Assembly: GCA_019637155.1 (NCBI GenBank)
Contig: JAHBWE010000006.1
Location: 372,001-436,000 of the forward strand
Source of the DNA: Labilithrix sp.
Lineage (GTDB): Bacteria; Myxococcota_A; Polyangia; Polyangiales; Polyangiaceae
DNA length: 64,000 nt
Reading direction: 5' to 3'
A program made the translations under genes and the position numbers. This document shows, piece after piece, positions 1 to 64,000 of the stretch. Positions within the stretch are counted from its first letter, which is position 1. Every line of letters begins with the position of its first letter. The notes under the pieces are model-generated. The model was not told where the DNA came from and ran no database searches. It worked only from the letters and a program-made list of their open reading frames with translations.

Positions 1-86
1 CCCACCGCCGGACGCGCGGCCTCGCGCGGGCTGACACGGGCTGACTCGTGCGGGCGTTTCACGCCTCGGCGCCGTATCCCGAGGTG

Positions 87-557
87 ATGCGCTTGTTCTT
101 CTGCTCCGTCGTCCTCTCGCTGATGCTCTCGACCGGCTCCGCCCGCGCCGCCGATGACGAGGCGCCGCTGCGGATCAGCAAGGCCTTCCTCCTCGTCGCC
201 GGCGGCATCACCGTGACGCCGCTCGCGATGGTCGCCCGTCTGAAGGCCTTCGAATCCAGCGCCGATCGCGTCACGGCGGGAGAAGTCTCGTGGGAGGCCG
301 ACGGGCTCTGGCTCGTCCCGGGGTTCGGCGGCCTCTTCCACGGTCTCGGCGCGATGTTCGCCGCCACGCTCTACGGCGACGGCGAGGGCTTCCTGCTCGG
401 TGGGGCGATCACGGCGCTCGGTGCCACCGAGGCGATGGGGCTCGCCGCGTCGATCCTCGGGCTCGCCGAAATGGGAAAGGACGAGCCACGACGGTCCGCC
501 GTCGTCGTTCGTCCCTTCGTGTCGGCGCAGGGGGCCGGGGTCACCGGCACGTTCTGA
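87..557 (+). CDS. exported hypothetical protein
   Basis: A 156-residue protein of unknown function. Residues 1-21 form a clear Sec signal peptide ending SARA, cleaved before ADDE. The mature part has two Gly/Ala/Leu-rich hydrophobic stretches (around residues 75-95 and 100-125) and ends GAGVTGTF, an aromatic C-terminus like those of small outer-membrane proteins. A GTG 39 bases upstream would only add polar residues ahead of the signal peptide, so the ATG at 87 is preferred. It converges with the VWA gene and has no operon partner. Envelope location is inferred; I do not recognise the family. Confidence 0.6.
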   Translation: MRLFFCSVVLSLMLSTGSARAADDEAPLRISKAFLLVAGGITVTPLAMVARLKAFESSADRVTAGEVSWEADGLWLVPGFGGLFHGLGAMFAATLYGDGEGFLLGGAITALGATEAMGLAASILGLAEMGKDEPRRSAVVVRPFVSAQGAGVTGTF

Positions 558-572
558 GAGCCGCGCGCGCGA

Positions 573-1748
573 TCAGCGCACGCCGCCGCCGGGGAGCTCG
601 GTGCCCGGCGGCGCGCTGATGGCGCAGCCGAAGACGATGTCGAGCTTGCCGCCGGTCACGTCGGCCTTCAGCGTCGCGCAGCTCGCGGCGCACATCACGA
701 CCTCCTTCGGCGCGGCCGCGTCGTCGTAGTGCCAGCCGTTCGGGTTCGAGCAGTCGGCGCTGTACGGGAGCGTCTGCGACGAGCCGCCGGCCGGCGTGTA
801 GTCGACGTTGACCGCGTTGACGTCGAGCGTCTGGCCCGACGGCGGCGCGGGGAGCGCGTAGCTGCAGCCGAGCTGCTCCGCCTTGATCTGACCCACCGCC
901 GCGCGGAGGTCCGCGCTCACCTGCGCGGGGTCGCTCGTCGGGATCATGATCGCGTCGCCCGTGCCGCCGCCGTTCGCGATCGTGTCGAGCTTCGTCGCCT
1001 CGGGGCCGACGCCGATCACGTAGGTCGGGATGCTCGCGGCGACGGCGGCCGCCTCCGCCGCGACGTTCTCGGCGGTGGAGCTGCAGTCGTTGGGATCGCC
1101 GTCCGTCGCGAGGACGATCGCGACCTTCTCGCCGGCGGGGAGCGACGCCTTGATCTGCTGCGCGTACTGGATCGCGCCCTTGAGCGCCGGCTTCGTCGGC
1201 GTGCCGCCGCCCGGCGACGCGTCGTCGAGCGCGTCCGCGAAGGCGTCCGCCTCCGGGAGGCCGCGCATCGACACCGCCGGCGTCGCGTACGTCGCGGCGC
1301 TGCACTGGACCGCGTCGCCGCCGCCCTGACCGAAGAAGGCGATCGACGCGTGAACGTTCGCGTTCGCGGGATCGGCGAAGAACGCCTTGAGGCCGGAGAC
1401 GACCGGCTTCCAGCGCACCTTCTCGTTCTGCCCGTGCTTCGAGTTCCCCATGCTGCCCGAGCGATCGATCATGAAGACGAGATGGACCGGCGGCGCCTCC
1501 ACCGACGCGCTCGACGTCGCGCACGCGGAGCCCGGCGTCACGTTGCCGACGTCGCCCGCGCCGCCCGACGAGGACGCGGAGAGCGTCGGGACCGCGCCCG
1601 ACGACGCGCCGTCGTTCGTGCCGAAGCCCGTCCTCGTCGCGCTCTCGTCGCCGTCGTTCTGCCCGTCGCCTTCGGCGGCGCCGCTGCAGCCCACCGCTGC
1701 CAGGAGGAGAGAGAGACCAACGATGATTCCAACGCGCTTGTTCTTCAC
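573..1748 (-). CDS. VWA-domain lipoprotein
   Basis: A 391-residue lipoprotein: signal peptide with lipobox Cys at residue 21, a Ser/Gly/Asp-rich linker to about residue 85, then a von Willebrand factor A domain. The metal-binding MIDAS motif is intact as DRSGS at residues 95-99, and the LATDGDPND motif supplies the downstream Asp. The C-terminal 120 residues carry paired cysteines. VWA domains bind protein ligands through a divalent metal, so a surface adhesion or scaffold role is likely; no partner is encoded nearby. It is divergent from the next gene across a 142-base gap containing a palindrome. Confidence 0.85.
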   Translation of the reverse strand: MKNKRVGIIVGLSLLLAAVGCSGAAEGDGQNDGDESATRTGFGTNDGASSGAVPTLSASSSGGAGDVGNVTPGSACATSSASVEAPPVHLVFMIDRSGSMGNSKHGQNEKVRWKPVVSGLKAFFADPANANVHASIAFFGQGGGDAVQCSAATYATPAVSMRGLPEADAFADALDDASPGGGTPTKPALKGAIQYAQQIKASLPAGEKVAIVLATDGDPNDCSSTAENVAAEAAAVAASIPTYVIGVGPEATKLDTIANGGGTGDAIMIPTSDPAQVSADLRAAVGQIKAEQLGCSYALPAPPSGQTLDVNAVNVDYTPAGGSSQTLPYSADCSNPNGWHYDDAAAPKEVVMCAASCATLKADVTGGKLDIVFGCAISAPPGTELPGGGVR

Positions 1749-1830
1749 GCACCAGAACCTAAGCCCCGACCGCGTAGTGTCGTTCGCTCAGTCGGAGACG
1801 CTCGATCGGACGACGAGCTCGCCGCCGCAG

Positions 1831-1843
1831 TACGGTAACCGTA
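1831..1843. promoter_or_regulatory. 13-bp palindrome in divergent promoter region
   Basis: The sequence TACGGTAACCGTA is a perfect inverted repeat with 6-bp arms and one central base. It lies between the divergent VWA (-) and helix-hairpin-helix (+) lipoprotein genes, 48 bases before the latter's ATG. This is where a shared operator would sit; no regulator can be named. Confidence 0.35.
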
Positions 1844-1890
1844 GGAAATGACTAGGGTTGCGCGCAGCGTATGGCGTGTCAATCTTACAT

Positions 1891-2802
1891 ATGCCTACAC
1901 TTCGTCCCTGGTTGGCGATCGTGCTCGCGGCGATGGTTGGCGTCGGGTGCGCGGAGCCGCGCGGCGAAGACGCGAGCGTGGCGGAGGGCGAGCTCGGCGA
2001 GGACGCGCTGAACCCGCTCGACGAGGAAGGTGTGCTGCTGCTCGTGAACGATCGCGCCGTCACGGCGGACGTGTTGACGGCGCGCGCGGGGATGACCGCG
2101 CCCGGCGCGCAGGCGATCGTCGACTACCGCACGAACGCGGACGGCGCGCCGCGCTGGTTCATGGAGCTCGACGAGCTCACCGCGCTCCCGGGCCTCGGCG
2201 CGAACGCGCTCGACGAGCTCGTCGCCGACGCGCGCGCGAACGGGTACGTCGAGGCGCGCGGGTTCGAGCCGCCGACGTCGGCGCGCCTCTCGATCCCCGA
2301 CGGCCTCGGCCGCCCGCCCACGTCGAACGACGTCACGGTCGAGGCGGGCTTCGACGGCAAGTCGCCCGACGACGTCGTCGCGCTCGTCCGCTCGCGCCTC
2401 ACCAACAAGCTCTACTCCGGCAACGAGCGGTTCGTCGACGAGACCGTGCGCACGAACCACAAGGCGTTCACGATCGCGCTCGGCAACCTGTTCGCGCCGA
2501 GCTCGCCCACCGCCGCGCTCGTGAACGGCCTCCAGGCGGACCGCATCACGATGCTCGGGACGATGTCGGCCGTCACCCCCACCATCATCATGGTCGAGAA
2601 GGCCGGCGCCGCGACGTATTACGCGCGCGGCGAGGGCAGCGGCGCGTACCAGCCCATCCCGAAGCCCCGATACCCGATCATCATGCGCTCGCGCGTCCGC
2701 ACGCTGAGCCACCCCGAAGGCCCGGGCGTGCGCGTGTTCTATCCCGCCTGGTCGGCGAAGGTCCTCGAGGGCCCGACCGGGACCGTCATCGAATCTCGAT
2801 GA
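1891..2802 (+). CDS. lipoprotein with helix-hairpin-helix-like domain
   Basis: A 303-residue lipoprotein starting at the ATG before PTLRPWL; upstream codons do not encode a signal peptide. The lipobox Cys follows AAMVGVG. Residues about 35-115 resemble a ComEA-type tandem helix-hairpin-helix region: a first unit ending AQAIVDYR and a second reading ELDELTALPGLGANALDEL. The last 180 residues have no family I recognise. HhH pairs normally bind DNA backbone non-specifically, so an envelope DNA-binding role is possible but inferred. The next gene follows on the same strand after 36 bases. Confidence 0.65.
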   Translation: MPTLRPWLAIVLAAMVGVGCAEPRGEDASVAEGELGEDALNPLDEEGVLLLVNDRAVTADVLTARAGMTAPGAQAIVDYRTNADGAPRWFMELDELTALPGLGANALDELVADARANGYVEARGFEPPTSARLSIPDGLGRPPTSNDVTVEAGFDGKSPDDVVALVRSRLTNKLYSGNERFVDETVRTNHKAFTIALGNLFAPSSPTAALVNGLQADRITMLGTMSAVTPTIIMVEKAGAATYYARGEGSGAYQPIPKPRYPIIMRSRVRTLSHPEGPGVRVFYPAWSAKVLEGPTGTVIESR

Positions 2803-2838
2803 GTCACGTCTCTCCACGCTCGTGCGATAAGACGGATC

Positions 2839-3789
2839 GTGCGCCGGTCGTTGCTCGCTCTCGCGCTGATCGCTTGTCGCTCCCGCGCGTCGCCGCCGCC
2901 GCCGCCGCCCGCCGCCGACGCCGCCCCGCCCACGCAGGACGCCGCGCCGGCGTACACGCGCGTGCGTCGCGGCGGCACGGACGCCACGTTCGTCGTCGTC
3001 TCCGATACGCATGTTGGCTATTTGTACCCGGCCGAGAAATCGAAGCTCTCGAAGAGCGCGGTGAAGGAGCCCGTCGGGCTCGAAAGAGACAATGCCAAGT
3101 TGATCGCGCGCCTGAACTCCATCGCGGGGCGCGATTACCCCGCCAAGATCGGCGGCAAGGTCGCGCCGCCGAGCGGCGTCGTCATCACCGGCGATCTCAC
3201 CGAGTGGGGGCAGGCCCTGGAGTGGGAGCGGTTCGTCGAGCTCTACGGCCTCACCGGGACCGAGGGGCCGCTGAAGCTGCCGGTGTTCGAGATGATTGGC
3301 AATCACGACAAGGTCGCGCTCGGGCCCTGGGTCGCCGATCGGGTCGCGGAGCGTCACGGCGGCCGCTACTACGCGTGGGACTGGGGCGACCTCCACCTCC
3401 TCGCGCTCGGGGAGGCGCCGGACGACGACGGGCTCGCGTTCCTCGAGAAGGACCTCGCCCACGTCGCGCCCGACGTGCCGCTCGTCCTCTTCTTCCACCT
3501 CGCGCTCCTCGGGCCGTGGTCGGACGGCAATTGGTTCGACGGCGTCTACAAGGACCGCCTCCATCGCCTCATCGACGGGCGCAACGTGGTCGCGATCTTC
3601 CACGGCCATCACCACGCGACGGGCCACTACGAGTGGCGCGGCATCGACGTGTGGAAGCCGGGCGCGGTCAAGCACGACGCGCACACGTTCGCGGTCGTGC
3701 ACGCGACCGACGAACACTGGACGGTGGCCTCGTACGACTGGGAGCTCGACGCGTGGCGCGATAGCTACGCGAAGAAGATGCCGCGCTGA
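2839..3789 (+). CDS. calcineurin-like metallophosphoesterase lipoprotein
   Basis: A 316-residue protein from a GTG start with a very short lipoprotein signal (lipobox ALIAC, Cys13) and a Pro/Ala-rich linker. The metallophosphoesterase signature set is complete: DTH at 56-58, GDLTEWG with Asp119, GNHDK at 154-158, His220 and the final GHHH at 256-259. These residues coordinate the two metals of the hydrolase site, so an active phosphomono- or phosphodiesterase is expected. The substrate cannot be told. It probably acts in the periplasm or at the outer membrane. Confidence 0.88.
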   Translation: MRRSLLALALIACRSRASPPPPPPAADAAPPTQDAAPAYTRVRRGGTDATFVVVSDTHVGYLYPAEKSKLSKSAVKEPVGLERDNAKLIARLNSIAGRDYPAKIGGKVAPPSGVVITGDLTEWGQALEWERFVELYGLTGTEGPLKLPVFEMIGNHDKVALGPWVADRVAERHGGRYYAWDWGDLHLLALGEAPDDDGLAFLEKDLAHVAPDVPLVLFFHLALLGPWSDGNWFDGVYKDRLHRLIDGRNVVAIFHGHHHATGHYEWRGIDVWKPGAVKHDAHTFAVVHATDEHWTVASYDWELDAWRDSYAKKMPR

Positions 3790-3820
3790 GCGCCGCGCCG
3801 CCTGCGATACCCTGGGCGCG

Positions 3821-5302
3821 ATGGATGCGTATCGCGAGCTACATTGGCGTTTCGATCGGCACTACCTCCTGCGGAGCTCGGCGGACATGCTCGAGTGGGA
3901 CGCGCAGGCGATGATGCCGGACGGCGGCGGCGACCTCCGCGCCGCGCAGCTCGGCACCCTCCGCGTCCTCGCGCACGAGGCGATCTCCGGCGCCGACATG
4001 CAGGCGCTCCTCGACGGCGCCGACGCCGCGCCGCCGGCCAATCCGTGGGAGCGCGACAACCTCGCCGCGATGCGGCGCGCGTGGGTGCACGCCGCCGCGG
4101 TCCCGGCCGATCTCGTCGAGGCGCGCACGCGCGCGACCTCGGCCTGCGAGCTCGCCTGGCGGAGCGCGCGCCGCGACGACGACTTCGCGAGCCTCCTCCC
4201 GCTCCTCTCCGAGGTCGTGAACCTCACCCGCCAGATGGGAGAGGCGAAGGCCGCGCTGATGAAGCTCTCGGTGTGGGACGCCCTCGCCGACGAGTACGAG
4301 CCGGGCGCGCGCGAGGAGCAGCTCGCGTCGCTCTTCACGCGGCTCGAGCACGAGCTCCCCACGATCGTCGACGCGATCATCGAGGCGCAAGCGAAGCGGC
4401 CGCCGGCGCCGGAGCTCGCCGGCCCGTTCCCGATCGAGCGGCAGGCCGCGCTCGGGCGCCACCTCGCGCAGCAGATGGGGTTCGACTTCACGCGCGGCCG
4501 CCTCGACGTGAGCGTGCATCCGTTCTGCGGCGGCGCCTCCGAGGACGTGCGAATGACGACCCGCTACGACGAGCGCGACTTCCTCACGAGCGTCCTCGGC
4601 GTCATCCACGAGACGGGGCACGCGCTCTACGAGATGGGGCTCCCGCGCGCGTGGGCGCGCCAGCCGATCGGGCACGCGCAAGGGATGGGGCTCCACGAGA
4701 GCCAATCGCTCTTGATGGAAATGCAGGCGGCGCGTACTCCCGAGTTCCTCGGATACTTGGCAAAGACGGCGGGGCAGCTCCTCGGCATCGAGCTCCGGCC
4801 GGAGTCGCTCGCGCAGCACGCGCTGAAGGTGGAGCGCAGCCTCGTTCGCGTCGACGCCGACGAGGCGACGTATCCACTCCACATCATCGTTCGCTTCGGG
4901 ATCGAGCGCGCGCTCATGAGCGGGGACCTCGCGGTGAAGGACCTCCCCGGCGCGTTCCGCGACGCGATGGCGCGCGTCGTCGGCGTTCGCCCGAACACCG
5001 ATCGGGACGGCTGTCTCCAGGACGTGCACTGGCCGTCGGGGGCGTTCGGTTATTTCCCGAGCTACACGCTCGGCGCGATCGCGGCGGCGCAGCTCTTCGC
5101 CGGCGCGCTCGCCGCGAACCCCGCGATCCCGTCGGAGCTCGCGCGCGGCGAGCTCACCGGCCTCCGCGCCTACGCGCTCGAGCACGTGCACCAGCACGGC
5201 TCGCGCTTCGACACGAACGGCGTCCTCGAGCGCGCGACGGGCCGCGGCCTCGACGTCGACGCGCTCCTCGCGCACCTCCGCCGCCGCTACCTCGCGTCGT
5301 GA
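3821..5302 (+). CDS. M32 family metallocarboxypeptidase
   Basis: A 493-residue cytoplasmic zinc carboxypeptidase (carboxypeptidase Taq family, EC 3.4.17.19), close to the usual length of about 500. It removes C-terminal residues from peptides with broad specificity. The zinc motif HETGH is at 263-267 with the third ligand in HESQS (Glu293). Other M32 signatures are present: DVRMTTRYDERDF from about 242, TYPLHII, and GCLQDVHWPSGAFGYFPSY near the C-terminus. The ATG at 3821 gives the family N-terminus (YRELHWRF); the open frame runs much further upstream only because of the GC bias. Monocistronic, with the next gene converging. Confidence 0.95.
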   Translation: MDAYRELHWRFDRHYLLRSSADMLEWDAQAMMPDGGGDLRAAQLGTLRVLAHEAISGADMQALLDGADAAPPANPWERDNLAAMRRAWVHAAAVPADLVEARTRATSACELAWRSARRDDDFASLLPLLSEVVNLTRQMGEAKAALMKLSVWDALADEYEPGAREEQLASLFTRLEHELPTIVDAIIEAQAKRPPAPELAGPFPIERQAALGRHLAQQMGFDFTRGRLDVSVHPFCGGASEDVRMTTRYDERDFLTSVLGVIHETGHALYEMGLPRAWARQPIGHAQGMGLHESQSLLMEMQAARTPEFLGYLAKTAGQLLGIELRPESLAQHALKVERSLVRVDADEATYPLHIIVRFGIERALMSGDLAVKDLPGAFRDAMARVVGVRPNTDRDGCLQDVHWPSGAFGYFPSYTLGAIAAAQLFAGALAANPAIPSELARGELTGLRAYALEHVHQHGSRFDTNGVLERATGRGLDVDALLAHLRRRYLAS

Positions 5303-5308
5303 TAATCG

Positions 5309-6001
5309 CTAATAGCGGAAGCCGAGGAGCACGCTCGGCCCCCACACGAACACGCTCCCGAAATGGAGGTGCGCGTCGAAGCGGGCCTCCGCCGTCACCG
5401 CGTGGTCGTTGCGTGGTCCGAACGGAAAGAGGTCGACCCCGAGGTGCACGCCGGCGCCGATGCCGAGCGCGTACATGCGTTTGTCGATCGTCGCGCGGCG
5501 GATGAAGAGATATCCGGTCTCCGCCGTGCCCCCGAGGCGGAGCACGCCCATGCGGAGGAGATCGCCGGTGTAGCCGAGCCGGACGTCCCATGTCCGGAGA
5601 TCGTTCTCGGTCGCGCCGTAGAGCACGGAGATGCCGCCGTAGTGGGCAATGGTGTCGGTCTGCGAGCCGACGCCGAGGCGGACGCGCGCGCCGGTGACCG
5701 GGATGCCGTTGACCTGCTGGTACTGGAAGCCGCCCGCGCCGCGGAACGAGAGGCGGTGCTTCTTCGCGGCGTCTTCTTCGGACTGGGGCGGCGCGGACGC
5801 AGGTGCGGGTGCGGGGCCCGCGGCGTCGGGCTCGGCGCCCGCGTCGGCTTGCTCGTAGACGATCGCCGGCTCGCCACCGCCGTCGCTGCTCGAGGGAGCC
5901 GGCGCCGGCAAGGTCTCGAGCTCCTGCGCGTGCGCGATCGAGAAGAGGGAGAGCGCGCCGGCCGCGGCGACGCCGAGGAAGAGGACGCCGCGGAGGCTCA
6001 T
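5309..6001 (-). CDS. putative outer-membrane beta-barrel protein
   Basis: A 230-residue exported protein: signal peptide ending IAHA, a Pro/Ala/Asp-rich linker to about residue 75, then a C-terminal half of short alternating strands (LSFRGAGGFQYQ, LGIGAGVHLGVDLFPFG) ending LLGFRY. The terminal aromatic residue and Gly-rich strand pattern are typical of outer-membrane barrels recognised by BAM. Its start overlaps the stop of the upstream Cys-rich gene by four bases (ATGA), so the two are translationally coupled. Function unknown. Confidence 0.7.
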   Translation of the reverse strand: MSLRGVLFLGVAAAGALSLFSIAHAQELETLPAPAPSSSDGGGEPAIVYEQADAGAEPDAAGPAPAPASAPPQSEEDAAKKHRLSFRGAGGFQYQQVNGIPVTGARVRLGVGSQTDTIAHYGGISVLYGATENDLRTWDVRLGYTGDLLRMGVLRLGGTAETGYLFIRRATIDKRMYALGIGAGVHLGVDLFPFGPRNDHAVTAEARFDAHLHFGSVFVWGPSVLLGFRY

Positions 6002-6330
6002 CGGCAGACCTCCTGCTCGATCTGGGCGGTGGACTGGCCGGGGTACGGCTCGTTCGCGATGCGGGTCATGGCGGCGCAGATGTCTCGGTTGCGGAGGTCG
6101 TCGCAGCTGCGGTCGCGCACGCAGCCGGCGGCGCGGTTGGTGAAGTCGACGCCGGAGTTGCAGCCGACGTCGCAGCTGAACCGCCGCGCGTCGATGTCGG
6201 GACAACACTCCTCGAGGCGCGAGACCGCCTCCTCGCACTGGAGCTCGTCGTTGTCGAAGTTGGCGCAAGAGAGGGCGGCCGCGACGAAGAGGGCGACGAG
6301 CACCCCGAGCCCATGGCGTCGAACACGCAC
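5998..6330 (-). CDS. small Cys-rich lipoprotein
   Basis: A 110-residue lipoprotein with lipobox ALSC and nine further cysteines in a compact pattern (LQCEE, ECCPD, FSCDVGC, GCVRD, RSCDD, DICAA, EVCR), which suggests several disulfides in an oxidising compartment. It is the first gene of a two-gene unit with the barrel-like protein, overlapping it by ATGA. No catalytic motif is visible; a structural or binding partner of the barrel is an inference from the coupling. Confidence 0.7.
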   Translation of the reverse strand: MRVRRHGLGVLVALFVAAALSCANFDNDELQCEEAVSRLEECCPDIDARRFSCDVGCNSGVDFTNRAAGCVRDRSCDDLRNRDICAAMTRIANEPYPGQSTAQIEQEVCR

Positions 6331-6422
6331 GCCCCGAAGGTATCCGGTGCCACGCCTCCGTGTCTCGATGACTTCGCGAAGGTCCGCGTGTACGGTGAGA
6401 GGCGCGCGAAAAACGTGTCGTC

Positions 6423-8006
6423 ATGAAATACGGGCTTCGTCTCTTCCTCCTCGCGACGGTCTCCGCCGCTCTCGTCACCGACGCCGGAGAGGCGGAGGCA
6501 TGCGGCGGCTGCTTCATCCCGCCCGCCGACGCCACCGTCGTGAACGACCACCGGATGGCGTTCTCGATCTCGCAGAACCAGACCGTGCTCTGGGACCAGA
6601 TCCGCTACTCCGGCGATCCGTCCGAGTTCGCGTGGGTCCTCCCCGTGAAGCCCGGCGCCCGCATCGAGCTCGCGAACGACGAGTTCTTCACCGCGCTCGA
6701 CACGAGCACCCAGCCCGTCGTCTACGCCCCGCAGCGCTTCGGCGCCTTCGACAACGCGGGGTGCGGCCTCTCCGGCTGCGCCGACGACGGCGAGGCCTCG
6801 GCCCTGAGCGCGGGCGGTGGGAGCGACGTCGAGATCCTCAGCCAGAGCGTGGTCGGTCCCTACGACACGGTCACGCTCCGCGCGACGGAGGAGGACGCCC
6901 TCACCAACTGGCTCCGGAACAACGACTTCGTCATCCCCGTGTCGATCGAGCCGACGATCGCCGCCTACGTGAAGGAGGGATTCGACTTCATCGCGCTGAA
7001 GCTCCGGCCGACCTGCGGCGAGCGCCAGATGCGACCGGTCCGCGTCGTGAGCCCGGGCGCGATCCCCACCCTCCCGCTCCGCATGGTCGCGGCGGGGGTA
7101 GGGCCGCGCGTCGGTATCACGCTTTACGTGATCACGGAGGGCAAATACCAGCCCCAGAACTTCCCGCACGCGCTCATCGACGACGATGACCTCCGCTGGG
7201 ATTACTCGCAAAACAAATCGAACTACGAGCCGCTCTCTCAGGAGATCATGGGGCGCGACGACGGGCGGACGTGGGTGACGGAATACGCCGATCGCCCGCA
7301 GTTGCCGCTCGTGAAAGGCTGGCAGACACCGCAACAGCAAACGCGGTTCGGCCAGACCACGGCCGCGTCCCGCCGCCTGCAGACCGGCTTGACCGATCTC
7401 TATTACGGACTTTGCAAATTCTACCGGCCGCCGCCGTCGCCTTTCGGCTCGTCGACGAGCAGCTCGTCGTCGTCCGGGAACGTCGTCCTCACGCCGTGCC
7501 TGGAGGACGGCGGCAGCCAGAGCCGTCCTCCGATCGTGGACGCCGGAGCCGACGCCGACGCTGGAGACGACGACGACGCGGGGATCGACGCCGGCTCGAC
7601 CCAAGAGCCCGACCCGGAGCCGGAGCCCGATCCCGACGATCCGAGGCCGAGCGGGAACCTCGTCCGGGACTGCGCGTACCTCGACGACCTCGATCTCGCG
7701 ATCGACGGCCTCGCGCGCGAGAACGTGTGGGTCACGCGCCTTCGCTCCCAGCTCCCGAGCACGGTGCTCACCGACGGCGATCTGATCGTCGAGCCGGCGA
7801 AGCTCTCCGACGGGCGCGCCGACACGACCACGGTCAGCAACCTGCACTGGGCCCTCTACGCCGAGGGGGAGGCGGTGCCCGAGAGCACCAAGGGCCGCTG
7901 CGATACGACCCCGCGCTCCGCCCGCTCGCGCGCGGGAGCGTGGGCGATCGGCGTCGGCCTCGCGTTCGCGGGCGCGTCGTGGCTGCGCCGCCGCCGCCGT
8001 CGTTGA
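6423..8006 (+). CDS. DUF2330 protein with MYXO-CTERM-like tail
   Basis: A 527-residue exported protein. The signal peptide is followed directly by ACGGCF, and the first 250 residues carry the DUF2330 pattern, including QNQTVLWDQIRYSGDPSEFAWVLPV. A low-complexity Asp/Ala/Glu/Pro linker (about 345-400) precedes a C-terminal region. The end is Cys, then the hydrophobic segment GAWAIGVGLAFAGASWL, then six arginines, matching the MYXO-CTERM layout for surface sorting. DUF2330 proteins have no known function. Transcribed divergently from the Cys-rich/barrel pair. Confidence 0.85.
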   Translation: MKYGLRLFLLATVSAALVTDAGEAEACGGCFIPPADATVVNDHRMAFSISQNQTVLWDQIRYSGDPSEFAWVLPVKPGARIELANDEFFTALDTSTQPVVYAPQRFGAFDNAGCGLSGCADDGEASALSAGGGSDVEILSQSVVGPYDTVTLRATEEDALTNWLRNNDFVIPVSIEPTIAAYVKEGFDFIALKLRPTCGERQMRPVRVVSPGAIPTLPLRMVAAGVGPRVGITLYVITEGKYQPQNFPHALIDDDDLRWDYSQNKSNYEPLSQEIMGRDDGRTWVTEYADRPQLPLVKGWQTPQQQTRFGQTTAASRRLQTGLTDLYYGLCKFYRPPPSPFGSSTSSSSSSGNVVLTPCLEDGGSQSRPPIVDAGADADAGDDDDAGIDAGSTQEPDPEPEPDPDDPRPSGNLVRDCAYLDDLDLAIDGLARENVWVTRLRSQLPSTVLTDGDLIVEPAKLSDGRADTTTVSNLHWALYAEGEAVPESTKGRCDTTPRSARSRAGAWAIGVGLAFAGASWLRRRRRR

Positions 8007-8037
8007 ACGGAGCACGAGTCGTGGAGCGGAGCCGGAG

Positions 8038-8439
8038 CTACCAGCCGCGCTTCACGAGCGAGCGTCCCATCCAGCCGAGCGCGACGATCGCCGCGCCGAA
8101 CATCACGTACGGCGCGGCGGAGCCGAAGAACACGTGCGCCGCGAACATGAAGAGGCCGGTCGGCACGAGGATGACGCGGCCGCGGCGGCCCCAGAACGAC
8201 GCGCTCGTTCGCTCGTTCGCCCCTTCGACCTCGAGGAGCGCCCGCACCTCTTCCTTCGTGAGCTTCACCGCTCCGCGCTCGTCCGTCTCGTCTTGCAGAG
8301 CCTTGGCGCGCGCGACGACCACGCGCCGCGGCGTCGGCTCCCGCTCCGGTTCCGCCGCGGGCGTCGACGCGCTCGACCGATACGCCGTGCGCTGCGCCTT
8401 CGCCTCGTCCGCGGTCGGGAAGCGGGGCTCGTCGCTCAT
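8038..8439 (-). CDS. small two-helix membrane protein
   Basis: A 133-residue protein starting MSDEPRFP. The N-terminal half is polar and charged, with an acidic helix around KLTKEEVRALLEVEG; the C-terminal half has two adjacent membrane segments (VILVPTGLFMFAAHVFF and APYVMFGAAIVALGWMG) and ends in basic residues. No domain is recognised. It converges with the DUF2330 gene. The translated frame extends far upstream by GC bias, but this ATG is where a protein-like composition begins. Confidence 0.65.
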   Translation of the reverse strand: MSDEPRFPTADEAKAQRTAYRSSASTPAAEPEREPTPRRVVVARAKALQDETDERGAVKLTKEEVRALLEVEGANERTSASFWGRRGRVILVPTGLFMFAAHVFFGSAAPYVMFGAAIVALGWMGRSLVKRGW

Positions 8440-8520
8440 CGCTCGAGCGTAGCGGACGGCCGCCAAGAATGCAGCGGCCGCCGTGGTCACACTCGCGTGC
8501 TGCCGCGCGACGCTCCTCCG

Positions 8521-9087
8521 ATGCGAACGTGCGCGCTGCTCCTCTTCCTCGTCGCGTGCACGGAGCGGCCTCCCCCCGCGGCGCCGCCCGCGGCCGAAGC
8601 CGACCTCGTCCTTCCGATCCCCGCGCGGAGTCAGGCCCCCGAGGCGCCGCCGGCGGGATGGTGCGGCGAGACCGCGATCCAGGAAGGCCTCCTCTATCTC
8701 GGACGCTCCGTCTCGCAGCGCGCGATCAACCGCGCCGGGAAGCCGGCGCACCCCGATCTCTACGCGACGGAGATCCCGATCGCGTTGAAGGAGCTCGGCG
8801 TGCGGTTCACGCGGTACCCCGGCGGTCGCGGCTACGAGGGCTTCCGGCGCTGGGTCGTGGACGCGCTCGCGGCGGGGCACCCCGTCCTCGCGGGCGTGAA
8901 GCTCGTGCCGAGCGCGCATCCCACGTGGGGGCTCGATCACTTCGTGCTGGTCGTGGGGCACGGGAAGAAGGGGCTCCTCGTCAACACGACGTGGGGCTAC
9001 CGCGCCTGGGTCGCCGAGGACGGCGCGTCGGGGCTCTCGCTCGAAGGCGCATTCTACGGCTATCGCCTCGACGGCCTCGCCCGTTGA
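8521..9087 (+). CDS. C39-like (papain-fold) lipoprotein
   Basis: A 188-residue lipoprotein with lipobox LVAC near residue 13. It carries the Peptidase_C39_2 layout: a catalytic-type Cys at the start of a helix in GWCGETAIQEGLLYLG, a His in WGLDHFVLVVGHG, and NTTWGY downstream for the Asn/Asp position. Such proteins are papain-fold peptidases or inactive relatives; the triad looks intact here, so peptidase activity is plausible. The ATG at 8521 is chosen because it begins the lipoprotein signal. No self-evident substrate is encoded nearby. Confidence 0.72.
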   Translation: MRTCALLLFLVACTERPPPAAPPAAEADLVLPIPARSQAPEAPPAGWCGETAIQEGLLYLGRSVSQRAINRAGKPAHPDLYATEIPIALKELGVRFTRYPGGRGYEGFRRWVVDALAAGHPVLAGVKLVPSAHPTWGLDHFVLVVGHGKKGLLVNTTWGYRAWVAEDGASGLSLEGAFYGYRLDGLAR

Positions 9088-9104
9088 GCTAAGCTGCGGC
9101 CGCT

Positions 9105-10238
9105 TTGGCCCAGCCCTTCGATCCGAGCGCCGTCGACTGCGACGCATTCTTCCGTGACCTCCGCGCGATCCGCCGCGAGGTCGAGACCTCCTACGGCGAG
9201 GAGGACGTCGCCCACGTGCGCTTCATCGAGCGCTTCGGCCGCGCGTCGACCGCGCTCGGCCTCGCGACGGCGTGGTTCCCGAACCCGCTGAGCATGGCGG
9301 CGCTCGCGTTCGGCCGCTCGACGAGCTGGCTCCTCATGCATCACGTCGGGCATCGCGGCTACGACCGCGTGCCCGGCATCCCCGAGCACCTCACGAGCCG
9401 CGGCTTCGCGGCGGGACGTCGCCGCTTCCTCGACTGGCCCGACTGGATGCTGCCCGAGGCCTGGAAGTACGAGCACAACGTGCTCCACCACACGAACACG
9501 GGCGAGCTCAAAGATCCGGACCTCATCGAGCGCAACACCGAGGTGCTGCGCGACATGCGCGCGCCGGCCGCGTTCAAGTACGGCGTGATGGGGCTCCTCG
9601 CGATGACGTGGCGCGCCTCGTACTACGCGCCGACGACGATCCGCGTCTGGCTCCAGCGCGGGACGGACCTCACCGGCGAGGAGAACCCGCCGGGCTATTT
9701 CAAGACGCTCCTCCTCCATTGTTATGCGCCGTACGCGCTCTTCCAGTTCGTCGCGCTGCCCGCGCTCTTCGCGCCGCTCGGGCCGCTCGCGATGGCGAGC
9801 GCGCTCGTGAACTCGCTCGGCGCGGAGGCGATCACGAACGTGCACACGTTCCTCGTCGTCGGGCCGAACCACACCGGCGACGACCTCTATCGCTTCGACG
9901 AGCCCGCGCGCTCGCACGCCGAGGCGGCGGTGCGGCAGGTGCTCGGCTCCGTCAACTACGCGACCGGGAGCGAGCTCGTCGACTACGCGCACCTCTATCT
10001 CAACTACCAGGTCGAGCATCACCTCTTCCCGGACATCCCGATGGCGCGTTATCGCCAGATCCAGCCGAAGATCGAGGCGCTCTGCGCGAAGCACGGCATC
10101 CCGTACGTGAAGGAGAGCGTCTGGTCGCGCGCGCGGAAGATGCTCTCCGTCGCGGTCGGCAAGACCTCGATGAAGCGCGTCCGCAACGTCGGCGAAAAGG
10201 CCCTCGGCCGCGCGCGCGCCGGTCTGAGCGCGGCATAG
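9105..10238 (+). CDS. membrane fatty-acid desaturase
   Basis: A 377-residue integral membrane diiron desaturase (PF00487), from a TTG start. The three histidine clusters are complete: HHVGH at 79-83, HNVLHH at 124-129, and QVEHH followed by LFPD about 75 residues before the end. The Gln in the third box is the mark of front-end acyl-lipid desaturases. No cytochrome b5 domain is fused, so electrons must come from a separate ferredoxin or cytochrome. It introduces a cis double bond in membrane acyl chains; regioselectivity cannot be read from sequence. It begins 17 bases after the C39-like gene. Confidence 0.9.
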   Translation: MAQPFDPSAVDCDAFFRDLRAIRREVETSYGEEDVAHVRFIERFGRASTALGLATAWFPNPLSMAALAFGRSTSWLLMHHVGHRGYDRVPGIPEHLTSRGFAAGRRRFLDWPDWMLPEAWKYEHNVLHHTNTGELKDPDLIERNTEVLRDMRAPAAFKYGVMGLLAMTWRASYYAPTTIRVWLQRGTDLTGEENPPGYFKTLLLHCYAPYALFQFVALPALFAPLGPLAMASALVNSLGAEAITNVHTFLVVGPNHTGDDLYRFDEPARSHAEAAVRQVLGSVNYATGSELVDYAHLYLNYQVEHHLFPDIPMARYRQIQPKIEALCAKHGIPYVKESVWSRARKMLSVAVGKTSMKRVRNVGEKALGRARAGLSAA

Positions 10239-10283
10239 CGCTCGATTTGCCGCAGTGCGCGTGCTACCGAGGGCGCGCGAAAA

Positions 10284-11018
10284 ATGACTGCACGACATCA
10301 TCTGATCGAGAGCCCGGACATGGGTCGCCGCGTCCATATGTGGACGTTCGGCGAAGTCGGGCAACCCCTCATCGTCTTCCCCTCCAACGCCGGCGTCGCG
10401 CACGAGTGGGAGAAGGGCGGAATGATCGACGCGCTCGCGCCGCTCCTCGCGCGCGGTCGGATGAAGGTCTACTGCCCGGAGACGAACGTCTCGAAGAGCT
10501 TCTCGGGCAAGGGCGGCGTTCGCTGGCGGATGGCGCATCACGCCGCGTACGAGCGCTTCGTGATGAACACGCTCGTGCCGTGGATCAGGAACGACCTCCG
10601 CCAGCCGCACGCGCGCATGGTCGCGACGGGCTGCAGCGTCGGCGCGATGTACTCCGCCATCTTCTCGCTCAAGCACCCGGAGACCTTCCGCCAGGCGCTC
10701 TGCCTCTCGGGCAAGTACCGCGCGAGCTCCTTCTTCGAAGGGCAGGTCAACGACGACGTGTACTTCAACGATCCGCTCGCGTTCACGCCGAACCTCCGCG
10801 GCGCCGCGCTCGAGCGCGTCCGCCGCAACACGCACATCACCGTCGTCGTCGGCCAGGGCGCGAACGAAGGCAGCTGCATCACCGAGACGCGCGAGTTCGG
10901 CGCCATCCTGCACAAGAAGCGGATCCCGAACCACATCGCGTTCTGGGGCGAAGACGCGAGTCACACGTACCCGTGGTGGCAGAAGCAGGCGCGTCACTAC
11001 CTCAGCCAGATGTTCTGA
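10284..11018 (+). CDS. putative esterase, alpha/beta hydrolase fold
   Basis: A 244-residue protein without signal peptide. It matches the Esterase_D/putative-esterase group: an N-terminal strand region (GQPLIVFPSNAG), the nucleophile elbow GCSVGA in mid-protein, and a C-terminal His in DASHTYPWW. The acid residue is probably the Glu or Asp near GQGANEGS or EDASH. Cytosolic carboxylester hydrolysis is expected; the substrate is unknown. It follows the desaturase by 45 bases on the same strand and may be co-transcribed. Confidence 0.75.
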   Translation: MTARHHLIESPDMGRRVHMWTFGEVGQPLIVFPSNAGVAHEWEKGGMIDALAPLLARGRMKVYCPETNVSKSFSGKGGVRWRMAHHAAYERFVMNTLVPWIRNDLRQPHARMVATGCSVGAMYSAIFSLKHPETFRQALCLSGKYRASSFFEGQVNDDVYFNDPLAFTPNLRGAALERVRRNTHITVVVGQGANEGSCITETREFGAILHKKRIPNHIAFWGEDASHTYPWWQKQARHYLSQMF

Positions 11019-11087
11019 GCGCGCGCCTCACGCGGGGACGCGATACGAGTTTACGCGTCCTCCGCGAACGGTCATCCTTTCCTTTGC

Positions 11088-12872
11088 GTGCGCAGGCTCG
11101 TCGTCCTCGCGTTGGTGTCGCTCGCGCTGGTCGCTTGCGGGCCGAGCAAGCCGGAAGGTTCGCTCGACGGCGTCGTCGCGCTCTCCGGCGGCGACGATCT
11201 CGCGTGCGCCCACCGGAGCGACGGCTCGACGTGGTGCTGGGGCGACACCTCCCTCACCGGCAGCGGCAGCTCGTCGTATGCGCGCCCCGCCGTCCTGCCC
11301 GGGATCGAGCGCGCGTCCTCGATGGGCGCGCAGGTCTGCGTCATCCTCCAGGACCGGAGCGTCGCCTGCAGCGAGGCGAGCTTCGGTCGCTTCAACTCGG
11401 CCTGGGCGCCGGTGCCGGCGCAGCTCCTGCCCGAGTCGGCGGCGCGATCGGAGCGGCCCGTGCGGCTCGGTCGCGTGAGCGGCCTCGAGGACGTCGTGCA
11501 GGTCGGGACCGGCACGTACATCGATTGCGTCCGCCGGCGCGACGCCACCGTCGCGTGCTGGGGCGACGCGGCGGAGGTGCTGCGCACCGGCACGCACGAC
11601 CGCACGCGCCCCGCCGGCGCGCGCGTCGCGAACGGGCACCTCGTCACCGACGTGAAGGGCCTCCCGCCGATCGTGCACCTCTCCGTCGGCGTCGGCTCCG
11701 CCCTCGCGATCGGCGAGGACGGCTCCGCGTGGGTCCTCGGCGGCGTCGCGCGCGGGGTCCTCCGCGTCGCCGGCGTCGACGACGCGGTCGAGGCGGCGTC
11801 GGGGCACGCGTTCCACTGCGTGCGCCGGCGGGGCGGCGAGGTCGCGTGCTGGCGCGACGGCGTCGCGGCGGAGAGCCTCTCGAAGGTGCAGACCTCGCCG
11901 CAGCGGATCGATCTCCCGCCCGCGGCGAAGATCGCGGCCGGGCCGTGGGGCGCGTGCGCGCTCCTCGCCGGCGGCGGCACCGCGTGTTGGGGCGGCGATC
12001 GCGGCGTCGCGAAGGCGGAGACCTCGAGCTGGCTCTCGCCCAAGCGCATCTCGAACGCGGACGCCCTCGAGGACCTCGTCGTCGGCGCGTTCTTCGCGTG
12101 CGGCAACGACGCGGCCGGCAACGTGCTCTGCTGGGGCGACGCGCGGCGGCTCGGCGTCGGCTACGAGGGGCCGCGGCAAAGGGCGAAGGCGCCGCACGCG
12201 ATGGGCTGGGTGCAGCTCAGCGCCGGCGCGGAGGCGCTCGCGCAGGCGGATCGAAAGGCCTGGCTCACCGGCGCGGTCGCGCTCGCCGGCATCTTCGTCG
12301 GCCTCCTCTCCGCGCGCCGCCTCGTCGCGCGCGCGACCGACGTCTGGCGGCGCCTCCCCGCCGCGCCGCTGCTCGCAGGTGCGGGTTATCGCGCGGGAGA
12401 GATCGCGATGACGCGCTCGTCGGCGCCGCCGCTCGTGCGCGCCGCGATCGCGCTGGGGCTTGCCTCCGCCGGCGCCGACGCCGCCGTCATCGTCGTCTTC
12501 GACAGCCTCTACGCCGCGACGACCAAGGGCACCTTCGTCTTCGGCGCGCTCGCAGCCGCGGCCTGGATCGCGTTCGCCGTCGCCGCCGTCGCGCGGGCGA
12601 CGCGCGGCGGGCACGCGCCCCTCCGGCGCTGGCGCCTCGTCGGCGGGCTCGCGCTCTTCGTCCACGCCGCGATGGGGCTCTTCGCGCTGATTGCCAAATA
12701 CGAGCTGGTCTGGACCCTGGCGGGCGAGCGCGCGGCGGCGCCGGGGGCGGCCGGGCTCGTCACCGGCGTCCTTCAGCTCACGAGCGCGCTCGGCCTCGTC
12801 GCCGGCGGCGCGATGATCGCCGCTTCCCGTCACCATCGCGCGCTCTCGGAATTCCATGCCCAAGACCGATAA
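11088..12872 (+). CDS. RCC1-like propeller lipoprotein with C-terminal membrane domain
   Basis: A 594-residue protein from a GTG start with lipobox LVACG. Residues about 25-385 contain repeated RCC1-like blades, each ending in a CWG-type motif (WCWGD, ACWGD, ACWRD, ACWGG, LCWGD). From about residue 395 to the end there are four or five hydrophobic helices (for example AVALAGIFVGLLSA and FGALAAAAWIAFAVAAV). RCC1 repeats make a seven-blade propeller for protein binding. Joining a lipid-anchored propeller to a polytopic membrane domain is unusual. The following gene overlaps the 3' end by 17 bases. Confidence 0.75.
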   Translation: MRRLVVLALVSLALVACGPSKPEGSLDGVVALSGGDDLACAHRSDGSTWCWGDTSLTGSGSSSYARPAVLPGIERASSMGAQVCVILQDRSVACSEASFGRFNSAWAPVPAQLLPESAARSERPVRLGRVSGLEDVVQVGTGTYIDCVRRRDATVACWGDAAEVLRTGTHDRTRPAGARVANGHLVTDVKGLPPIVHLSVGVGSALAIGEDGSAWVLGGVARGVLRVAGVDDAVEAASGHAFHCVRRRGGEVACWRDGVAAESLSKVQTSPQRIDLPPAAKIAAGPWGACALLAGGGTACWGGDRGVAKAETSSWLSPKRISNADALEDLVVGAFFACGNDAAGNVLCWGDARRLGVGYEGPRQRAKAPHAMGWVQLSAGAEALAQADRKAWLTGAVALAGIFVGLLSARRLVARATDVWRRLPAAPLLAGAGYRAGEIAMTRSSAPPLVRAAIALGLASAGADAAVIVVFDSLYAATTKGTFVFGALAAAAWIAFAVAAVARATRGGHAPLRRWRLVGGLALFVHAAMGLFALIAKYELVWTLAGERAAAPGAAGLVTGVLQLTSALGLVAGGAMIAASRHHRALSEFHAQDR

Positions 12873-13644
12873 ACCGAAATTCACCCGCCTCCGCCTCGAC
12901 GACCTCACGATCGAAGACGAGAAATCTTTCCGTCACATTGGCCTTTATGCCGATTTGAAGGAGGTCCTCCGGCGCGCCAATTATGGATTTCGCGCGTTGC
13001 CGGAGAGCGCGGCGAGCTGGGACCGCGCCCTCTTCCTCAACCTCACGTTCTGGGGTGCGGCCGAGGGCGGCGACGTGCTCGTCGACGCGAACGTCCCCGC
13101 CGACGTCGTCGCGCACGTGGCGTGGCACCACCTCGCGGCGAAGGCGCTCATGGCGCCGGGCGCGAAGCGGCCGCCGGTCGACGCGCTCTTCCTCGGCGAG
13201 GCGATCGCGAGCGCGTTCGATCTGTACCTCGTCGGCCGCACGCTCGGCCACGCGCCGAAGTCGACCTTCCTCGCGACGCAGGTCGAGGCGATGGCGGAGA
13301 CGGCGTCCGCGGCCGGTCTCGACGAGGACGCGTTCGAGCGCTTGCTCGAGGGTGTGGCCGGCGATCCGGAGGAGGCGTTCGCGCGGCTCCGCGAGCTCCT
13401 CACCGACGCGACGTCGGCGCTCTTCGCGTGCAACGACGCCGAGTCCGCGCTCGGCGTCCTCGCGGAGCTGGAGTCGCACCGCTTCGGTCCGCTCCTCTAC
13501 CGCTACGAGCTCGCGAACTGGGTGCTCTACGCGCGCGCCTACGGCGATCCCGAGCCCTCGCCGCGAACGAGAGAGATCGAGCGCGCGCTGCGCGCGGCGA
13601 AGGACCCGCTCGCGTGGCTCGAAGAACGCTGGGTGAAGGGCTAA
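12856..13644 (+). CDS. hypothetical cytoplasmic protein
   Basis: A 262-residue, soluble, largely helical protein that overlaps the preceding propeller gene by 17 bases, so it is translated from the same message. It has no signal peptide or membrane segment. There is a His-rich stretch (HVAWHHLAA) near residue 90 and an ANYGFRAL motif at about 40, neither of which I can assign. Codon use matches its neighbours. Function unknown. Confidence 0.65.
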   Translation: MPKTDKPKFTRLRLDDLTIEDEKSFRHIGLYADLKEVLRRANYGFRALPESAASWDRALFLNLTFWGAAEGGDVLVDANVPADVVAHVAWHHLAAKALMAPGAKRPPVDALFLGEAIASAFDLYLVGRTLGHAPKSTFLATQVEAMAETASAAGLDEDAFERLLEGVAGDPEEAFARLRELLTDATSALFACNDAESALGVLAELESHRFGPLLYRYELANWVLYARAYGDPEPSPRTREIERALRAAKDPLAWLEERWVKG

Positions 13645-13720
13645 ACGCCGCGATGACGCGACGCGCGCAGTAGGAGCGCGCCTGACGTATCTTTTCGAAC
13701 GGCTCGATCGTCTTCCTGTC

Positions 13721-14686
13721 ATGAGCTCCGATTTTCCCGACGAGCTGCGCGGCTCGTGGCACCGTTTCCTCCTTACTTACGAGCCCTTGCGGCCGGAGCT
13801 CTACCGCTATTGCCGGCACCTCACGCGGAGCCCGTGGGACGCGGAGGACCTCGCGCAGGACGCGATCGCGCGCGCGTTCGTGACGCTCGCGCAGATGGGG
13901 CACGAGCCGCCGAACCCGCGCGCCTGGCTCTTCCGCGTCGCCTCCAACCTCTGGATCGATCGGCGGCGACACGAGCAGCACGCCGCGCGGCTCGAGCCGC
14001 CGCCGGGACCGGAGGCGCCGGATCCGATCGCGACGCGCGAAGCCGCGGGCACGCTCCTCACGCAGCTCGCGCCGCGAGAGCGCGCGGCGGTGGTGCTGAA
14101 GGACGTCTTCGACTTCTCGCTCGAGGAGACGGCGGAGGCGCTCGGCACGACGACGGGCGCGGTGAAGGCGGCGCTGCATCGCGGTCGCGGGAAGCTCGTC
14201 GAGGCGGAGCCGGCGTTCGCGGAGCCGCCGGCTCCGGGGGCGATCGAGGCGTTCTGCGCCGCGTTCAACGAGGCCGACCTGCCGCGCCTCACCGCGCTGC
14301 TCCTCGACTCCGCGTCGGTCGAGGTCGTGGGCGCGACGACGCTCTACGGCCGCGAGCGGGCAGGGCGCAACGTCTTGCGCGGAATGCTCTTCGGGAGCCC
14401 GGCGCTCGCGAACGGCACCGGCGTCGAGTCGCGCTTCGTCTGCGGCGCGCTCCCGGTTTCGCCGCGGGTGGAGGCGCGCGCGCACCGCGGGGAGTGGCTC
14501 TTGCTCCACTGGTACGAGCACAACGACGGCTCGTTCGTGCGCGCGATCACGCGCGTCGTCGCGGACGAGTCCGGGATCGTGCGACTCCAGAATTACTTCT
14601 TCAGCCCCGATTTCCTCGCCGAGGTCTGCGCCGAGCTCGCGGTGCCGTTTCGGCCGAACGGCTATCGCTGGACGCTCTGGCGATGA
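13721..14686 (+). CDS. ECF sigma factor with SnoaL-like C-terminal domain
   Basis: A 321-residue RNA polymerase sigma factor. Region 2 (about 25-95) includes AEDLAQDAIARAF and the core-binding/-10 segment RAWLFRVASNLWIDRRR. Region 4 (about 115-170) reads LTQLAPRERAAVVLKDVF and TTTGAVKAALHRGR. The last 140 residues form a SnoaL/NTF2-like domain, as in the ECF41 and ECF56 groups, where the fused domain modulates activity in place of a separate anti-sigma factor. The overlap (ATGA) with the GST gene suggests that gene is in its operon and possibly its regulon. Confidence 0.85.
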   Translation: MSSDFPDELRGSWHRFLLTYEPLRPELYRYCRHLTRSPWDAEDLAQDAIARAFVTLAQMGHEPPNPRAWLFRVASNLWIDRRRHEQHAARLEPPPGPEAPDPIATREAAGTLLTQLAPRERAAVVLKDVFDFSLEETAEALGTTTGAVKAALHRGRGKLVEAEPAFAEPPAPGAIEAFCAAFNEADLPRLTALLLDSASVEVVGATTLYGRERAGRNVLRGMLFGSPALANGTGVESRFVCGALPVSPRVEARAHRGEWLLLHWYEHNDGSFVRAITRVVADESGIVRLQNYFFSPDFLAEVCAELAVPFRPNGYRWTLWR

Positions 14687-15309
14687 AGACTCTGCATTAT
14701 CACCCGATCGCGTCCTTCTGCTGGAAGGTGCTGATTGGCCTTTACGAGCTCGACGTGCCGTTCGAGAAGCACGTCGTCGACCTCGCCGATCCGGACGCCA
14801 AAGCGGCATTCACGAAGCTCTCGCCGATGGGCAAGATGCCCGCCCTCGTCGACGGCGATCGCGTCGTGCTCGAGAGCACGATCCTCCTCGAGCACGTCGA
14901 CCTCGAGCGCCGCCTCGTCCAGAGCCTCGAGTGCCGCGCGCTCGATCGCTTCTACGACTTTTACGTGCACGCGCCGATGCAGAAGGTCGTCTTCGACGAG
15001 CTCCGCCCCGCCGCCGCGCGCGATCCGTACGGCGTCGCCGAGGCGCGCGCGCAGCTCGAGACCGCCTACCGCGTCGCGGACGAGCGCATGCGCGGGCGGA
15101 CCTGGGCTTGCGGCGACGACTTCACCCTCGCCGACTGCGCCGCCGCGCCGGCGCTCTACTACGCCGACCGCGTGCACGCGCTCGGAGCCCACGACGCGCT
15201 CGCGGCGTACCTCGAGCGCCTCCGCGCGCGCCCGTCGTTCGCGCGCGTCCTCGACGAGGCGGCGCCGCTCATGCACCTCTTCGAAGGGCTGATCCGCTCG
15301 AACGCATGA
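14683..15309 (+). CDS. glutathione S-transferase family protein
   Basis: A 208-residue GST-fold protein. The thioredoxin-like N-terminal domain opens with MKTLHYHPIASFCWKV and contains the conserved cis-Pro and Ser/Thr region GKMPALVDGDRVVLEST, which binds the gamma-glutamyl part of glutathione. The C-terminal helical domain includes DDFTLADCAAAP, the N-capping motif of GSTs. It conjugates or reduces electrophiles with glutathione or a related thiol. The four-base overlap with the ECF sigma gene indicates coupling, so a stress-detoxification role is plausible. Confidence 0.87.
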   Translation: MKTLHYHPIASFCWKVLIGLYELDVPFEKHVVDLADPDAKAAFTKLSPMGKMPALVDGDRVVLESTILLEHVDLERRLVQSLECRALDRFYDFYVHAPMQKVVFDELRPAAARDPYGVAEARAQLETAYRVADERMRGRTWACGDDFTLADCAAAPALYYADRVHALGAHDALAAYLERLRARPSFARVLDEAAPLMHLFEGLIRSNA

Positions 15310-15341
15310 CGGGCCGGGCGCCTCGCCGTATCTGAGCGTCC

Positions 15342-15878
15342 TCAGCTGGGCGTGATGCGCGCCACCACCACGATGGCGCTCTCGGCGGGGACGAAGCGGA
15401 GCTCGCCTGCGTCCACGAGGGTGGAGCCCTCCGGCGCGTCGACGAGCGTGCCTGCGAGCACGTGCGCGATGCACACCGGCGCGCGCACCGTCGTCGCTTG
15501 CGTCACGGTGCGGACGTCGAGCTCCGCGGTCGCGCGCGCGCGATCGACGATCAGGTTGAAGTCGCGCACCGGTCCGTTCTTCAAGCTCCCGGTCACCTCC
15601 CAGTCGCCGGAGAAGGTGCGCGGGACGTGACGCGCGAGCTCGATGCGTCCGTGCGCGCCGGCGTCGAGCGTCATCCCCGCGCCGTCGAGGAGAACGATGT
15701 GGCGCTCGTAGCCGTCGAAGCGCGAGAACGGCCCGTCGCTCGCGACGTCCGCGATGCTCACGCGCCAGCGAAAGCGCGCGGTGTCCTCGACGCCCGGCTC
15801 CACGAGGACCTCGGTCGTCGTTCCGCCGCCGTTCTTCCACGGCATGCGGCGGTGCTCGCTCGGCAGGATCACGCGCAT
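15342..15878 (-). CDS. hutD: HutD family cupin protein
   Basis: A 178-residue HutD-type double-stranded beta-helix protein. The family opening is present as MPWKNGGGTTTEV, followed by FRWRVSIADV and GPFSRFDGYERHIVLLDG. HutD proteins occur with histidine-utilisation genes and are thought to limit the pathway or bind formylated intermediates. No hut genes are present in this window, so it stands alone here. It is convergent with the GST gene. Confidence 0.88.
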   Translation of the reverse strand: MRVILPSEHRRMPWKNGGGTTTEVLVEPGVEDTARFRWRVSIADVASDGPFSRFDGYERHIVLLDGAGMTLDAGAHGRIELARHVPRTFSGDWEVTGSLKNGPVRDFNLIVDRARATAELDVRTVTQATTVRAPVCIAHVLAGTLVDAPEGSTLVDAGELRFVPAESAIVVVARITPS

Positions 15879-15905
15879 CGCTGCATGGTACGTGGACGGC
15901 GCCGG

Positions 15906-16370
15906 TCAGCGGTGGGTCTCGAGCTCCTTCGCCAGGGCCGCGAGCAGGCCGAGGGAGCCTTCGCGCCGTCCGGCCGAGCCGTCGTTGCCGTCGACGAACG
16001 CGGTGTGCTCGGTGAAGCGAAGCAGCGTCGTCTGACCCGACGGCACGAGCTCGATCGTGGAGAGGGACGAAGACATCGGCGCCCCGCCGATCGTCATCGC
16101 GTAGGCGAGGACGATCCGCTCGTTCGGGACGATGTCGAGGAAGACGCCGTCGTAGGTCATCGGCGGACCGTCGCTCCCGAAGCGAAACCGCGAGCGCTCG
16201 AAGCCGCCGACCTGGAAGTCGAGGGTGTAGCTGTCGACGATGAAGCCCTCGCCCTCGGCGAACCAGCGGCGCTTCTTCGCGGGGTCGGAGTTGGCGGCGA
16301 ACACACGCGTCGCGGTCGCTTCGTAGGTGCGCTCGATGGTGAAGCTCTTGTGGATCACGGGACGGCTCAT
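15906..16370 (-). CDS. SRPBCC (AHSA1-like) domain protein
   Basis: A 154-residue START/Bet v1-like protein of the Aha1 C-terminal group. Key pattern: FTIERTYEATATRVFAA at the N-terminus, the WFAEGEGF turn, and the final long helix ALAKELETHR. It presumably binds a hydrophobic ligand in its cavity. It overlaps the ArsR gene by four bases (ATGA); the ArsR plus SRPBCC pair is a very common bacterial arrangement in which the regulator controls both genes. Confidence 0.87.
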   Translation of the reverse strand: MSRPVIHKSFTIERTYEATATRVFAANSDPAKKRRWFAEGEGFIVDSYTLDFQVGGFERSRFRFGSDGPPMTYDGVFLDIVPNERIVLAYAMTIGGAPMSSSLSTIELVPSGQTTLLRFTEHTAFVDGNDGSAGRREGSLGLLAALAKELETHR

Positions 16371-16720
16371 TTCTTTTTCCTCTTTCTGGGGCTGCTGGTT
16401 TCTTCTTCTTCGAGCAACGCGCCGAGGCGGTCGAGGCGGCGCTCCCATCGCTGGCGGTGCTGCATGAACCACTGCTCGGCGGGGCCGAGCGCGCCGGGAG
16501 CGAGCTCGACGGTGCGGACGCGGCCCTCCTTGCGGGTTCGAACGAGGCCGCTCGCCTCGAGCACGTGGAGGTGCTGCCCGATCGCGGACAGCGAGACCGA
16601 GAACGGCGTCGACAGCTCGCTCACGGACGCCGCGCCGGCGCAGAGGCGCTCGACCATCGCGCGCCGCGTGGGATCGGCCAGCGCGTGGAAGATCTGGTCG
16701 AGGGACGAATGCTGAAGCAT
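16367..16720 (-). CDS. ArsR family winged-helix repressor
   Basis: A 117-residue transcription regulator. The wHTH domain covers about 5-85: IFHALADPTRRAMVERL, recognition helix SLSAIGQHLHVLEASG, and wing VRTRKEGRVRTVEL. The metal-binding ELCVCDL motif of true ArsR proteins is absent (SVSELST instead), as usual for the SRPBCC-linked subgroup. The ATG at 16720 is preferred over a TTG 36 bases upstream because it begins the conserved region, and because the upstream DNA carries repeated half-sites that look like its operator. Basic Lys/Arg tail at the C-terminus. Confidence 0.87.
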   Translation of the reverse strand: MLQHSSLDQIFHALADPTRRAMVERLCAGAASVSELSTPFSVSLSAIGQHLHVLEASGLVRTRKEGRVRTVELAPGALGPAEQWFMQHRQRWERRLDRLGALLEEEETSSPRKRKKK

Positions 16721-16769
16721 TGGCTTCAGTGTTGTCTCGGCCCGCGCAATAGTCAAGTAGTTGCTTCAG
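16712..16769 (-). promoter_or_regulatory. candidate ArsR operator with repeated half-sites
   Basis: CTGAAGC-ATTG-GCTTCAG at 16712-16729 is a perfect 7-bp inverted repeat that covers the ArsR start codon. A third copy of the half-site GCTTCAG lies at 16763-16769, 40 bases (about four helical turns) further upstream. A TTGACT hexamer on the minus strand lies between them at 16751-16756 and could be a -35 box. Three half-sites around one promoter fit autorepression by the adjacent ArsR protein; this is inference. Confidence 0.5.
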
Positions 16770-16853
16770 TATTGCATTGTACGAAGGAGCCTTACGCTTC
16801 GATAAAGATCATATCGATTCCGCGTGCGCGATCTCGATCGTAAGAAGCTCCGC

Positions 16854-17321
16854 ATGACATCGAGACTCTTTCACACGGTGGTTGGGGTTGGCCTCGCGCT
16901 CGGCGCGATGAGCATGGGCTGTGCGGCGGAGCAGGCTCCGGACGCAGCGACGGACACGGCGCAGGTCACGAGCTACGAGCCGGCGACCGAGCCGGTCACG
17001 GAGCCGGCCGCGCAGCCGGACCGCTTCTGCGAGGTCCCGTGGCCGACGACGAAGGGCTCCCCGCAGCCGACGCCCGCCCAGGCGCAGCTCTGCATCGATC
17101 CGCAGCGCGAGTGCGGCTCGTACCCGGCGCAGCCCGGCGGCTGGAACGAGTCGTGCGTGCCGACGGAGGTCGCCGGCGACGTGACGACTTGCCAGTTCAC
17201 CAACGAGTTCTGGCTATTCTGCAAGGACACGGGCGCCTCGCACGAATGGTCGTGCCCCTCCGGGACGATCAAGGTGAGCGAGTGCGTCTGGCCGCTGAAC
17301 GAGAAGCCGGAGCGACGCTGA
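16854..17321 (+). CDS. Cys-containing lipoprotein with LFHTVV signal peptide
   Basis: A 155-residue lipoprotein whose signal begins MTSRLFHTVVGVG and ends at lipobox SMGC. After a Thr/Glu/Pro-rich linker it has a small domain with seven cysteines (DRFCEVPW, QLCIDP, RECGSY, ESCVPT, TTCQFT, LFCKDT, WSCPSG, SECVW region). Its stop codon overlaps the ATG of the ferritin-like gene (TGATG). A second small protein at 22425 has the same LFHTVV signal and sits beside a paralogous ferritin-like gene, so this is a repeated two-gene module. Function unknown. Confidence 0.72.
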   Translation: MTSRLFHTVVGVGLALGAMSMGCAAEQAPDAATDTAQVTSYEPATEPVTEPAAQPDRFCEVPWPTTKGSPQPTPAQAQLCIDPQRECGSYPAQPGGWNESCVPTEVAGDVTTCQFTNEFWLFCKDTGASHEWSCPSGTIKVSECVWPLNEKPERR

Positions 17322-18151
17322 TGGTCAAGGAGTACACCGACGAGGGCCGCTGGAACGGCCGGCTGACCGGGAAGCCGCTTCCCGAATCGGATCCGGCGAT
17401 CGACGAGCTTCCGAAGGAGCTGCGCGACCGCCTCGCGACGCTCTGGCACGTGCGCTCGGCGATGGAGCGGCGTGTCGGTGACTCCTTCTCCGTCGTCGTC
17501 GGCGCGCTCGCGCGCCGCAACGCCGCCCCCGCGCTCCAGACGCTCGCGAAGCGCGCGGTCGACGACGAGTACCGGCACGAAGAGCTGAGCCGCCTCGTCG
17601 CCTCGCGCTACGCCGGCCGCGAGATGCCGCGCGCGGCGCGCCTCTCGCTCGTCCAGCCCGAGTACAAGGGCGAGAGCCAGGAGCTGAAGGACACGCTGAC
17701 GATCATCGGCCAGTGTGTCTTCAACGAGACGACGGCGGGCGCCTACCTCGAGGCCTCGCTCCACACCGCGAAGACGAAGCTCGCGCGCGCGGCGATCTCG
17801 GAGCTCCTCTCCGACGAGATCGACCACGGCCGCATCGGCTGGGCGCACCTCGCCGAGCTCACGCCCGCGCAGAAGAAGCAGGTCGAGCCCTGGCTCCTCC
17901 CGCTCGCGTACCTCAACCTGCGCGAGTGGCGGACGCAGACGCCGTACGATCCCGGCCACACCGCGATCCTCTCCGAGCACGGCGAGCCGCCGACCAAGGT
18001 CCTCCACGACGCCCTCGTCGACGCGCTGAAGACGCTCATCGTCCCCGGCTTCAAGCAGCTCGGGATGAACACCGCGCCGCTCGAGGCGTGGCTCGCCGCC
18101 GGCGCCGACACCGACCACCCGCCGCGCGAGTTCGAGCACGCGACGGCGTGA
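17321..18151 (+). CDS. ferritin-like diiron protein (module copy 1)
   Basis: A 276-residue ferritin-like protein with no signal peptide. Diiron ligands can be placed on four helices: a Glu around SAMERRVGDSF, the ExxH pair in DDEYRHEELS, NET in CVFNETTAGAYLEAS, and the second ExxH in SDEIDHGRIGWAHL. The paralogue at 21608 shares the last two motifs almost exactly. Such proteins act as oxidases, oxygenases or iron-handling proteins; the reaction here is unknown. It overlaps its lipoprotein partner by one base. Confidence 0.8.
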   Translation: MVKEYTDEGRWNGRLTGKPLPESDPAIDELPKELRDRLATLWHVRSAMERRVGDSFSVVVGALARRNAAPALQTLAKRAVDDEYRHEELSRLVASRYAGREMPRAARLSLVQPEYKGESQELKDTLTIIGQCVFNETTAGAYLEASLHTAKTKLARAAISELLSDEIDHGRIGWAHLAELTPAQKKQVEPWLLPLAYLNLREWRTQTPYDPGHTAILSEHGEPPTKVLHDALVDALKTLIVPGFKQLGMNTAPLEAWLAAGADTDHPPREFEHATA

Positions 18152-18172
18152 GCGAGGAGCTCCGCGACGCGA

Positions 18173-18910
18173 TCAGCGCGACGCTTCGCGCTCCCGCAGC
18201 GCGAGGGCGAAGCGGCGCGTGACCGTCCACACGAGCCAGTTGCCGTTCTTCGCCTTCGTGCCTTCGACCGGCGTGTACGCGTAGAGCGCGGCGGTCGCGG
18301 CTTCGGCGGGGCGCACGAGGACGCCGTCCTCGGTCGCGGTCTCTCCCCAGACCATGAACTTCCCCTTGCCGCTGCGGGCGCGCGCGAACTGGTTCTCGAG
18401 CGTGGCGGCGGCGCACTCGAGCTGCACCTCGAGGCTCGCGTGGGCGGGATCGCGCCCGTTCGGGTACGCCGCGGTCGGCTTCTCGCAGCCGAGCGCGAAC
18501 GCGCGCACGCTCGCGGGCGGCGGCGCGCTCGCGGCGACGAGGCTCTTCTCCACCTGCATCCGCGCGAGGAGCAGGACCGGGTTGATGTTGTGCGCCTGCG
18601 CGGTCCGCACGACGGCCTCGGAGACCGGCACCGGTCCACGCGGCAGCTCGTTCATGAGCACCACGCTCTCCTTCGCGAGCCACGACGGCCGATCCCACGG
18701 CGTGCGCTCGAGGAAGCGCTGCACGTCCGCGACCGTCACCCAGTCCTTCGCCTCGTAGAAGCCGTCGTCCATCAGGTGATCGCGGTCGTACGCGTCGGGG
18801 AGACCGGTGACGTCGCCGCTCGCGGCGGCGGCGGCGGGGAGCCCTTCGACCGCGTCGGGCGCGGGCGCGGTGCACGCGACGAGGGCGACGAGGGCGAGCG
18901 CGCGCTTCAG
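18173..18910 (-). CDS. lipoprotein with lysozyme/SLT-like features
   Basis: A 245-residue lipoprotein. No ATG or GTG lies before the lipobox; the best start is a CTG at 18910 that overlaps the upstream TGA as CTGA and gives a 13-residue signal with sequence (M)KRALALVALVAC. The core reads NINPVLLLARMQVEKSLV followed by FALGCEK and ends GNWLVWTVTRRFALAL, reminiscent of lytic transglycosylase or glucosaminidase cores in which the Glu of QVEKS would be catalytic. That assignment is tentative. It is translationally coupled to the DUF420 gene. Confidence 0.65.
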   Translation of the reverse strand: MKRALALVALVACTAPAPDAVEGLPAAAAASGDVTGLPDAYDRDHLMDDGFYEAKDWVTVADVQRFLERTPWDRPSWLAKESVVLMNELPRGPVPVSEAVVRTAQAHNINPVLLLARMQVEKSLVAASAPPPASVRAFALGCEKPTAAYPNGRDPAHASLEVQLECAAATLENQFARARSGKGKFMVWGETATEDGVLVRPAEAATAALYAYTPVEGTKAKNGNWLVWTVTRRFALALREREASR

Positions 18911-19452
18911 TACGCGCTCCGCAGGAGGAAGAACACGACGACGCCGGTGACCGAGACGTAGAGCCAGATCGGGAAGAGCACCTTCGTGATCTTCTTGTGC
19001 GTCGCGAAGCGCCGCTTGAACGCGAAGTAGAACGCGGCGAGGCACATCGGCACGACCGGGATCGACAGGATGACGTGGCTCGCGAGGAGCAGGAGGTACG
19101 CGACGCGCGCGCCGCCGGTGCCGGGGTAACGCGTGTCGCCGTGGACGTAGTGGTACGCGAGGTAGCCGACGAGGAAGAAGGCGCTCGACGCGAACGCCGA
19201 CAGCATCAACGCCTGGTGCCGCGCGACCTGCTTCCTCTTGATCGCGCGCACCGCGAGGACGAGCAGCACCGCCGCGAGCCCGTTGAACGCCGCGTTGACG
19301 GAGGGCATGAACGACAGCGCCTCGCGATCGCCGGAGCCGTGCCGCAAGAGCAAGAGGTACCCGAGGACGGAGAGCGCCCCCACGGAGAGCACCCCGTTCA
19401 CGATCCAAAAGGGCCGATCCTCGCGCGAGAATGCAGCTGCGTCCGCGGACAT
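18907..19452 (-). CDS. DUF420 (CtaM-like) membrane protein
   Basis: A 181-residue protein with five membrane helices, matching DUF420. Family landmarks are NAAFNGLAAVLLVLAVRAIKR (helix 2), VARHQALMLSAF, and YLAYHYVHGD with conserved His residues. In firmicutes the family member CtaM is needed to mature haem-copper terminal oxidases, so a role in cytochrome oxidase assembly is possible; no oxidase genes are in this window. It is the first gene of a coupled pair with the lipoprotein downstream. Confidence 0.85.
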   Translation of the reverse strand: MSADAAAFSREDRPFWIVNGVLSVGALSVLGYLLLLRHGSGDREALSFMPSVNAAFNGLAAVLLVLAVRAIKRKQVARHQALMLSAFASSAFFLVGYLAYHYVHGDTRYPGTGGARVAYLLLLASHVILSIPVVPMCLAAFYFAFKRRFATHKKITKVLFPIWLYVSVTGVVVFFLLRSAY

Positions 19453-19500
19453 GGGCGGTCCATAGAGCCGTCCGCCGCGCGCGCCAAGCTCCGCGAACGG

Positions 19501-20877
19501 TCAGCCGGCGAGGTCCCGGATCGTCGCGACGAGGCGATCGAGATCGGCGGACGACGTGCGCGGGTTGATGATCGTGGTGCGGAGGAACGTGCGCCCGCGG
19601 AGGCGCGTCTTCACGACGTAGAAGCGTCCGTCCTCGAGGACCGCGCGGCGGATGCGCTCTTGCGCGTCGTCGCCCTCGCCGTACCGGAAGCAGACGATGT
19701 TGCACTCGGGCTCGATCGCGACCTCGAAGCCGGGCGTCCGGCGGAGGAGCGCCGCGAAGTCGCGCGCGCGATCGACGACGTCGTCGAGGTAGCGCGCGAT
19801 CGTGTCTTCGCCGTGCACGGCGAGGGCGGCGTAGAGGCCGAGGACGAGCATGCCCTTCGTGCACTCGAGCGTGCGGACGGCGCTGTCGGTCGCGGCGGCT
19901 TGCGCGTCGAGGAGGTACGCGGCCTTCGTGCCTTGGAACGCGGTGAAGGAGTCGCGGCCGTCCTTGAAGAGCACCGCCGTGACGAGCGCGGGGCAGAGCA
20001 TCATCTTGTGCGCGTCCCACACCACCGAGTCCGCGCGCGCGATGCCGTCGACGAGCGCGCGGTGCTTCGGCGAGAGCACGAACGACGCGCCGTGGGCGCC
20101 GTCGACGTGCATCCAGACGCCGCGCTCGGCGCAGAAGTCGGCGACGGCGTGGAGCGGATCGAACGCGCCCGTCGACGTGGAGCACGCGCTCGCGACGACG
20201 GCCACCACCGTGCGCCCCGCCGCCTCCGCGCGCGCGAACGCGTCGGCGAGCGCGTCGGCGCGCAGCTTGAAGCGCTCGTCGGCCGGCACCGTCACCACGC
20301 CGTCGTCGCCCCAGCCCATCACGCGGACCGCGCGCGCGGTGGAGTAGTGCGCCTCTTCGCACGCGAGGACGGCGCCGGTGAAGCGATCGCCGCCGAGGCG
20401 CGCGGCGGTGCGCTCGCGCGCGGCGAGGAGCGCGGTGAGGTTGCCGGCCGAGCCGCCGGAGGTGAACACGGCGTCGGCGCCCGGGCCGTAGCCGAGTCGC
20501 GCGGTGAGGAACCGAGCGAGCACGCGCTCCATCCCCGACGACACGGGGCCCATCTCGTAGACCGCGGCGCCGTTGTTGAGGAAGCCGCTCACGAACGACG
20601 CGAGCGCGGCGAGCGGGAGCGGGGCGGTGACCTGATGACCGACGAAGCCCGGATGATGGAGGTGCGTCGACTCCGCGACGACGCGCGCGAAGAGCGCCTG
20701 CGCGTCCGCGCCGCCCTCGAAGTCGCTCTGCCACGCGGCGACCTGCGCGCTCGGCTCCTTCCACGGCACGACCGCCTCGCCGTCCGTCGTGCCGAGGCGA
20801 GCGAGGTGATCGGCGAGGAGGTCGACGACGGCGTGCGCCTCGCGGCGGAACGCCTCCGGATCGTAGCCACGGAGCAT
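19501..20877 (-). CDS. PLP-dependent group II decarboxylase
   Basis: A 458-residue fold-type I PLP enzyme of the aromatic-amino-acid/glutamate/diaminobutyrate decarboxylase group. The Schiff-base Lys is K291 in WDAHKMML; Asp259 in VDGAHGAS pairs with the pyridine nitrogen; His177 in EEAHYS stacks on the ring; SGGSAGNL (from 140) binds phosphate. It converts an L-amino acid to an amine with loss of CO2. The substrate cannot be fixed from sequence. Transcribed alone, divergent from the Cys-rich lipoprotein gene. Confidence 0.87.
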   Translation of the reverse strand: MLRGYDPEAFRREAHAVVDLLADHLARLGTTDGEAVVPWKEPSAQVAAWQSDFEGGADAQALFARVVAESTHLHHPGFVGHQVTAPLPLAALASFVSGFLNNGAAVYEMGPVSSGMERVLARFLTARLGYGPGADAVFTSGGSAGNLTALLAARERTAARLGGDRFTGAVLACEEAHYSTARAVRVMGWGDDGVVTVPADERFKLRADALADAFARAEAAGRTVVAVVASACSTSTGAFDPLHAVADFCAERGVWMHVDGAHGASFVLSPKHRALVDGIARADSVVWDAHKMMLCPALVTAVLFKDGRDSFTAFQGTKAAYLLDAQAAATDSAVRTLECTKGMLVLGLYAALAVHGEDTIARYLDDVVDRARDFAALLRRTPGFEVAIEPECNIVCFRYGEGDDAQERIRRAVLEDGRFYVVKTRLRGRTFLRTTIINPRTSSADLDRLVATIRDLAG

Positions 20878-20921
20878 GCGCCGGTTATGGCACGTCTCGG
20901 GCTCCGCGGTACGATGCGCGA

Positions 20922-21632
20922 GTGCGGCACGTCTGCGTCTTCTTCGTCGCGTCGGTCGCGTGCGTCCAGAGCCCGCCGCCGCGCGAGGGAGCGACCCTCG
21001 AGGTCCCCACGATCGCGATCAAACGAGCGGACACGGCCCCCGCCGCGCCGAAGGTCGAGCCGCAGCCGGACGTCCCGGACGCGTACTCGTGGACGGACGA
21101 GCGCGTCATCGAGCGGCTCACGGCGGACTGCCGCTGGCGTCCGCTGAACCTCGACAAGCAGAAGGAGAATAGCCGCCAGCCGCTGTCGTGCGTGCTCGAT
21201 CTCCGCCCCGGGTTGAGCCACCCTTGCTACGAGGAGTACGAGGACGAGTGCAAGCCGGGGTGCACGAAGACGTGCCACGGCTGCACGAGCGTGTGCGTCA
21301 CGCAGTGCGAGACATGCAAGAGCACGTGCACGGACGACGCATGTCATCGTGTCTGCGCCGAGACCTGCGCGAGCTGCCGCCAGCAGTGCGTTCAAGAGGT
21401 CAACGCATGTCAGGCGACCGCCTGCAGCGAGCGCTTCCGCGAATGCGCCGCCGCGTTGATGAACGACATGAAGAAGGCCGGATGCAAGAAGGCGTGCGAG
21501 CAGGCCTACTACTGCAGTCGGCGCTGCGAGCTCACGACCGGCGCGGAGTCCTGCTTCGACGCGTGCCGCAAGACCTTCGACTACAAGTGCAGCGATCGCT
21601 TCTACGGCTACTGCGCGAGCGGCGGCTCCTGA
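20922..21632 (+). CDS. highly Cys-rich lipoprotein
   Basis: A 236-residue lipoprotein from a GTG start (signal to about VASVAC). It has 29 cysteines, most as C-x3-C or C-x2-C pairs in helical-looking segments (CKPGC, CTSVC, CKSTC, CRQQC, CKKAC, CSRRC, CFDAC). The regular spacing suggests a rod of disulfide-stapled helical hairpins rather than a metal site, though metal binding is not excluded. The last 25 bases overlap the end of the convergent ferritin-like gene. Function unknown. Confidence 0.72.
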   Translation: MRHVCVFFVASVACVQSPPPREGATLEVPTIAIKRADTAPAAPKVEPQPDVPDAYSWTDERVIERLTADCRWRPLNLDKQKENSRQPLSCVLDLRPGLSHPCYEEYEDECKPGCTKTCHGCTSVCVTQCETCKSTCTDDACHRVCAETCASCRQQCVQEVNACQATACSERFRECAAALMNDMKKAGCKKACEQAYYCSRRCELTTGAESCFDACRKTFDYKCSDRFYGYCASGGS

Positions 21633-22420
21633 GCGGCGAACGTCGCGCGCGTCCACGCCCGGCCCGCGCTCGGGTCGACGCCGACCTGCTCGAAGCCGGG
21701 GAAGACGACGTCGACGAGGCCGGCGTGGATCACCTCCTGGCGCGCCTTGCGCGTCATGATGCCGTGCGCGGGGAGGTCCTCGCCCGGGAGCGGGTGCGCG
21801 TCGAAGAGCTCGCGGAGCCGCGCCTCGAGCAGACGCGGGAGCCAGGCGCCGAGCTCTCGGCGCACCTCCGGCTCGACGTGCCGCGAGGCGAGGTGCGCCC
21901 AGCCGATCCGGGCGTGGTCGATCTCGTCGGAGAGCACGCTCTGCAGCGCCGCGCGCGCGAGCGGCGACTTCGCGAGGAGGAGCTGCGCCTCGAGCATCCC
22001 GCACGCGAGCGTCTCGTTGATGCAGCACATCGCGACGACGTAGAGCGTCGCGCGGAGCTTGCCTTCCGACGGCGCGAAGAGCGGCATCGGCGCGGGGTGC
22101 CCCGGCGGCCAGCGCTCGGCGTCGCCGCGGTAGCGCGCGGCGAGCGCCACCGCGATCTGTGCATGATGCACCTCGTCGCGCACCGCCTCCGTCGCGAGCT
22201 CGATCACCTTCTCGTCGGCGCCGTGCTCGATGAGCTGCGCGGCGACGCCGCCGAAGCCCGCGCTGACGAGCAGCTCCGACTTCCCGCGCTCCTGCCAGAT
22301 GCCGGCGAGGACCGCGCGCGCCGCCGGCGTCGCACCGTCGATCACGTCGTCCGCGATCGACGCGATCGACGTCGCGCTCGCGTCGACGCGGCTCCACCAC
22401 GGCCGCGCGCGTTTGATCAC
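21608..22420 (-). CDS. ferritin-like diiron protein (module copy 2)
   Basis: A 270-residue paralogue of the protein at 17321. The ligand motifs are RDEVHHAQIA (ExxH), CCINETLACGMLEA (NET) and SDEIDHARIGWAHLA (ExxH); the last is nearly identical to copy 1. A Glu near WQERGKSELL would complete the site. It is preceded four bases upstream by the small LFHTVV protein gene, reproducing the order of copy 1. It converges on the Cys-rich lipoprotein gene with a 25-base overlap. Enzymatic role unknown. Confidence 0.8.
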   Translation of the reverse strand: MIKRARPWWSRVDASATSIASIADDVIDGATPAARAVLAGIWQERGKSELLVSAGFGGVAAQLIEHGADEKVIELATEAVRDEVHHAQIAVALAARYRGDAERWPPGHPAPMPLFAPSEGKLRATLYVVAMCCINETLACGMLEAQLLLAKSPLARAALQSVLSDEIDHARIGWAHLASRHVEPEVRRELGAWLPRLLEARLRELFDAHPLPGEDLPAHGIMTRKARQEVIHAGLVDVVFPGFEQVGVDPSAGRAWTRATFAAQEPPLAQ

Positions 22421-22424
22421 GCCG

Positions 22425-22676
22425 TCAGCCGCAGCAGGCCCAGCTCGGGAACGAGTCGCCGCTCGTGCTGCTCGACGTCACGCCGCTGCTCGTCGTCGAG
22501 CTGCTGCTCGCGCCGGCTTCGGCGAGCGCGCCCGAAGACGAGGTCGACGACGAGGCCGACGAGGACGTGTTGCTGGGCGGCGTCGGGGTGCTGTCGTCCG
22601 AGCACGCGCTCGTGGTCATGCCCACCCCGAGGACCACGACGGTGTGAAAGAGCTTCGCCGTAAGCCGGTTCTGCAT
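22425..22676 (-). CDS. small Ser-rich lipoprotein with LFHTVV signal and CCG end
   Basis: An 83-residue protein. The signal MQNRLTAKLFHTVVVLG ends at lipobox TSAC. The middle is a Ser/Thr/Pro run, and the C-terminus is SFPSWACCG with a vicinal Cys pair. It precedes the ferritin-like gene by four bases, parallel to the 16854/17321 pair. Length and composition suggest a surface stalk presenting the CCG end, or possibly a substrate of the ferritin-like enzyme; both are inferences. Confidence 0.65.
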   Translation of the reverse strand: MQNRLTAKLFHTVVVLGVGMTTSACSDDSTPTPPSNTSSSASSSTSSSGALAEAGASSSSTTSSGVTSSSTSGDSFPSWACCG

Positions 22677-22819
22677 GAGCTCGACGGTATCAGTTGCGAA
22701 CGACCGCCGTCGAGCCCCGCGACGCGCGCCCCCGCGGCAGGATCGACGCAGCGCCGCAGCCGCTCGTCGGTTGTACGCACGCTGCGCATCCGGACGGCTT
22801 ATGCTCGCCGCGTCACGTC

Positions 22820-24259
22820 ATGTTCGATCGTATCGTCCTGATCGGGGCGGGGCGGACCTCCGGCTCGATCGTCGATCGTCTCGCCCGGATCGCGCCGCTC
22901 ACGATCCTCGATCTCTCACCCGCCGCGATCGACCTCGTGTCGACGCGCGAGCTCGAGTCGTCCGAGGGCTCGCATCCGATCGTGAAGCGGCTCGGCGACG
23001 GCACCTCGCGCCTCGTGCTCGAGGACGTCCGCGGCGATCCGAAGAGCCTCGTCGCGCTCGTGGTCGCGCCGGGCGACGATCGCGCGGCGCTCGAGGCGAC
23101 CAAGCTCGGCGCCGAGCTCGGCTACGCGCCGGTCGTGACGATCGTGAACGACCGCACGGTGGCGCAAGCGTGCGAGAAGCATCAGGCCCGCGCGTTCGTG
23201 CGCGCCGAGATCGTGGGGCAGCTCGTCGAGCAGACGTTGCAGCAGGGTGGGCTCGGCGTCACGAGCGCGGGCGGCTTCGGCCGCGGCGACGTCGTCGAGT
23301 TCACCGTCCTCCCGAGCTCGCCCGCGATCGGCGTGCCGCTCGCGAAGCTGCGCGCCGACGGCTGGCGCATCGCCGCGATCTATCGCGGCGACGAGCTCGT
23401 GCTCCCGACCGGCCTCACCACCATCGCCGCGGACGATCGCGTCCTCGTCGTCGGCGATCCGCGGCAGCTCCCCCACGTCGCCGAGAGCCTCCGCGTCGGC
23501 TTGCCGACGTTCCCGCTCCTCCAGGGCCCGCACATCGTGGTGTACCTCCCGGGCGGTCGCGACGGCGACGTCGAGGCGGAGGCCGAGATGCTGCTCGAGC
23601 GCACGCGCGCCGCGCGGCTCGTGCGCGCGTACCCCGGCGCCGAGCGCACGCGCGTCTCGACCGGCGCCGGGCGCAAGCACATCGAGGACGTGCCGCTCGA
23701 AGGGAGCTCGATCGCGTCGCATCTCCCGATCCTGCGCGCGCGGACGCCGGGCGTCGTCGTCGCACGCATCGGGGCGCGTCCGTTCGCGGACGTGCTGCTC
23801 GGGCGCGGCGGCGAGGGCGCGGTCCTCTGCAACGAGGCCGGCGCGCCGGTCCTCTTCCCGCGCGGCGCGTCGCGGCACGAGCGCGTCGTCCTGTGCCTCA
23901 CCGACGGTGACGTCGATCTCGCGACCGCCGAGGTCGCGCTCGATCTCGCGCGCATGTACGAGGTGCCGCTCCACGTCTTGCGCGTGAAGCTGCCGGCGTA
24001 CCTCCAGTCGGAGGAGGCGGCGACGGCGGCGCTCGTCGACACGATCGTGCAGCGCGCGCGCCTCCACGGCGTCCAGCCCGAGGTCCTCGTGCTCGAAGGC
24101 AACCCGATCGCGGAGTGGGTGAAGGCGAGCGAGCGCGGCGACCTCGCCGTCGTCGCGCGCCGGCCGGGGATGCGCGACAGCTTCTCCAAGCCCGACCTCG
24201 CGCTCCGCCTCGCGCGCAAGGCGAAGGGGTCCGTCCTCGTCTTCACGGTCCCGGCGTGA
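22820..24259 (+). CDS. TrkA-type regulatory protein with Usp domain
   Basis: A 479-residue cytosolic protein. Residues 1-125 are a RCK/TrkA-N Rossmann domain (RIVLIGAGRTSGSIVDRL), about 135-215 a TrkA-C domain (FTVLPSSPAIGVPLAKL, DDRVLVVGDP), and 350-479 a UspA-like domain (RVVLCLTDGDVDLATAEVAL, GSVLVFTVPA). RCK domains gate K+ transporters through nucleotides. Its stop overlaps the GTG of the CPA2 antiporter gene (GTGA), so it is almost certainly that transporter's regulatory subunit. The added Usp domain could bring ATP or AMP sensing. Confidence 0.83.
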   Translation: MFDRIVLIGAGRTSGSIVDRLARIAPLTILDLSPAAIDLVSTRELESSEGSHPIVKRLGDGTSRLVLEDVRGDPKSLVALVVAPGDDRAALEATKLGAELGYAPVVTIVNDRTVAQACEKHQARAFVRAEIVGQLVEQTLQQGGLGVTSAGGFGRGDVVEFTVLPSSPAIGVPLAKLRADGWRIAAIYRGDELVLPTGLTTIAADDRVLVVGDPRQLPHVAESLRVGLPTFPLLQGPHIVVYLPGGRDGDVEAEAEMLLERTRAARLVRAYPGAERTRVSTGAGRKHIEDVPLEGSSIASHLPILRARTPGVVVARIGARPFADVLLGRGGEGAVLCNEAGAPVLFPRGASRHERVVLCLTDGDVDLATAEVALDLARMYEVPLHVLRVKLPAYLQSEEAATAALVDTIVQRARLHGVQPEVLVLEGNPIAEWVKASERGDLAVVARRPGMRDSFSKPDLALRLARKAKGSVLVFTVPA

Positions 24260-25403
24260 TCACGCTCTTCCTCCTCGTCCTCTTGAGCGTCGTCGGCCCC
24301 GCGCTCGCGGTGCGCGTCCGGCTGCCCGCCGCGGTCGTCCTCATCGTCGCCGGCATCGGCGTCGGCCCGGTCGGGCTCGGTTGGATCCAGGACACGCCGC
24401 CGGTCGCGCTCCTCTCCGAGCTCGGCTTCCTCATCCTCATGTTCGTCGCGGGGATGGAGATCGACTTCGAGTCCCTCCGTCGCGCGGGGCCGCGCGGGCT
24501 CCTCGTCCCGAGCCTCGCGGTGCTCCTCTTCGTCGGCGTCGCCGCGGCGATGGGGATCTGGCTGCGCCTCTCCGTCATCGAGCTCATCGTCGTCAGCGCG
24601 TCGAGCGTCGGGATGCCGCTCGCGGTGCTGCAGGAGACGGGGCTCCTCCAGCGCCCGATCGGCAAGCACGTGATGCTGACCGCTTCCCTCGGCGAGTTCG
24701 CTTCGATCCTCGCGATCACCGGCTACGAGCTCTTCGCGGAGGAGGCGACGCTCTCGCATCGGCTGATCAAGATGCTCAAGGTCGTCCTCCTCTTCGTCGT
24801 GTCGGCGACCGTCATCCGCTGGGCGCGCGCGGCGGTGTGGTGGCGACCGGAGCCCTTCCGGCGCCTGCTCCAGCACCACGACGTCGCCGAGCTCGGCGTG
24901 CGCACGGGGCTGCTCCTCATGTTCGGCTTCGTCGTCGTCTCGGCGATGCTCGGCGTCGAGGCGATCCTCGGCGCCTTCATCGGCGGCGCGCTCGTCGCCT
25001 TCGTCCTGCGCGAGAAGTCGACGCTCGAGTCGAAGATCTCCGCGCTCGGGCACGGGCTCTTCATCCCGATCTTCTTCATCGTCGTCGGCGTGCGCTTCAA
25101 CGCGCGGGTGCTCTCCTTCGCCGCGCTGAAGGACGCGCTCCTCTTCGCCGCCGTCGTCGCGACGGTGAAGATCCTGCCCACGCTGATCTCGTCGCCGCGC
25201 GAGCTCGGCCTGCGCGAGCGCTTCGCGGCGGGGGCGCTCCTCTCCGCCCCGCTCACGCTCCTCGTCGCGATCGCCGCGATCGGACGGCGGCTCGGTACGG
25301 TCGACAGCGCACGCGAGGCGACGTTCCTCCTCCTCGCGATCCTCCTCTCGGTCGGGTTCCCGATCGTCTTCCGCGCGCTCGTGACCTCCCCACGAGCGCG
25401 GAC

Positions 25404-25407
<4 letters not shown>
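24256..25407 (+). CDS. CPA2 cation:proton antiporter
   Basis: A 383-residue membrane protein with about 12 helices, matching the Na+/H+ exchanger (CPA2/KefB) family. Landmarks are LPAAVVLIVAGIGVGP near the N-terminus, FLILMFVAGMEIDF, GVEAILGAFIGGALVAF and GLFIPIFFIVVGVRF. The usual membrane Asp pair of Na+ exchangers is not evident, fitting K+/H+ exchange. It lacks the C-terminal RCK domain of KefB, which is instead encoded by the overlapping upstream gene. GTG start fixed by the GTGA overlap. Confidence 0.87.
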
Positions 25408-27083
<1,676 letters not shown>

Positions 27084-27100
27084 TCGCCTCGGTCTGGAAG

Positions 27101-27478
27101 CTATCCGCCCGAGGACGCGCTGGAGCCGCCGCCCGAGGAGGTGCCGCCTGACGACGTGGAGCTGCTCGCGCTGACGTCGGCGCCGCCGGCGTCGCCGATG
27201 CTGCTGTCGACGCCGGCGTCGGTGCCGCCGCTCGTGCCGCTCGAGCTGCTCGTGCTGAAGCCGCTGCTCGAGGATGCGGAGCTCGAGGAGGTCGTGCCGG
27301 ACGAGGTCGACGAGGAGCTGCTGCTCGTGGTGGTGGTGTCATCGTCGTCGTCGTCGTCGCCGACGGTGCTGTCTTGGAAGTACTCGATGTCCTCGTTGCC
27401 GACGATCGCGTTGCAGCCCAGCATCGCCGCGACGACGAACGTGCCGCAGGCGGAGCCGAGCCAGCGCGGGGACTTCAC
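27101..27478 (-). CDS. low-complexity Ser/Thr-rich lipoprotein
   Basis: A 125-residue lipoprotein: signal peptide with lipobox MLGC, a short segment with NEDIEYFQDS, then runs of Asp (7), Thr and Ser and a Ser/Gly-rich C-terminus. There is no folded domain beyond the first 40 residues. It looks like a surface stalk whose low-complexity part is easily rearranged. The opposite-strand open frame here is treated as its shadow because only this strand begins with a good lipoprotein signal. Function unknown. Confidence 0.6.
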   Translation of the reverse strand: MKSPRWLGSACGTFVVAAMLGCNAIVGNEDIEYFQDSTVGDDDDDDDTTTTSSSSSSTSSGTTSSSSASSSSGFSTSSSSGTSGGTDAGVDSSIGDAGGADVSASSSTSSGGTSSGGGSSASSGG

Positions 27479-27602
27479 TCGTTCATCGTGACCTCCGGCG
27501 CCCCGCGCCGCAAGGCCGCCGATTCTTCCCCAAGGAAAGAAATCGACCGCTGTCAGAACGTCGTTCGTGGCGCGTCCGCTGCGAAGAGAAGGAACGACGA
27601 CG

Positions 27603-28361
27603 ATGAAGACGCCGGCGCAGAACGAGAACAGCGTCCAGTTCTCGCTCGGGGAGCTCCAGAAGCTCGAGGACGAGCGCGTCGCCGAACAGAGGCGCGACGA
27701 AGCGGCGAACGAAGCCGCGAACGAAGCGGCGAAGGTGGAGGCCGCGCGCCGCGCGAAGGCCGACGCGGAGGCGAGGGCTCACGCGGAGGCGGCGGCGGCG
27801 GAGGCGGAGCGCATCAAGAAGATGAGGGAGCTCGCCGAGCTCGAGGCGATGCAGAAGGCGCGCGTCGAGCAGGCGCGGATCGAGGTCGACGCGCGCATGC
27901 GCGCGGAGGAGCGCGAACGCGAGCGCCGCCACGAGCTGGAGCTCGCCGGCCTCCGCGCGAAGACGCCCGCGTCGCCGAGCCTCGGCGCGCTCCTCGGCGC
28001 GACCGGCACAGGCGGCGCGATCATGCTCGTCGTCACGGCGATCGTGCACTTCGCCGTGACGGGGCCGACCAGCGAGCGCCGCATCGCGGAGCTCGAGCTC
28101 CGCGCCGGGACGGCGGAGCAACACGCGAGCGACGCGGACCACAAGATCGAAGAGCAGCGGAAGTACATCGCCGCGCTCGAGAAGAACAAGACCGCGCTCG
28201 AAGATCGGATCGCGGACCTCTCCGCGCCCCCCGCGCCCGCGCCCCCACGCACGCCGTCGCGGCCAACCAGGGGAACCGGCGCCGTCCCGCCCGCGCCGCC
28301 GAAGGTCGAGAAGAAGGTCCACTGCGACGAGAAGCACGACCCCATGTGCTTCGGGAACTGA
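27603..28361 (+). CDS. coiled-coil membrane protein
   Basis: A 252-residue protein. Residues about 10-125 are a long charged Ala/Glu/Arg coiled coil (including the repeated AANEAANEAAK), followed by one transmembrane helix (ATGTGGAIMLVVTAIVHFAV, about 140-165), a second coiled coil (175-215) and a Pro-rich tail ending HCDEKHDPMCFGN with two cysteines. Without a signal peptide the N-terminal coil should be cytoplasmic and the Cys tail external. The ATG at 27603 is chosen over an upstream in-frame start because conserved-looking sequence begins there. Function unknown. Confidence 0.7.
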   Translation: MKTPAQNENSVQFSLGELQKLEDERVAEQRRDEAANEAANEAAKVEAARRAKADAEARAHAEAAAAEAERIKKMRELAELEAMQKARVEQARIEVDARMRAEERERERRHELELAGLRAKTPASPSLGALLGATGTGGAIMLVVTAIVHFAVTGPTSERRIAELELRAGTAEQHASDADHKIEEQRKYIAALEKNKTALEDRIADLSAPPAPAPPRTPSRPTRGTGAVPPAPPKVEKKVHCDEKHDPMCFGN

Positions 28362-28412
28362 CCGCGCCGTCGCTTCTGCATGGCCAGTGCGAGGCCCACA
28401 AAAATAGTCTGG

Positions 28413-29684
28413 TTATCTCTCCAGCTTCGCCGCGCGCTCGAGCAGCAGAGCCCGCTCGCGCTCGTTCGTCGCGAGCTTCGCCGCGCGCCCCAGCTCCGCG
28501 CGGGCTTCGTCGAAGCGCGCGAGCTTCGTGAGGAAGTCGGCGCGCACGGCGGGGAGCAGGTGATACCCGTCGAGCGCGCCGCTCGCGGCGACCGCGTCGG
28601 CGAGCGCGAGGCCCGCGGCGGGGCCGTCCGCCATCGCGACGGCGACGGAGCGATTCAGCTCCACGATCGGCGAGCGCGTCAGCTCCGCGAGCTCGTCGTA
28701 GTAGCCGACGATGCGCCGCCAGTCCGTCGCCTCGGGCGCGCCCGCGCGCGCGTGGCACGCCGCGATCGCGGCCTGGAGCAGGTAAGGTCCGCGCGCGCCG
28801 CCGAGCGCCTCGCCTCGCGCGAGCGCCGCGAGGCCGCGCTGGATCAAGAGGCGGTCCCACCGCGCGCGCTTCTGCTCGAAGAGCGGGATCGGCTCGCCGT
28901 TCGGGCCGGTGCGGGCGCCCACGCGCGAGGCCTGGATCTCCATCAGCGCGACGAGGCCGTGCACCTCGGCCTCGCGCGGGACCAGCTCCGCGAGGACGCG
29001 GCCGAGGCGCAGCGCGTCCTCGCAGAGCGCGGGTCGCATCCAGTCGCCGCCCGCGGTCGCGGCGTAGCCCTCGTTGAAGATCAGGTAGACGACCTCGAGC
29101 ACCGACGCGAGCCGCTCCGCGAGCTCCTTGCCGCGCGGCACCTCGAACGGCGCGCCGCTCTCCGCGAGCGTGCGCTTCGCGCGGACGATGCGCTGCGCGA
29201 TGGTGGGCTCCGGGACCACGAACGCGCGCGCGATCTCCTCGGTCGTGAGGCCGCCGAGGACGCGCAGCGTGAGGGCGACGCGGGCGTCGGGAGAGAGCGC
29301 CGGGTGGCACGAGGCGAAGACGAGGCGGAGTAGGTCGTCGCCGACGTCGTCGTCGGCCGCGGCCTCGATCGCCTCCGCCGCGCGCTCCTGGCGGTCCTCG
29401 AGCGCGCGCGTGATCTCGCCCTCCTTGCGCCCGACCCGCTTCGCGTGATCGAGCGCGTTGAGGGCGCGGTTCTTCGCCGCCTGCATCAGCCACGCGCCCG
29501 GTCGATCGGGGATCCCGCCCTGCGGCCACGTCTCGAGCGCCGCGACGAACGCGTCCTCTGCGAGCTCCTCCGCGCGTCCGACGTCGCCCTTCAGCAAGCG
29601 CGCGAGGCCGGCGACGAGCTTCGACCACTCGATGCGGAACACCGCGTCGATGCGCGCGCGAGCCTGCGTCTCCGTCGCGCTCAC
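28413..29684 (-). CDS. ECF sigma factor, ECF42-like with helical C-terminal extension
   Basis: A 423-residue sigma factor. Region 2 spans about 10-85 (ELAEDAFVAALETWP, PGAWLMQAAKNRALNALDH) and region 4 about 120-185 (LTLRVLGGLTTEEIARAFVV, EPTIAQRIVRAKRTL). The rest is the long TPR-like extension typical of ECF42, with LIFNEGYAATAGGDW and a closing LARFDEARAELGRAA. ECF42 genes usually sit next to a DGPF/YCII protein; here the only DGPF gene is 10 kb away at 39258. The GTG start overlaps the stop of the upstream gene. Confidence 0.87.
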   Translation of the reverse strand: MSATETQARARIDAVFRIEWSKLVAGLARLLKGDVGRAEELAEDAFVAALETWPQGGIPDRPGAWLMQAAKNRALNALDHAKRVGRKEGEITRALEDRQERAAEAIEAAADDDVGDDLLRLVFASCHPALSPDARVALTLRVLGGLTTEEIARAFVVPEPTIAQRIVRAKRTLAESGAPFEVPRGKELAERLASVLEVVYLIFNEGYAATAGGDWMRPALCEDALRLGRVLAELVPREAEVHGLVALMEIQASRVGARTGPNGEPIPLFEQKRARWDRLLIQRGLAALARGEALGGARGPYLLQAAIAACHARAGAPEATDWRRIVGYYDELAELTRSPIVELNRSVAVAMADGPAAGLALADAVAASGALDGYHLLPAVRADFLTKLARFDEARAELGRAAKLATNERERALLLERAAKLER

Positions 29685-30073
29685 GGGCGGGGGACCAGCT
29701 TGCCGCGCTCGCTCGACGCGACCGGCTCGTTGCCTCCGAAGAGCGTCAGCTCGGCGTCGACCCCGTGGACCACGAAGCGGCCGCCCTTCGGCGCGCCGCT
29801 CGTGATCTCGAAGCGCCGCTCCCCGAACACGTTCGAGGTCTCGCGCCCCTCGAGCCGCAGCGCCTCGGTGACGAGCGTGACCTGCTCCCCGTCGATCGTC
29901 ACCTCCCACCGATCGATCGCCGGCGTGGGCACGTAGCTCGTGTCCGGCAGGTCGTCGTTCGGGAGACGCGGCTGCTCGCTCGCGTCGAACACACGGTCGA
30001 CGCGCAGGACGCAGAGCGTAGGAGCCGGCGGCGGCGTGCTCGACAGCACGGCGGTCGCGAGCGGGAGCTTCAC
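29681..30073 (-). CDS. hypothetical protein coupled to ECF42-like gene
   Basis: A 130-residue protein from a GTG start (KLPLATAVL). The N-terminus is mildly hydrophobic and could be a weak signal; the remainder is beta-rich (DRWEVTIDGEQVTLVTEALRL). Its stop overlaps the GTG of the sigma gene (GTGA), so the two are translated together. The position usually held by the DGPF partner is taken by this unrelated protein. No family recognised. Confidence 0.6.
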   Translation of the reverse strand: MKLPLATAVLSSTPPPAPTLCVLRVDRVFDASEQPRLPNDDLPDTSYVPTPAIDRWEVTIDGEQVTLVTEALRLEGRETSNVFGERRFEITSGAPKGGRFVVHGVDAELTLFGGNEPVASSERGKLVPRP

Positions 30074-30086
30074 CCCATGGAGTCTG

Positions 30087-31994
30087 TCACGATGCGCGGC
30101 GAGACGCACGACGACGAGCGAGCGCGCCGACCGCGAGGCCGACCGCGGCGAAGGTCAGCCAGCCGGCGGGCGCGGCGGGACGCTGCGTCGTGCTGCACGC
30201 GAACGCGCCGCGGTCTTCGTCGTAGTAGTAGCCGTGACGAGGGTAGTCGTTGCTCTGGTTCGGGGTCTGGTTCCAGCCGCTGTTGACCGGCACGTCGCCG
30301 CTCGCGGTGCGGAGCTCGCACGTGCCGATGACGAGGTCGGCCGTCTTGCTCGCGGCGTAGCGGGACTTGAGGTCGAACGACGTGACGTTCGAGTCCGAGA
30401 CCGCGATGAGCTGCTCCTGGTTCACGATCGCGCGGCGCGGGTTGCCCGCGACGGGGAGGAGCGCCTGCTTCGTGAACGCGTCGCCCTTCCAGTCGACGAG
30501 CTGGACGCCGCCGCCCGTCGCGCACGTGCCGTAGCTCGGGTTCGAGTAGGGGATCGTGATGAGCCCGCCGTCGTTGATCTTGAAGGCCTTCTGGAGGCGA
30601 TCCTGATCCTCGGGCAGGATCGTCTGCTGGATCTGCTCGTTGCGCGTCCAGCCGCCGCCGCCGAAGGAGACGCGGGACAGCATGCGCGGAGTGTCCATGT
30701 TCGAGACGTCGAAGAGCGAGACGTTGAGCTGACCCACGCTGTCACGCTCGTCGACGCCGAGGCCGATGAGGCGGTCGCCGCGCGGCTCGAGGTGCACGAC
30801 GTAGCCCGGCATCTCGAGCTCGCCGCGCTGCTGCGGGTTCATCGGATCGGAGAGGTCGATGATGAAGAGCGGGTCCGTGCGCTCGAAGGTGATCGCGTAC
30901 GCGCGATCGGCGTCGAAGCGCACTGCCTTGAGGCTCTCCGGACGCGGGAGCTGGAGCCCCACCTTCGCCATCGTCTGCACCGACCGCGCGCTCCACACCT
31001 GGAAGGTCTGGACCTGCGGATCGCCGTAGGTCGCGCCGGTCGCGTTGCCGACCTGCGAGATGACGCGGAGCACGTCGTCCTTCTCGCTCATCTGCCAGCG
31101 GCTCAGGATCGGGCCCGCCGTCTCGATGTGCGCGCCCTTCTCGAGCTTGCCGCCGGCGTCGCTCACGTCGACGAGGTCGATCGCGCCCGCGCTCCCGGAA
31201 GGCCCGCCCACCCAGAGGTGGCCGTTGCCGAAGATGATGCTGCGCTTCACGTCGGGCGTGTTGCCGTAGCTCGTGTTGCCGAACGCGATCTGAGCGACCT
31301 CTTTCGCCTCCGTCCCCGCGCTGAGATCGAAGCTCGTGACGACGGTGCTGTTCTTCGACGCGCAGCTCCAGCAGCCCTGGTTCTGGTACGTCACGACGTA
31401 GAGCACGTCGCCCGCGAGGCGCGAGTCCGCGATCGTGCCGGGCACCGCGAACGTGCCGACGCGCTGCATGAGGCCGGGATCGCGCACGTCGACGACGAGG
31501 ATGCCCGCGCTCGAGTTCACCCCCGGCGGCTGGTACGCGACGCCTTCGCTCGACGCGGGGACGATCTGACCGGTCTGCGAGTAGACGCCGTTCATCATCA
31601 GCGTGAGGCGGTCGCCGGTCAGGTACATCTCGAACGGCTCGCCGGGGAGGTACGCCTGCCCGAGCATCGTGAGCTGGTTCGGCTTCGACACGTCGATGAT
31701 CGAGAGCGACCCCGTCTTCGAGAGCGCGTAGAGGCGGCCGTTCTGGATCTGGACGATGTCGGCCTCCGCGATCGCGCGCTGGGCCGCGCCGTCGTCGACG
31801 GGCGAGGTCTGCTGCTGGCCCGAGGGCAGGGCGCCGCCGGAGCTGCTGGTGTTTTCGCTGTCGCTGGGCGCGCTCGCTCTCGGACTGCCGGCGTACGTCG
31901 AGCCCGACGACGAGTCCTCGCCGCAGGCGACGGCGGCGAGGGCGGTGAGGACGACGGGGGCGAGGCGAAGCGCGAAGGAGCGGCTGACGAGCAT
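30087..31994 (-). CDS. beta-propeller lipoprotein with MYXO-CTERM-like tail
   Basis: A 635-residue exported protein with lipobox AVAC, a Ser/Gly linker, and a large domain of the secreted beta-propeller type (PF09826-like): repeated strands such as SLSIIDVSKPNQLTMLG, AGILVVDVRDPGLMQRVG and PLFIIDLSDPMNPQQRGEL. The C-terminus is ACSTT, then the hydrophobic APAGWLTFAAVGLAVGAL, then RRRASRR, matching the Cys/helix/Arg layout of MYXO-CTERM. The ATG at 31994 follows an AGG six bases upstream; another ATG four codons earlier is possible. Ligand unknown. Confidence 0.83.
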   Translation of the reverse strand: MLVSRSFALRLAPVVLTALAAVACGEDSSSGSTYAGSPRASAPSDSENTSSSGGALPSGQQQTSPVDDGAAQRAIAEADIVQIQNGRLYALSKTGSLSIIDVSKPNQLTMLGQAYLPGEPFEMYLTGDRLTLMMNGVYSQTGQIVPASSEGVAYQPPGVNSSAGILVVDVRDPGLMQRVGTFAVPGTIADSRLAGDVLYVVTYQNQGCWSCASKNSTVVTSFDLSAGTEAKEVAQIAFGNTSYGNTPDVKRSIIFGNGHLWVGGPSGSAGAIDLVDVSDAGGKLEKGAHIETAGPILSRWQMSEKDDVLRVISQVGNATGATYGDPQVQTFQVWSARSVQTMAKVGLQLPRPESLKAVRFDADRAYAITFERTDPLFIIDLSDPMNPQQRGELEMPGYVVHLEPRGDRLIGLGVDERDSVGQLNVSLFDVSNMDTPRMLSRVSFGGGGWTRNEQIQQTILPEDQDRLQKAFKINDGGLITIPYSNPSYGTCATGGGVQLVDWKGDAFTKQALLPVAGNPRRAIVNQEQLIAVSDSNVTSFDLKSRYAASKTADLVIGTCELRTASGDVPVNSGWNQTPNQSNDYPRHGYYYDEDRGAFACSTTQRPAAPAGWLTFAAVGLAVGALARRRASRRAS

Positions 31995-32157
31995 GCCGGA
32001 CCTCATCGCAAGGCGCGATCCACTCTGGAAATCGCGCGATCTCAGGGAAAATGACGCGCGATCGCGCGGCGCGACCTCTGGCGTGGCTGTCGCGCCGCGG
32101 GCCCGGATGTCCGGGCCTTTGCCCAAAAGCGGGCGTTCGGGCGATGGTGAGAGGGAC

Positions 32158-32592
32158 ATGCGTGCGCGGAGGGTCCTGACGTCGATCGCCTGCCTGACGG
32201 CGATCGTCGTGACGTCCGCGTGCCGCCACGAGGAGCTCCCCGGCGCGGCGGAGCCGACGACGGCGGAGTGCCCGACGATCGGGGAGCGCGCCTGCCGCGA
32301 GGCGTCCGACTGCGGGCCGAACCTCCACTGCACCGGCGGCCAGTGCTTCGCCAACCAGGCGGGGTGCCCGTGCTCGACCGACGATCAGGGCGACTGCGGG
32401 AGCAAGGCGCACTGCACGCGAGGTCAGTGCTACTCGAACGAGGCCGGCGTCCCCTGCACCGAGAACAAGCACTGCGGACCGCGCGCGCACTGCACGGTCG
32501 ACACCTGCTACGAGAACGCGAGCGGCTCACCCTGCACGGAAGGCTCCGACTGCGGCCCTTCGTCGAAGTGCGTCAGCGGCCGCTGCAACTAG
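32158..32592 (+). CDS. lipoprotein with four tandem Cys-rich repeats
   Basis: A 144-residue lipoprotein (lipobox TSAC). After a short linker it consists of four tandem repeats of about 23-25 residues, each with the pattern C-G-x4-C-x4-C-(F/Y)-x-N-x2-G-x-P-C; examples are DCGPNLHCTGGQCFANQAG and HCGPRAHCTVDTCYENASG. The fourth is cut short after CVSGRCN. The repeats look like small disulfide knots related to EGF-type modules. A surface adhesion or protective role is likely but not demonstrable. It is divergent from the propeller gene. Confidence 0.75.
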   Translation: MRARRVLTSIACLTAIVVTSACRHEELPGAAEPTTAECPTIGERACREASDCGPNLHCTGGQCFANQAGCPCSTDDQGDCGSKAHCTRGQCYSNEAGVPCTENKHCGPRAHCTVDTCYENASGSPCTEGSDCGPSSKCVSGRCN

Positions 32593-32625
32593 ACCGTTCG
32601 CCCGCGGAAGGGCATCTTTGAAGGA

Positions 32626-33645
32626 GTGACGGCCTATCGCTCCGCTTACGAGCACATCGTGGGCCTCCGTCTCGCCGAGACGAAGGAGGTGCGGACCGAG
32701 CTCGCCCCGCTCCTCCCCGCGCTCCGCCGCGTCGTGCGCGCCCGGCTCGCGCGCATCGTCGCGGGCTCGATCGGCGTCGCCGGCGCGGCGGCGATGACGT
32801 TCAGCGCGGCGTGGACGCACGACGAGTCGCGCAGCCCGGCCCCGACGCTCATGCTGCTCGCGAGCGCGGCCGCGCTCGTGGCGGGCTGGGTCCTCGCGCG
32901 CGGCGGGCTCGCGGCCGGCGCGCGCCTCCTCCGCCGCGACACGACCGAGCTCCGGCTGACGGGGCAGCTCGACGCCGACCTCGCGCGCATCGACGCGACC
33001 GATCCGCGCGCGGAGCTCCACCGCCTCGAGCGGAGGGCGCAGGGGCTCGAGCTCGCGAGCGTCGGCCTGCCGATCGCGGGCGTGTCGTTCCTCTACCCGC
33101 TCTCGTCGCACTGGCTCTTCACGCAGCTCCTCGGCGGAGGCGAGAGCGCGGGGGACTTCTCGCAGTGGATCCGCGTCTCGCTCGCGATCGTCGGGCACGC
33201 GCACATCGCGCTCGCGATCTGCGGCTTCCTCTTCGCGAAGCGCCTGCGGAGCCTCACCCTCGAGGGCCTCATCGATCTGAAGATCCACCGCGAGTGGCTG
33301 AAGGCCTGGATGATCACGATCGGCATCTCGTGTCTCCCCGGCATCCTGCTCATCCTCGTGCCGCCGATCCTCGTCGCGATCACCGGCATCACGTTCATCC
33401 CGGTCCTCTGGTACGTGCTCCACTCCGCGGTCGTCCGCGAGCGGAGCAAGTTCGCGTTCGCGGAGGCCGCGTCGAACGTGCGGGTCGCGGCGAACGTCGA
33501 CGTCGCCGACGCCTTAGCGGAACAGAAGCAGCGAGAGGCCGACCGATACGACGAGCACGCCGGCGGCGATGCCGACGATGGTGCGGAGCGGGAGCCCCTT
33601 GTTGTTGCGGCCCATCGCGTTGGCGATGACGGTCGAGGGCGGTAG
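32626..33645 (+). CDS. polytopic membrane protein of unknown function
   Basis: A 339-residue protein from a GTG start directly preceded by AAGGA. Two membrane helices lie at about 45-85, separated by a coiled-coil-like charged region from four more (about 145-270, including GITFIPVLWYVLHSAVV). The final 45 residues after ADALAEQKQ are polar and read through the 3' part of the convergent gene, giving a 132-base overlap. That tail looks non-native, so the functional protein may effectively end near residue 297. No family recognised. Confidence 0.7.
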   Translation: MTAYRSAYEHIVGLRLAETKEVRTELAPLLPALRRVVRARLARIVAGSIGVAGAAAMTFSAAWTHDESRSPAPTLMLLASAAALVAGWVLARGGLAAGARLLRRDTTELRLTGQLDADLARIDATDPRAELHRLERRAQGLELASVGLPIAGVSFLYPLSSHWLFTQLLGGGESAGDFSQWIRVSLAIVGHAHIALAICGFLFAKRLRSLTLEGLIDLKIHREWLKAWMITIGISCLPGILLILVPPILVAITGITFIPVLWYVLHSAVVRERSKFAFAEAASNVRVAANVDVADALAEQKQREADRYDEHAGGDADDGAEREPLVVAAHRVGDDGRGR

Positions 33646-33894
33646 GTCCTCGGCGAGGTTGTCGCTGAACGACGCGCGCGAGATCTCGAACGGCCCCGAC
33701 GAGATCGCGCCCACCGGCGCCGGCTGATCGAAATGCCCGTCTTGTCCCGTCCCCGCGGAGACGCGGGGCCCCAATCCGAAGGGATCGCTCTCCGTCGGCG
33801 CCTTCGCGGCCGAGGACGGAGGCGCCTCATCGGCGTCCTTCGCCTCGTCCGCCGGCGCGTCCGGCTCTGCGGGCTCCTTCGATTCGTCCGACAT
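33514..33894 (-). CDS. C-terminally anchored small membrane protein
   Basis: A 126-residue protein: an acidic Glu/Asp/Ala/Pro-rich N-terminal half, a middle with DPFGLGPRVSAGTG and NAMGRNNKGLPLRT, and one C-terminal transmembrane helix (IVGIAAGVLVVSVGLSLLLF). The tail-anchor layout puts the acidic part in the cytosol. Its last 132 bases overlap the convergent membrane-protein gene. Codon use is as expected for a real gene. Function unknown. Confidence 0.65.
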   Translation of the reverse strand: MSDESKEPAEPDAPADEAKDADEAPPSSAAKAPTESDPFGLGPRVSAGTGQDGHFDQPAPVGAISSGPFEISRASFSDNLAEDLPPSTVIANAMGRNNKGLPLRTIVGIAAGVLVVSVGLSLLLFR

Positions 33895-33957
33895 TTACTG
33901 CACCCTCAATCGTACCGAATCGCCCCGCGCCGGCCCAAAAACGGACCAAAAATGCGG

Positions 33958-34152
33958 CTACGCCGACGACGGCGACACGGACCGCGGCACGACGCTGGCG
34001 GCGGGGAGCACGTCGAGCGTCCTGTAGGCGTCGAAGGCGTGCGCGAGGAACGGGAGCGCGCCGCCGAGCGCGACGACCGGGTACATCATGAGCGCGCGCT
34101 TCTCGCGGAGGGCGCGGAGGTCGAAGCGCTCGCTCGGGGCGGTGTCCGCCAT
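33958..34152 (-). CDS. small hypothetical membrane protein
   Basis: A 64-residue reading frame with almost every codon ending in G or C, like its neighbours. It has a charged N-terminus (RFDLRALREKR), one hydrophobic segment (ALMMYPVVALGGALPFLAHAF) and a Ser/Val-rich tail. It is divergent from the MFS gene across 40 bases. The coding signal is fair, but it is short and I recognise no family. Confidence 0.5.
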   Translation of the reverse strand: MADTAPSERFDLRALREKRALMMYPVVALGGALPFLAHAFDAYRTLDVLPAASVVPRSVSPSSA

Positions 34153-34192
34153 CGACGCGGAGGATAGCCCGGATTACAAGCGCTGCGCCCTG

Positions 34193-35401
34193 ATGGCGCG
34201 CTCGACGAAGCACGCGTTCGTGTTCGTGTGGATCACGGTCCTCCTCGACATGGTCGGCCTCGGCCTGATCATCCCGGTCGTGCCCGGCGTGCTGCGCGAG
34301 CTCACCGGCACCGATCCCGCGCACGCCGCCGTCTACGGCGGCTGGCTCTTCTTCGCCTACGCGGCGATGCAGTTCTTCTGCGCGCCGGTGGTCGGCGGTC
34401 TCTCCGACGCGATCGGCCGCCGGCCGGTGCTCCTCTTCGCGGTGCTCGGCCTCGGCATCGACTACATCCTGACCGCGCTCTCGCCCTCGATCGTCTGGCT
34501 CTTCGCGGGCCGCGTCGTGGCGGGCCTCTTCGGCGCGTCGTACACGACCGCGAACGCCTTCGTCGCCGACGTGACGCCGCCCGACGAGCGCGGCAAGGCG
34601 TTCGGCCTCCTCGGCGCTGCGTTCGGCGTCGGCTTCGTCGTCGGCCCCGCCATCGGCGGCCTCCTCGGCGACCTCGGCACGCGCGTCCCGTTCTACGTCG
34701 CGGCCGCCCTCTCGCTCGCGAACTTCGTCTACGGCCTGGTCTTCCTGCCGGAGACGCACCCGAAGGAGCGGCGCAAGCCGCTGCGGCTCTCGCAGGTGCA
34801 CCCCTTCGGCGCGATCGCGAACGTCCCCGGCGGCCCCCACGTCCGCGTGCTCGCGATCTCGCTCTTCGTGCTCTTCCTCGGCGGCGCGGTGTACCCCGCG
34901 ATCTGGTCGTTCTGGACGACGGCGGAGTTCGGCTGGAGCCCGCGCATGATCGGCATCTCGCTCGCGGTCTACGGTATCAGCAACACGATCTGCCAGGCCC
35001 TCCTCGTCGGCCTCGCGACGAAGAAGCTCGGCGAGCGCAACGCCTCGCTCCTGGGTCTGGTCCTCAACGTGTTGGCCTACGTCCTGACCGGCCTCGCGAC
35101 GAAGAGCTGGATGGTGTTCGCCGTCATCATCGTCGCGTCCCCCGCCGGCATCGCGATGCCGGCGATGAACGCGTGGATGTCGAAGCTCACGCCGGACGAC
35201 GCACAGGGCCGCCTCCAGGGCGTCGTCGGCGCCGCGGAGGGCCTCTCCTCCATCGCCGGCCCTCTCCTCATGACGCAGGTCTTCGGCGCCTACGAGCACA
35301 CCCTCCCCGGCGCCCCCTTCTTCCTCGCCGCCGCGCTCACCGTCCTCTCCCTCTTCATCGTCCTCCGCGCCGGCCCCCAGCCACGCGAGGCCAACCCATG
35401 A
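34193..35401 (+). CDS. TetA-like MFS drug:proton antiporter
   Basis: A 402-residue major facilitator with 12 helices, closest in pattern to the TetA(A/B/C) group. MFS motif A appears as [14 protein letters not shown] after helix 2; the helix 4-5 region reads [20 protein letters not shown] followed by [12 protein letters not shown] (motif C); the first helix contains the [13 protein letters not shown] segment of Tet pumps. It should expel a hydrophobic compound in exchange for protons. Chromosomal TetA-like proteins often do not confer tetracycline resistance, so the substrate is open. Confidence 0.85.
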
Positions 35402-35427
35402 GCGAGCCGTGGTACGCTCGATTACGA

Positions 35428-37077
35428 ATGAGCGGTCGCAGGGGGGCGTTGGGTGGTATCGGCGCGGCCCTCTGGATCGGAGCGTGGGCTTGTACCACCT
35501 ACTCCACGGACGAAGCCCCGGAGCCGCAGCCCGTCGTGCAGGCAGACGCGGCGTCCGCACCGAACCTCCCCGACGCGAGCGCGCCTCGCGACGGCTCGGA
35601 CGAAACGCCCGCCTTCACGCTGACGCTGTCGTCTCGTTCGCTCGCCCTCTACCGCGGTGGCAGCGTCGTGCTGACCGTCACCGGCGCGCGCACGGGCGGT
35701 CATGCGAAGGACGTCGTGCTGAGCGTCGCGGACCTGCCCTTCGGTGTGACCTCCGATGCGCCGACGCTCGCCACCGATCAGAAGACGGCGACGATCGAGC
35801 TCGTCGCTTCGGCGGACGCGGCCGTCGCCACCACGAGCGTGCTCGTGCGCGCGGAGAGCGCCGGCGGCGCCATCGAGGCGGCGGTCGCGCTCACGCTCGA
35901 CGTTCGCGCCGAAGACGACTCCGGCGTTCACAACGCGCTCGACCCGACGTTCGGCGCCGGCGGCGAGCTCGAGGTCGCCCTCGACATCCAGATTCCGTTG
36001 AGCGCCACCGTCACGCCCGCGGGGAGGATCGTGGTGGGCGGATGGGACGGCAAGACCCCCATGGTCGCGCGCTTCATGCCCGACGGAACGCGCGACCCGT
36101 CGTTCAAGATGGGGCAGACCGCGCTGCTCAGCGCATCGAAGATGCCCATCCCCACCGCGCTGCTGGCGACGGGAGACAAGCTCGTGATCGGCGGCAGCTA
36201 CGATTGCGCGAGCTCCTGCAAGCACGCCGTCGCGCGGCTCGCGTTGGACGGTGAGGTCGACGGGACGTTCGGCTCGCTCGGCCGGGCGGACCTCTTCACC
36301 GGCCCCAACGTCATCACGGCGGGGAACGTGGAGAGCATCGTGGCCTCGCCCACGACCGGACACCTCTTCGTCGGCACCCACTATTTCGGCGGCGCTCCGC
36401 CCTACACGGGCGAGCTCGCCGTCACGCACCTCGACGCGAACGGCCAGCAGCAGACGAGCTGGGGCACCTACGGTCGCAAGTACTTTGCGAGCGACTACGT
36501 GCCGTCCGTCTCGATGGTGGTGGAGGGCGACGACACCGTGTTCCTGCAGCACCGCGAGAACGTCACGAAGCTGGCGACGGGTGGCTCGTCGACGCGCTCG
36601 AACGTGTCGCCGGGTCCCATCGCCGCGTACGGTTCGAACCTCTTCGCCTTCGGCGGCGACACGAAGCGGATGCAGATCGCCGTCCTGGATCCCGCGGGCG
36701 TGCGCGATCCACTCCCCAAGAGTGAGGACGGAGGTGCGCTCGTCGTCGAGCAAGGCGTGGAGCTCTCGGTGACGGCCGGCCTCGCGGCGACGAGCGGCCT
36801 GTTCGTCGGCGGTACCGCCTCGAAGTCCTCGAGCTTTCAGTCCGCCGCAGCGCTCGCCCGCTTCCACCTCGACGGTGGCGTCGATCAGAGCTTCGGCGAT
36901 CAGGGGATCTTGTTCTCTCCGTACCGCGCTCCGGTCGTCGTCGGATCCATTCCGCGGCGGACCGAGAGCGGTCCTCTGCTGATCACGACGCTGCCGGGAA
37001 ATCGACTCCTCACGGTGGGACTGCGCGAGCTCGCGTCGGGAGAGCGAGCCCTCGTCTTCCGCCGCTACCAGCTCTGA
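35428..37077 (+). CDS. delta-60 repeat propeller lipoprotein
   Basis: A 549-residue lipoprotein (lipobox GAWAC). An N-terminal beta domain (about 45-165) is followed by delta-60 type repeats, each opening with a D-x-(T/S)-F motif: LDPTFGAGGELEV, TRDPSFKMG, EVDGTFGSLGRADL and GVDQSFGDQGI. These form a secreted propeller of unknown ligand. An ATG 30 bases upstream overlaps the MFS stop, but the intervening codons (GCT CGA TTA CGA) are unlike the local bias, so the ATG at 35428 is preferred. Confidence 0.78.
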   Translation: MSGRRGALGGIGAALWIGAWACTTYSTDEAPEPQPVVQADAASAPNLPDASAPRDGSDETPAFTLTLSSRSLALYRGGSVVLTVTGARTGGHAKDVVLSVADLPFGVTSDAPTLATDQKTATIELVASADAAVATTSVLVRAESAGGAIEAAVALTLDVRAEDDSGVHNALDPTFGAGGELEVALDIQIPLSATVTPAGRIVVGGWDGKTPMVARFMPDGTRDPSFKMGQTALLSASKMPIPTALLATGDKLVIGGSYDCASSCKHAVARLALDGEVDGTFGSLGRADLFTGPNVITAGNVESIVASPTTGHLFVGTHYFGGAPPYTGELAVTHLDANGQQQTSWGTYGRKYFASDYVPSVSMVVEGDDTVFLQHRENVTKLATGGSSTRSNVSPGPIAAYGSNLFAFGGDTKRMQIAVLDPAGVRDPLPKSEDGGALVVEQGVELSVTAGLAATSGLFVGGTASKSSSFQSAAALARFHLDGGVDQSFGDQGILFSPYRAPVVVGSIPRRTESGPLLITTLPGNRLLTVGLRELASGERALVFRRYQL

Positions 37078-37092
37078 AGCGGGGCATCACGC

Positions 37093-38225
37093 GTGTGGCT
37101 CGCCTCACGGACGCTGATCGTGATGTGCCTCGCCGGTTGCGCTGCGCCGCCGGCGGCGCCCGTGCGCGCGCCGCGCGTGGTGGGGGCTCTGCCGGTCGCC
37201 TCGACGGAGCTGGGACGCGGTTCCGGAGTCGGGGGCGCCGCTCGATCTTGCGAGGCCGACGCCGCTCGCCGATCCGCGTGCGCGCGGCTGGATCGTGGAG
37301 GGCGATCGGCTCGTGCGCGTCGAACCGACGACGGGGACGCGTGTACACGTCACGCAAGATGCGCGCGGCGACGTCTTCGACTGCGAGCTCTCGGCCGGCG
37401 GCGACGTCCGGTGCGCGGAGCACGTGCGCGCGATCTGGGGAGGCTCGCGGCTCTGCGTGCACGAAGCCGACGGCTGGCTGAGCTGCGCGCCCTACGCGCC
37501 GGGATCGCCGGCTGGCGCTCGCGCGGATCGGGCAATTCCCCGCGGGCGTGCGGGTGCACGCCGGCATCGAGCTCGGTTGCGCCGAGAGCCCCGCGGCGCC
37601 CGTCGCGTGCTGGCGCTGGGATCAACAGTGGCGCGCGTCCGCGCACGACGGGCGCACGCTCGTGCGTGAGTCGCTCCGCCCGCCGGTCGCGACGGCGATC
37701 GACGGCCCCGTCGCGCTCTCGGTCGCGGCCCATCACGCGTGCGCGCTGCTCCGCGATCGGCGCATCGTGTGCTGGGGGCGCGTGTTCCGCTCGGACGCGC
37801 CGCCGCCGCTCGTCGAGCTGCCGGAGCTCTCGGCCGCCACGCGCATCGGCGCCGGCATCGATCACGCGTGCGCGGTGCAGGGCGCGAAGGTGTGGTGCTG
37901 GGGCGCGAACGACGTGGGGCAGATCGGCCTCGCCGGCGCCGCGTTCGTCGAACGCCCCCGCGACGTCGACGGCGTCTCCGACGTCGTCGACGTCGCGCTC
38001 GGTAGTCGCCGCCACAAATCGAGCACCGAGCTCGCGGACGGCGCCGCGCGCTGCTTCGGCGAGGCACGCCGCCCGACGGTGGAGCGCCAAGAGGGCGTCG
38101 CCGAGATCGCCCTCGGCGGCTCGTTCGCGTGCGTGAGGTGCGAAGGTCGACCGCCCGTGTGTTGGGGCAGCGTCCGCGGCTCGTTCGAGACGGAGCCGAT
38201 CGAAGCGTCCCTCGCGATCGAGTGA
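37093..38225 (+). pseudogene. RCC1-like lipoprotein gene broken by two frameshifts
   Basis: From a GTG start the frame encodes a lipoprotein signal (MWLASRTLIVMCLAGC). Near 37195-37210 the sensible protein moves to the next frame (SWDAVPESGAPLDLARP, then VEGDRLVRVEPTTGTRV). Near 37495-37510 it shifts again to RLALARIGQFPAGVRVHAG and continues to the stop with RCC1-like blades (VACWRW, IVCWGR, VWCWGAND, PVCWGS). Rejoined, it would be an RCC1-type lipoprotein of about 375 residues. Two indels mean either a pseudogene or sequencing errors in GC-rich runs; these cannot be told apart here. Confidence 0.72.
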
Positions 38226-38259
38226 GCGTACGATCGCGGCGCCGGGTGGAGGGCAGGTC

Positions 38260-38985
38260 ATGAGCGTCATCGACATTCGATGTCCGTCGTGTGGGAGAAG
38301 CGTGCCGGCGGCCGACATCAACATCGCCGCCCTCGCGGCCAAGTGCTCGGGCTGCCAGAGCGCGTTCACGTTCGCGCCGCCGTCGCGCGTCCGCGCGGTG
38401 CCGCCGATGCCCGCGAACGTCACCGTGACCGGAACGCCGACGCTGCGCGCGATCGTCTCCGACTACCGCTCGTACGCGAGCGCGGTCCCGCCGCTCACGA
38501 TTCGCTACCGGCAATTCAGCATCGCCGGCGTCGTGTTCAACACGATCTTCGTCGTCCTATGGTTCGGGGTCCTCTCGCAGGCCTATCTGAGCTTCCGCGG
38601 CCAGCCTCTCTGGATCTACTTCCTCCCGATCTTTCACGTGCTGGCCGGTCTGGTCGTCGTCAAGCAGATCCTCGAGGCGCTCTTCAACGCGGACGTGTTC
38701 GACATGACCGGCGAGCGGCTCGTCGCCACGCGGGGCCCGATCCGCTGGCCCTGGCAGCGCGGCCGGGTCGAGCTCCCGGTCGCCGAGCTCCGCCAGCTCT
38801 CGGTGCTCGAGAAGGTCGGCACGAGGAACCGCACCTCCTACGGCGTCATCGCGCACCTCAAGAACGGCACGACCGTCGCGCTGGTCGACGACCTCCCCCA
38901 CCAGGAGGTCGCCACCTTCATCGAACGCTCCATCGAGGAGCAACTCGGCCTCCCCGACGAGCCCTGGCTCAACCAGAGCGTGTGA
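38260..38985 (+). CDS. zinc-ribbon membrane protein
   Basis: A 241-residue protein. It opens with a zinc ribbon of two CxxC knuckles (CPSCGR and CSGCQS, residues 8-35). Two membrane helices follow at about 90-145 (AGVVFNTIFVVLWFGVL and IYFLPIFHVLAGLVVV), then a cytosolic beta-rich domain (ATRGPIRWPWQRGRVELPV) like a bacterial PH-type module. The layout resembles MJ0042-type zinc-ribbon membrane proteins of delta-proteobacteria. Function unknown. Confidence 0.72.
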   Translation: MSVIDIRCPSCGRSVPAADINIAALAAKCSGCQSAFTFAPPSRVRAVPPMPANVTVTGTPTLRAIVSDYRSYASAVPPLTIRYRQFSIAGVVFNTIFVVLWFGVLSQAYLSFRGQPLWIYFLPIFHVLAGLVVVKQILEALFNADVFDMTGERLVATRGPIRWPWQRGRVELPVAELRQLSVLEKVGTRNRTSYGVIAHLKNGTTVALVDDLPHQEVATFIERSIEEQLGLPDEPWLNQSV

Positions 38986-39110
38986 TGGCGTGCAGCAACT
39001 GACGCTGGAGCGACGTGGGCATGGCGCGGCAGACCTTGCGGGGACGGGACTGAGCGCGGGGGGTTGGGGGATGGACGCGGTGGGGGAGGGGGGGACCGCG
39101 GTGCGGCCGT

Positions 39111-39170
39111 GAGGCGTAGCGAGCGGCAGTGCCTCGCGACGCCGCATACCGAAGGCGTAGCGAAAGGCAG
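39111..39170 (+). repeat. imperfect 19-bp direct repeat in intergenic region
   Basis: Two copies of GAGGCGTAGCGAGCGGCAG-like sequence start 40 bases apart (39111 and 39151), matching at all but a few positions. They lie in the 272-base gap before the DGPF gene, which holds no open frame I trust. The 40-base phasing would put both on one DNA face, as for a tandem operator; this is speculative. Confidence 0.4.
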
Positions 39171-39257
39171 GACCGTCGTGCGCGCCAAAAAAATGATCGA
39201 GAGTGTGTCGATCCTTGCTTGGCTCGTTGGTCGTCTTGGCAGAAGGAGGCATTCGCC

Positions 39258-39689
39258 ATGAAGTTCATGATCATCGTTCCCGCCAACAACGAGTCCGAGG
39301 CCGGCGCGCTCCCCACCACGGAGGAGCTCGAGGCGATGGGGAAGTTCAACGAAGAGCTCGTGAAGGCCGGCGTCATGCTCGCCGGGGAAGGGCTGCACCC
39401 GTCCTCGAAGGGGGCGCGCATCACCTTCGGGAAGGGCGGGAAGTCGTCCGTGAAAGACGGGCCCTTCACCGAGTCGAAAGAGCTCGTCGCCGGGTTCTGG
39501 ATCCTCCAGGTGAAATCGAAGGAGGAGTGCATCGCGTGGATGAGCCGCGCGCCGTTCGGAGAGGGCGCCACGCTCGAGATCCGACAGGTCCACGAGGCCG
39601 AGGACTTCGCGCCCGTCGACCCCGACGGCAAGATCCGTGACCACGAGGAGCAGCTCCGCCGCGAGATCGAGAAGCAGCAGCAGCGCTGA
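39258..39689 (+). CDS. DGPF (YCII-related) domain protein
   Basis: A 143-residue protein of the YCII-related DGPF family, preceded by a strong AAGGAGG ribosome site. It opens KFMIIVPANNESEAGALP, contains the defining KDGPFTESKELVAGFWIL, and ends with a charged helix. DGPF proteins are usually encoded beside ECF42 sigma factors and are thought to be part of that regulatory unit. Here the ECF42-like gene is 10 kb away on the other strand. The next gene, ettA, follows after 27 bases. Confidence 0.87.
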   Translation: MKFMIIVPANNESEAGALPTTEELEAMGKFNEELVKAGVMLAGEGLHPSSKGARITFGKGGKSSVKDGPFTESKELVAGFWILQVKSKEECIAWMSRAPFGEGATLEIRQVHEAEDFAPVDPDGKIRDHEEQLRREIEKQQQR

Positions 39690-39716
39690 GCGCGGTGCGC
39701 TAGGCTCGCGGCCGCC

Positions 39717-41393
<1,677 letters not shown>

Positions 41394-41402
41394 GGGCGAG
41401 AC

Positions 41403-41954
41403 ATGGCGCACACGATCGAAGAGGCGAAGTCGGGACGCGCGGGCTGCCGGACGTGCCGGAAGCCGATCGCGAAGGGGGAGCTGCGCTTCGGCGAGGAGAC
41501 CGAGAACGCGTTCGGCGACGCGGGGGACACCACCTTCCGGTGGCATCACCTCGCGTGCGCGGCCGGGTCGAAGTCGGACGAGCTCCGCGCGACGCTGCCG
41601 GCGTTCGAGGTGGCCGTGCCCGCGGAGCAGCGTGCGGAGCTGGAGAAGCTCATGGCGGAGGCGGACGCGAAGAAGCCGCCGCCGTTCCCGCACGCCGACA
41701 AGGCGCCCACCGGGCGCGCGCGGTGCCAGGCCTGTCAGGAGAACATCGCGAAGGGGGAGCTCCGCGTCGCGTTCGAGCGCGAGATCGAGCGCGGGATGAC
41801 GATGCAGAAGGGCGCGGGGTACCTGCATCCGAAGTGCGCCGCGGCGTTCATGGAAGAGAAGGGGACGAGCCACGAGGAGCTCACGGAGGGGATCCGCAAG
41901 AACACGCGCGATCTCTCGGACGCGGAGCTCGATCGGCTCTTCGCCGAGGTCTGA
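41403..41954 (+). CDS. protein with two PARP-type zinc fingers
   Basis: A 183-residue protein with two tandem PARP-type zinc fingers. Finger 1: C15-x2-C18 (CRTCRKPIAKGELRFG) with H49-x2-C52 (HHLAC). Finger 2: C108-x2-C111 (CQACQENIAKGELRVAF) with H142-x2-C145 (HPKC). The C-x2-C-x30-H-x2-C spacing and IxKGELR core are those of PARP-1 and DNA ligase III fingers, which recognise DNA strand breaks. No catalytic domain is attached. It lies nine bases after ettA and is probably co-transcribed. DNA- or RNA-end binding is inferred from the fold. Confidence 0.82.
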   Translation: MAHTIEEAKSGRAGCRTCRKPIAKGELRFGEETENAFGDAGDTTFRWHHLACAAGSKSDELRATLPAFEVAVPAEQRAELEKLMAEADAKKPPPFPHADKAPTGRARCQACQENIAKGELRVAFEREIERGMTMQKGAGYLHPKCAAAFMEEKGTSHEELTEGIRKNTRDLSDAELDRLFAEV

Positions 41955-42026
41955 GCTCCTAGCTCCTCGCGAAAAAAAAAACGGGGCGGGTTTACAGTCC
42001 GGGCCGGTGCTTGCGTCCATGGGATC

Positions 42027-42944
42027 ATGATTCGACGGACCTCGTTCTTCTGCGTGCTCGTCGCCGCCGCCGGCATCTATGCCTGTGACTCGCTGACCGA
42101 TCCGAGCCAGTCGCGGACGCCGGACGACGCGGTGACGAGCAGCGTCTCGGGCGCGCTCGTCGGCTCTGTTCCCGCGAACACGCGCGTCGCGCTGGTGTGG
42201 CGGAGCGCGCAGGGCGGTGTCCTCGCGCGGGGCGCGGACGTCGCGATCGTGGACGGGCGCTTCACGATGGAGCTCGGGGCGCTGCCGGACGCCTACTTCG
42301 CGCCTCTTGGCGCGATCGAGGCTACCGTGGACGCGAGCGTCAGCGAGAGCGTCGACTCCGGCGGGCCGATCGACGCCTCCGTCGGTACGCGATCCCTTCG
42401 TCCGCGCGCGGACGTCGGCGGCGCGATCGTCAACGAGAGGCTCGAGTCCGCGCACGGCGGCTTCGTCGCGTACGTGGACACGAACGGAAACGGCCAGCTC
42501 GACTTCGATCCGGCCACCGGCGAGACGACGGACCAGATCCTCGGCGGCAATCAGGAGCTCATGCTCGTCTTCCTCCGCAAGGGCGGCGCGCTCGACTACG
42601 AGCGGCTCCGCGATCGCACCGGCATGCTCCCGCGTGCAGGATACAACCTTCGCTGGAGCTGGGAGTCACGCTGGCTCCCGCTCGACAGCGTCGAGCTCCG
42701 GCTCGGGAGCGAGCCGCCGCTTCCTTACGAGGTCTGCGGTGGTCTCCCGCTCGGCAGCGCGGGTTACGAGTCGCTTTGTCAGGCGGGCTCGGTTCCAGAC
42801 GGCTGGCCGATTCCGGACAGTGGGGTCTACGACGTGGGCGACGCGAACATCGGCGTCAGCGTCGACTCCGGCTACTACCCGTCGGTCCCCGACGCCTCGG
42901 TTGGCGACTACGACGCCAGCTTCGACATCCCCGACGCCGGCTAA
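42027..42944 (+). CDS. lipoprotein of sigma/caspase operon
   Basis: A 305-residue lipoprotein (lipobox IYAC). An N-terminal beta domain follows (SGALVGSVPANTRVALVWRS), then YVDTNGNGQLDFDPATGE, a Ca-binding-loop-like DxNxNGxxD segment, and a C-terminus rich in Asp, Ser and Tyr. Its TAA stop is followed at once by the GTG of the ECF sigma gene with no spacer, so it belongs to the same transcription unit. It may be the envelope sensor or ligand of the system; there is no direct evidence. Confidence 0.7.
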   Translation: MIRRTSFFCVLVAAAGIYACDSLTDPSQSRTPDDAVTSSVSGALVGSVPANTRVALVWRSAQGGVLARGADVAIVDGRFTMELGALPDAYFAPLGAIEATVDASVSESVDSGGPIDASVGTRSLRPRADVGGAIVNERLESAHGGFVAYVDTNGNGQLDFDPATGETTDQILGGNQELMLVFLRKGGALDYERLRDRTGMLPRAGYNLRWSWESRWLPLDSVELRLGSEPPLPYEVCGGLPLGSAGYESLCQAGSVPDGWPIPDSGVYDVGDANIGVSVDSGYYPSVPDASVGDYDASFDIPDAG

Positions 42945-43487
42945 GTGACGGGGCGCGGTCTCTCCGCGGACGAGGTGAGCCAGGTGTATCACCGCTACGG
43001 CGCGCTCCTCGAGCGGCGCTCGCGCCTGCTCATGCGCGACGTGTCGCTCGGCGAGGACGCGGTGCAGGAGCTGCTCGCGTCGCTCTTGCGCCGTGGAGAG
43101 ACCTTTCGCGCGGCGGAGTCGCCGTATCGCTGGCTCTGTCGCGCGGTGGACCGGACCTGCCTCGACCTGCTCCGCCGCGGACGGCGCGTGCGCGAGGCGG
43201 TCCCGCTCGACGCGCTCGATCCGATCGGGCCCGCCCCCGGCGTCGACGCGGAGGCGCGCGTCGCGGCACTGCAGGAGCTCGCGCAGCTCGGGCCGGAAGA
43301 GCAGGCGCTCGCGATCATGTTGTTCGTCGACGGGATGACGCAGGGCGAGGCGGCGACGGAGCTCGGCGTCTCGCGCGTCACGGTGAACAAGCGGGCTCAG
43401 GGGATCCGCGCGCGGCTCGGCCTCTCGCCCTCGCCTTCGTCCTCGTCCTCGCCCTCGTCCTCGCCTTCGTCCGAAGAGGAGACATGA
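42945..43487 (+). CDS. ECF RNA polymerase sigma factor
   Basis: A 180-residue ECF sigma factor from a GTG start adjacent to the preceding stop. Region 2 lies at about 15-80 (LGEDAVQELLASLLRRG, PYRWLCRAVDRTCLDLLRR) and region 4 at about 105-160 (LGPEEQALAIMLFVDGMTQ, LGVSRVTVNKRAQGIRARL). The last 20 residues are a Ser/Pro run encoded by near-perfect short tandem repeats. It overlaps the anti-sigma gene by ATGA, the standard ECF/anti-sigma arrangement. Confidence 0.88.
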   Translation: MTGRGLSADEVSQVYHRYGALLERRSRLLMRDVSLGEDAVQELLASLLRRGETFRAAESPYRWLCRAVDRTCLDLLRRGRRVREAVPLDALDPIGPAPGVDAEARVAALQELAQLGPEEQALAIMLFVDGMTQGEAATELGVSRVTVNKRAQGIRARLGLSPSPSSSSSPSSSPSSEEET

Positions 43488-44137
43488 CGATCCATCCGAA
43501 CAGCCTCGACCTCGAAGCCTTCGCCGTCGGAGAGACGAGCGCGCGCGTCGAGGAGCACCTCGGCGCGTGCGACGCATGCCGCACGTTCGTCGAGCGGCTC
43601 GGCGCGGCGAAGCCTGCCGCGCCGCGCGCTCCGCGCTCCTCGGGCGTGCGAAGGGTCGCCGGTGTCGTCGTGCCGCTCGCCGCCGCCGCGCTCTTCTTCT
43701 TCGTCCTCCGCCGGCCCGCGCCGCCGGAGACCGCGCCGGCGCCGGCGCCCTCGATCGCGAACGAGGCGCGCGAGCCGGGCACCACGTTCAAGGGTGGGAT
43801 CCAGGTCGCGGTGATCCGCGAGCGCGGCGGCGAGCAGCGGCGCTTCGTCGAGGCGGCGGGGATCCGGCCGGACGATCGGCTGCGCGTGGAGATCGCGATC
43901 GATCGCGAGCAGGTCCTCGTCGCGGGCGTGCTCGGGGACGACGGGAGCTGGCTCGAGCTGATGGGCGCCGCGACGAAGTCGACGGGGACCCACTTCTCCG
44001 AGCGGTCCGCGCGCGTCGACGCGACGCCGCTCCGCGGGATCGTCCTCGTGGGCTCTCCGGAGGCGGTCGCGCTCGCGCGCACGACGCGGCGCTTCGACGA
44101 CGTCCGCACCGTGCGGCTAGACTGGCAGGCGCCGTGA
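43484..44137 (+). CDS. zinc-binding anti-sigma factor, membrane anchored
   Basis: A 217-residue protein. Residues 1-45 form a ZAS/zf-HC2 domain with the H-x3-C-x2-C motif (EEHLGACDACRTFV), which grips the ECF sigma factor. One transmembrane helix follows (GVVVPLAAAALFFFVL, about 60-78), then a 135-residue periplasmic beta-rich domain (GIQVAVIRERGG, LVGSPEAVALARTTRRF). It is coupled on both sides: ATGA with the sigma gene and GTGA with the caspase gene. Signal-induced release of the sigma factor is the expected role. Confidence 0.87.
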   Translation: MTIHPNSLDLEAFAVGETSARVEEHLGACDACRTFVERLGAAKPAAPRAPRSSGVRRVAGVVVPLAAAALFFFVLRRPAPPETAPAPAPSIANEAREPGTTFKGGIQVAVIRERGGEQRRFVEAAGIRPDDRLRVEIAIDREQVLVAGVLGDDGSWLELMGAATKSTGTHFSERSARVDATPLRGIVLVGSPEAVALARTTRRFDDVRTVRLDWQAP

Positions 44138-45684
44138 TCGTCCGCGTCGTCGTCGGCCTCCTCGTCTTCCTCTTCGCGCCGCTCGCGTATGCGGAGCCGG
44201 TGCGCATCCTCATCGCGGCGGGGAACAAACAAGGGCTGCCCGCCGAGCGGCCGCTGAAGTTCGCGGACGCGGACGCGAAGCACGTCCGCGACGTCCTCGT
44301 CTCGCTCGGCGGCGTGAGGAGCGAGCACGCGTTCTACCTCGCGGAGCCGACGCGCGCGACGCTCTTCTCCGCCGTCGATCGCGCGAGGGTCGAGGCGCAG
44401 CGCCACCGCAGCGACGAGGTCACGCTCCTCTTCTATTTCAGCGGCCACGGCGATCGCGAGGCGCTCCACCTCGCCGGCGATCGCGTCCTCGTGACGGAGC
44501 TCTCGCAGAAGCTCGGCGAGGTCCCGGCCGCGCTGCGGATCGCGGTGACCGACGCGTGCCGCGCGACGCGGGAGAAGGGCTTCGCCGCCGACGAGCCGTT
44601 CGCGATCTCGCCCGCGGTGCTGCCGCAAGCGACGGGGCAGGTCTGGCTCCACGCGTCGAGCGACGGCGAGGCGGCGCAGGAGTCCGACGAGCTACAGGGC
44701 GCCATCTTCACGCACGCGTGGCTGAGCGGGCTCCGCGGCGCGGCGGACGCGAACGGCGACGCGCGCGTCACGCTCGACGAGAGCTTCGCCTTCGCGCACT
44801 CGCAGACGCTCATCCGCTCCTCGAAGAGCAGCGGCGTCACGCAGAAGCCGGAGGCCGTGATCCAGCTCCGCGAGGCCGCGCCCGTCGTCATCACGCAGAC
44901 GACGGCGCGCATGTCGACGCTCTCGCTCCCGCAGGCGCGCGACGCACATTTCCTCGTCTACTCCGCGGCCGCGAAGAGCGTGCTCTCCGAGCTGTGGGGC
45001 TCGCCCGAGCGGCGCCTGGCGATCAAGGTGCCGCCCGGTCGCTACGTCGTGCAGCGGCGGATCGCCGGCGCCGGCGCGGTCGCGACGATCGCCCTCGCGG
45101 AGGGAGAGGAGCGAAGGCTCGAGGCGCAGGACTTCTCCGTCAGCCCGCTCGAAGCGCTCGCGCGGAAGGGCGACTTCGTGGAGGTGGGGCCGCGCGATCG
45201 GCCAGGGCCTCACGAGCTCGCGGTGGGATGGGACGCCGGCGGCGACAGTCGAACCGGCTTCTCGCACGGACCGCGCGCCGGCTACGCGTACGCGTGGTCG
45301 CGCTTCGCGCTTTCCATCGGCGGCGCGCTCGCGTTCGCGGACCGCACGGTGGCGACGCCGAACGAGACGGAGAGCGAGGCGCTGACGAGCGGCTTCGGCC
45401 GCGCGGGCTTCGAGGCGCGCTTCCCGCTCGGCGCGCGTCTCGTGCTCCGCGCCGGCAGCGGCGCGCGCGCGGGCGTCGTCTCGCAGCGGCTCGCGGGGGA
45501 GACGAAGAACGCCTTCGCGATCGGCCCCGAGGTCATGGCGGCGGCGCGGATGGGGCTCGGCCGCTCCTTCTTCGTCGACGCGGGCGCGACCGGCGGCCTC
45601 GTCTTCGTGAGCGAGGCGCAGTCGCTGCGCGGGATCTTCGGCCTCAGCGGGACGCTGGCGCTCGGCACGACGCTCGGACGCTGA
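44134..45684 (+). CDS. exported caspase-family protease with C-terminal beta-rich domain
   Basis: A 516-residue protein with signal peptide ending LAYA (residue 20). Residues about 22-250 are a C14 caspase/metacaspase-like domain with the His-Cys dyad H105 (FSGHG) and C142 (TDACRAT), and a metacaspase-type Ca-loop (DANGDARVTLDE). A middle beta domain (about 255-345) is followed by 165 residues of Gly-rich alternating strands (ALSIGGALAFAD, AFAIGPEVMAAARMGLG) like an outer-membrane barrel. The GTG start overlaps the anti-sigma stop. It should act in the periplasm or at the outer membrane, not the cytosol. Confidence 0.82.
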   Translation: MIVRVVVGLLVFLFAPLAYAEPVRILIAAGNKQGLPAERPLKFADADAKHVRDVLVSLGGVRSEHAFYLAEPTRATLFSAVDRARVEAQRHRSDEVTLLFYFSGHGDREALHLAGDRVLVTELSQKLGEVPAALRIAVTDACRATREKGFAADEPFAISPAVLPQATGQVWLHASSDGEAAQESDELQGAIFTHAWLSGLRGAADANGDARVTLDESFAFAHSQTLIRSSKSSGVTQKPEAVIQLREAAPVVITQTTARMSTLSLPQARDAHFLVYSAAAKSVLSELWGSPERRLAIKVPPGRYVVQRRIAGAGAVATIALAEGEERRLEAQDFSVSPLEALARKGDFVEVGPRDRPGPHELAVGWDAGGDSRTGFSHGPRAGYAYAWSRFALSIGGALAFADRTVATPNETESEALTSGFGRAGFEARFPLGARLVLRAGSGARAGVVSQRLAGETKNAFAIGPEVMAAARMGLGRSFFVDAGATGGLVFVSEAQSLRGIFGLSGTLALGTTLGR

Positions 45685-45692
45685 CGCCGGCG

Positions 45693-46268
45693 TCAAGCGG
45701 TGGCGAGAGGATCCCGATACACTTCGTCGAGCGGCAACGAGACGTCGAGCGAGAGGAGCGTGACGGTGCCGTGCTCGCGAACGACGTGCGTGGACCACGT
45801 CTCAGCCTCGCGCCGCACGATCGCGATCTCCTGTTTGTCGTGGGCCACGAGGACGATCTCCTCGAGCGAGAGGATCGTCTTGTAGTGCTCGAGCTTCGCG
45901 CCGCGGTCATACTCGTCGGTCGAAGGGCTGAGCACCTCCACCACGACGCGTGGGTTGAGGGCCGTATGCCGCCTCGGATCGTCGGAATCGAGCTCCACCC
46001 GTCCGCATATGACGGTGACGTCGGCGTAGGTGCCGAGCCCCGTCGCCTTCGAGCGAACGCGCAGATCGGGGCTGTAGACGGCGTACGGCTTGCCGCGCAG
46101 AGCGGCGGTCAGGAGCGTCGTCACGTTCGCCGTGACGCGCGCGTGATCGGGCGAGCCGCCAGACATCGCCCAGACCTGGCCATCGAGGAACTCGAGCTTC
46201 ACCCGCGAGTCCTCGACGAGATCGACGTACTCGGCGAAGGAGAAGCGGTGGTGGGCCGCGTTGACCAT
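45693..46268 (-). CDS. Uma2 family (DUF820) putative endonuclease
   Basis: A 191-residue protein with the PD-(D/E)xK nuclease-like core of the Uma2 family: KLEFLDGQVWAMSGGSPDHA, then YADVTVICG, and VVVEVLSPSTDEYDRGAKLE with the Glu and Lys of the active site. The family is expanded in cyanobacteria and myxobacteria and its role is unclear; nuclease activity is inferred from the fold. It converges with the caspase gene eight bases away. Confidence 0.85.
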   Translation of the reverse strand: MVNAAHHRFSFAEYVDLVEDSRVKLEFLDGQVWAMSGGSPDHARVTANVTTLLTAALRGKPYAVYSPDLRVRSKATGLGTYADVTVICGRVELDSDDPRRHTALNPRVVVEVLSPSTDEYDRGAKLEHYKTILSLEEIVLVAHDKQEIAIVRREAETWSTHVVREHGTVTLLSLDVSLPLDEVYRDPLATA

Positions 46269-46315
46269 GCGTTCAACGTACCATGGTGGAGGCCTCGTAG
46301 TAGGCTGGCGCGCGG

Positions 46316-47086
46316 ATGATTGGAACGGCGATCGAGGTCTACCGCGCGACGCGGAAGAAGCACGACCTCCTGTTCAACCTGTACCTGATGCGTCCGATCG
46401 CGGCGCTCGTCGTCGTCGTGTTCGGCAAGACGCCGATCACGCCGAACCAGGTCACGCTCCTCAACCTCGCGATCTTCATCGTCGCGGCGGCTCTCTTCAT
46501 CGCGCTGCCCACCTTCACGGGTGGACTCATCGCGGTGCTGGTCCTCGAGGTCTCGTATTGCCTCGACTGCGTCGACGGCATGCTCGCGCGGCACAAGAAG
46601 ATCGCGTCGAAGGAGGGGCACCTCTTCGATTTCTTCACCGACGAGATGAAGGCGATCCTGCTCGCGGCGTCGATCCCGATCCGGTTGTGGCGGAGCGGCG
46701 GGTACGCGCCGGGGCTGCGCTTCCCGCCGCCGGTCTGGGAGCCGGACGATGCGCGCTTCCTCTTCGCGGCGATCGCCGGCGCGGTGATCGTCGCGTCGGC
46801 CACGTCGTTCACGAACTTCTGGCGCCGCCCCGAGCTCACGGGCAAGGCGACGACGGTCGAGGCGCACTACGAGACGGTGGAGCAGGTGAAGCCGAAGTCC
46901 CTCGTCGGCAAGGTCGCGAGCCTCGTCGGGACGTTCCTGCGCTTCTTGAACCACTACCCGAGCCACCTCTGGATCTTCGCGCTGGCGGGGAGGCTCGACG
47001 TGTTCTTTTGGATGTATATTGCATTGAATGGAGCCTACCTCGGGTTGGGCTGGCTCAAGATCGTGCGCCGCTTCGGGCGCGGCTGA
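46316..47086 (+). CDS. CDP-alcohol phosphatidyltransferase family protein
   Basis: A 256-residue integral membrane enzyme. The full CDP-OH-P transferase motif is present: D84-x2-D87-G88-x2-A91-R92-x8-G101-x3-D105-x3-D109 (DCVDGMLARHKK, GHLFDFFTD). These Asp residues bind two metals and the CDP-alcohol. It moves a phosphate-linked alcohol from CDP-diacylglycerol, or a related donor, to an acceptor in phospholipid synthesis; the substrates cannot be told. Several hydrophobic helices surround the motif. It stands alone. Confidence 0.88.
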   Translation: MIGTAIEVYRATRKKHDLLFNLYLMRPIAALVVVVFGKTPITPNQVTLLNLAIFIVAAALFIALPTFTGGLIAVLVLEVSYCLDCVDGMLARHKKIASKEGHLFDFFTDEMKAILLAASIPIRLWRSGGYAPGLRFPPPVWEPDDARFLFAAIAGAVIVASATSFTNFWRRPELTGKATTVEAHYETVEQVKPKSLVGKVASLVGTFLRFLNHYPSHLWIFALAGRLDVFFWMYIALNGAYLGLGWLKIVRRFGRG

Positions 47087-47146
47087 GCCGAAACGATCGG
47101 CGAGGCGGGCGTCTGTCGCGGCTGACGCCGTGCTAGATTACGAAAG

Positions 47147-47386
47147 ATGGCTGCGATCGACATGCTCGCGGGCATCCTCAACCTGCCCGTCGAAGAACGC
47201 GCCAAGCTCGCTCTCGAGCTGCTGCGTAGTCTCGATGGCGAGCCCGAATCGGGGGTCGCCGAGGCCTGGGACGAAGAGATCGAGCGTCGCGGAGCAGAGG
47301 TTGATGCCGGAACGGCCGACACGATGACGTTGGAGCAATATCGCGCGCACGTTCGGCTCCGGCGCGCTGCTCGCTCTCGTGCATGA
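47147..47386 (+). CDS. addiction-module antitoxin (RHH-less, TIGR02574 type)
   Basis: A 79-residue protein of the putative addiction-module component family. The pattern is complete: NLPVEERAKLALELLRSLDGEP, then AWDEEIERRGAEVDAGTADT and a C-terminal YRAHVRLRRA helix. Partners are RelE/ParE-type toxins. The remaining toxin frame starts inside its last codons (GTGCATGA overlap), the usual order for these modules, but that toxin appears truncated. Confidence 0.8.
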   Translation: MAAIDMLAGILNLPVEERAKLALELLRSLDGEPESGVAEAWDEEIERRGAEVDAGTADTMTLEQYRAHVRLRRAARSRA

Positions 47387-47552
47387 AGCTCAGGACGAGA
47401 TCGACAAGGTCCTGTCTTACATCTCCCGTTTTCCCGAGACGCCACCTCGGTGGCGCGGGCGGCCCGACCGTCACGTGGCTCACTTCGACCGGTTCCCGTT
47501 CGTGATGCCGTACCAGATCGTGGGCGACGAGATCATCGTCCTTGCTGACTAG
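47379..47552 (+). pseudogene. truncated RelE/ParE-type toxin remnant
   Basis: A 57-codon frame from a GTG overlapping the antitoxin stop. It encodes HEAQDEIDKVLSYISRFPE, then GRPDRHVAHFDRFPFVMPYQ and VGDEIIVLAD before a stop. The DRFPFVxPYQIVGDEIIVLA part is the conserved C-terminal half of RelE/ParE toxins, but roughly 30 N-terminal residues (first strand and helix) and the final few residues are missing. It is therefore probably inactive, leaving an orphan antitoxin. Confidence 0.6.
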
Positions 47553-47585
47553 TTCTATTTGTCGACGTCGCGGACGCAAGCGGCG

Positions 47586-49109
47586 TCAGGGATCGTGCAT
47601 CGGGATCGGCGATTGGTAGTCGATGCTCGCGGTGCATGTCTGCGCGTCGAGGGAGAGGCAGAACTGCTCGCGGAGGTGGCCCTCCGCGGTGGAGGCGAGG
47701 CGGACGCGGAGGACGAGCGTCTTGCCGTCGGGGAGGATCGCGATGTCGCGGAGGCTGCGGCCGAGATCGAAGGACGCGCGGGCGGCGAGGTCGATCGCGA
47801 AGAGGTCGCCGCCGCGGCCGTTACGGCGGAGCGTGTAGACGCGGGCGCCGTCGCCCTGTTGGACGAAGCGGTCGAGGGTGGCGGCGGGGCCCTGGAACGG
47901 CGTGTACGTGTGCGTCGCGAGCGTGAAGACGCCGAAGAGGCTGCCGCTCGGATCGCCGAACGCGCCGGCCTTCACCTCCGCCTTGAGGCCGGTCGCGTCG
48001 AGCGTGAGCGTCGCGGTCGCGCTCGCCTCGCTGCGGACGACCGAGACCGACGCGTCGACGAGGAGCGATTTGCCGTCCTTGCTCGGGGCGAAGCGCGGGA
48101 GCGTGTCGCCGATCGGGTGGAGATCGAACGCGAGCGTCGTCGGATCGATCGTCATCAGGTGGTACTGCGCCGCGTCGGCGGGCGGGATCTGGCTCTTGTC
48201 GTCGAACATCGCCGCGTCGAGGCGCTTCATGTCGAGGTACGCGACCGCGCGGCCGTCGCCGACGAGCGCGACGGGGCCGAAGCCGGGGAGGTTCTTGCGG
48301 AAGGAGAGCGTCTTCTTCGCGGGGTCGATGTCGATGACGCTGACGGGGTCGGGGTTCGACCAGCCCTGCGCGCGCGCCTGCGCGTCGGCCGTGCAGAACG
48401 TCGGCGAGAGGAGCGCGCGCGTGCCACCGTTCACGATCGCGACCGGCGCGGCGCAGTTGGGGACGTCGATCGTCGTGCTCGCGGAGCCGTCGAGCGGGAC
48501 GAGCGAGACCGGCGTGTGCGGGCCGCCGTCGCGCCACTCGGTGTCGCCGACCACGAGCGCATGCGCGCCGCCGGGGAGCACCTCGAGGTCGTTCATGCCG
48601 GGGCCGCTCGCCGCCCCTCCGCGCACGTCGCCGGTCGCGGCGTCGAGGAAGAGCACGCGCGTGCGGTCGGCGAGGAGGATGGTGGTGTCGTCGTCCGAGA
48701 GGCGCGCGAGGAGCATGCTCGCGTCGGCGGCGACGATGGGGGTGCTGCGCCACAGCTCCCTCGTCGTCGCGAGGTCGAGCGCGACGACGCCGGCGCGGCT
48801 CGGGAGGACGACGTAGACGACGTCCTTGCTTTTCGCGAAGAGGAAGCGCTCCGCCGCGAGGTCGAGCTCGACGAGGCTCCGGCTCTTCACGTCGACGATG
48901 AGCGTCGTCGTGTTTCGACGCGCGACGATGTAGTCGCCCGTCGGCGAGACCGCCATCGCGCCGGTCTCGAGCCGCTCGCTGTCACCGTCGCCGCTCGATC
49001 GATCGTTCGCGTTGGCGCCGCCCTGCTCCCCCGAACCGTCGAGGTCGTCCCCCACACCGTTGCAAGCTGCAATCATCGCCGCCATCGCCAAGCCGAGGAT
49101 TCTCTTCAT
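47586..49109 (-). CDS. WD40/YVTN-like propeller lipoprotein
   Basis: A 507-residue lipoprotein (lipobox MIAAC). The mature part is a series of beta blades with repeated strand-turn patterns (MAVSPTGDYIVARRNTTTL, GVVALDLATTRELWRST, SRDIAILPDGKTLVLRV-like end), as in YVTN/WD40-type propellers. The ATG at 49109 begins the lipoprotein signal, though it has no purine-rich ribosome site; an ATG 60 bases upstream is the alternative. No ligand can be suggested. Two Cys pairs (NCAAP, TFCTAD; QFCLS, TCTAS) may be disulfides. Confidence 0.75.
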   Translation of the reverse strand: MKRILGLAMAAMIAACNGVGDDLDGSGEQGGANANDRSSGDGDSERLETGAMAVSPTGDYIVARRNTTTLIVDVKSRSLVELDLAAERFLFAKSKDVVYVVLPSRAGVVALDLATTRELWRSTPIVAADASMLLARLSDDDTTILLADRTRVLFLDAATGDVRGGAASGPGMNDLEVLPGGAHALVVGDTEWRDGGPHTPVSLVPLDGSASTTIDVPNCAAPVAIVNGGTRALLSPTFCTADAQARAQGWSNPDPVSVIDIDPAKKTLSFRKNLPGFGPVALVGDGRAVAYLDMKRLDAAMFDDKSQIPPADAAQYHLMTIDPTTLAFDLHPIGDTLPRFAPSKDGKSLLVDASVSVVRSEASATATLTLDATGLKAEVKAGAFGDPSGSLFGVFTLATHTYTPFQGPAATLDRFVQQGDGARVYTLRRNGRGGDLFAIDLAARASFDLGRSLRDIAILPDGKTLVLRVRLASTAEGHLREQFCLSLDAQTCTASIDYQSPIPMHDP

Positions 49110-49188
49110 GGAAAGGAGAGACGACGGAGGCGACGCATCGTTCGTCACCCGTTCGGGTGATCGACCCATGACAATTCGGTCCCGTTGG

Positions 49189-50382
49189 TTACGGCCGACA
49201 CTGGGTCAAGCGCTCCGCGTGCGTCACGAGCGCGCGTGCGCTCATCTTGCCTTTGTAGACGTAGAGCGAGGCGGGCGCGTCTTCGCCGAGGGCCTCTGCG
49301 CTGACGCGGAGGCGGGAGCTGACCGCGAAGACGACGCGCGCGCCGAGGGCGCCCGACTCCGCGAGCTCGATGCGCTTCCACACCGCGTCGCGGCTCCAGT
49401 AGCCGAGCACCTCGACGTAGACGACGTCCTTCGAGCCCTTCTTCGTCAGCTCGAGGTCCGGGATGCACACCCCGCGGCCGGGTACGTCGAGGATCGCGGT
49501 CGCCGGCTTCGCGCGCCACGCGCCCTTCTGCGTCGCGATCGCGGCGACGAGCTCGCGGACCTCGTCGCTGAGGTGTGGCTCGGCGTCGGCCGACGCGCCC
49601 TCGTTCGTCGACGCGAGGCGGAACACGAGCGGATCGCGCTGCTTGCCCCAGCGGATGTCGGCCGTGAGCGACCAGCGCTCGAGCGGACGGAGCGCGCCGA
49701 GGACGAGCGCGAGACGAAGTCCGTACTTCGTGACCGCGTCGAACATCGAATACGGGCCGTCGATCGTGATCGTCCAGCCGTCGCCGGTGCGCTCCGCAGA
49801 GAAGAGGAGCTGATGGAACTTGAGCTTCGCGAAGAACGCGCGGACGAGGCCGGCCGACGAAGAGGAGAGCTCGCACGTGACGCGGACCGCGGTGAGCAGC
49901 ACCGCCTGCGCTTGCCCGAGCTCCCACGACTCCACGAGCGCCGCCGGCGTGACGGCGGGCGGCGCTTGCAGCACGTGCTCGCTCTTGAGGTCGGAGAAGA
50001 GCGCGCGCTCGACGTGGACCGGATCGCCGGCCGCCGCGACGAGCGCGGCGCGATCGAAGGTGCCCTCCTTCCGCGCCTTCGCGGCGGCGAGGAAGAGCGT
50101 GCGCCGGAGCGCGATGGGATCCGCCTCCGAGGAGGCCTCGAAGGTGCACGCGTCGGCGGCGAGCTTCTTGAGGCCCGCGGCGAGCTTCGGGCGGCGCGCC
50201 TCCGCGGTCGCGGCGCCCCACGCGTCTTCGACCTCGTCGCGACGGCGGCCGACGAGGGCGTGCGCGTCGTCGAGGAGCGCGGTCGCGATCGCGATCGCCT
50301 CCGCGCGGCCCTCCGCGTCGAGCGGGCGGAGGAGGAGCTCGCCGTCCTTGCGCCGCGCGTCGACGAGGTCAGCGGTAAGCAT
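49189..50382 (-). CDS. Bax1-type DUF790 nuclease
   Basis: A 397-residue protein of the DUF790 family, whose archaeal member Bax1 is the nuclease partner of XPB. An N-terminal domain with PYSMFDAVTKYGLRLALVLG is followed by a PD-(D/E)xK-like nuclease core: CIPDLELTKKG and VYVEVLGYWSRDAVWKRIEL. It overlaps the helicase gene upstream by 14 bases, so the two subunits are made together. With XPB it forms a helicase-nuclease thought to open and cut DNA beside lesions or bubbles, an alternative to UvrABC-type repair. Confidence 0.87.
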   Translation of the reverse strand: MLTADLVDARRKDGELLLRPLDAEGRAEAIAIATALLDDAHALVGRRRDEVEDAWGAATAEARRPKLAAGLKKLAADACTFEASSEADPIALRRTLFLAAAKARKEGTFDRAALVAAAGDPVHVERALFSDLKSEHVLQAPPAVTPAALVESWELGQAQAVLLTAVRVTCELSSSSAGLVRAFFAKLKFHQLLFSAERTGDGWTITIDGPYSMFDAVTKYGLRLALVLGALRPLERWSLTADIRWGKQRDPLVFRLASTNEGASADAEPHLSDEVRELVAAIATQKGAWRAKPATAILDVPGRGVCIPDLELTKKGSKDVVYVEVLGYWSRDAVWKRIELAESGALGARVVFAVSSRLRVSAEALGEDAPASLYVYKGKMSARALVTHAERLTQCRP

Positions 50383-51739
50383 CGTGCTCGCGCCTCCGGT
50401 CGCTCGTGAACGTCTCCGTCGTCTGCTTCGTCACGACCTCGTAGAGGAGCGCGCGCTTGCCCTCGCGCTGGCGGAGGATGCGGCCGAGGCGCTGCACGTG
50501 CTCGCGCACGGAGCCGGAGCCGGAGAGGACGACCGCGACGTTTGCCTCCGGGACGTCGACGCCTTCGTTGAGGACCTTCGACGTCGCGATCGCGGTGTAG
50601 TCGCCGGCGGCGAAGGCGGCGAGGATCTCGCTCCGCTCCGTCACCTTGGTCTGGTGCGTGATGACGGGGACGAGGAAGCGGCGCGCGATGAGGTGCGCGG
50701 TGGCGTTGTCCTGCGTGAAGATGAGCGTGCGATCGCTCCGGTGTTGATCGAGGAGGTGCTCGAGCCACACGAGCTTCGCGGTCGCGGCGAAGGCGAGCTC
50801 GCGCTGGCGGCGGTAGGCCTTCATCGCGCGGCGGCCCTCCGCGCTGCGCGCGCTCCGCATCACGAACTCGCCGAAGCCGCGCGGCGACGACATCGAGATG
50901 TGGTTCATGCCGACGAAGTCGCGGTAGATCTTCCGCTCCGCGTCGTGCTCCGCCCGCTCCTCCGGCGTGAGGTCGACCTCGACGCGCTCCGTCTCGTATT
51001 CGGCGAGGTACTCGCCCGCGAGCTCGCCGATCGCGCGGTGGTAGACGACGGGGCCGACGAGGCGATCGAGCGCGGCCTCCAGCCCGTCGGCGCGCTCCGG
51101 CGTCGCGGTGAGGCCGAGGCGGAAGGGCGCGAGCGACAGCTTCGCGGCGAGGGCGTAGCTCGCGCTCGGGAGGTGGTGGACCTCGTCGAAGACGAGGAGG
51201 CCGAAGCGCGCGCCGAGGTGCTCCATGTGGAGGTGCGCCGAGTCGTAGGTCGTCACCGTGATCGGGTGGACGACGTGATCGCCGCCGCCGACGACGCCGA
51301 CCGGCACGCCGAACGTCGCGCGGAGCACGTCGTACCACTGCCGCACGAGCTCCAGCGTCGGCGCGACGACGAGCGTGCTGCGCTTCCGGTCGTCGATCGC
51401 CATCGTCGCGACCTGCGTCTTGCCCGCGCCGGTGGGGAGCACGACGACGCCGCGGCCTTGCGCCTTCTTCCACGCCGCGAGCGCCTCGCTCTGGTACGGC
51501 CGCGGCTCGCGGTGCACGAGCGCGCCCGCCACTTCGCCGTACTTGCGCGCTTCGTCGACGTACTCGATGCCGGCGCGGCGGAGCGCGAGGACCGTCGGCG
51601 CGTACGCCATCGCCGGCGCGCGATGGCACGCCGCGCGCGCGTCCCACGCGAGCATGCTCGGGAGACGGTCGTCGTCCTTCGCCGCTCCGAGGAGGGCGAG
51701 GGTTCCGTTCTCGAACCGAAGAGTGACAGGCGCGCTCAG
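50369..51739 (-). CDS. XPB-type DNA helicase
   Basis: A 456-residue SF2 helicase if begun at CTG 51739, or 428 from ATG 51655. Motifs: Walker A LPTGAGKT, DEVHH (motif II), LGLTATPER (III), STKVLNEGVDVP (V) and QRLGRILRQ (VI). The N-terminal damage-recognition part reads LRFENGTLALLG then MLAWDARAACHRAPAMAY. Because the LRFxxGTL strand belongs to the family and lies before the ATG, the upstream CTG (six bases after the preceding stop) is favoured; no ATG, GTG or TTG is available there. It pairs with the overlapping Bax1 gene. Confidence 0.87.
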   Translation of the reverse strand: MSAPVTLRFENGTLALLGAAKDDDRLPSMLAWDARAACHRAPAMAYAPTVLALRRAGIEYVDEARKYGEVAGALVHREPRPYQSEALAAWKKAQGRGVVVLPTGAGKTQVATMAIDDRKRSTLVVAPTLELVRQWYDVLRATFGVPVGVVGGGDHVVHPITVTTYDSAHLHMEHLGARFGLLVFDEVHHLPSASYALAAKLSLAPFRLGLTATPERADGLEAALDRLVGPVVYHRAIGELAGEYLAEYETERVEVDLTPEERAEHDAERKIYRDFVGMNHISMSSPRGFGEFVMRSARSAEGRRAMKAYRRQRELAFAATAKLVWLEHLLDQHRSDRTLIFTQDNATAHLIARRFLVPVITHQTKVTERSEILAAFAAGDYTAIATSKVLNEGVDVPEANVAVVLSGSGSVREHVQRLGRILRQREGKRALLYEVVTKQTTETFTSDRRREHDAYR

Positions 51740-51745
51740 GCGTGC

Positions 51746-52639
51746 TCAGACGACGAAGTCGAGGAGCTGGACGCGCGTGGTGTAGTCGTCGAGCTTCGTC
51801 TTGTACTCGTCGATCGGCGTGTCGAGCTTCACGACCACGCCGTTGTCCGCCTCGCGGAGGACGGAGCCGCTGAGGAGGATCTCGTCGGTCGGGACGACGA
51901 GGACGCCGGTCCAGAACTGCGGGTCCTGCGTCATCTCCGCGGCCTTGCCCTCGACCTTCACGTAGCCCTCGGAGAGCTCGAGGACGGGGACCGTCTTGCC
52001 GTCGTCGAGGCGGACGTGGGCGGGGTAGAGCTTCGTCGGCGAGACGCGGTAGTTCGCGCGGCGGTTGTTGTTGATGAGCTGATCGAGCGTGTCGTAGAGC
52101 GGCTTCGAGAGCTCCGTCTCCTCCGCCTCCTCGATCTGCTCGCGCATCTTCTTCATCGCCTTCTGCGTGCGGACGAGGTTCGTGCGCATGTCGTCGAGGC
52201 GCGAGCGGTCGCGGCGGATCTTGTCGCTCACGATGCCGAGGAGGTTCCGGTAGAACTGGAGCCCGAGGTCCGGGTTCTTGTCGAAGAACCCGAGGAGGTC
52301 GCCGACGCCGACGGAGAGGACCTCGACGTCGCTCGTCGCGGTCGCGGTCGTGCTGCGCGGGAGGCCGGTGAGGGCGCCGAGCTCGCCGAGGGGCGCGAGG
52401 TTCCGGAGCGTGAGGCGCGTGCCCGCCGCGGCGGAGGGCGTGCCGTTCGAGACGTTCTCCTCGATGACGACCTCGCCCTTCGTGAGGATCTCGAACTTCG
52501 TCGCGATCTCTCCCGCGGCGAAGAGGACGGCGCCGTTCGGATGCTTCACGACGCGGAAAGCGTCGACGAGCTGACCGAGGCGGTCCTCGGGGATCGTGTG
52601 GAAGAGCGGCAACGAGCGGAGGTCTTGAACGATCGTCAC
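51746..52639 (-). CDS. cyclic-nucleotide-binding domain protein with PilZ-like C-terminus
   Basis: A 297-residue protein from a GTG start. Residues 1-125 are a CAP_ED/cNMP-binding fold (LPLFHTIPEDRLGQLVDAF, FAAGEIATKFEILTKGEVVI, LGELGALTGLPRSTTATA). A coiled coil (about 140-190) follows. The C-terminal 110 residues begin RRANYR and contain LELSEGYVKV, resembling the RxxxR and DxSxxG landmarks of PilZ c-di-GMP domains in degenerate form. There is no DNA-binding domain. It stands directly upstream of the XPB-Bax1 genes on the same strand. Confidence 0.75.
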   Translation of the reverse strand: MTIVQDLRSLPLFHTIPEDRLGQLVDAFRVVKHPNGAVLFAAGEIATKFEILTKGEVVIEENVSNGTPSAAAGTRLTLRNLAPLGELGALTGLPRSTTATATSDVEVLSVGVGDLLGFFDKNPDLGLQFYRNLLGIVSDKIRRDRSRLDDMRTNLVRTQKAMKKMREQIEEAEETELSKPLYDTLDQLINNNRRANYRVSPTKLYPAHVRLDDGKTVPVLELSEGYVKVEGKAAEMTQDPQFWTGVLVVPTDEILLSGSVLREADNGVVVKLDTPIDEYKTKLDDYTTRVQLLDFVV

Positions 52640-52702
52640 GAGGCCTCGTTAGCGTCGATCCGGCCGCGCCACAAGCCGTCCGAAAGCTGGTAGTTGTCCC
52701 AC

Positions 52703-54010
52703 ATGCGCCGCCTCGTCTGGCTCGTCGCCGCCCTGGGCCTCCTGCTCGCGCGGCCGGCCTCCGCGAACGGGCGATTTCCGGCGTCGAATGCGGTGGTCTT
52801 CGACCCGCACGACGCGAAGACGATCTACGTCCGCGTCACGTTCGGCCTCCTCGTGACGCACGACGCCGGGCAGACCTGGCGCTGGGTCTGCGAGCGCGCG
52901 ATCGGTTTCAGCGGCATCGAGGACCCCACCTACGTCGTGACGCCGAAGGGCACCCTCGTCGGCGGGACCTTCTCGGGCATCAGCGTCTCGCGCGACGGCG
53001 GCTGCAGCTGGTCGTTCTCCGGCGGCGCGGGCACGCACCTCGTCTCGGACCTCGCGATGCGGCCCGAGGGCTCGATCGTCGGCATCACGTCGACGTACAA
53101 GAAGGCCGGCCCCGAGGGCTCGCTCTACGAGAACAAGGTCCTCGTCTCGAAGGACGACGCGACGACGTTCACCGTGAGCGGCGGCGCGATCGATCCGACG
53201 TTGCTCCTCGAGAGCATCGAGATCGCGGACTCGGATCCGCAGCGCCTCTACATCTCCGCGGTGCGGGGCGAGGGCGACAAGCGGACCTTCGCGTTCCTTG
53301 CATCCTACAACGAAGGCCTCTCCTGGGTGGAGCGGAAGCTCGACATCCAGGCCGGAGAGACGGGCCCGTTCATCGCGATCGTCGATCCGAAGAACGCGGA
53401 TCGCGTCTACGTCCGGACCGCCGGCACGCCCGAGGCGAAGACGCGCCTCCTCGTCACGGACGACGCGGGCAAGACCTGGAGGAAGGTGCTCGACTCCGCG
53501 ACCCCGCTCCTCGGCTTCGCGATCGCGGCGGACGGGAGCAAGGTCTGGGTCGGCAACAAGGAGGGCGTCTCGTACGCGCCGACCGACACGTTCACCTTCA
53601 CGAAGGGCTTCGCGGTCGAGAGCCAGTGCCTCGGCGCGGCGGGGGCAACCCTCTGGTCGTGCTCGAGCGAGCGCGGCGGCTACTTCGTCGGGTCGTCGAA
53701 GAACGGCGGCCGCAGCTTCGAGGCGCGCGTGCACCTCGAGGAGATCAAGGGGCCGCTCGAGTGTCCGGCCGAGAGCAACGTCACGAAGATCTGCGTCGAC
53801 GACTGGGTGAAGCAACGGCGCGAGCTCGGCCTGCCGGACCCGACCGAGAAGGGGGGCCGCGTGGACACCGGCGCGCCCCAGCTCCGCGGGCGCGCGGAGA
53901 AGCCGTCGCAGACGCGGAGCAGCATCGTCGGCGTCATCATGCTGATCGCGATCCTCTACCTCGGGTACGAGCTCTTGCGCTGGATCCGCAAGAAGCAGAG
54001 GGGTGGTTGA
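52703..54010 (+). CDS. exported BNR/sortilin-like propeller protein
   Basis: A 435-residue protein with a signal peptide ending PASA. The body has repeated Asp-box (BNR) turns: THDAGQTWRW, SRDGGCSWSF, TDDAGKTWRK and SKNGGRSFEA, as in sialidase and sortilin/YCF48 propellers. One transmembrane helix near the C-terminus (SIVGVIMLIAILYLGYELL) ends in basic residues, so the propeller is periplasmic and inner-membrane tethered. The ATG at 52703 is preferred to a TTG three codons earlier. The hydrolase gene begins at its stop codon. Confidence 0.8.
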   Translation: MRRLVWLVAALGLLLARPASANGRFPASNAVVFDPHDAKTIYVRVTFGLLVTHDAGQTWRWVCERAIGFSGIEDPTYVVTPKGTLVGGTFSGISVSRDGGCSWSFSGGAGTHLVSDLAMRPEGSIVGITSTYKKAGPEGSLYENKVLVSKDDATTFTVSGGAIDPTLLLESIEIADSDPQRLYISAVRGEGDKRTFAFLASYNEGLSWVERKLDIQAGETGPFIAIVDPKNADRVYVRTAGTPEAKTRLLVTDDAGKTWRKVLDSATPLLGFAIAADGSKVWVGNKEGVSYAPTDTFTFTKGFAVESQCLGAAGATLWSCSSERGGYFVGSSKNGGRSFEARVHLEEIKGPLECPAESNVTKICVDDWVKQRRELGLPDPTEKGGRVDTGAPQLRGRAEKPSQTRSSIVGVIMLIAILYLGYELLRWIRKKQRGG

Positions 54011-54876
54011 TGCCGATGCGTCCGGTCGTCGTTCCGTTCCTCGAGCGGCGCGTGCGCGACGCGCTCGTGAGGCGCGGCGTCGTCTCGCGTCCGGTCCGCA
54101 CGCCAGCGGGGCGCATTCATCTCTACGACGCGCGCGGCACCGGTCCATTGCCGGCGATCGTGATCCTGCACGGCATCTCGGCGTCGGCGACGGGCTTCGC
54201 CGCGATCATGATGCGCCTCCGCGCGCAGGCGAAGCGCGTCATCGTCCCGGACTACCCGGGGCACGGGCTCAGCGACGAGCCGAGCGTGCGCCTCACGTTC
54301 GACACGTTGCTCGACGCGGTGACGGGCGCGCTCGACGGGGTCCTCGGCGCGGAGGACTTCGTGCTCGTGGGCAACTCGCTCGGCGGCGTCGTCGCGCTCG
54401 ACTACGCCGTGAAGCGGGCCTCGCAGTGTCGCGGGGTGGTGCTGCTGTCGCCCGCGGGCGCGCAGTCCTCGCGCGAGGAGTTCGCGGAGCTCGTCGGCGC
54501 GTTCGGGGTGAAGGACCGGCGCGACGCGCTCCGTTTCATGGCGCGCGTCTACCATCGCGTCCCGCTCGCCGCGCAGCTCATCGCGCACGAGCTGCCGGGG
54601 ACGGTGCAGCGACGCGGCGTGCAGGACCTCTTCGGCTCGGTGACGCACGAGAACGTCGTGCCGGCGGAGGAGCTCGCGCGCCTGACGATGCCGATCCTCT
54701 TCGCGTGGGGTGCGTCGGAGCGGCTGCTCCCGGACTCGCACCTCGCGTGGTGGCAGAAGAACCTGCCTCCGCACGCGGTGATCGAGCGCCCGGAGGGTTG
54801 GGGGCACTGTCCGCACTTCGATCAGCCGGCGGGCGTCGCGGAGCGGATCGCGTCGTTCTTGCGCGACCGGGCGTGA
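54010..54876 (+). CDS. alpha/beta hydrolase
   Basis: A 288-residue alpha/beta hydrolase without signal peptide. The oxyanion region is LHGISASATGFA, the nucleophile elbow GNSLGG places the catalytic Ser in mid-protein, and the terminal His is in GWGHCPHFDQP. The acid is probably in WGASERLLPDSHL. It starts at the last base of the upstream stop (TGATG), so it is coupled to the propeller gene. The substrate, probably an ester, amide or epoxide, is not predictable. Confidence 0.85.
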   Translation: MPMRPVVVPFLERRVRDALVRRGVVSRPVRTPAGRIHLYDARGTGPLPAIVILHGISASATGFAAIMMRLRAQAKRVIVPDYPGHGLSDEPSVRLTFDTLLDAVTGALDGVLGAEDFVLVGNSLGGVVALDYAVKRASQCRGVVLLSPAGAQSSREEFAELVGAFGVKDRRDALRFMARVYHRVPLAAQLIAHELPGTVQRRGVQDLFGSVTHENVVPAEELARLTMPILFAWGASERLLPDSHLAWWQKNLPPHAVIERPEGWGHCPHFDQPAGVAERIASFLRDRA

Positions 54877-54907
54877 CCGGCCGCCGCGCGCTATCGTTGA
54901 GCGCGAG

Positions 54908-55851
54908 ATGGTTCGCGTGATGGTTCGTGCCGTCGTTCTCCTTCCTCTGGTCGGCCTTGCTGTCGGCTGCGCCGCCACCGAGCCGCTCGCGACGGCGCCC
55001 TCCGTCACGGTGGAGGCGCCGCTCACGGAGCAGGAGCTCGCGCGCACGTGGGTGAAGATCGCGGCGCCGCACGGCAACATGAAGACGGTCGTGGTGCGCG
55101 GACCCGACGGCTACGTCGCCCTCGCGCGCGATCAGCCGCCGACCGGCGGCAAGTTGGTCGGCCCGGTCGTGAACCACCTCTATCGGTCGACCGACGGCGT
55201 CACGTGGCACAAGCTCCCGCTCCCCGCGCGCGAGTCGATCTACGGCAAGGTCGACCTCGCTTACGGCGCGGGTCGTTGGGTGATGCTCGAGCACGGCGGC
55301 CAAGCGACGTTTCCGTGGACGTCGACCGATCTGGTCGCGTGGTCGAAGCCGTCGGTGACGCGCGCGTTCGACGCGCAGCACGTCGTGCGGGTCGACGGGC
55401 ATTTCTTCGGGCTGGGGCCGCAAGCGATCCAGGAGTCGCCCGACGGCGTGACGTGGACGACGGTGCCGCTCGACGTGGTGCAGGGCCGCGCCGTCGCTTC
55501 GGGCAACGGCTGCACACGGCCGTGTTCCTCGACGGCGCGTTCTACGTCGACCGCCTGACCTCACGAAACGGCGTCGACTGGCAACCGGTGCAAGATGTAC
55601 TCATCCCACGGTACGCCGTCGGCGGCTATCTCCTGACCGACACGACCGACGACGGCCACAACCCCGCGCCGCTGACGGCATGGAAGCCAGGCGCCACGCC
55701 GCGCCCGATCACGGTCGACGCGACGCCGGCGAGCGCCGACCTCACGAACGACGCCGCGCCCGAGACCCTCACGACACCGCTCCCCGGCGGCGAGACCTGC
55801 ACGACCCACCGCTGCGTGGTGCTCGGCGCAACGTTGTACCTGCTCCGCTGA
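54908..55851 (+). pseudogene. frameshifted BNR-type lipoprotein gene
   Basis: The frame from ATG 54908 encodes a lipoprotein (LAVGC) with BNR-like turns (YRSTDGVTWHK, QESPDGVTWTT) and then runs out of sense after VASGNG at about 55505. The neighbouring frame continues the same pattern, beginning LHTAVFLDGAFYVDRLTSRN and DWQPVQDVLIP, to a stop at 55851. A single-base deletion near 55500-55515 explains this. Rejoined, the product would be about 314 residues. It is either a recent pseudogene or a sequencing error. Third gene of the propeller/hydrolase unit. Confidence 0.75.
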
Positions 55852-56169
55852 GCAGACGCCGTCGTCGTGTGCATGGGCGGCGTTGTCTGCACGAACGAGG
55901 AGGCGAGCTCGATTGGCTGAAGCGCACGGTGGCCCCTCACGCCGGCGTACGACCATCGATGCGGACATCGGCCTCGCCGAGAGCGACTCGACGCGGACCT
56001 CCGCCCTCGAGCCTTTGAAGACCGCCGCGCAGCCGGTGACGAAGACGAGCAACACGAGACGAGGACGACGATGGTGGAGCGCATGACGGAACGCTCGCGC
56101 GCCGGCGAGCTCGAGATCGACGAGTAACGCAGCCCTGCGACGAGACAGGTCGCAGGCGCGCAGCAGTGC

Positions 56170-56253
56170 TTGCTGGTGACGTTGCCGGAAGAGACGCTCG
56201 TGCAGCTCGACAAGATGGCCGGCGCCCGCGGTGTCTCGCGGTCCGACCGAACC
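56170..56253 (+). pseudogene. ribbon-helix-helix antitoxin-like fragment
   Basis: A TTG-initiated piece encodes VTLPEETLVQLDKMAGARG followed by VSRSD, which fits the beta strand and first helix of CopG/ParD-type RHH regulators. After that the sequence loses any family resemblance. It is too short and too isolated to be functional and may be a chance match. Confidence 0.3.
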
Positions 56254-56534
56254 GCCTTGCCGCCGGGCGACAGGACTTCCGATCCCGCACGGCTGGATGC
56301 CGAAGGTGAAGATCACGAAGGCGTTCACATCGCGCTCGACCAGAACAAGACGGATGATCCGCTCTCTTCGAGCGTAGCGAGGCACGGCGGCCCAACCTCC
56401 GCGCGAAAGACCCTCGTCCAGCGGTGGTTTTTAACGCATGTCGTCGAGACGCGCGTCATGTTTAAGGAATCGTTAAAGAATCGCCGCGGAAGAATTTTGC
56501 GAGCCGTCACGAGCGCCCGTACGCTGTCCAGACG

Positions 56535-56858
56535 ATGGCGGACCCGACGACCAAAGACGTGCTCGCGACGCTCGCGGCGATCCGTGCGGAGCTTGGCGCG
56601 AAGATCGACGCGATCGACGCCAAAGTGGATGCGCACCGTGCCGAGACAGCAAAGGGTTTCGCCGCCCTCGATCGTGAGCTCACCGGGCATGCGGATCCGA
56701 TCCATCGCGACATCGAGCGCGACATCGAGAAGCTGAGAGGGTCGGCCCCCGGCGAGGCCGGCGCGACGCCGATAGCTCGTGCGCACGCCGGCCACGATGC
56801 GCTCGTAGCCGGCGCGCTCCCCCGTCACCCCGCGGTCGCGAGCTCAGCTTCGCGCTGA
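56535..56858 (+). CDS. short coiled-coil hypothetical protein
   Basis: A 107-residue frame. The first 70 residues have a clean heptad pattern (LAAIRAELGAKIDAIDAKV, AETAKGFAALDRELTGHAD) and reasonable codon use. The last 35 residues look out of frame and overlap the end of the reverse-strand pseudogene, so the true C-terminus may have been lost to an indel. Small coiled-coil proteins of this look are common near accessory genes. Function unknown. Confidence 0.4.
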   Translation: MADPTTKDVLATLAAIRAELGAKIDAIDAKVDAHRAETAKGFAALDRELTGHADPIHRDIERDIEKLRGSAPGEAGATPIARAHAGHDALVAGALPRHPAVASSASR

Positions 56859-57482
56859 GCGAGAACGTCGGTGTTCGCCACGCCCGTCTCGTCGTACGAC
56901 GGAGATAGGCGACCTGCGCACGTTCGCCGTCGAGGCCTCGAGCCGCGCGAAGCATGCGCTCGAGGAAGCGTCGATCACCGTTGCTGGCGAGTCGTTCGAG
57001 CGCGTGCGCCTCCTCCGCGATGCTGTACGCAAGCCGAAGGGCCGCGTCGACCAGCGGGAGCTTCGAGCCCCGATAGACCCTCGCAAACGCGACACGCGTG
57101 CGGATCGATAAGGCCGATGTCGTCACGCACGACAACGGTTCGGAGCAACTTCTTCCGCGCACGTTCCGAGTAGCGCTGACGCAGGTGCTCTTGGTAGCGA
57201 TCGAGCGCGTCGGCCGCCTCGATCGGAAGCGTGCTGACGCGATGCGCGGCTTCGTATTCCGCGTTCCGGTCAATGAGAGTGCGAGCGTGTTCCCATGCGC
57301 CGCTCTCATCCTCGATCGCCCGCTTGGCGATGCGTGCCGTCTCGCCCCCCGGCTTGTCGTCCAGCTTCTCCAGGAGCACGGTCCGCCGCGAACGTGAGGT
57401 CGATCGCGCGCCGAAACGCGGCGGCGAATTCAGCGCCGGTCACTGCCTGCGCCGCGCTCACCTTCGCCTTCCCCGATGCCAT
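56825..57482 (-). pseudogene. hypothetical gene with three frameshifts
   Basis: On the minus strand, from ATG 57482, a sensible helical protein can be followed only by changing frame three times. It starts MASGKAKVSAAQAVTGAEF, continues as LLEKLDDKPGGETARIAKRA and DALDRYQEHLRQRYSERARK (shift near 57395), then VYRGSKLPLVDAALRLAYSI and DRRFLERMLRAARGLDGERA (shift near 57100), and ends YDETGVANTDVLAQREAEL at a TGA (shift near 56895). Rejoined it is about 215 residues of unknown function. Three indels in 660 bases favour true decay. Confidence 0.6.
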
Positions 57483-57491
57483 CGGGCCGCT

Positions 57492-57623
57492 TCACCGCTT
57501 CGCTCGCCGCGCCGCGATCGGGACGACTACCCCATCGGTGCTCGCCAGGCGCCGTGCTTCGAGCTCCCGTGCTAGCGCCGTGGCGAGCGCGGCTTCGATG
57601 GGGTCGACCTCCGAGCGGCCCAT
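57492..57623 (-). CDS. short hypothetical protein upstream of the pseudogene
   Basis: A 43-residue frame starting MGRSEVDPIEAALATALARE and ending PIAARRAKR. It precedes the frameshifted reverse-strand gene by nine bases, as if the first gene of the same small operon. The amphipathic helix is plausible but the frame is very short. Its start codon is within the hairpin at 57621-57656. Confidence 0.4.
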   Translation of the reverse strand: MGRSEVDPIEAALATALARELEARRLASTDGVVVPIAARRAKR

Positions 57624-57656
57624 GAATGACCCACGTTGATGGGTCGTTGATTCATG
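57621..57656. terminator. hairpin downstream of tRNA-Ser
   Basis: A nested inverted repeat: inner arms GACCCA/TGGGTC around CGTTGA, and outer arms CATGAAT/ATTCATG separated by a four-base bulge on one side. It lies 28 bases past the 3' end of tRNA-Ser in the direction of transcription. It may be a transcription terminator or processing site, but there is no T-run, so intrinsic termination is uncertain. Confidence 0.4.
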
Positions 57657-57683
57657 TGCCGTCGGATTGTCGTTTGGTTCTAG

Positions 57684-57770
57684 CGGAGAGGGCGAGATTC
57701 GAACTCGCGGGAGACTTGCGCCCCCACATGATTTCCAGTCATGCACCTTCGGCCACTCGGTCACCTCTCC
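57684..57770 (-). tRNA. tRNA-Ser (anticodon GGA)
   Basis: The minus strand folds as a class II tRNA. The acceptor stem is GGAGAGG (5', at 57764-57770) with CCTCTCC (3', at 57685-57691) and discriminator G. The anticodon stem GCATGA/TCATGT encloses loop CTGGAAA with anticodon GGA (reads UCC/UCU). A long variable arm (GGGGGCGCAAGTCTCC) and the T-loop GTTCGAATC are typical of tRNA-Ser. CCA is not encoded. It borders the degraded zone. Confidence 0.95.
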
Positions 57771-57818
57771 AAAGGCAGACGAGAAGTATCACGACAGGGC
57801 GCGGGAACGGAAGGGTGG

Positions 57819-60116
57819 TCAGCGGCCCCAGGCGTGGAGGGCGGCTGAGGTTGGACCGTCGGCGTTGGCGCGCGGGCTTGGGGGATCCGACGTCTTGGCG
57901 TCCATCTTCAGGATGTCCGTCCAGACGAGGGCGTGGAGCGCCTCGGTCGCGATCGGGTGGCTCGCGCGCACGTCGCTCAGGCACTCGGCGTCCAGCGTCA
58001 GGTTGCAGATCTTCGGCTCGCGGTCGCGCGTGCCCACGATCGCGAAGGTGCCCCAGCGCGCCGAGAAGCGCGCGGACGAGGACGCGACGAGCACGCGCTC
58101 CGTGGCGGCCGGCGGGCCCGCCGCCAGGCGGAGGAGGCTCGTGCCGCGGAGCTGGGGGGGCGGCGCCAGGCCCAGCGCGTCCAGGATCGTCGGGGCCACG
58201 TCGATGCTGCTCGTCGGGGCGTCGGTGCGGGGGCGGGGCGCGGCGGAGGGCGCGCGAACGACGAGCGGGATCGCGAGCGAGCCCTCGTCGAGCGTGTCCT
58301 CCTCGAGGAACGGGATGCGCGCGGCGGTGTCGAGACCCACGTCGCCGGTCACGATCCACACCGTGTCCTTGTCGCGGCCCAGCGTGCGGACGCGGGCCGC
58401 GAGCGCGCCGAGGGCGGCGTCGTGCGCGGCCAGCGCGCGCGCGTGGAGGGCGAAGGCTCGCTCGCGGTCGGCGTCGGGGAGACGGCCGCTCCCGGTCTTC
58501 TTCGCCTTCGCGATGACCTCGGCGGCGTGCCTCGGATCGAGGCCGCCCTGATACGTGGGCGGGAGGTCCTTCGCCTCCTCCGGCGTCACGTCCCACGGGG
58601 GATGGCCGCCGCGCGCGTGGAGCACGAGGAGGAAGCGATCGTCCTTGTGCTGCTCGAGCCACTTGCCCGCGTCCTCGAAGAGCGTCGCGGACGGGTCGTC
58701 GTCGGCCGGCATCTTCGCCGCGAACGTCTCCCAGCCGCGGCCGAAGCCGAAGGCCTGCGTCGTCGTCGGGTTCGCGGTGAAGAGCGCCGTCATCACGCCC
58801 GCCTGCCGCGCCGCCTCGGCGACGATGAAGGGCGACGCGCCGAGCGCCGCGTCCGGGTCGGCGACGCCGTGCTCGCGCGGGGTGAGGCCGGTGAGCATCG
58901 AGGCCAGCGCGCCGTTCGCGAAGCTCGAGGTCGCGCGATGCGATTCGAAGACCGTGCCGCCGCTCGCGAGGGCGTCGAGCTCCGGCAGCGCGATGGTGCC
59001 GCCGTGCTGCGCGAGGAGGCGGCGCGAGGTCGAGCCGAGCGCGACGACGATGACGCCGCGCGCCTTGGGCGGCGCGGCGGCGGGCGGCGGAGAGGGCGGC
59101 GCGACGACGCGCGCTTCGCCGAACGCGACGCGCGCGCCCTTCGTGCTCGTCTTCGCGACGAGCTCGATCGCGGCGACGGTGCCGACCTCGCCGAGCGGGA
59201 GCGCGAGCGGACGCCAGCCCGGCGGATCGTTCGGGCCGCCGAGGTGGAAGCTGCCGACCACGCGCGGCTCCGCGCGATCGACGACGACGCGGACCTCCGC
59301 CTCCGCCTCGCCGCCGGTCACGCCGACGAAGCCCTCGAGCACGCTGTTGTTCGGGATGAAGGCGGGGCAGCGATCGAAGCCTGGGGCGCGGAGCGAGACG
59401 ACGCGGCGCGGCGTGCCGGCGATGGCGAGCGTGGTGAGCGCGTCGCCGCGCGTGGGCGCGGCGTACGGGGCGTCGCCGTCGTAGGGGCCGACGCGGACCC
59501 AGTCGATCTCCGCGAGCGCGTCGTGCTGCTGCTTCGAGCCGCCGTTGAAGCGGAGGAGGAGCTCGTTCTGTCCGCGCTGGATGACGCCCTGCGCGTGGGT
59601 GGAGACGATCTGCGTCTCGCCCTTCGCGAAGGAGAGGGCGCCGATCGGCTTGCCGTTGAGGTACGCCGACGCGCTCTTCGCGAGGCCGCCGCGCGCCCGC
59701 GCCTCGATGACGACGCCGGCCTCGGGCCTCGTCTCGACCGACGACACGAACGTGAGCTCCAGCGAGCGCGCGCGGACGCTGAGCCACGACGCGCCCTCGC
59801 GCTCGCGCACCTCCGCGTCCGGCTTCGTGAGCCTCGTGCCGGACATGCGCGCGCGCATCGACGGATCGCCGAGGTCGAGGAGCACGCCGCGATGACCGAA
59901 CGTGCAGTCGTCCGCCTTCGCGACGAAGTCGATCACGGCCGCGTCCTTCGCCGCGTCCTTCGCCGCGGGCTTGCCCGACGCCGAGGCGAGCGGCGCTCCC
60001 TGCGTCGTCGTCGTGGAGTCGCTCGTCGTGCTCGCTCCGCGCGAACAGCCCAGCGCGACGCCGCCAAGCAAGCCGCCAAGCAAGCCGCCAAGCAAAAGAG
60101 CGCGGAGCCGAGGCAT
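57819..60116 (-). CDS. sulfatase-fold lipoprotein lacking catalytic residues
   Basis: A 765-residue lipoprotein. The signal has a Leu-Leu-Gly-Gly repeat before lipobox ALGC. Residues about 50-350 are beta-rich, and about 355-730 have the alkaline-phosphatase/sulfatase fold: GVIVVALGSTSRR, LPELDALASGGTVFESHRAT, LASMLTGLTPREHG and IVTGDVGLD. Active enzymes have an Asp-Thr pair where GSTS stands, a formylglycine Cys/Ser or Thr in a CxPxR-like motif (absent), and a DHG motif where GDVG stands. Metal binding is therefore unlikely and a binding or structural role more probable. Confidence 0.8.
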   Translation of the reverse strand: MPRLRALLLGGLLGGLLGGVALGCSRGASTTSDSTTTTQGAPLASASGKPAAKDAAKDAAVIDFVAKADDCTFGHRGVLLDLGDPSMRARMSGTRLTKPDAEVREREGASWLSVRARSLELTFVSSVETRPEAGVVIEARARGGLAKSASAYLNGKPIGALSFAKGETQIVSTHAQGVIQRGQNELLLRFNGGSKQQHDALAEIDWVRVGPYDGDAPYAAPTRGDALTTLAIAGTPRRVVSLRAPGFDRCPAFIPNNSVLEGFVGVTGGEAEAEVRVVVDRAEPRVVGSFHLGGPNDPPGWRPLALPLGEVGTVAAIELVAKTSTKGARVAFGEARVVAPPSPPPAAAPPKARGVIVVALGSTSRRLLAQHGGTIALPELDALASGGTVFESHRATSSFANGALASMLTGLTPREHGVADPDAALGASPFIVAEAARQAGVMTALFTANPTTTQAFGFGRGWETFAAKMPADDDPSATLFEDAGKWLEQHKDDRFLLVLHARGGHPPWDVTPEEAKDLPPTYQGGLDPRHAAEVIAKAKKTGSGRLPDADRERAFALHARALAAHDAALGALAARVRTLGRDKDTVWIVTGDVGLDTAARIPFLEEDTLDEGSLAIPLVVRAPSAAPRPRTDAPTSSIDVAPTILDALGLAPPPQLRGTSLLRLAAGPPAATERVLVASSSARFSARWGTFAIVGTRDREPKICNLTLDAECLSDVRASHPIATEALHALVWTDILKMDAKTSDPPSPRANADGPTSAALHAWGR
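60061..60096. repeat. three tandem 12-bp repeats in a signal peptide
   Basis: Three copies of CCGCCAAGCAAG (the last with one change) encode Leu-Leu-Gly-Gly units in the hydrophobic core of the sulfatase-like signal peptide. Gain or loss of a copy would change signal length by four residues without a frameshift, so export efficiency could vary between strains. Confidence 0.75.
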
Positions 60117-60155
60117 CCGCGCTCTTTACCGCAAACGGTGCCCGGTTCCGAGCGC

Positions 60156-63100
60156 TCAGAACCGCACGTGGGCGGCGCGGCTCATGCGGACGTCGATCGT
60201 GCAGTCGTGCTCTTCCTTGTCCTTCTTCACCGTCACGGCGTGTTTGCCGGCGGAGGCCGGGATCGCGGCGGAGCCCTTCGCGCGCTCCTTGCCGTCGACG
60301 AGGACCACCGCGTCCGGCGGCGCGGTGACGTCGATGACGCCCTCGCCCTCCGCCACCTGCGTCTCCGCCGCGAGCACGGTGTAGAACACCTCGTCCGCGC
60401 GGTCCTGCTCGGCGGCGCGCTCGAGCGCGGTCTCGGCCGCGGGCGGCAGCTTCATCTCCACCGCCGGCGGCTGCGACTCCTGCTGCTTCGGCAGGCTCGT
60501 CGAGAAGTGCAGGACCGACCACGCGATCACCCCCGTCGCGGTGATGAACGCGAGCATCGGCCACGCACGCTTCTTCGGCGGCGCGGGCGCGGGCGCGCCG
60601 TCGTCCGTCACCGCCTCGAACGGCGTCATCTCCTGCTGCGAGATCTGCGGGATCGCCTCGTCCTCCGGCCCGGGGACGATCGCGTCGCTGCGGTAGATGT
60701 CGTCCTCCTCGTCCTCCGCGTGCGCCTGCACCGGCGCGTCGATGATGGTCGGCTCCGCCATCTGCTCGATGAAGGTCGGCGACGGCGTCGGCGCGCGGAG
60801 GCGGAGACCCGTCGGATCCACGATCATCGGTGAAGGTGAGTTGAACGGGAAAATTTGGACGTTCGGGAGAGGCTCCGGCGACGGGGAGCGGTGGCTCACC
60901 TCGCGGAGCACCGCGTCCTCGAGCGAGCGCGGGGTCGGCGCGGGCGCCGGCGGCGGCGGGGGCGAGACGCAGACCGGCTCGGACGCGACGTCGGCGCAGG
61001 CGAACGGGTCGGCCGGCGGCGGCGGGGTGACCCCGCGGACCGGGAGGTCGGCCCGCGCGTCGACGTGCTGGAGGAGCGCCGTCACCGCCGGCGTGAGCAT
61101 GTCCTCGCCGCCGTCGCCCTCGATCGCGACGACGAGGCCGCGCGCGGCGAGGTCGCAGAGGATGTCGTCGAGGAGCGCGGCCTCGCAGCCGCCGTGGATG
61201 ACGAGCTCGCGCGGCGCCGCGCCGTTCGCGAGGCGGCGCGCGACGAGGCGCGCCTTCTCCGGCGTCGCCTTGAGGTAGTCGACGAGCGCGGCCTCGTCGA
61301 AGCGGACGCGCACGACCGTGTTCACGCGCGCGCCGGTGAGGAGGCCGATCGCCGCGCGCGCCTTCGCGGTCGGCTTCGCGAGCTGCGAAGAGAGGTTGCC
61401 CTCGAGCTCGGCCTCGATCGGCGACGTGCTCGTCGTCACCGCGAAGCGGCCCGCGCCGACGCCGAGCATCTGCGCGAGCATCTTGCCGCCCTTCACGAAG
61501 CCGCCGTCCGCGTCGGTGCGCGTCACGCGGCGCGGGGCGCCGCCGCGCATCTCGACCTCGTAGAGGAACGACGCGTCGCGCACGGAGATGCGCGCGTCGG
61601 GGCGGATCGCGCTCACCGTCTCGAGGAGCGTCTTGATGCTGACGCCGTCGAGGCGGCCGCGGACCTCGCCCTCCTCTTGGAGGCGCGCCTCGATGCGGCC
61701 GCGCGCGCGGAGCGCCTCGCGGACGCGGGCGATGATCGCGCGCGTGTCGCTCTCCTTGCGGACGTAGCCGGCGGCGTTGGCGCCGAGCTCGCGCACGCGC
61801 TGGAGGAGGTCCTCCTTCCACGAGAGCAGGATGACCGGCGTGTCGCGGAGCGCGACGTCGCGGCGGAGCGCGCGGCAGAGCGAGAAGCCGTCGAGGTTCG
61901 GCATCAGGATGTCGCTGATGACGAGATCGGGCGAGTGCTCGTACGCGAGCGTGAGCGCGTGGCGGCCGTCGAACGCCTCGAGCACCTCGCAGCCCGCCGT
62001 CTTCAGGAGATCGGCGAGGAACCACACCACCGCCGGATCGTCGTCGGCGACGACGACGCGGCGGCCCTCGAGGCGGACGTCGTTCGCGCGCTCGCGCTTC
62101 TGCTGCGCGCGGTCGCTCCGCGCGAGCTCGGGCGCGTGGAGGAGCAGCGCCGGCGTGAGCGCGCCCTCGGGGCCGCCCGCGAAGCGGATCGCGCCGTCGG
62201 AGCGCGCGGTCACGACCTCGCGCACGCGCGCGATCGCGCCCCACACCGCGCCGAGGACCTCGGTCCCCTGTCCGAGCGCGACGCGACGGCCGCGCGCGGA
62301 GGGATCGGCGCGGCCGACGATGGCCTCGCGGACCTCCTGCGCGAGGCGCTCGCCGAGCTCCTCGAGGGTGGGCTCGCCGAGGACGGCCTGCGCGGTGAGC
62401 GAGCCGCGCTCGGGCGAGAGCGTCTCCTCGCAGACCTCGCGCAGCGCGTGCTTCGTCATCGGCTTCGCGACCGTCTTCGCGACGCCCATCGCGACGTAGC
62501 GCGAGGCCTCGCCGTGCTCCTGGAAGGAGCCGATGACGATGATCGGCACCGTCTCGGTGAGCGGGTCGTCCATCAGCGCGTCGACGAGGTCGAGCGCGTT
62601 CGCGACGTCGGCGTCGAGGACGACGAGGTCCGGCTCCGTCGTGCGAACGAGGTCGTACGCGGTCGCCGCGTCGGGCGTCGTCTCGCAGGTGAAGACCATC
62701 TTGCCGGAGCCGCCCGAGAGGAGCGCCTCCGCGATCTGCGCGTTGCCGACGACGAGCACCTCGCGCTTCGGCGCCGCCCTCTGCTGCTCGGCCTCCTCTG
62801 CGCGGGAAGAGCGCGCCATGCCGTCGCCCCACGCGAGGGCGGGGAGGTCCTCGATGAGCTGCTCGATCGCGTCGAGGTCGACCGCCTCGAGCTGGGCGTC
62901 GGCCGGCGCGCGGTCGATCATCCCGAGCGTCTCGCCGATCGCGCGCTCCATCGCGTCGAACTTCATCATCTTCGCCGACGACGCGAGGTTCGAGAGCTTG
63001 CGCCGCAGCTCGCTCCGCGCGCCGTCCGCGTCCTCCCGCACGCGCTGGTGCACGCCGCGCAGGTCGGCGACCTTGCGGCCGAGGCCGGCGACGAAGTCGG

Positions 63101-63170
63101 CGCGAGCCCCGCCGAGCCGAGCGCCACCGTTCTTCGAGTTCGAGCGGGCAGACGTGGGTGCAGAATGCAT
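60156..63170 (-). CDS. membrane-anchored double-receiver response regulator with PATAN and PEGA domains
   Basis: A 1004-residue protein. An N-terminal helical region (1-135) is followed by a degenerate receiver (about 137-260; VLDADV and VAKPMT kept, acidic pocket replaced by VVGNAQ). A canonical receiver follows (about 360-490; VVADDDP, SDILMPNLDG, YVRKES), then a PATAN/DUF4388 domain (GRLDGVSIKTLLETVSAI), a long Pro-rich region, one transmembrane helix (AWPMLAFITATGVIAWSVL), and a C-terminal PEGA-like domain (VVLVDGKERAKGSAAIPA). Receivers must be cytosolic and PEGA external. The phosphorylatable Asp is in the second receiver. No kinase is adjacent. Confidence 0.82.
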   Translation of the reverse strand: MHSAPTSARSNSKNGGARLGGARADFVAGLGRKVADLRGVHQRVREDADGARSELRRKLSNLASSAKMMKFDAMERAIGETLGMIDRAPADAQLEAVDLDAIEQLIEDLPALAWGDGMARSSRAEEAEQQRAAPKREVLVVGNAQIAEALLSGGSGKMVFTCETTPDAATAYDLVRTTEPDLVVLDADVANALDLVDALMDDPLTETVPIIVIGSFQEHGEASRYVAMGVAKTVAKPMTKHALREVCEETLSPERGSLTAQAVLGEPTLEELGERLAQEVREAIVGRADPSARGRRVALGQGTEVLGAVWGAIARVREVVTARSDGAIRFAGGPEGALTPALLLHAPELARSDRAQQKRERANDVRLEGRRVVVADDDPAVVWFLADLLKTAGCEVLEAFDGRHALTLAYEHSPDLVISDILMPNLDGFSLCRALRRDVALRDTPVILLSWKEDLLQRVRELGANAAGYVRKESDTRAIIARVREALRARGRIEARLQEEGEVRGRLDGVSIKTLLETVSAIRPDARISVRDASFLYEVEMRGGAPRRVTRTDADGGFVKGGKMLAQMLGVGAGRFAVTTSTSPIEAELEGNLSSQLAKPTAKARAAIGLLTGARVNTVVRVRFDEAALVDYLKATPEKARLVARRLANGAAPRELVIHGGCEAALLDDILCDLAARGLVVAIEGDGGEDMLTPAVTALLQHVDARADLPVRGVTPPPPADPFACADVASEPVCVSPPPPPAPAPTPRSLEDAVLREVSHRSPSPEPLPNVQIFPFNSPSPMIVDPTGLRLRAPTPSPTFIEQMAEPTIIDAPVQAHAEDEEDDIYRSDAIVPGPEDEAIPQISQQEMTPFEAVTDDGAPAPAPPKKRAWPMLAFITATGVIAWSVLHFSTSLPKQQESQPPAVEMKLPPAAETALERAAEQDRADEVFYTVLAAETQVAEGEGVIDVTAPPDAVVLVDGKERAKGSAAIPASAGKHAVTVKKDKEEHDCTIDVRMSRAAHVRF

Positions 63171-63185
63171 TAAGAGGCGGCTAAC

Positions 63186-64000
63186 ATGCTGCTCTTGGAC
63201 CGGCCCAATTTCCGGCGCGCGACCGACGCCGACAAAGAACGCTGCATCGACCTCGAACGGACCGCGTACCCGTCGCCGGGCAGCCACGCCGACCGGGAAC
63301 GAGCGCTGTTCCAGCACCCGCTGGGGACGATCGACGACCTCATCGTCGCGGAGATCGACGGGGAAATCATGGCCCAGACGCAGCTCTTCCGCCTCCGCAC
63401 CTACTGGGGTGGGCGGCCGGTGAAGACGGGCGGCATCGCCTCGGTCTCGGTCGCGCCCGAGGCGCGCGGCCGCGGCATCGCGGGCGCGTTGATGGAGCAC
63501 ATCCACCTCCTCCAGGACCGCCGGCGCGCTCCGCTCACGATGCTCTACGCGTTCCGCCAGGGCTACTACGCGCGCCTCGGCTACGCCGCGGCGTCCTCGC
63601 GCCGTCGGCTCGCGTTCGATCCTCGTTCCATTCCGCGGGCTTGGGACGGATCGGTGCGGCGCGCGCGGGGCGCCGATCGCGCCGCGCTCGAGCGTCTCTT
63701 CGAGCGTGTGGCGCGGGCGTCGAGCGGCGTCCACTCGCGGCCGAAGGCGGTGTGGGATCGGATCTTCGCGAACGAGGAGCGGACGCTGTTCGTCACCGAT
63801 CGCGTGACCGGTTACGTCTCCTTCGTCCTCCGCCAAGACGAGCCGCACGCGGAGACGACGCTCGTCGTCGACGAGCTCGTCGCGGCCGATCCCGCTGCGC
63901 GCCGCGCGCTCGTCGGCGCGCTCGGCCGGATGAAGGATCAGGTCGCCACGATCGAGCTCGAGGTCGCGGACGGCGATCCGCTCGAGCGCGCGCTCGTCGA
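63186..64000 (+). CDS. Eis-like GNAT acetyltransferase (partial)
   Basis: The first 271 codons of a gene that runs off the window. The N-terminal GNAT domain has the acetyl-CoA motif SVSVAPEARGRGIAGALM and LYAFRQGYYARLGYA, which matches the Eis/acetyltransf_9 family in which a second GNAT-like and a C-terminal SCP2-like domain follow. The second domain begins near residue 155 (RRARGADRAALERLFERV). Eis proteins acetylate amines, including aminoglycosides and protein lysines; the target here is unknown. Divergent from the response regulator, 15 bases apart. Confidence 0.83.
   Translation, partial: MLLLDRPNFRRATDADKERCIDLERTAYPSPGSHADRERALFQHPLGTIDDLIVAEIDGEIMAQTQLFRLRTYWGGRPVKTGGIASVSVAPEARGRGIAGALMEHIHLLQDRRRAPLTMLYAFRQGYYARLGYAAASSRRRLAFDPRSIPRAWDGSVRRARGADRAALERLFERVARASSGVHSRPKAVWDRIFANEERTLFVTDRVTGYVSFVLRQDEPHAETTLVVDELVAADPAARRALVGALGRMKDQVATIELEVADGDPLERALV

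Follow-up and report, generated by a model that had tools for sequence, protein, structure and literature searches.

Gene organization of the operon and its predicted promoter

The window, i.e. the whole stretch of 64,000 nucleotides of Labilithrix sp. DNA that was analysed, carries at 42027-45684 an operon of four genes encoding a lipoprotein, an ECF sigma factor, a membrane anti-sigma factor and a caspase; this span was confirmed. The genes and features are as follows:

41991-42017, + strand: predicted ECF-type promoter TTTACA-N15-TGCGTC (-35 element 41991-41996, -10 element 42012-42017)
42027-42944, + strand: lipoprotein, 305 aa, lipobox IYAC, without Pfam family
42945-43487, + strand: ECF sigma factor, 180 aa, GTG start, with Sigma70_r2 and Sigma70_r4_2 above the Pfam cut-off
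43484-44137, + strand: membrane anti-sigma factor, 217 aa, with an HxxxCxxC motif, a transmembrane helix and a periplasmic beta-sandwich
43790-43795, + strand: codons aag ggt of Lys103-Gly104, candidate cleavage site in the periplasmic linker of the anti-sigma factor
44134-45684, + strand: exported caspase, 516 aa, GTG start, Peptidase_C14, modelled with AF2
44566-44580, + strand: post-cysteine loop motif T-R146-E-K148-G149 of the caspase (residues 145-149), candidate self-processing site
44746-44781, + strand: EF-hand-like loop of the caspase domain (D205-x-N207-x-D209...E216), which may bind Ca2+

The GTG start of the sigma gene stands directly 3' of the lipoprotein TAA, and the two following junctions are 4-base overlaps, ATGA between sigma and anti-sigma and GTGA between anti-sigma and caspase. 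The first-pass annotation had described four genes coupled without spacing and a protease sharing one message with the sigma and anti-sigma factors, and this arrangement supports both points and a single operon.

The predicted promoter is found exactly upstream of the lipoprotein gene in the window and at seven homologous loci (L006, L007, L009-L012 and L198), and with 11 of its 12 letters at two more (L049, L050). The motif emerged within close orthologues only, a search for promoter-dyad enrichment over all loci at once giving nothing clear. At one mismatch or fewer, 0.03 matches would be expected in the window. Since the 10.1-Mb genome holds a single exact TTTACA-N15-TGCGTC site, the circuit appears to be self-contained, and it is apparently autoregulated through this promoter. 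The start codon of the lipoprotein lies 9 bases 3' of the -10 element, hence a very short or leaderless 5' end of the message is predicted.

The sigma factor and its anti-sigma factor

The sigma factor comprises regions 2 and 4 only in its 180 aa, which fits an ECF (group IV) sigma factor. Its partner is composed of a cytoplasmic anti-sigma domain (residues 7-41, HxxxCxxC), a transmembrane helix at about 62-75, a linker and a periplasmic beta-sandwich (107-217), and its AF2 model has a pLDDT of 86. The ZAS motif H25-x3-C29-x2-C32 is present and its three residues are nearly invariant in homologues. The window protein scores 17.1 bits against zf-HC2, below the Pfam cut-off of 22.2, and the profile of its family matches the structures of ChrR, RslA, RsiW and DdvA. 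The HxxxCxxC domain, the transmembrane helix and these profile matches bear out the earlier assignment to membrane ZAS anti-sigma factors, and judged by this domain and by the adjacent genes the protein would bind and inhibit its sigma factor.

For the periplasmic domain, Foldseek and VIA returned generic beta-sandwiches alone (Z ≤8.8) and no specific relative. A relation to DUF4384 comes from the homologues, 10 of 32 of which match this family (best 7.4e-8), the window protein itself giving no direct match. Elsewhere, a single reading frame encodes both a caspase and DUF4384 (L161), or the two stand in neighbouring genes (L172, L185). In the linker, just before the folded periplasmic domain, position 103 of the anti-sigma factor is K in 69 and R in 12 of 83 sequences (K/R in 81/83) and position 104 is G in 82/83. 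The pair might be kept for folding, which weighs against a cut at K103-G104; K-G is retained in L117, which has no caspase beside it, and one or two DUF4384 proteins outside the anti-sigma factors have RG at roughly this position.

Catalytic domain and predicted specificity of the caspase

The caspase consists of a signal peptide (residues 1-20), a caspase domain (about 22-240), a beta domain (about 245-345) and an 8-stranded barrel (358-516). It matches Peptidase_C14 (PF00656) with 46.1 bits for a cut-off of 21.4 (E=6.5e-12), and the His105/Cys142 dyad described before as intact is indeed so, each residue being invariant in 83/83 homologues. Searched singly by phmmer against PDB sequences the protein gave no match, whereas the profile of its family matches metacaspases. 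The AF2 model (pLDDT 88.8) has a caspase fold, with procaspase-7 at Z 20.2 (rmsd 2.6 over 201 residues) and metacaspase-4 at Z 19.6; Foldseek and VIA list caspase-7, MALT1 and metacaspase-4 as structural matches of this domain. Concerning other possible contexts, PADLOC returned for anti-phage defence a weak generic caspase match alone (2.6e-4), and the search for plasmid carriage gave no match.

Two acidic residues are placed at the S1 pocket, D140 (83/83, in D140-x-C142) and E183 (52/52), the latter tentatively the counterpart of MALT1 Glu500, a correspondence that we take as a lead only. D47 aligns with the helix-1 Asp of metacaspases. In MALT1 and metacaspases, acidic S1 residues set the preference for Arg/Lys (PMC4357240), and cleavage after Arg/Lys is therefore predicted for this caspase. 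The EF-hand-like loop is well kept (D205 82/83, D209 77/83, E216 81/83), and an EF-hand protein was also matched, at a weak E=0.08.

The loop following the catalytic cysteine carries an R-x-K-G motif that is absent from the cytosolic-type caspases of the same genome. Its K148 is kept in 70/83 homologues, and residues 148-163 have a pLDDT <50 in the AF2 model, i.e. the motif stands in a disordered loop. Covariation of K to R between this loop and the anti-sigma site was striking by eye, with too few independent changes on the tree; because it is not independent of descent, it was not used as evidence.

Export and predicted outer-membrane barrel

The signal peptide of the caspase is visible in its sequence (MIVRVVVGLLVFLFAPLAYA). 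The segment that the first-pass annotation had called a Gly-rich beta domain corresponds to residues 358-516, modelled as a transmembrane-type barrel of 8 long strands (360-514) whose structural matches by Foldseek and VIA are NspA (Z 19.5), OmpA (Z 19.3) and also OmpX. The structure prediction that had been proposed for the C-terminus thus yields an OmpX/OmpA-type barrel rather than a soluble fold, and the placing of the caspase in the envelope is supported in the model by both export signal and barrel. An aromatic C-terminal residue is common, not universal, in outer-membrane barrels; it ends 52 of 74 caspase homologues against 35 of 453 other proteins, and the window caspase ends with Arg. 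A surface caspase of the autotransporter type was also considered and was dropped because the barrel is 8-stranded and OmpX/OmpA-like. We infer from the model that the barrel keeps the caspase on the inner side of the outer membrane and that its catalytic domain lies in the periplasm.

Conservation of the module in Myxococcota

Gene order in relatives had been set beforehand as a test, and it is kept: related genomes yielded 93 non-redundant exported caspases, 80 of which stand in the order sigma, anti-sigma, caspase, and the same order is seen at 18 of 20 loci drawn from 20 Myxococcota families. Both junctions of the module are mostly 4-base overlaps at the homologous loci. Relatives of the sigma factor were found upstream of nearly all homologous caspases by phmmer and HMM, and with 57 sigma70_r2 genes in the 10.1-Mb genome the chance of one lying ≤1.5 kb upstream on the same strand is about 0.4%, so the adjacency of caspase and sigma is not due to chance. 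Conversely, in 108 genomes of the family almost all full-length anti-sigma factors of this type adjoin a caspase.

The order extends over tens of genera and many families, and to a Spirochaetales MAG (L016) and a deltaproteobacterial MAG (L015). A homologous lipoprotein adjoins 32 of the 53 sigma–anti-sigma–caspase loci having enough flank, and it is also found beside two caspases without sigma and anti-sigma. The family also includes two caspases, L141 and L150, that have no sigma or anti-sigma gene beside them and keep the loop motif. Pairwise distances of the caspase correlate with those of the sigma factor (0.77) and of the periplasmic domain of the anti-sigma factor (0.67), permutation maxima being about 0.13 in both cases. 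Taken together, these comparisons show a phylum-wide module of predicted ECF sigma factor, membrane anti-sigma factor and exported caspase, often with a lipoprotein. Its carriers in Myxococcota include many soil bacteria.

Possible role of the caspase in the sigma switch

The production of the caspase together with a sigma factor and its membrane inhibitor suggests that the protease cuts this inhibitor to report trouble in the envelope. An envelope signal, perhaps through the lipoprotein, Ca2+ or barrel assembly, would activate the caspase, which would process itself after R-x-K148 and cut the anti-sigma factor after Lys103, between the transmembrane helix and the DUF4384-type domain. The breakdown of the anti-sigma factor would then be completed by a site-2 protease (M50 proteases of this type are present) and by cytosolic proteases; once freed, the sigma factor would transcribe the operon that encodes it, and lipoprotein and caspase would be made in a burst. 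As the sigma factor would transcribe the operon encoding the caspase that activates it, the caspase would be both trigger and product of the loop. The link between protease and anti-sigma factor is supported indirectly by the shared R-x-K-G motif, the caspase-associated DUF4384-type domain, co-inheritance and the dedicated promoter.

Other readings of the same data have to be weighed. The caspase could be an output only, an unrelated DegS-like site-1 protease sensing the stress and freeing the sigma factor, which would then make an outer-membrane caspase to remodel or kill the envelope or to act upon other cells. Separate proteases do serve ordinary ECF circuits, and since the promoter apparently has no other exact target than this operon, caspase and lipoprotein would be the main products of the circuit. 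Against it, the linker of the anti-sigma factor has a strict K/R-G where a caspase-type enzyme could cut, in agreement with the motif in the loop of the caspase itself, and caspase and DUF4384 occur fused or adjacent elsewhere without this module; we regard this reading as rather unlikely. The last association also speaks for another reading, in which the DUF4384-type domain inhibits or anchors the caspase; the two would then be coupled by binding and not by cutting, and a caspase let go at the outer membrane would signal through the anti-sigma factor. The distance correlation of the periplasmic domain with the caspase is in agreement with such a role, which nevertheless gives no reason for a basic residue and Gly bordering the folded domain and seems improbable to us. 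That caspase and sigma factor are functionally unlinked, their association resulting from hitch-hiking of a duplicated gene set, could account for the family members without sigma and anti-sigma; against the breadth of the conserved order, the tight overlaps and the promoter proper to the operon, this idea has very little to recommend it.

Most likely the caspase makes the first proteolytic cut in the very circuit that also produces it, a role proposed from motifs and gene context. We give about even chances to a sigma circuit of the cell envelope that is self-contained and gated by a protease, in which the caspase processes itself and cuts the anti-sigma factor, and the sigma factor transcribes its own operon. 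The more specific proposal, in which an outer-membrane caspase makes the site-1 cut for the ECF sigma circuit that it belongs to, with self-processing and anti-sigma cut at the same R-x-K-G motif, in a phylum-wide positive-feedback envelope signalling, is put forward more tentatively, at somewhat less than even chances.

Comparison with known systems

In Escherichia coli, sigmaE, RseA and DegS/RseP form a system of regulated intramembrane proteolysis in which DegS is a PDZ serine protease of the inner membrane. The present module resembles it by its membrane anti-sigma factor with a periplasmic domain and, as proposed, by a periplasmic site-1 cut followed by a site-2 cut. Unlike DegS, the protease is here a caspase-fold cysteine protease with an outer-membrane barrel, encoded in the operon that it would control. 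With metacaspases, orthocaspases and MALT1 (C14B) it shares the caspase fold, the His/Cys dyad, the Asp two residues before the Cys, the acidic S1 and a possible Ca2+ site, and it differs from them by its signal peptide and OmpX/OmpA-type barrel. The literature searched contained no metacaspase, orthocaspase or MALT1 that bears an outer-membrane barrel, and within the open literature covered the joining of such a barrel to a caspase domain appears to be novel as an architecture.

Operons of sigma-70 and metacaspase were predicted in Myxococcus xanthus, Anaeromyxobacter, Haliangium and Sorangium by Asplund-Samuelsson et al. (2012, PMC3501461), who speculated on cell death. They likewise join a caspase homologue and a sigma factor, and very probably are partly the same gene set; in the portion of that text available to us, the anti-sigma factor, DUF4384, export with an outer-membrane barrel, the lipoprotein, the promoter and the cleavage motif were not found. 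These elements beyond the 2012 operon appear to be unreported in the open literature searched. The 2012 report, the recurrent lipoprotein partner and the apparent autoregulation through the promoter were absent from the first-pass annotation.

Compared by description, the ECF54 group also has an ECF sigma factor near a caspase-like protease: its neighbours are CHAT, subtilase or carboxypeptidase genes and it is described as working without an anti-sigma factor, whereas a membrane anti-sigma factor is present here (PMC8999054). The proposed mechanism is like that of the type III-E Craspase (Csx29 TPR-CHAT, Csx30, CASP-sigma), in which an ECF-like sigma factor is relieved of inhibition when its inhibitor is cut by a caspase-fold protease (PMC10028731). 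That system is cytosolic and RNA-activated, with a CHAT and not a C14 protease, a soluble inhibitor and no membrane parts (PMC10028731); the window caspase is a Peptidase_C14 with neither CHAT nor TPR by Pfam. The roles of bacterial caspases are largely unknown, cell death being the usual guess. A module kept across the phylum assigns such a caspase a location in the outer membrane, a substrate predicted down to the residue, a promoter of its own and a readout, which opens the question to direct testing in a single organism. If the proposal is true, Craspase, the one known precedent, would widen to a general theme in which caspase-fold proteases are the release switches of ECF sigma factors.

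Organization of the operon and conservation of the gene order

The four reading frames proposed in the first-pass annotation were borne out by the window sequence, and the features of the region are the following.

39717-41393, ABC-F ATPase, neighbour of the PARP-type zinc-finger protein
41403-41954 (+), 183-residue protein matching zf-PARP (E=1.9e-25) over two stretches, a pair of PARP-type zinc fingers
41991-42017 (+), predicted promoter TTTACA-N15-TGCGTC, ending 9 bases 5' of the lipoprotein start
42027-42944 (+), lipoprotein
42945-43487 (+), ECF sigma factor
43484-44137 (+), membrane anti-sigma factor
44134-45684 (+), exported caspase
49189-51655 (-), DUF790 protein and adjoining XPB-type helicase with a damage-recognition domain

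The sigma start codon abuts the lipoprotein stop codon without a gap, and 4-base overlaps at the sigma/anti-sigma and anti-sigma/caspase junctions suggest that the operon message is probably translationally coupled. The sigma factor and the caspase were both confirmed by Pfam; the anti-sigma factor is identified by its HxxxCxxC motif, and its family is similar to the anti-sigma domains whose structures are solved for ChrR, RslA, RsiW and DdvA. The PARP-type zinc-finger protein, whose domain is uncommon in bacteria, sits immediately upstream of the operon, and the DUF790/XPB-type helicase pair is reminiscent of the XPB-Bax1 nuclease pair.

Among 108 genomes belonging to the same family, 51 had relatives, and the order sigma, anti-sigma, caspase recurs nearly everywhere in the DNA fetched around them. 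At E<=1e-20, such a caspase occurs across the phylum in 101 of 284 genomes, which represent 78 of 188 genera. Conservation in relatives, which the earlier reading proposed as a check, was observed at 18 of 20 phylum loci (one per family, 20 families), and among 93 non-redundant caspases the order was sigma-anti-caspase for 80 and caspase-(lipoprotein)-sigma-anti for 3, with 4 contig ends and 6 other cases, these fractions being biased estimates because the loci were collected through caspase- or anti-sigma-based searches, and those picked one per family were skewed to strong matches. The other cases include L135, where a sigma factor is accompanied by a short membrane protein that contains RSKG; in L141 and L150, sigma and anti-sigma factor are both missing. 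As a control, three caspases encoded elsewhere in this genome and not belonging to the family (C23, C2, C10) were checked, and none has a sigma factor nearby. A paralogous module (L047 4850-8859; G000:C6:201000-217000; caspase 46% identical) lies about 208 kb off on the same contig, and a third caspase locus, L086 on C32, also has sigma and anti-sigma factors. In a second arrangement (L080, L082, L083, L085) the caspase leads and sigma and anti-sigma follow, with a different lipoprotein in between in L080.

A profile built from the window lipoprotein and its relatives detected a homologue at 32 of the 53 sigma-anti-caspase loci with enough flank (22 upstream, 8 downstream, 2 overlapping). Since a homologue also adjoins both sigma-less caspases (L141, L150), gene neighbourhood argues that the lipoprotein is linked to the caspase and not to the sigma factor only.

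Promoter and proposed autoregulation

In the close orthologues read, the corresponding gene is likewise preceded by an exact TTTACA-N15-TGCGTC, and two more distant ones have it with a one-letter deviation. The exact pattern is a single site in the 10.1-Mb genome, ahead of the operon, and over 26 genomes 8 exact sites were at the module and 3 elsewhere. We infer that the promoter is used by the module's own sigma factor, the simplest reading being positive autoregulation in which the operon itself would be the main target. Other subgroups have different ECF-like pairs upstream, e.g. GTTAAC...CGTCTT before the paralogue L047, which suggests that the subgroups may form insulated parallel circuits.

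Structure and conserved residues of the caspase

In the caspase model (mean pLDDT 88.8), the caspase domain closely resembles caspase-7 and metacaspase-4 (Z about 20) and is followed by a beta domain and a terminal 8-stranded barrel with a close likeness to NspA, OmpA and OmpX. By this likeness, the C-terminal domain of the caspase, a protein previously placed in the periplasm or outer membrane, is of the outer-membrane barrel type. An aromatic last residue is expected of such barrels, and Phe, Trp or Tyr ends 52 of 74 caspase family members versus 35 of 453 other proteins encoded at these loci, the window caspase being an exception. His105 and Cys142, annotated earlier as intact, are invariant together with Asp140 (83/83 sequences). 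Aligned to metacaspases, the protein has an Asp two before the Cys (Asp140) and a helix 1 Asp, residues that contribute to the basic P1 preference of MALT1 and metacaspases (PMC4357240). The EF-hand-like loop D205 to E216, a putative calcium site, is strongly conserved in the 83 sequences.

A basic-glycine motif shared by anti-sigma factor and caspase

In the anti-sigma model, the anti-sigma domain is followed by a transmembrane helix; the linker after it is modelled with low confidence, whereas the beta-sandwich beyond the linker is confident. DUF4384 is matched by 10 of 32 anti-sigma homologues; its fusion to a caspase in L161 and its adjacency to caspases in L172 and L185 indicate that the two domain types go together also outside the module. 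Of 83 sequences, 69 have Lys and 12 have Arg at linker position 103, directly ahead of the first strand, and 82 have Gly at position 104. In the caspase, the loop after Cys142 is disordered in the model and carries Lys148 in 70 of 83 sequences, mostly as R-x-K-G; this loop is where caspases undergo self-processing. The control caspases C23, C2 and C10 lack the motif. K/R co-switching between the two sites was seen and discarded, as it is not independent of descent. L117 (4827-6657), with a sigma factor and a DUF4384-type anti-sigma factor, looks like a module whose caspase has been lost, a small lipoprotein standing next instead and the K-G motif being retained. In L119 (4938-5579), a membrane-anchored DUF4384 protein without anti-sigma domain or caspase neighbour, RG replaces K-G.

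Relation to known systems

Taken together, these data point to a putative protease-gated sigma circuit with the caspase as both trigger and product: it would gate the sigma factor by proteolysis and would itself be made by the circuit. The bare sigma-caspase association is already known and not new, since sigma/metacaspase operons were noted in 2012 in Myxococcus, Anaeromyxobacter, Haliangium and Sorangium (PMC3501461). In the open-access literature searched, no description was found of a caspase with an outer-membrane barrel or of its anti-sigma factor. ECF54, with CHAT neighbours, has been described as lacking an anti-sigma factor (PMC8999054). The predicted membrane arrangement of the module resembles that of RseA, the anti-sigma factor of E. 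coli sigmaE, and a precedent exists in Craspase (type III-E CRISPR), where a caspase-fold protease cuts an inhibitor and frees an ECF-like sigma factor (PMC10028731).
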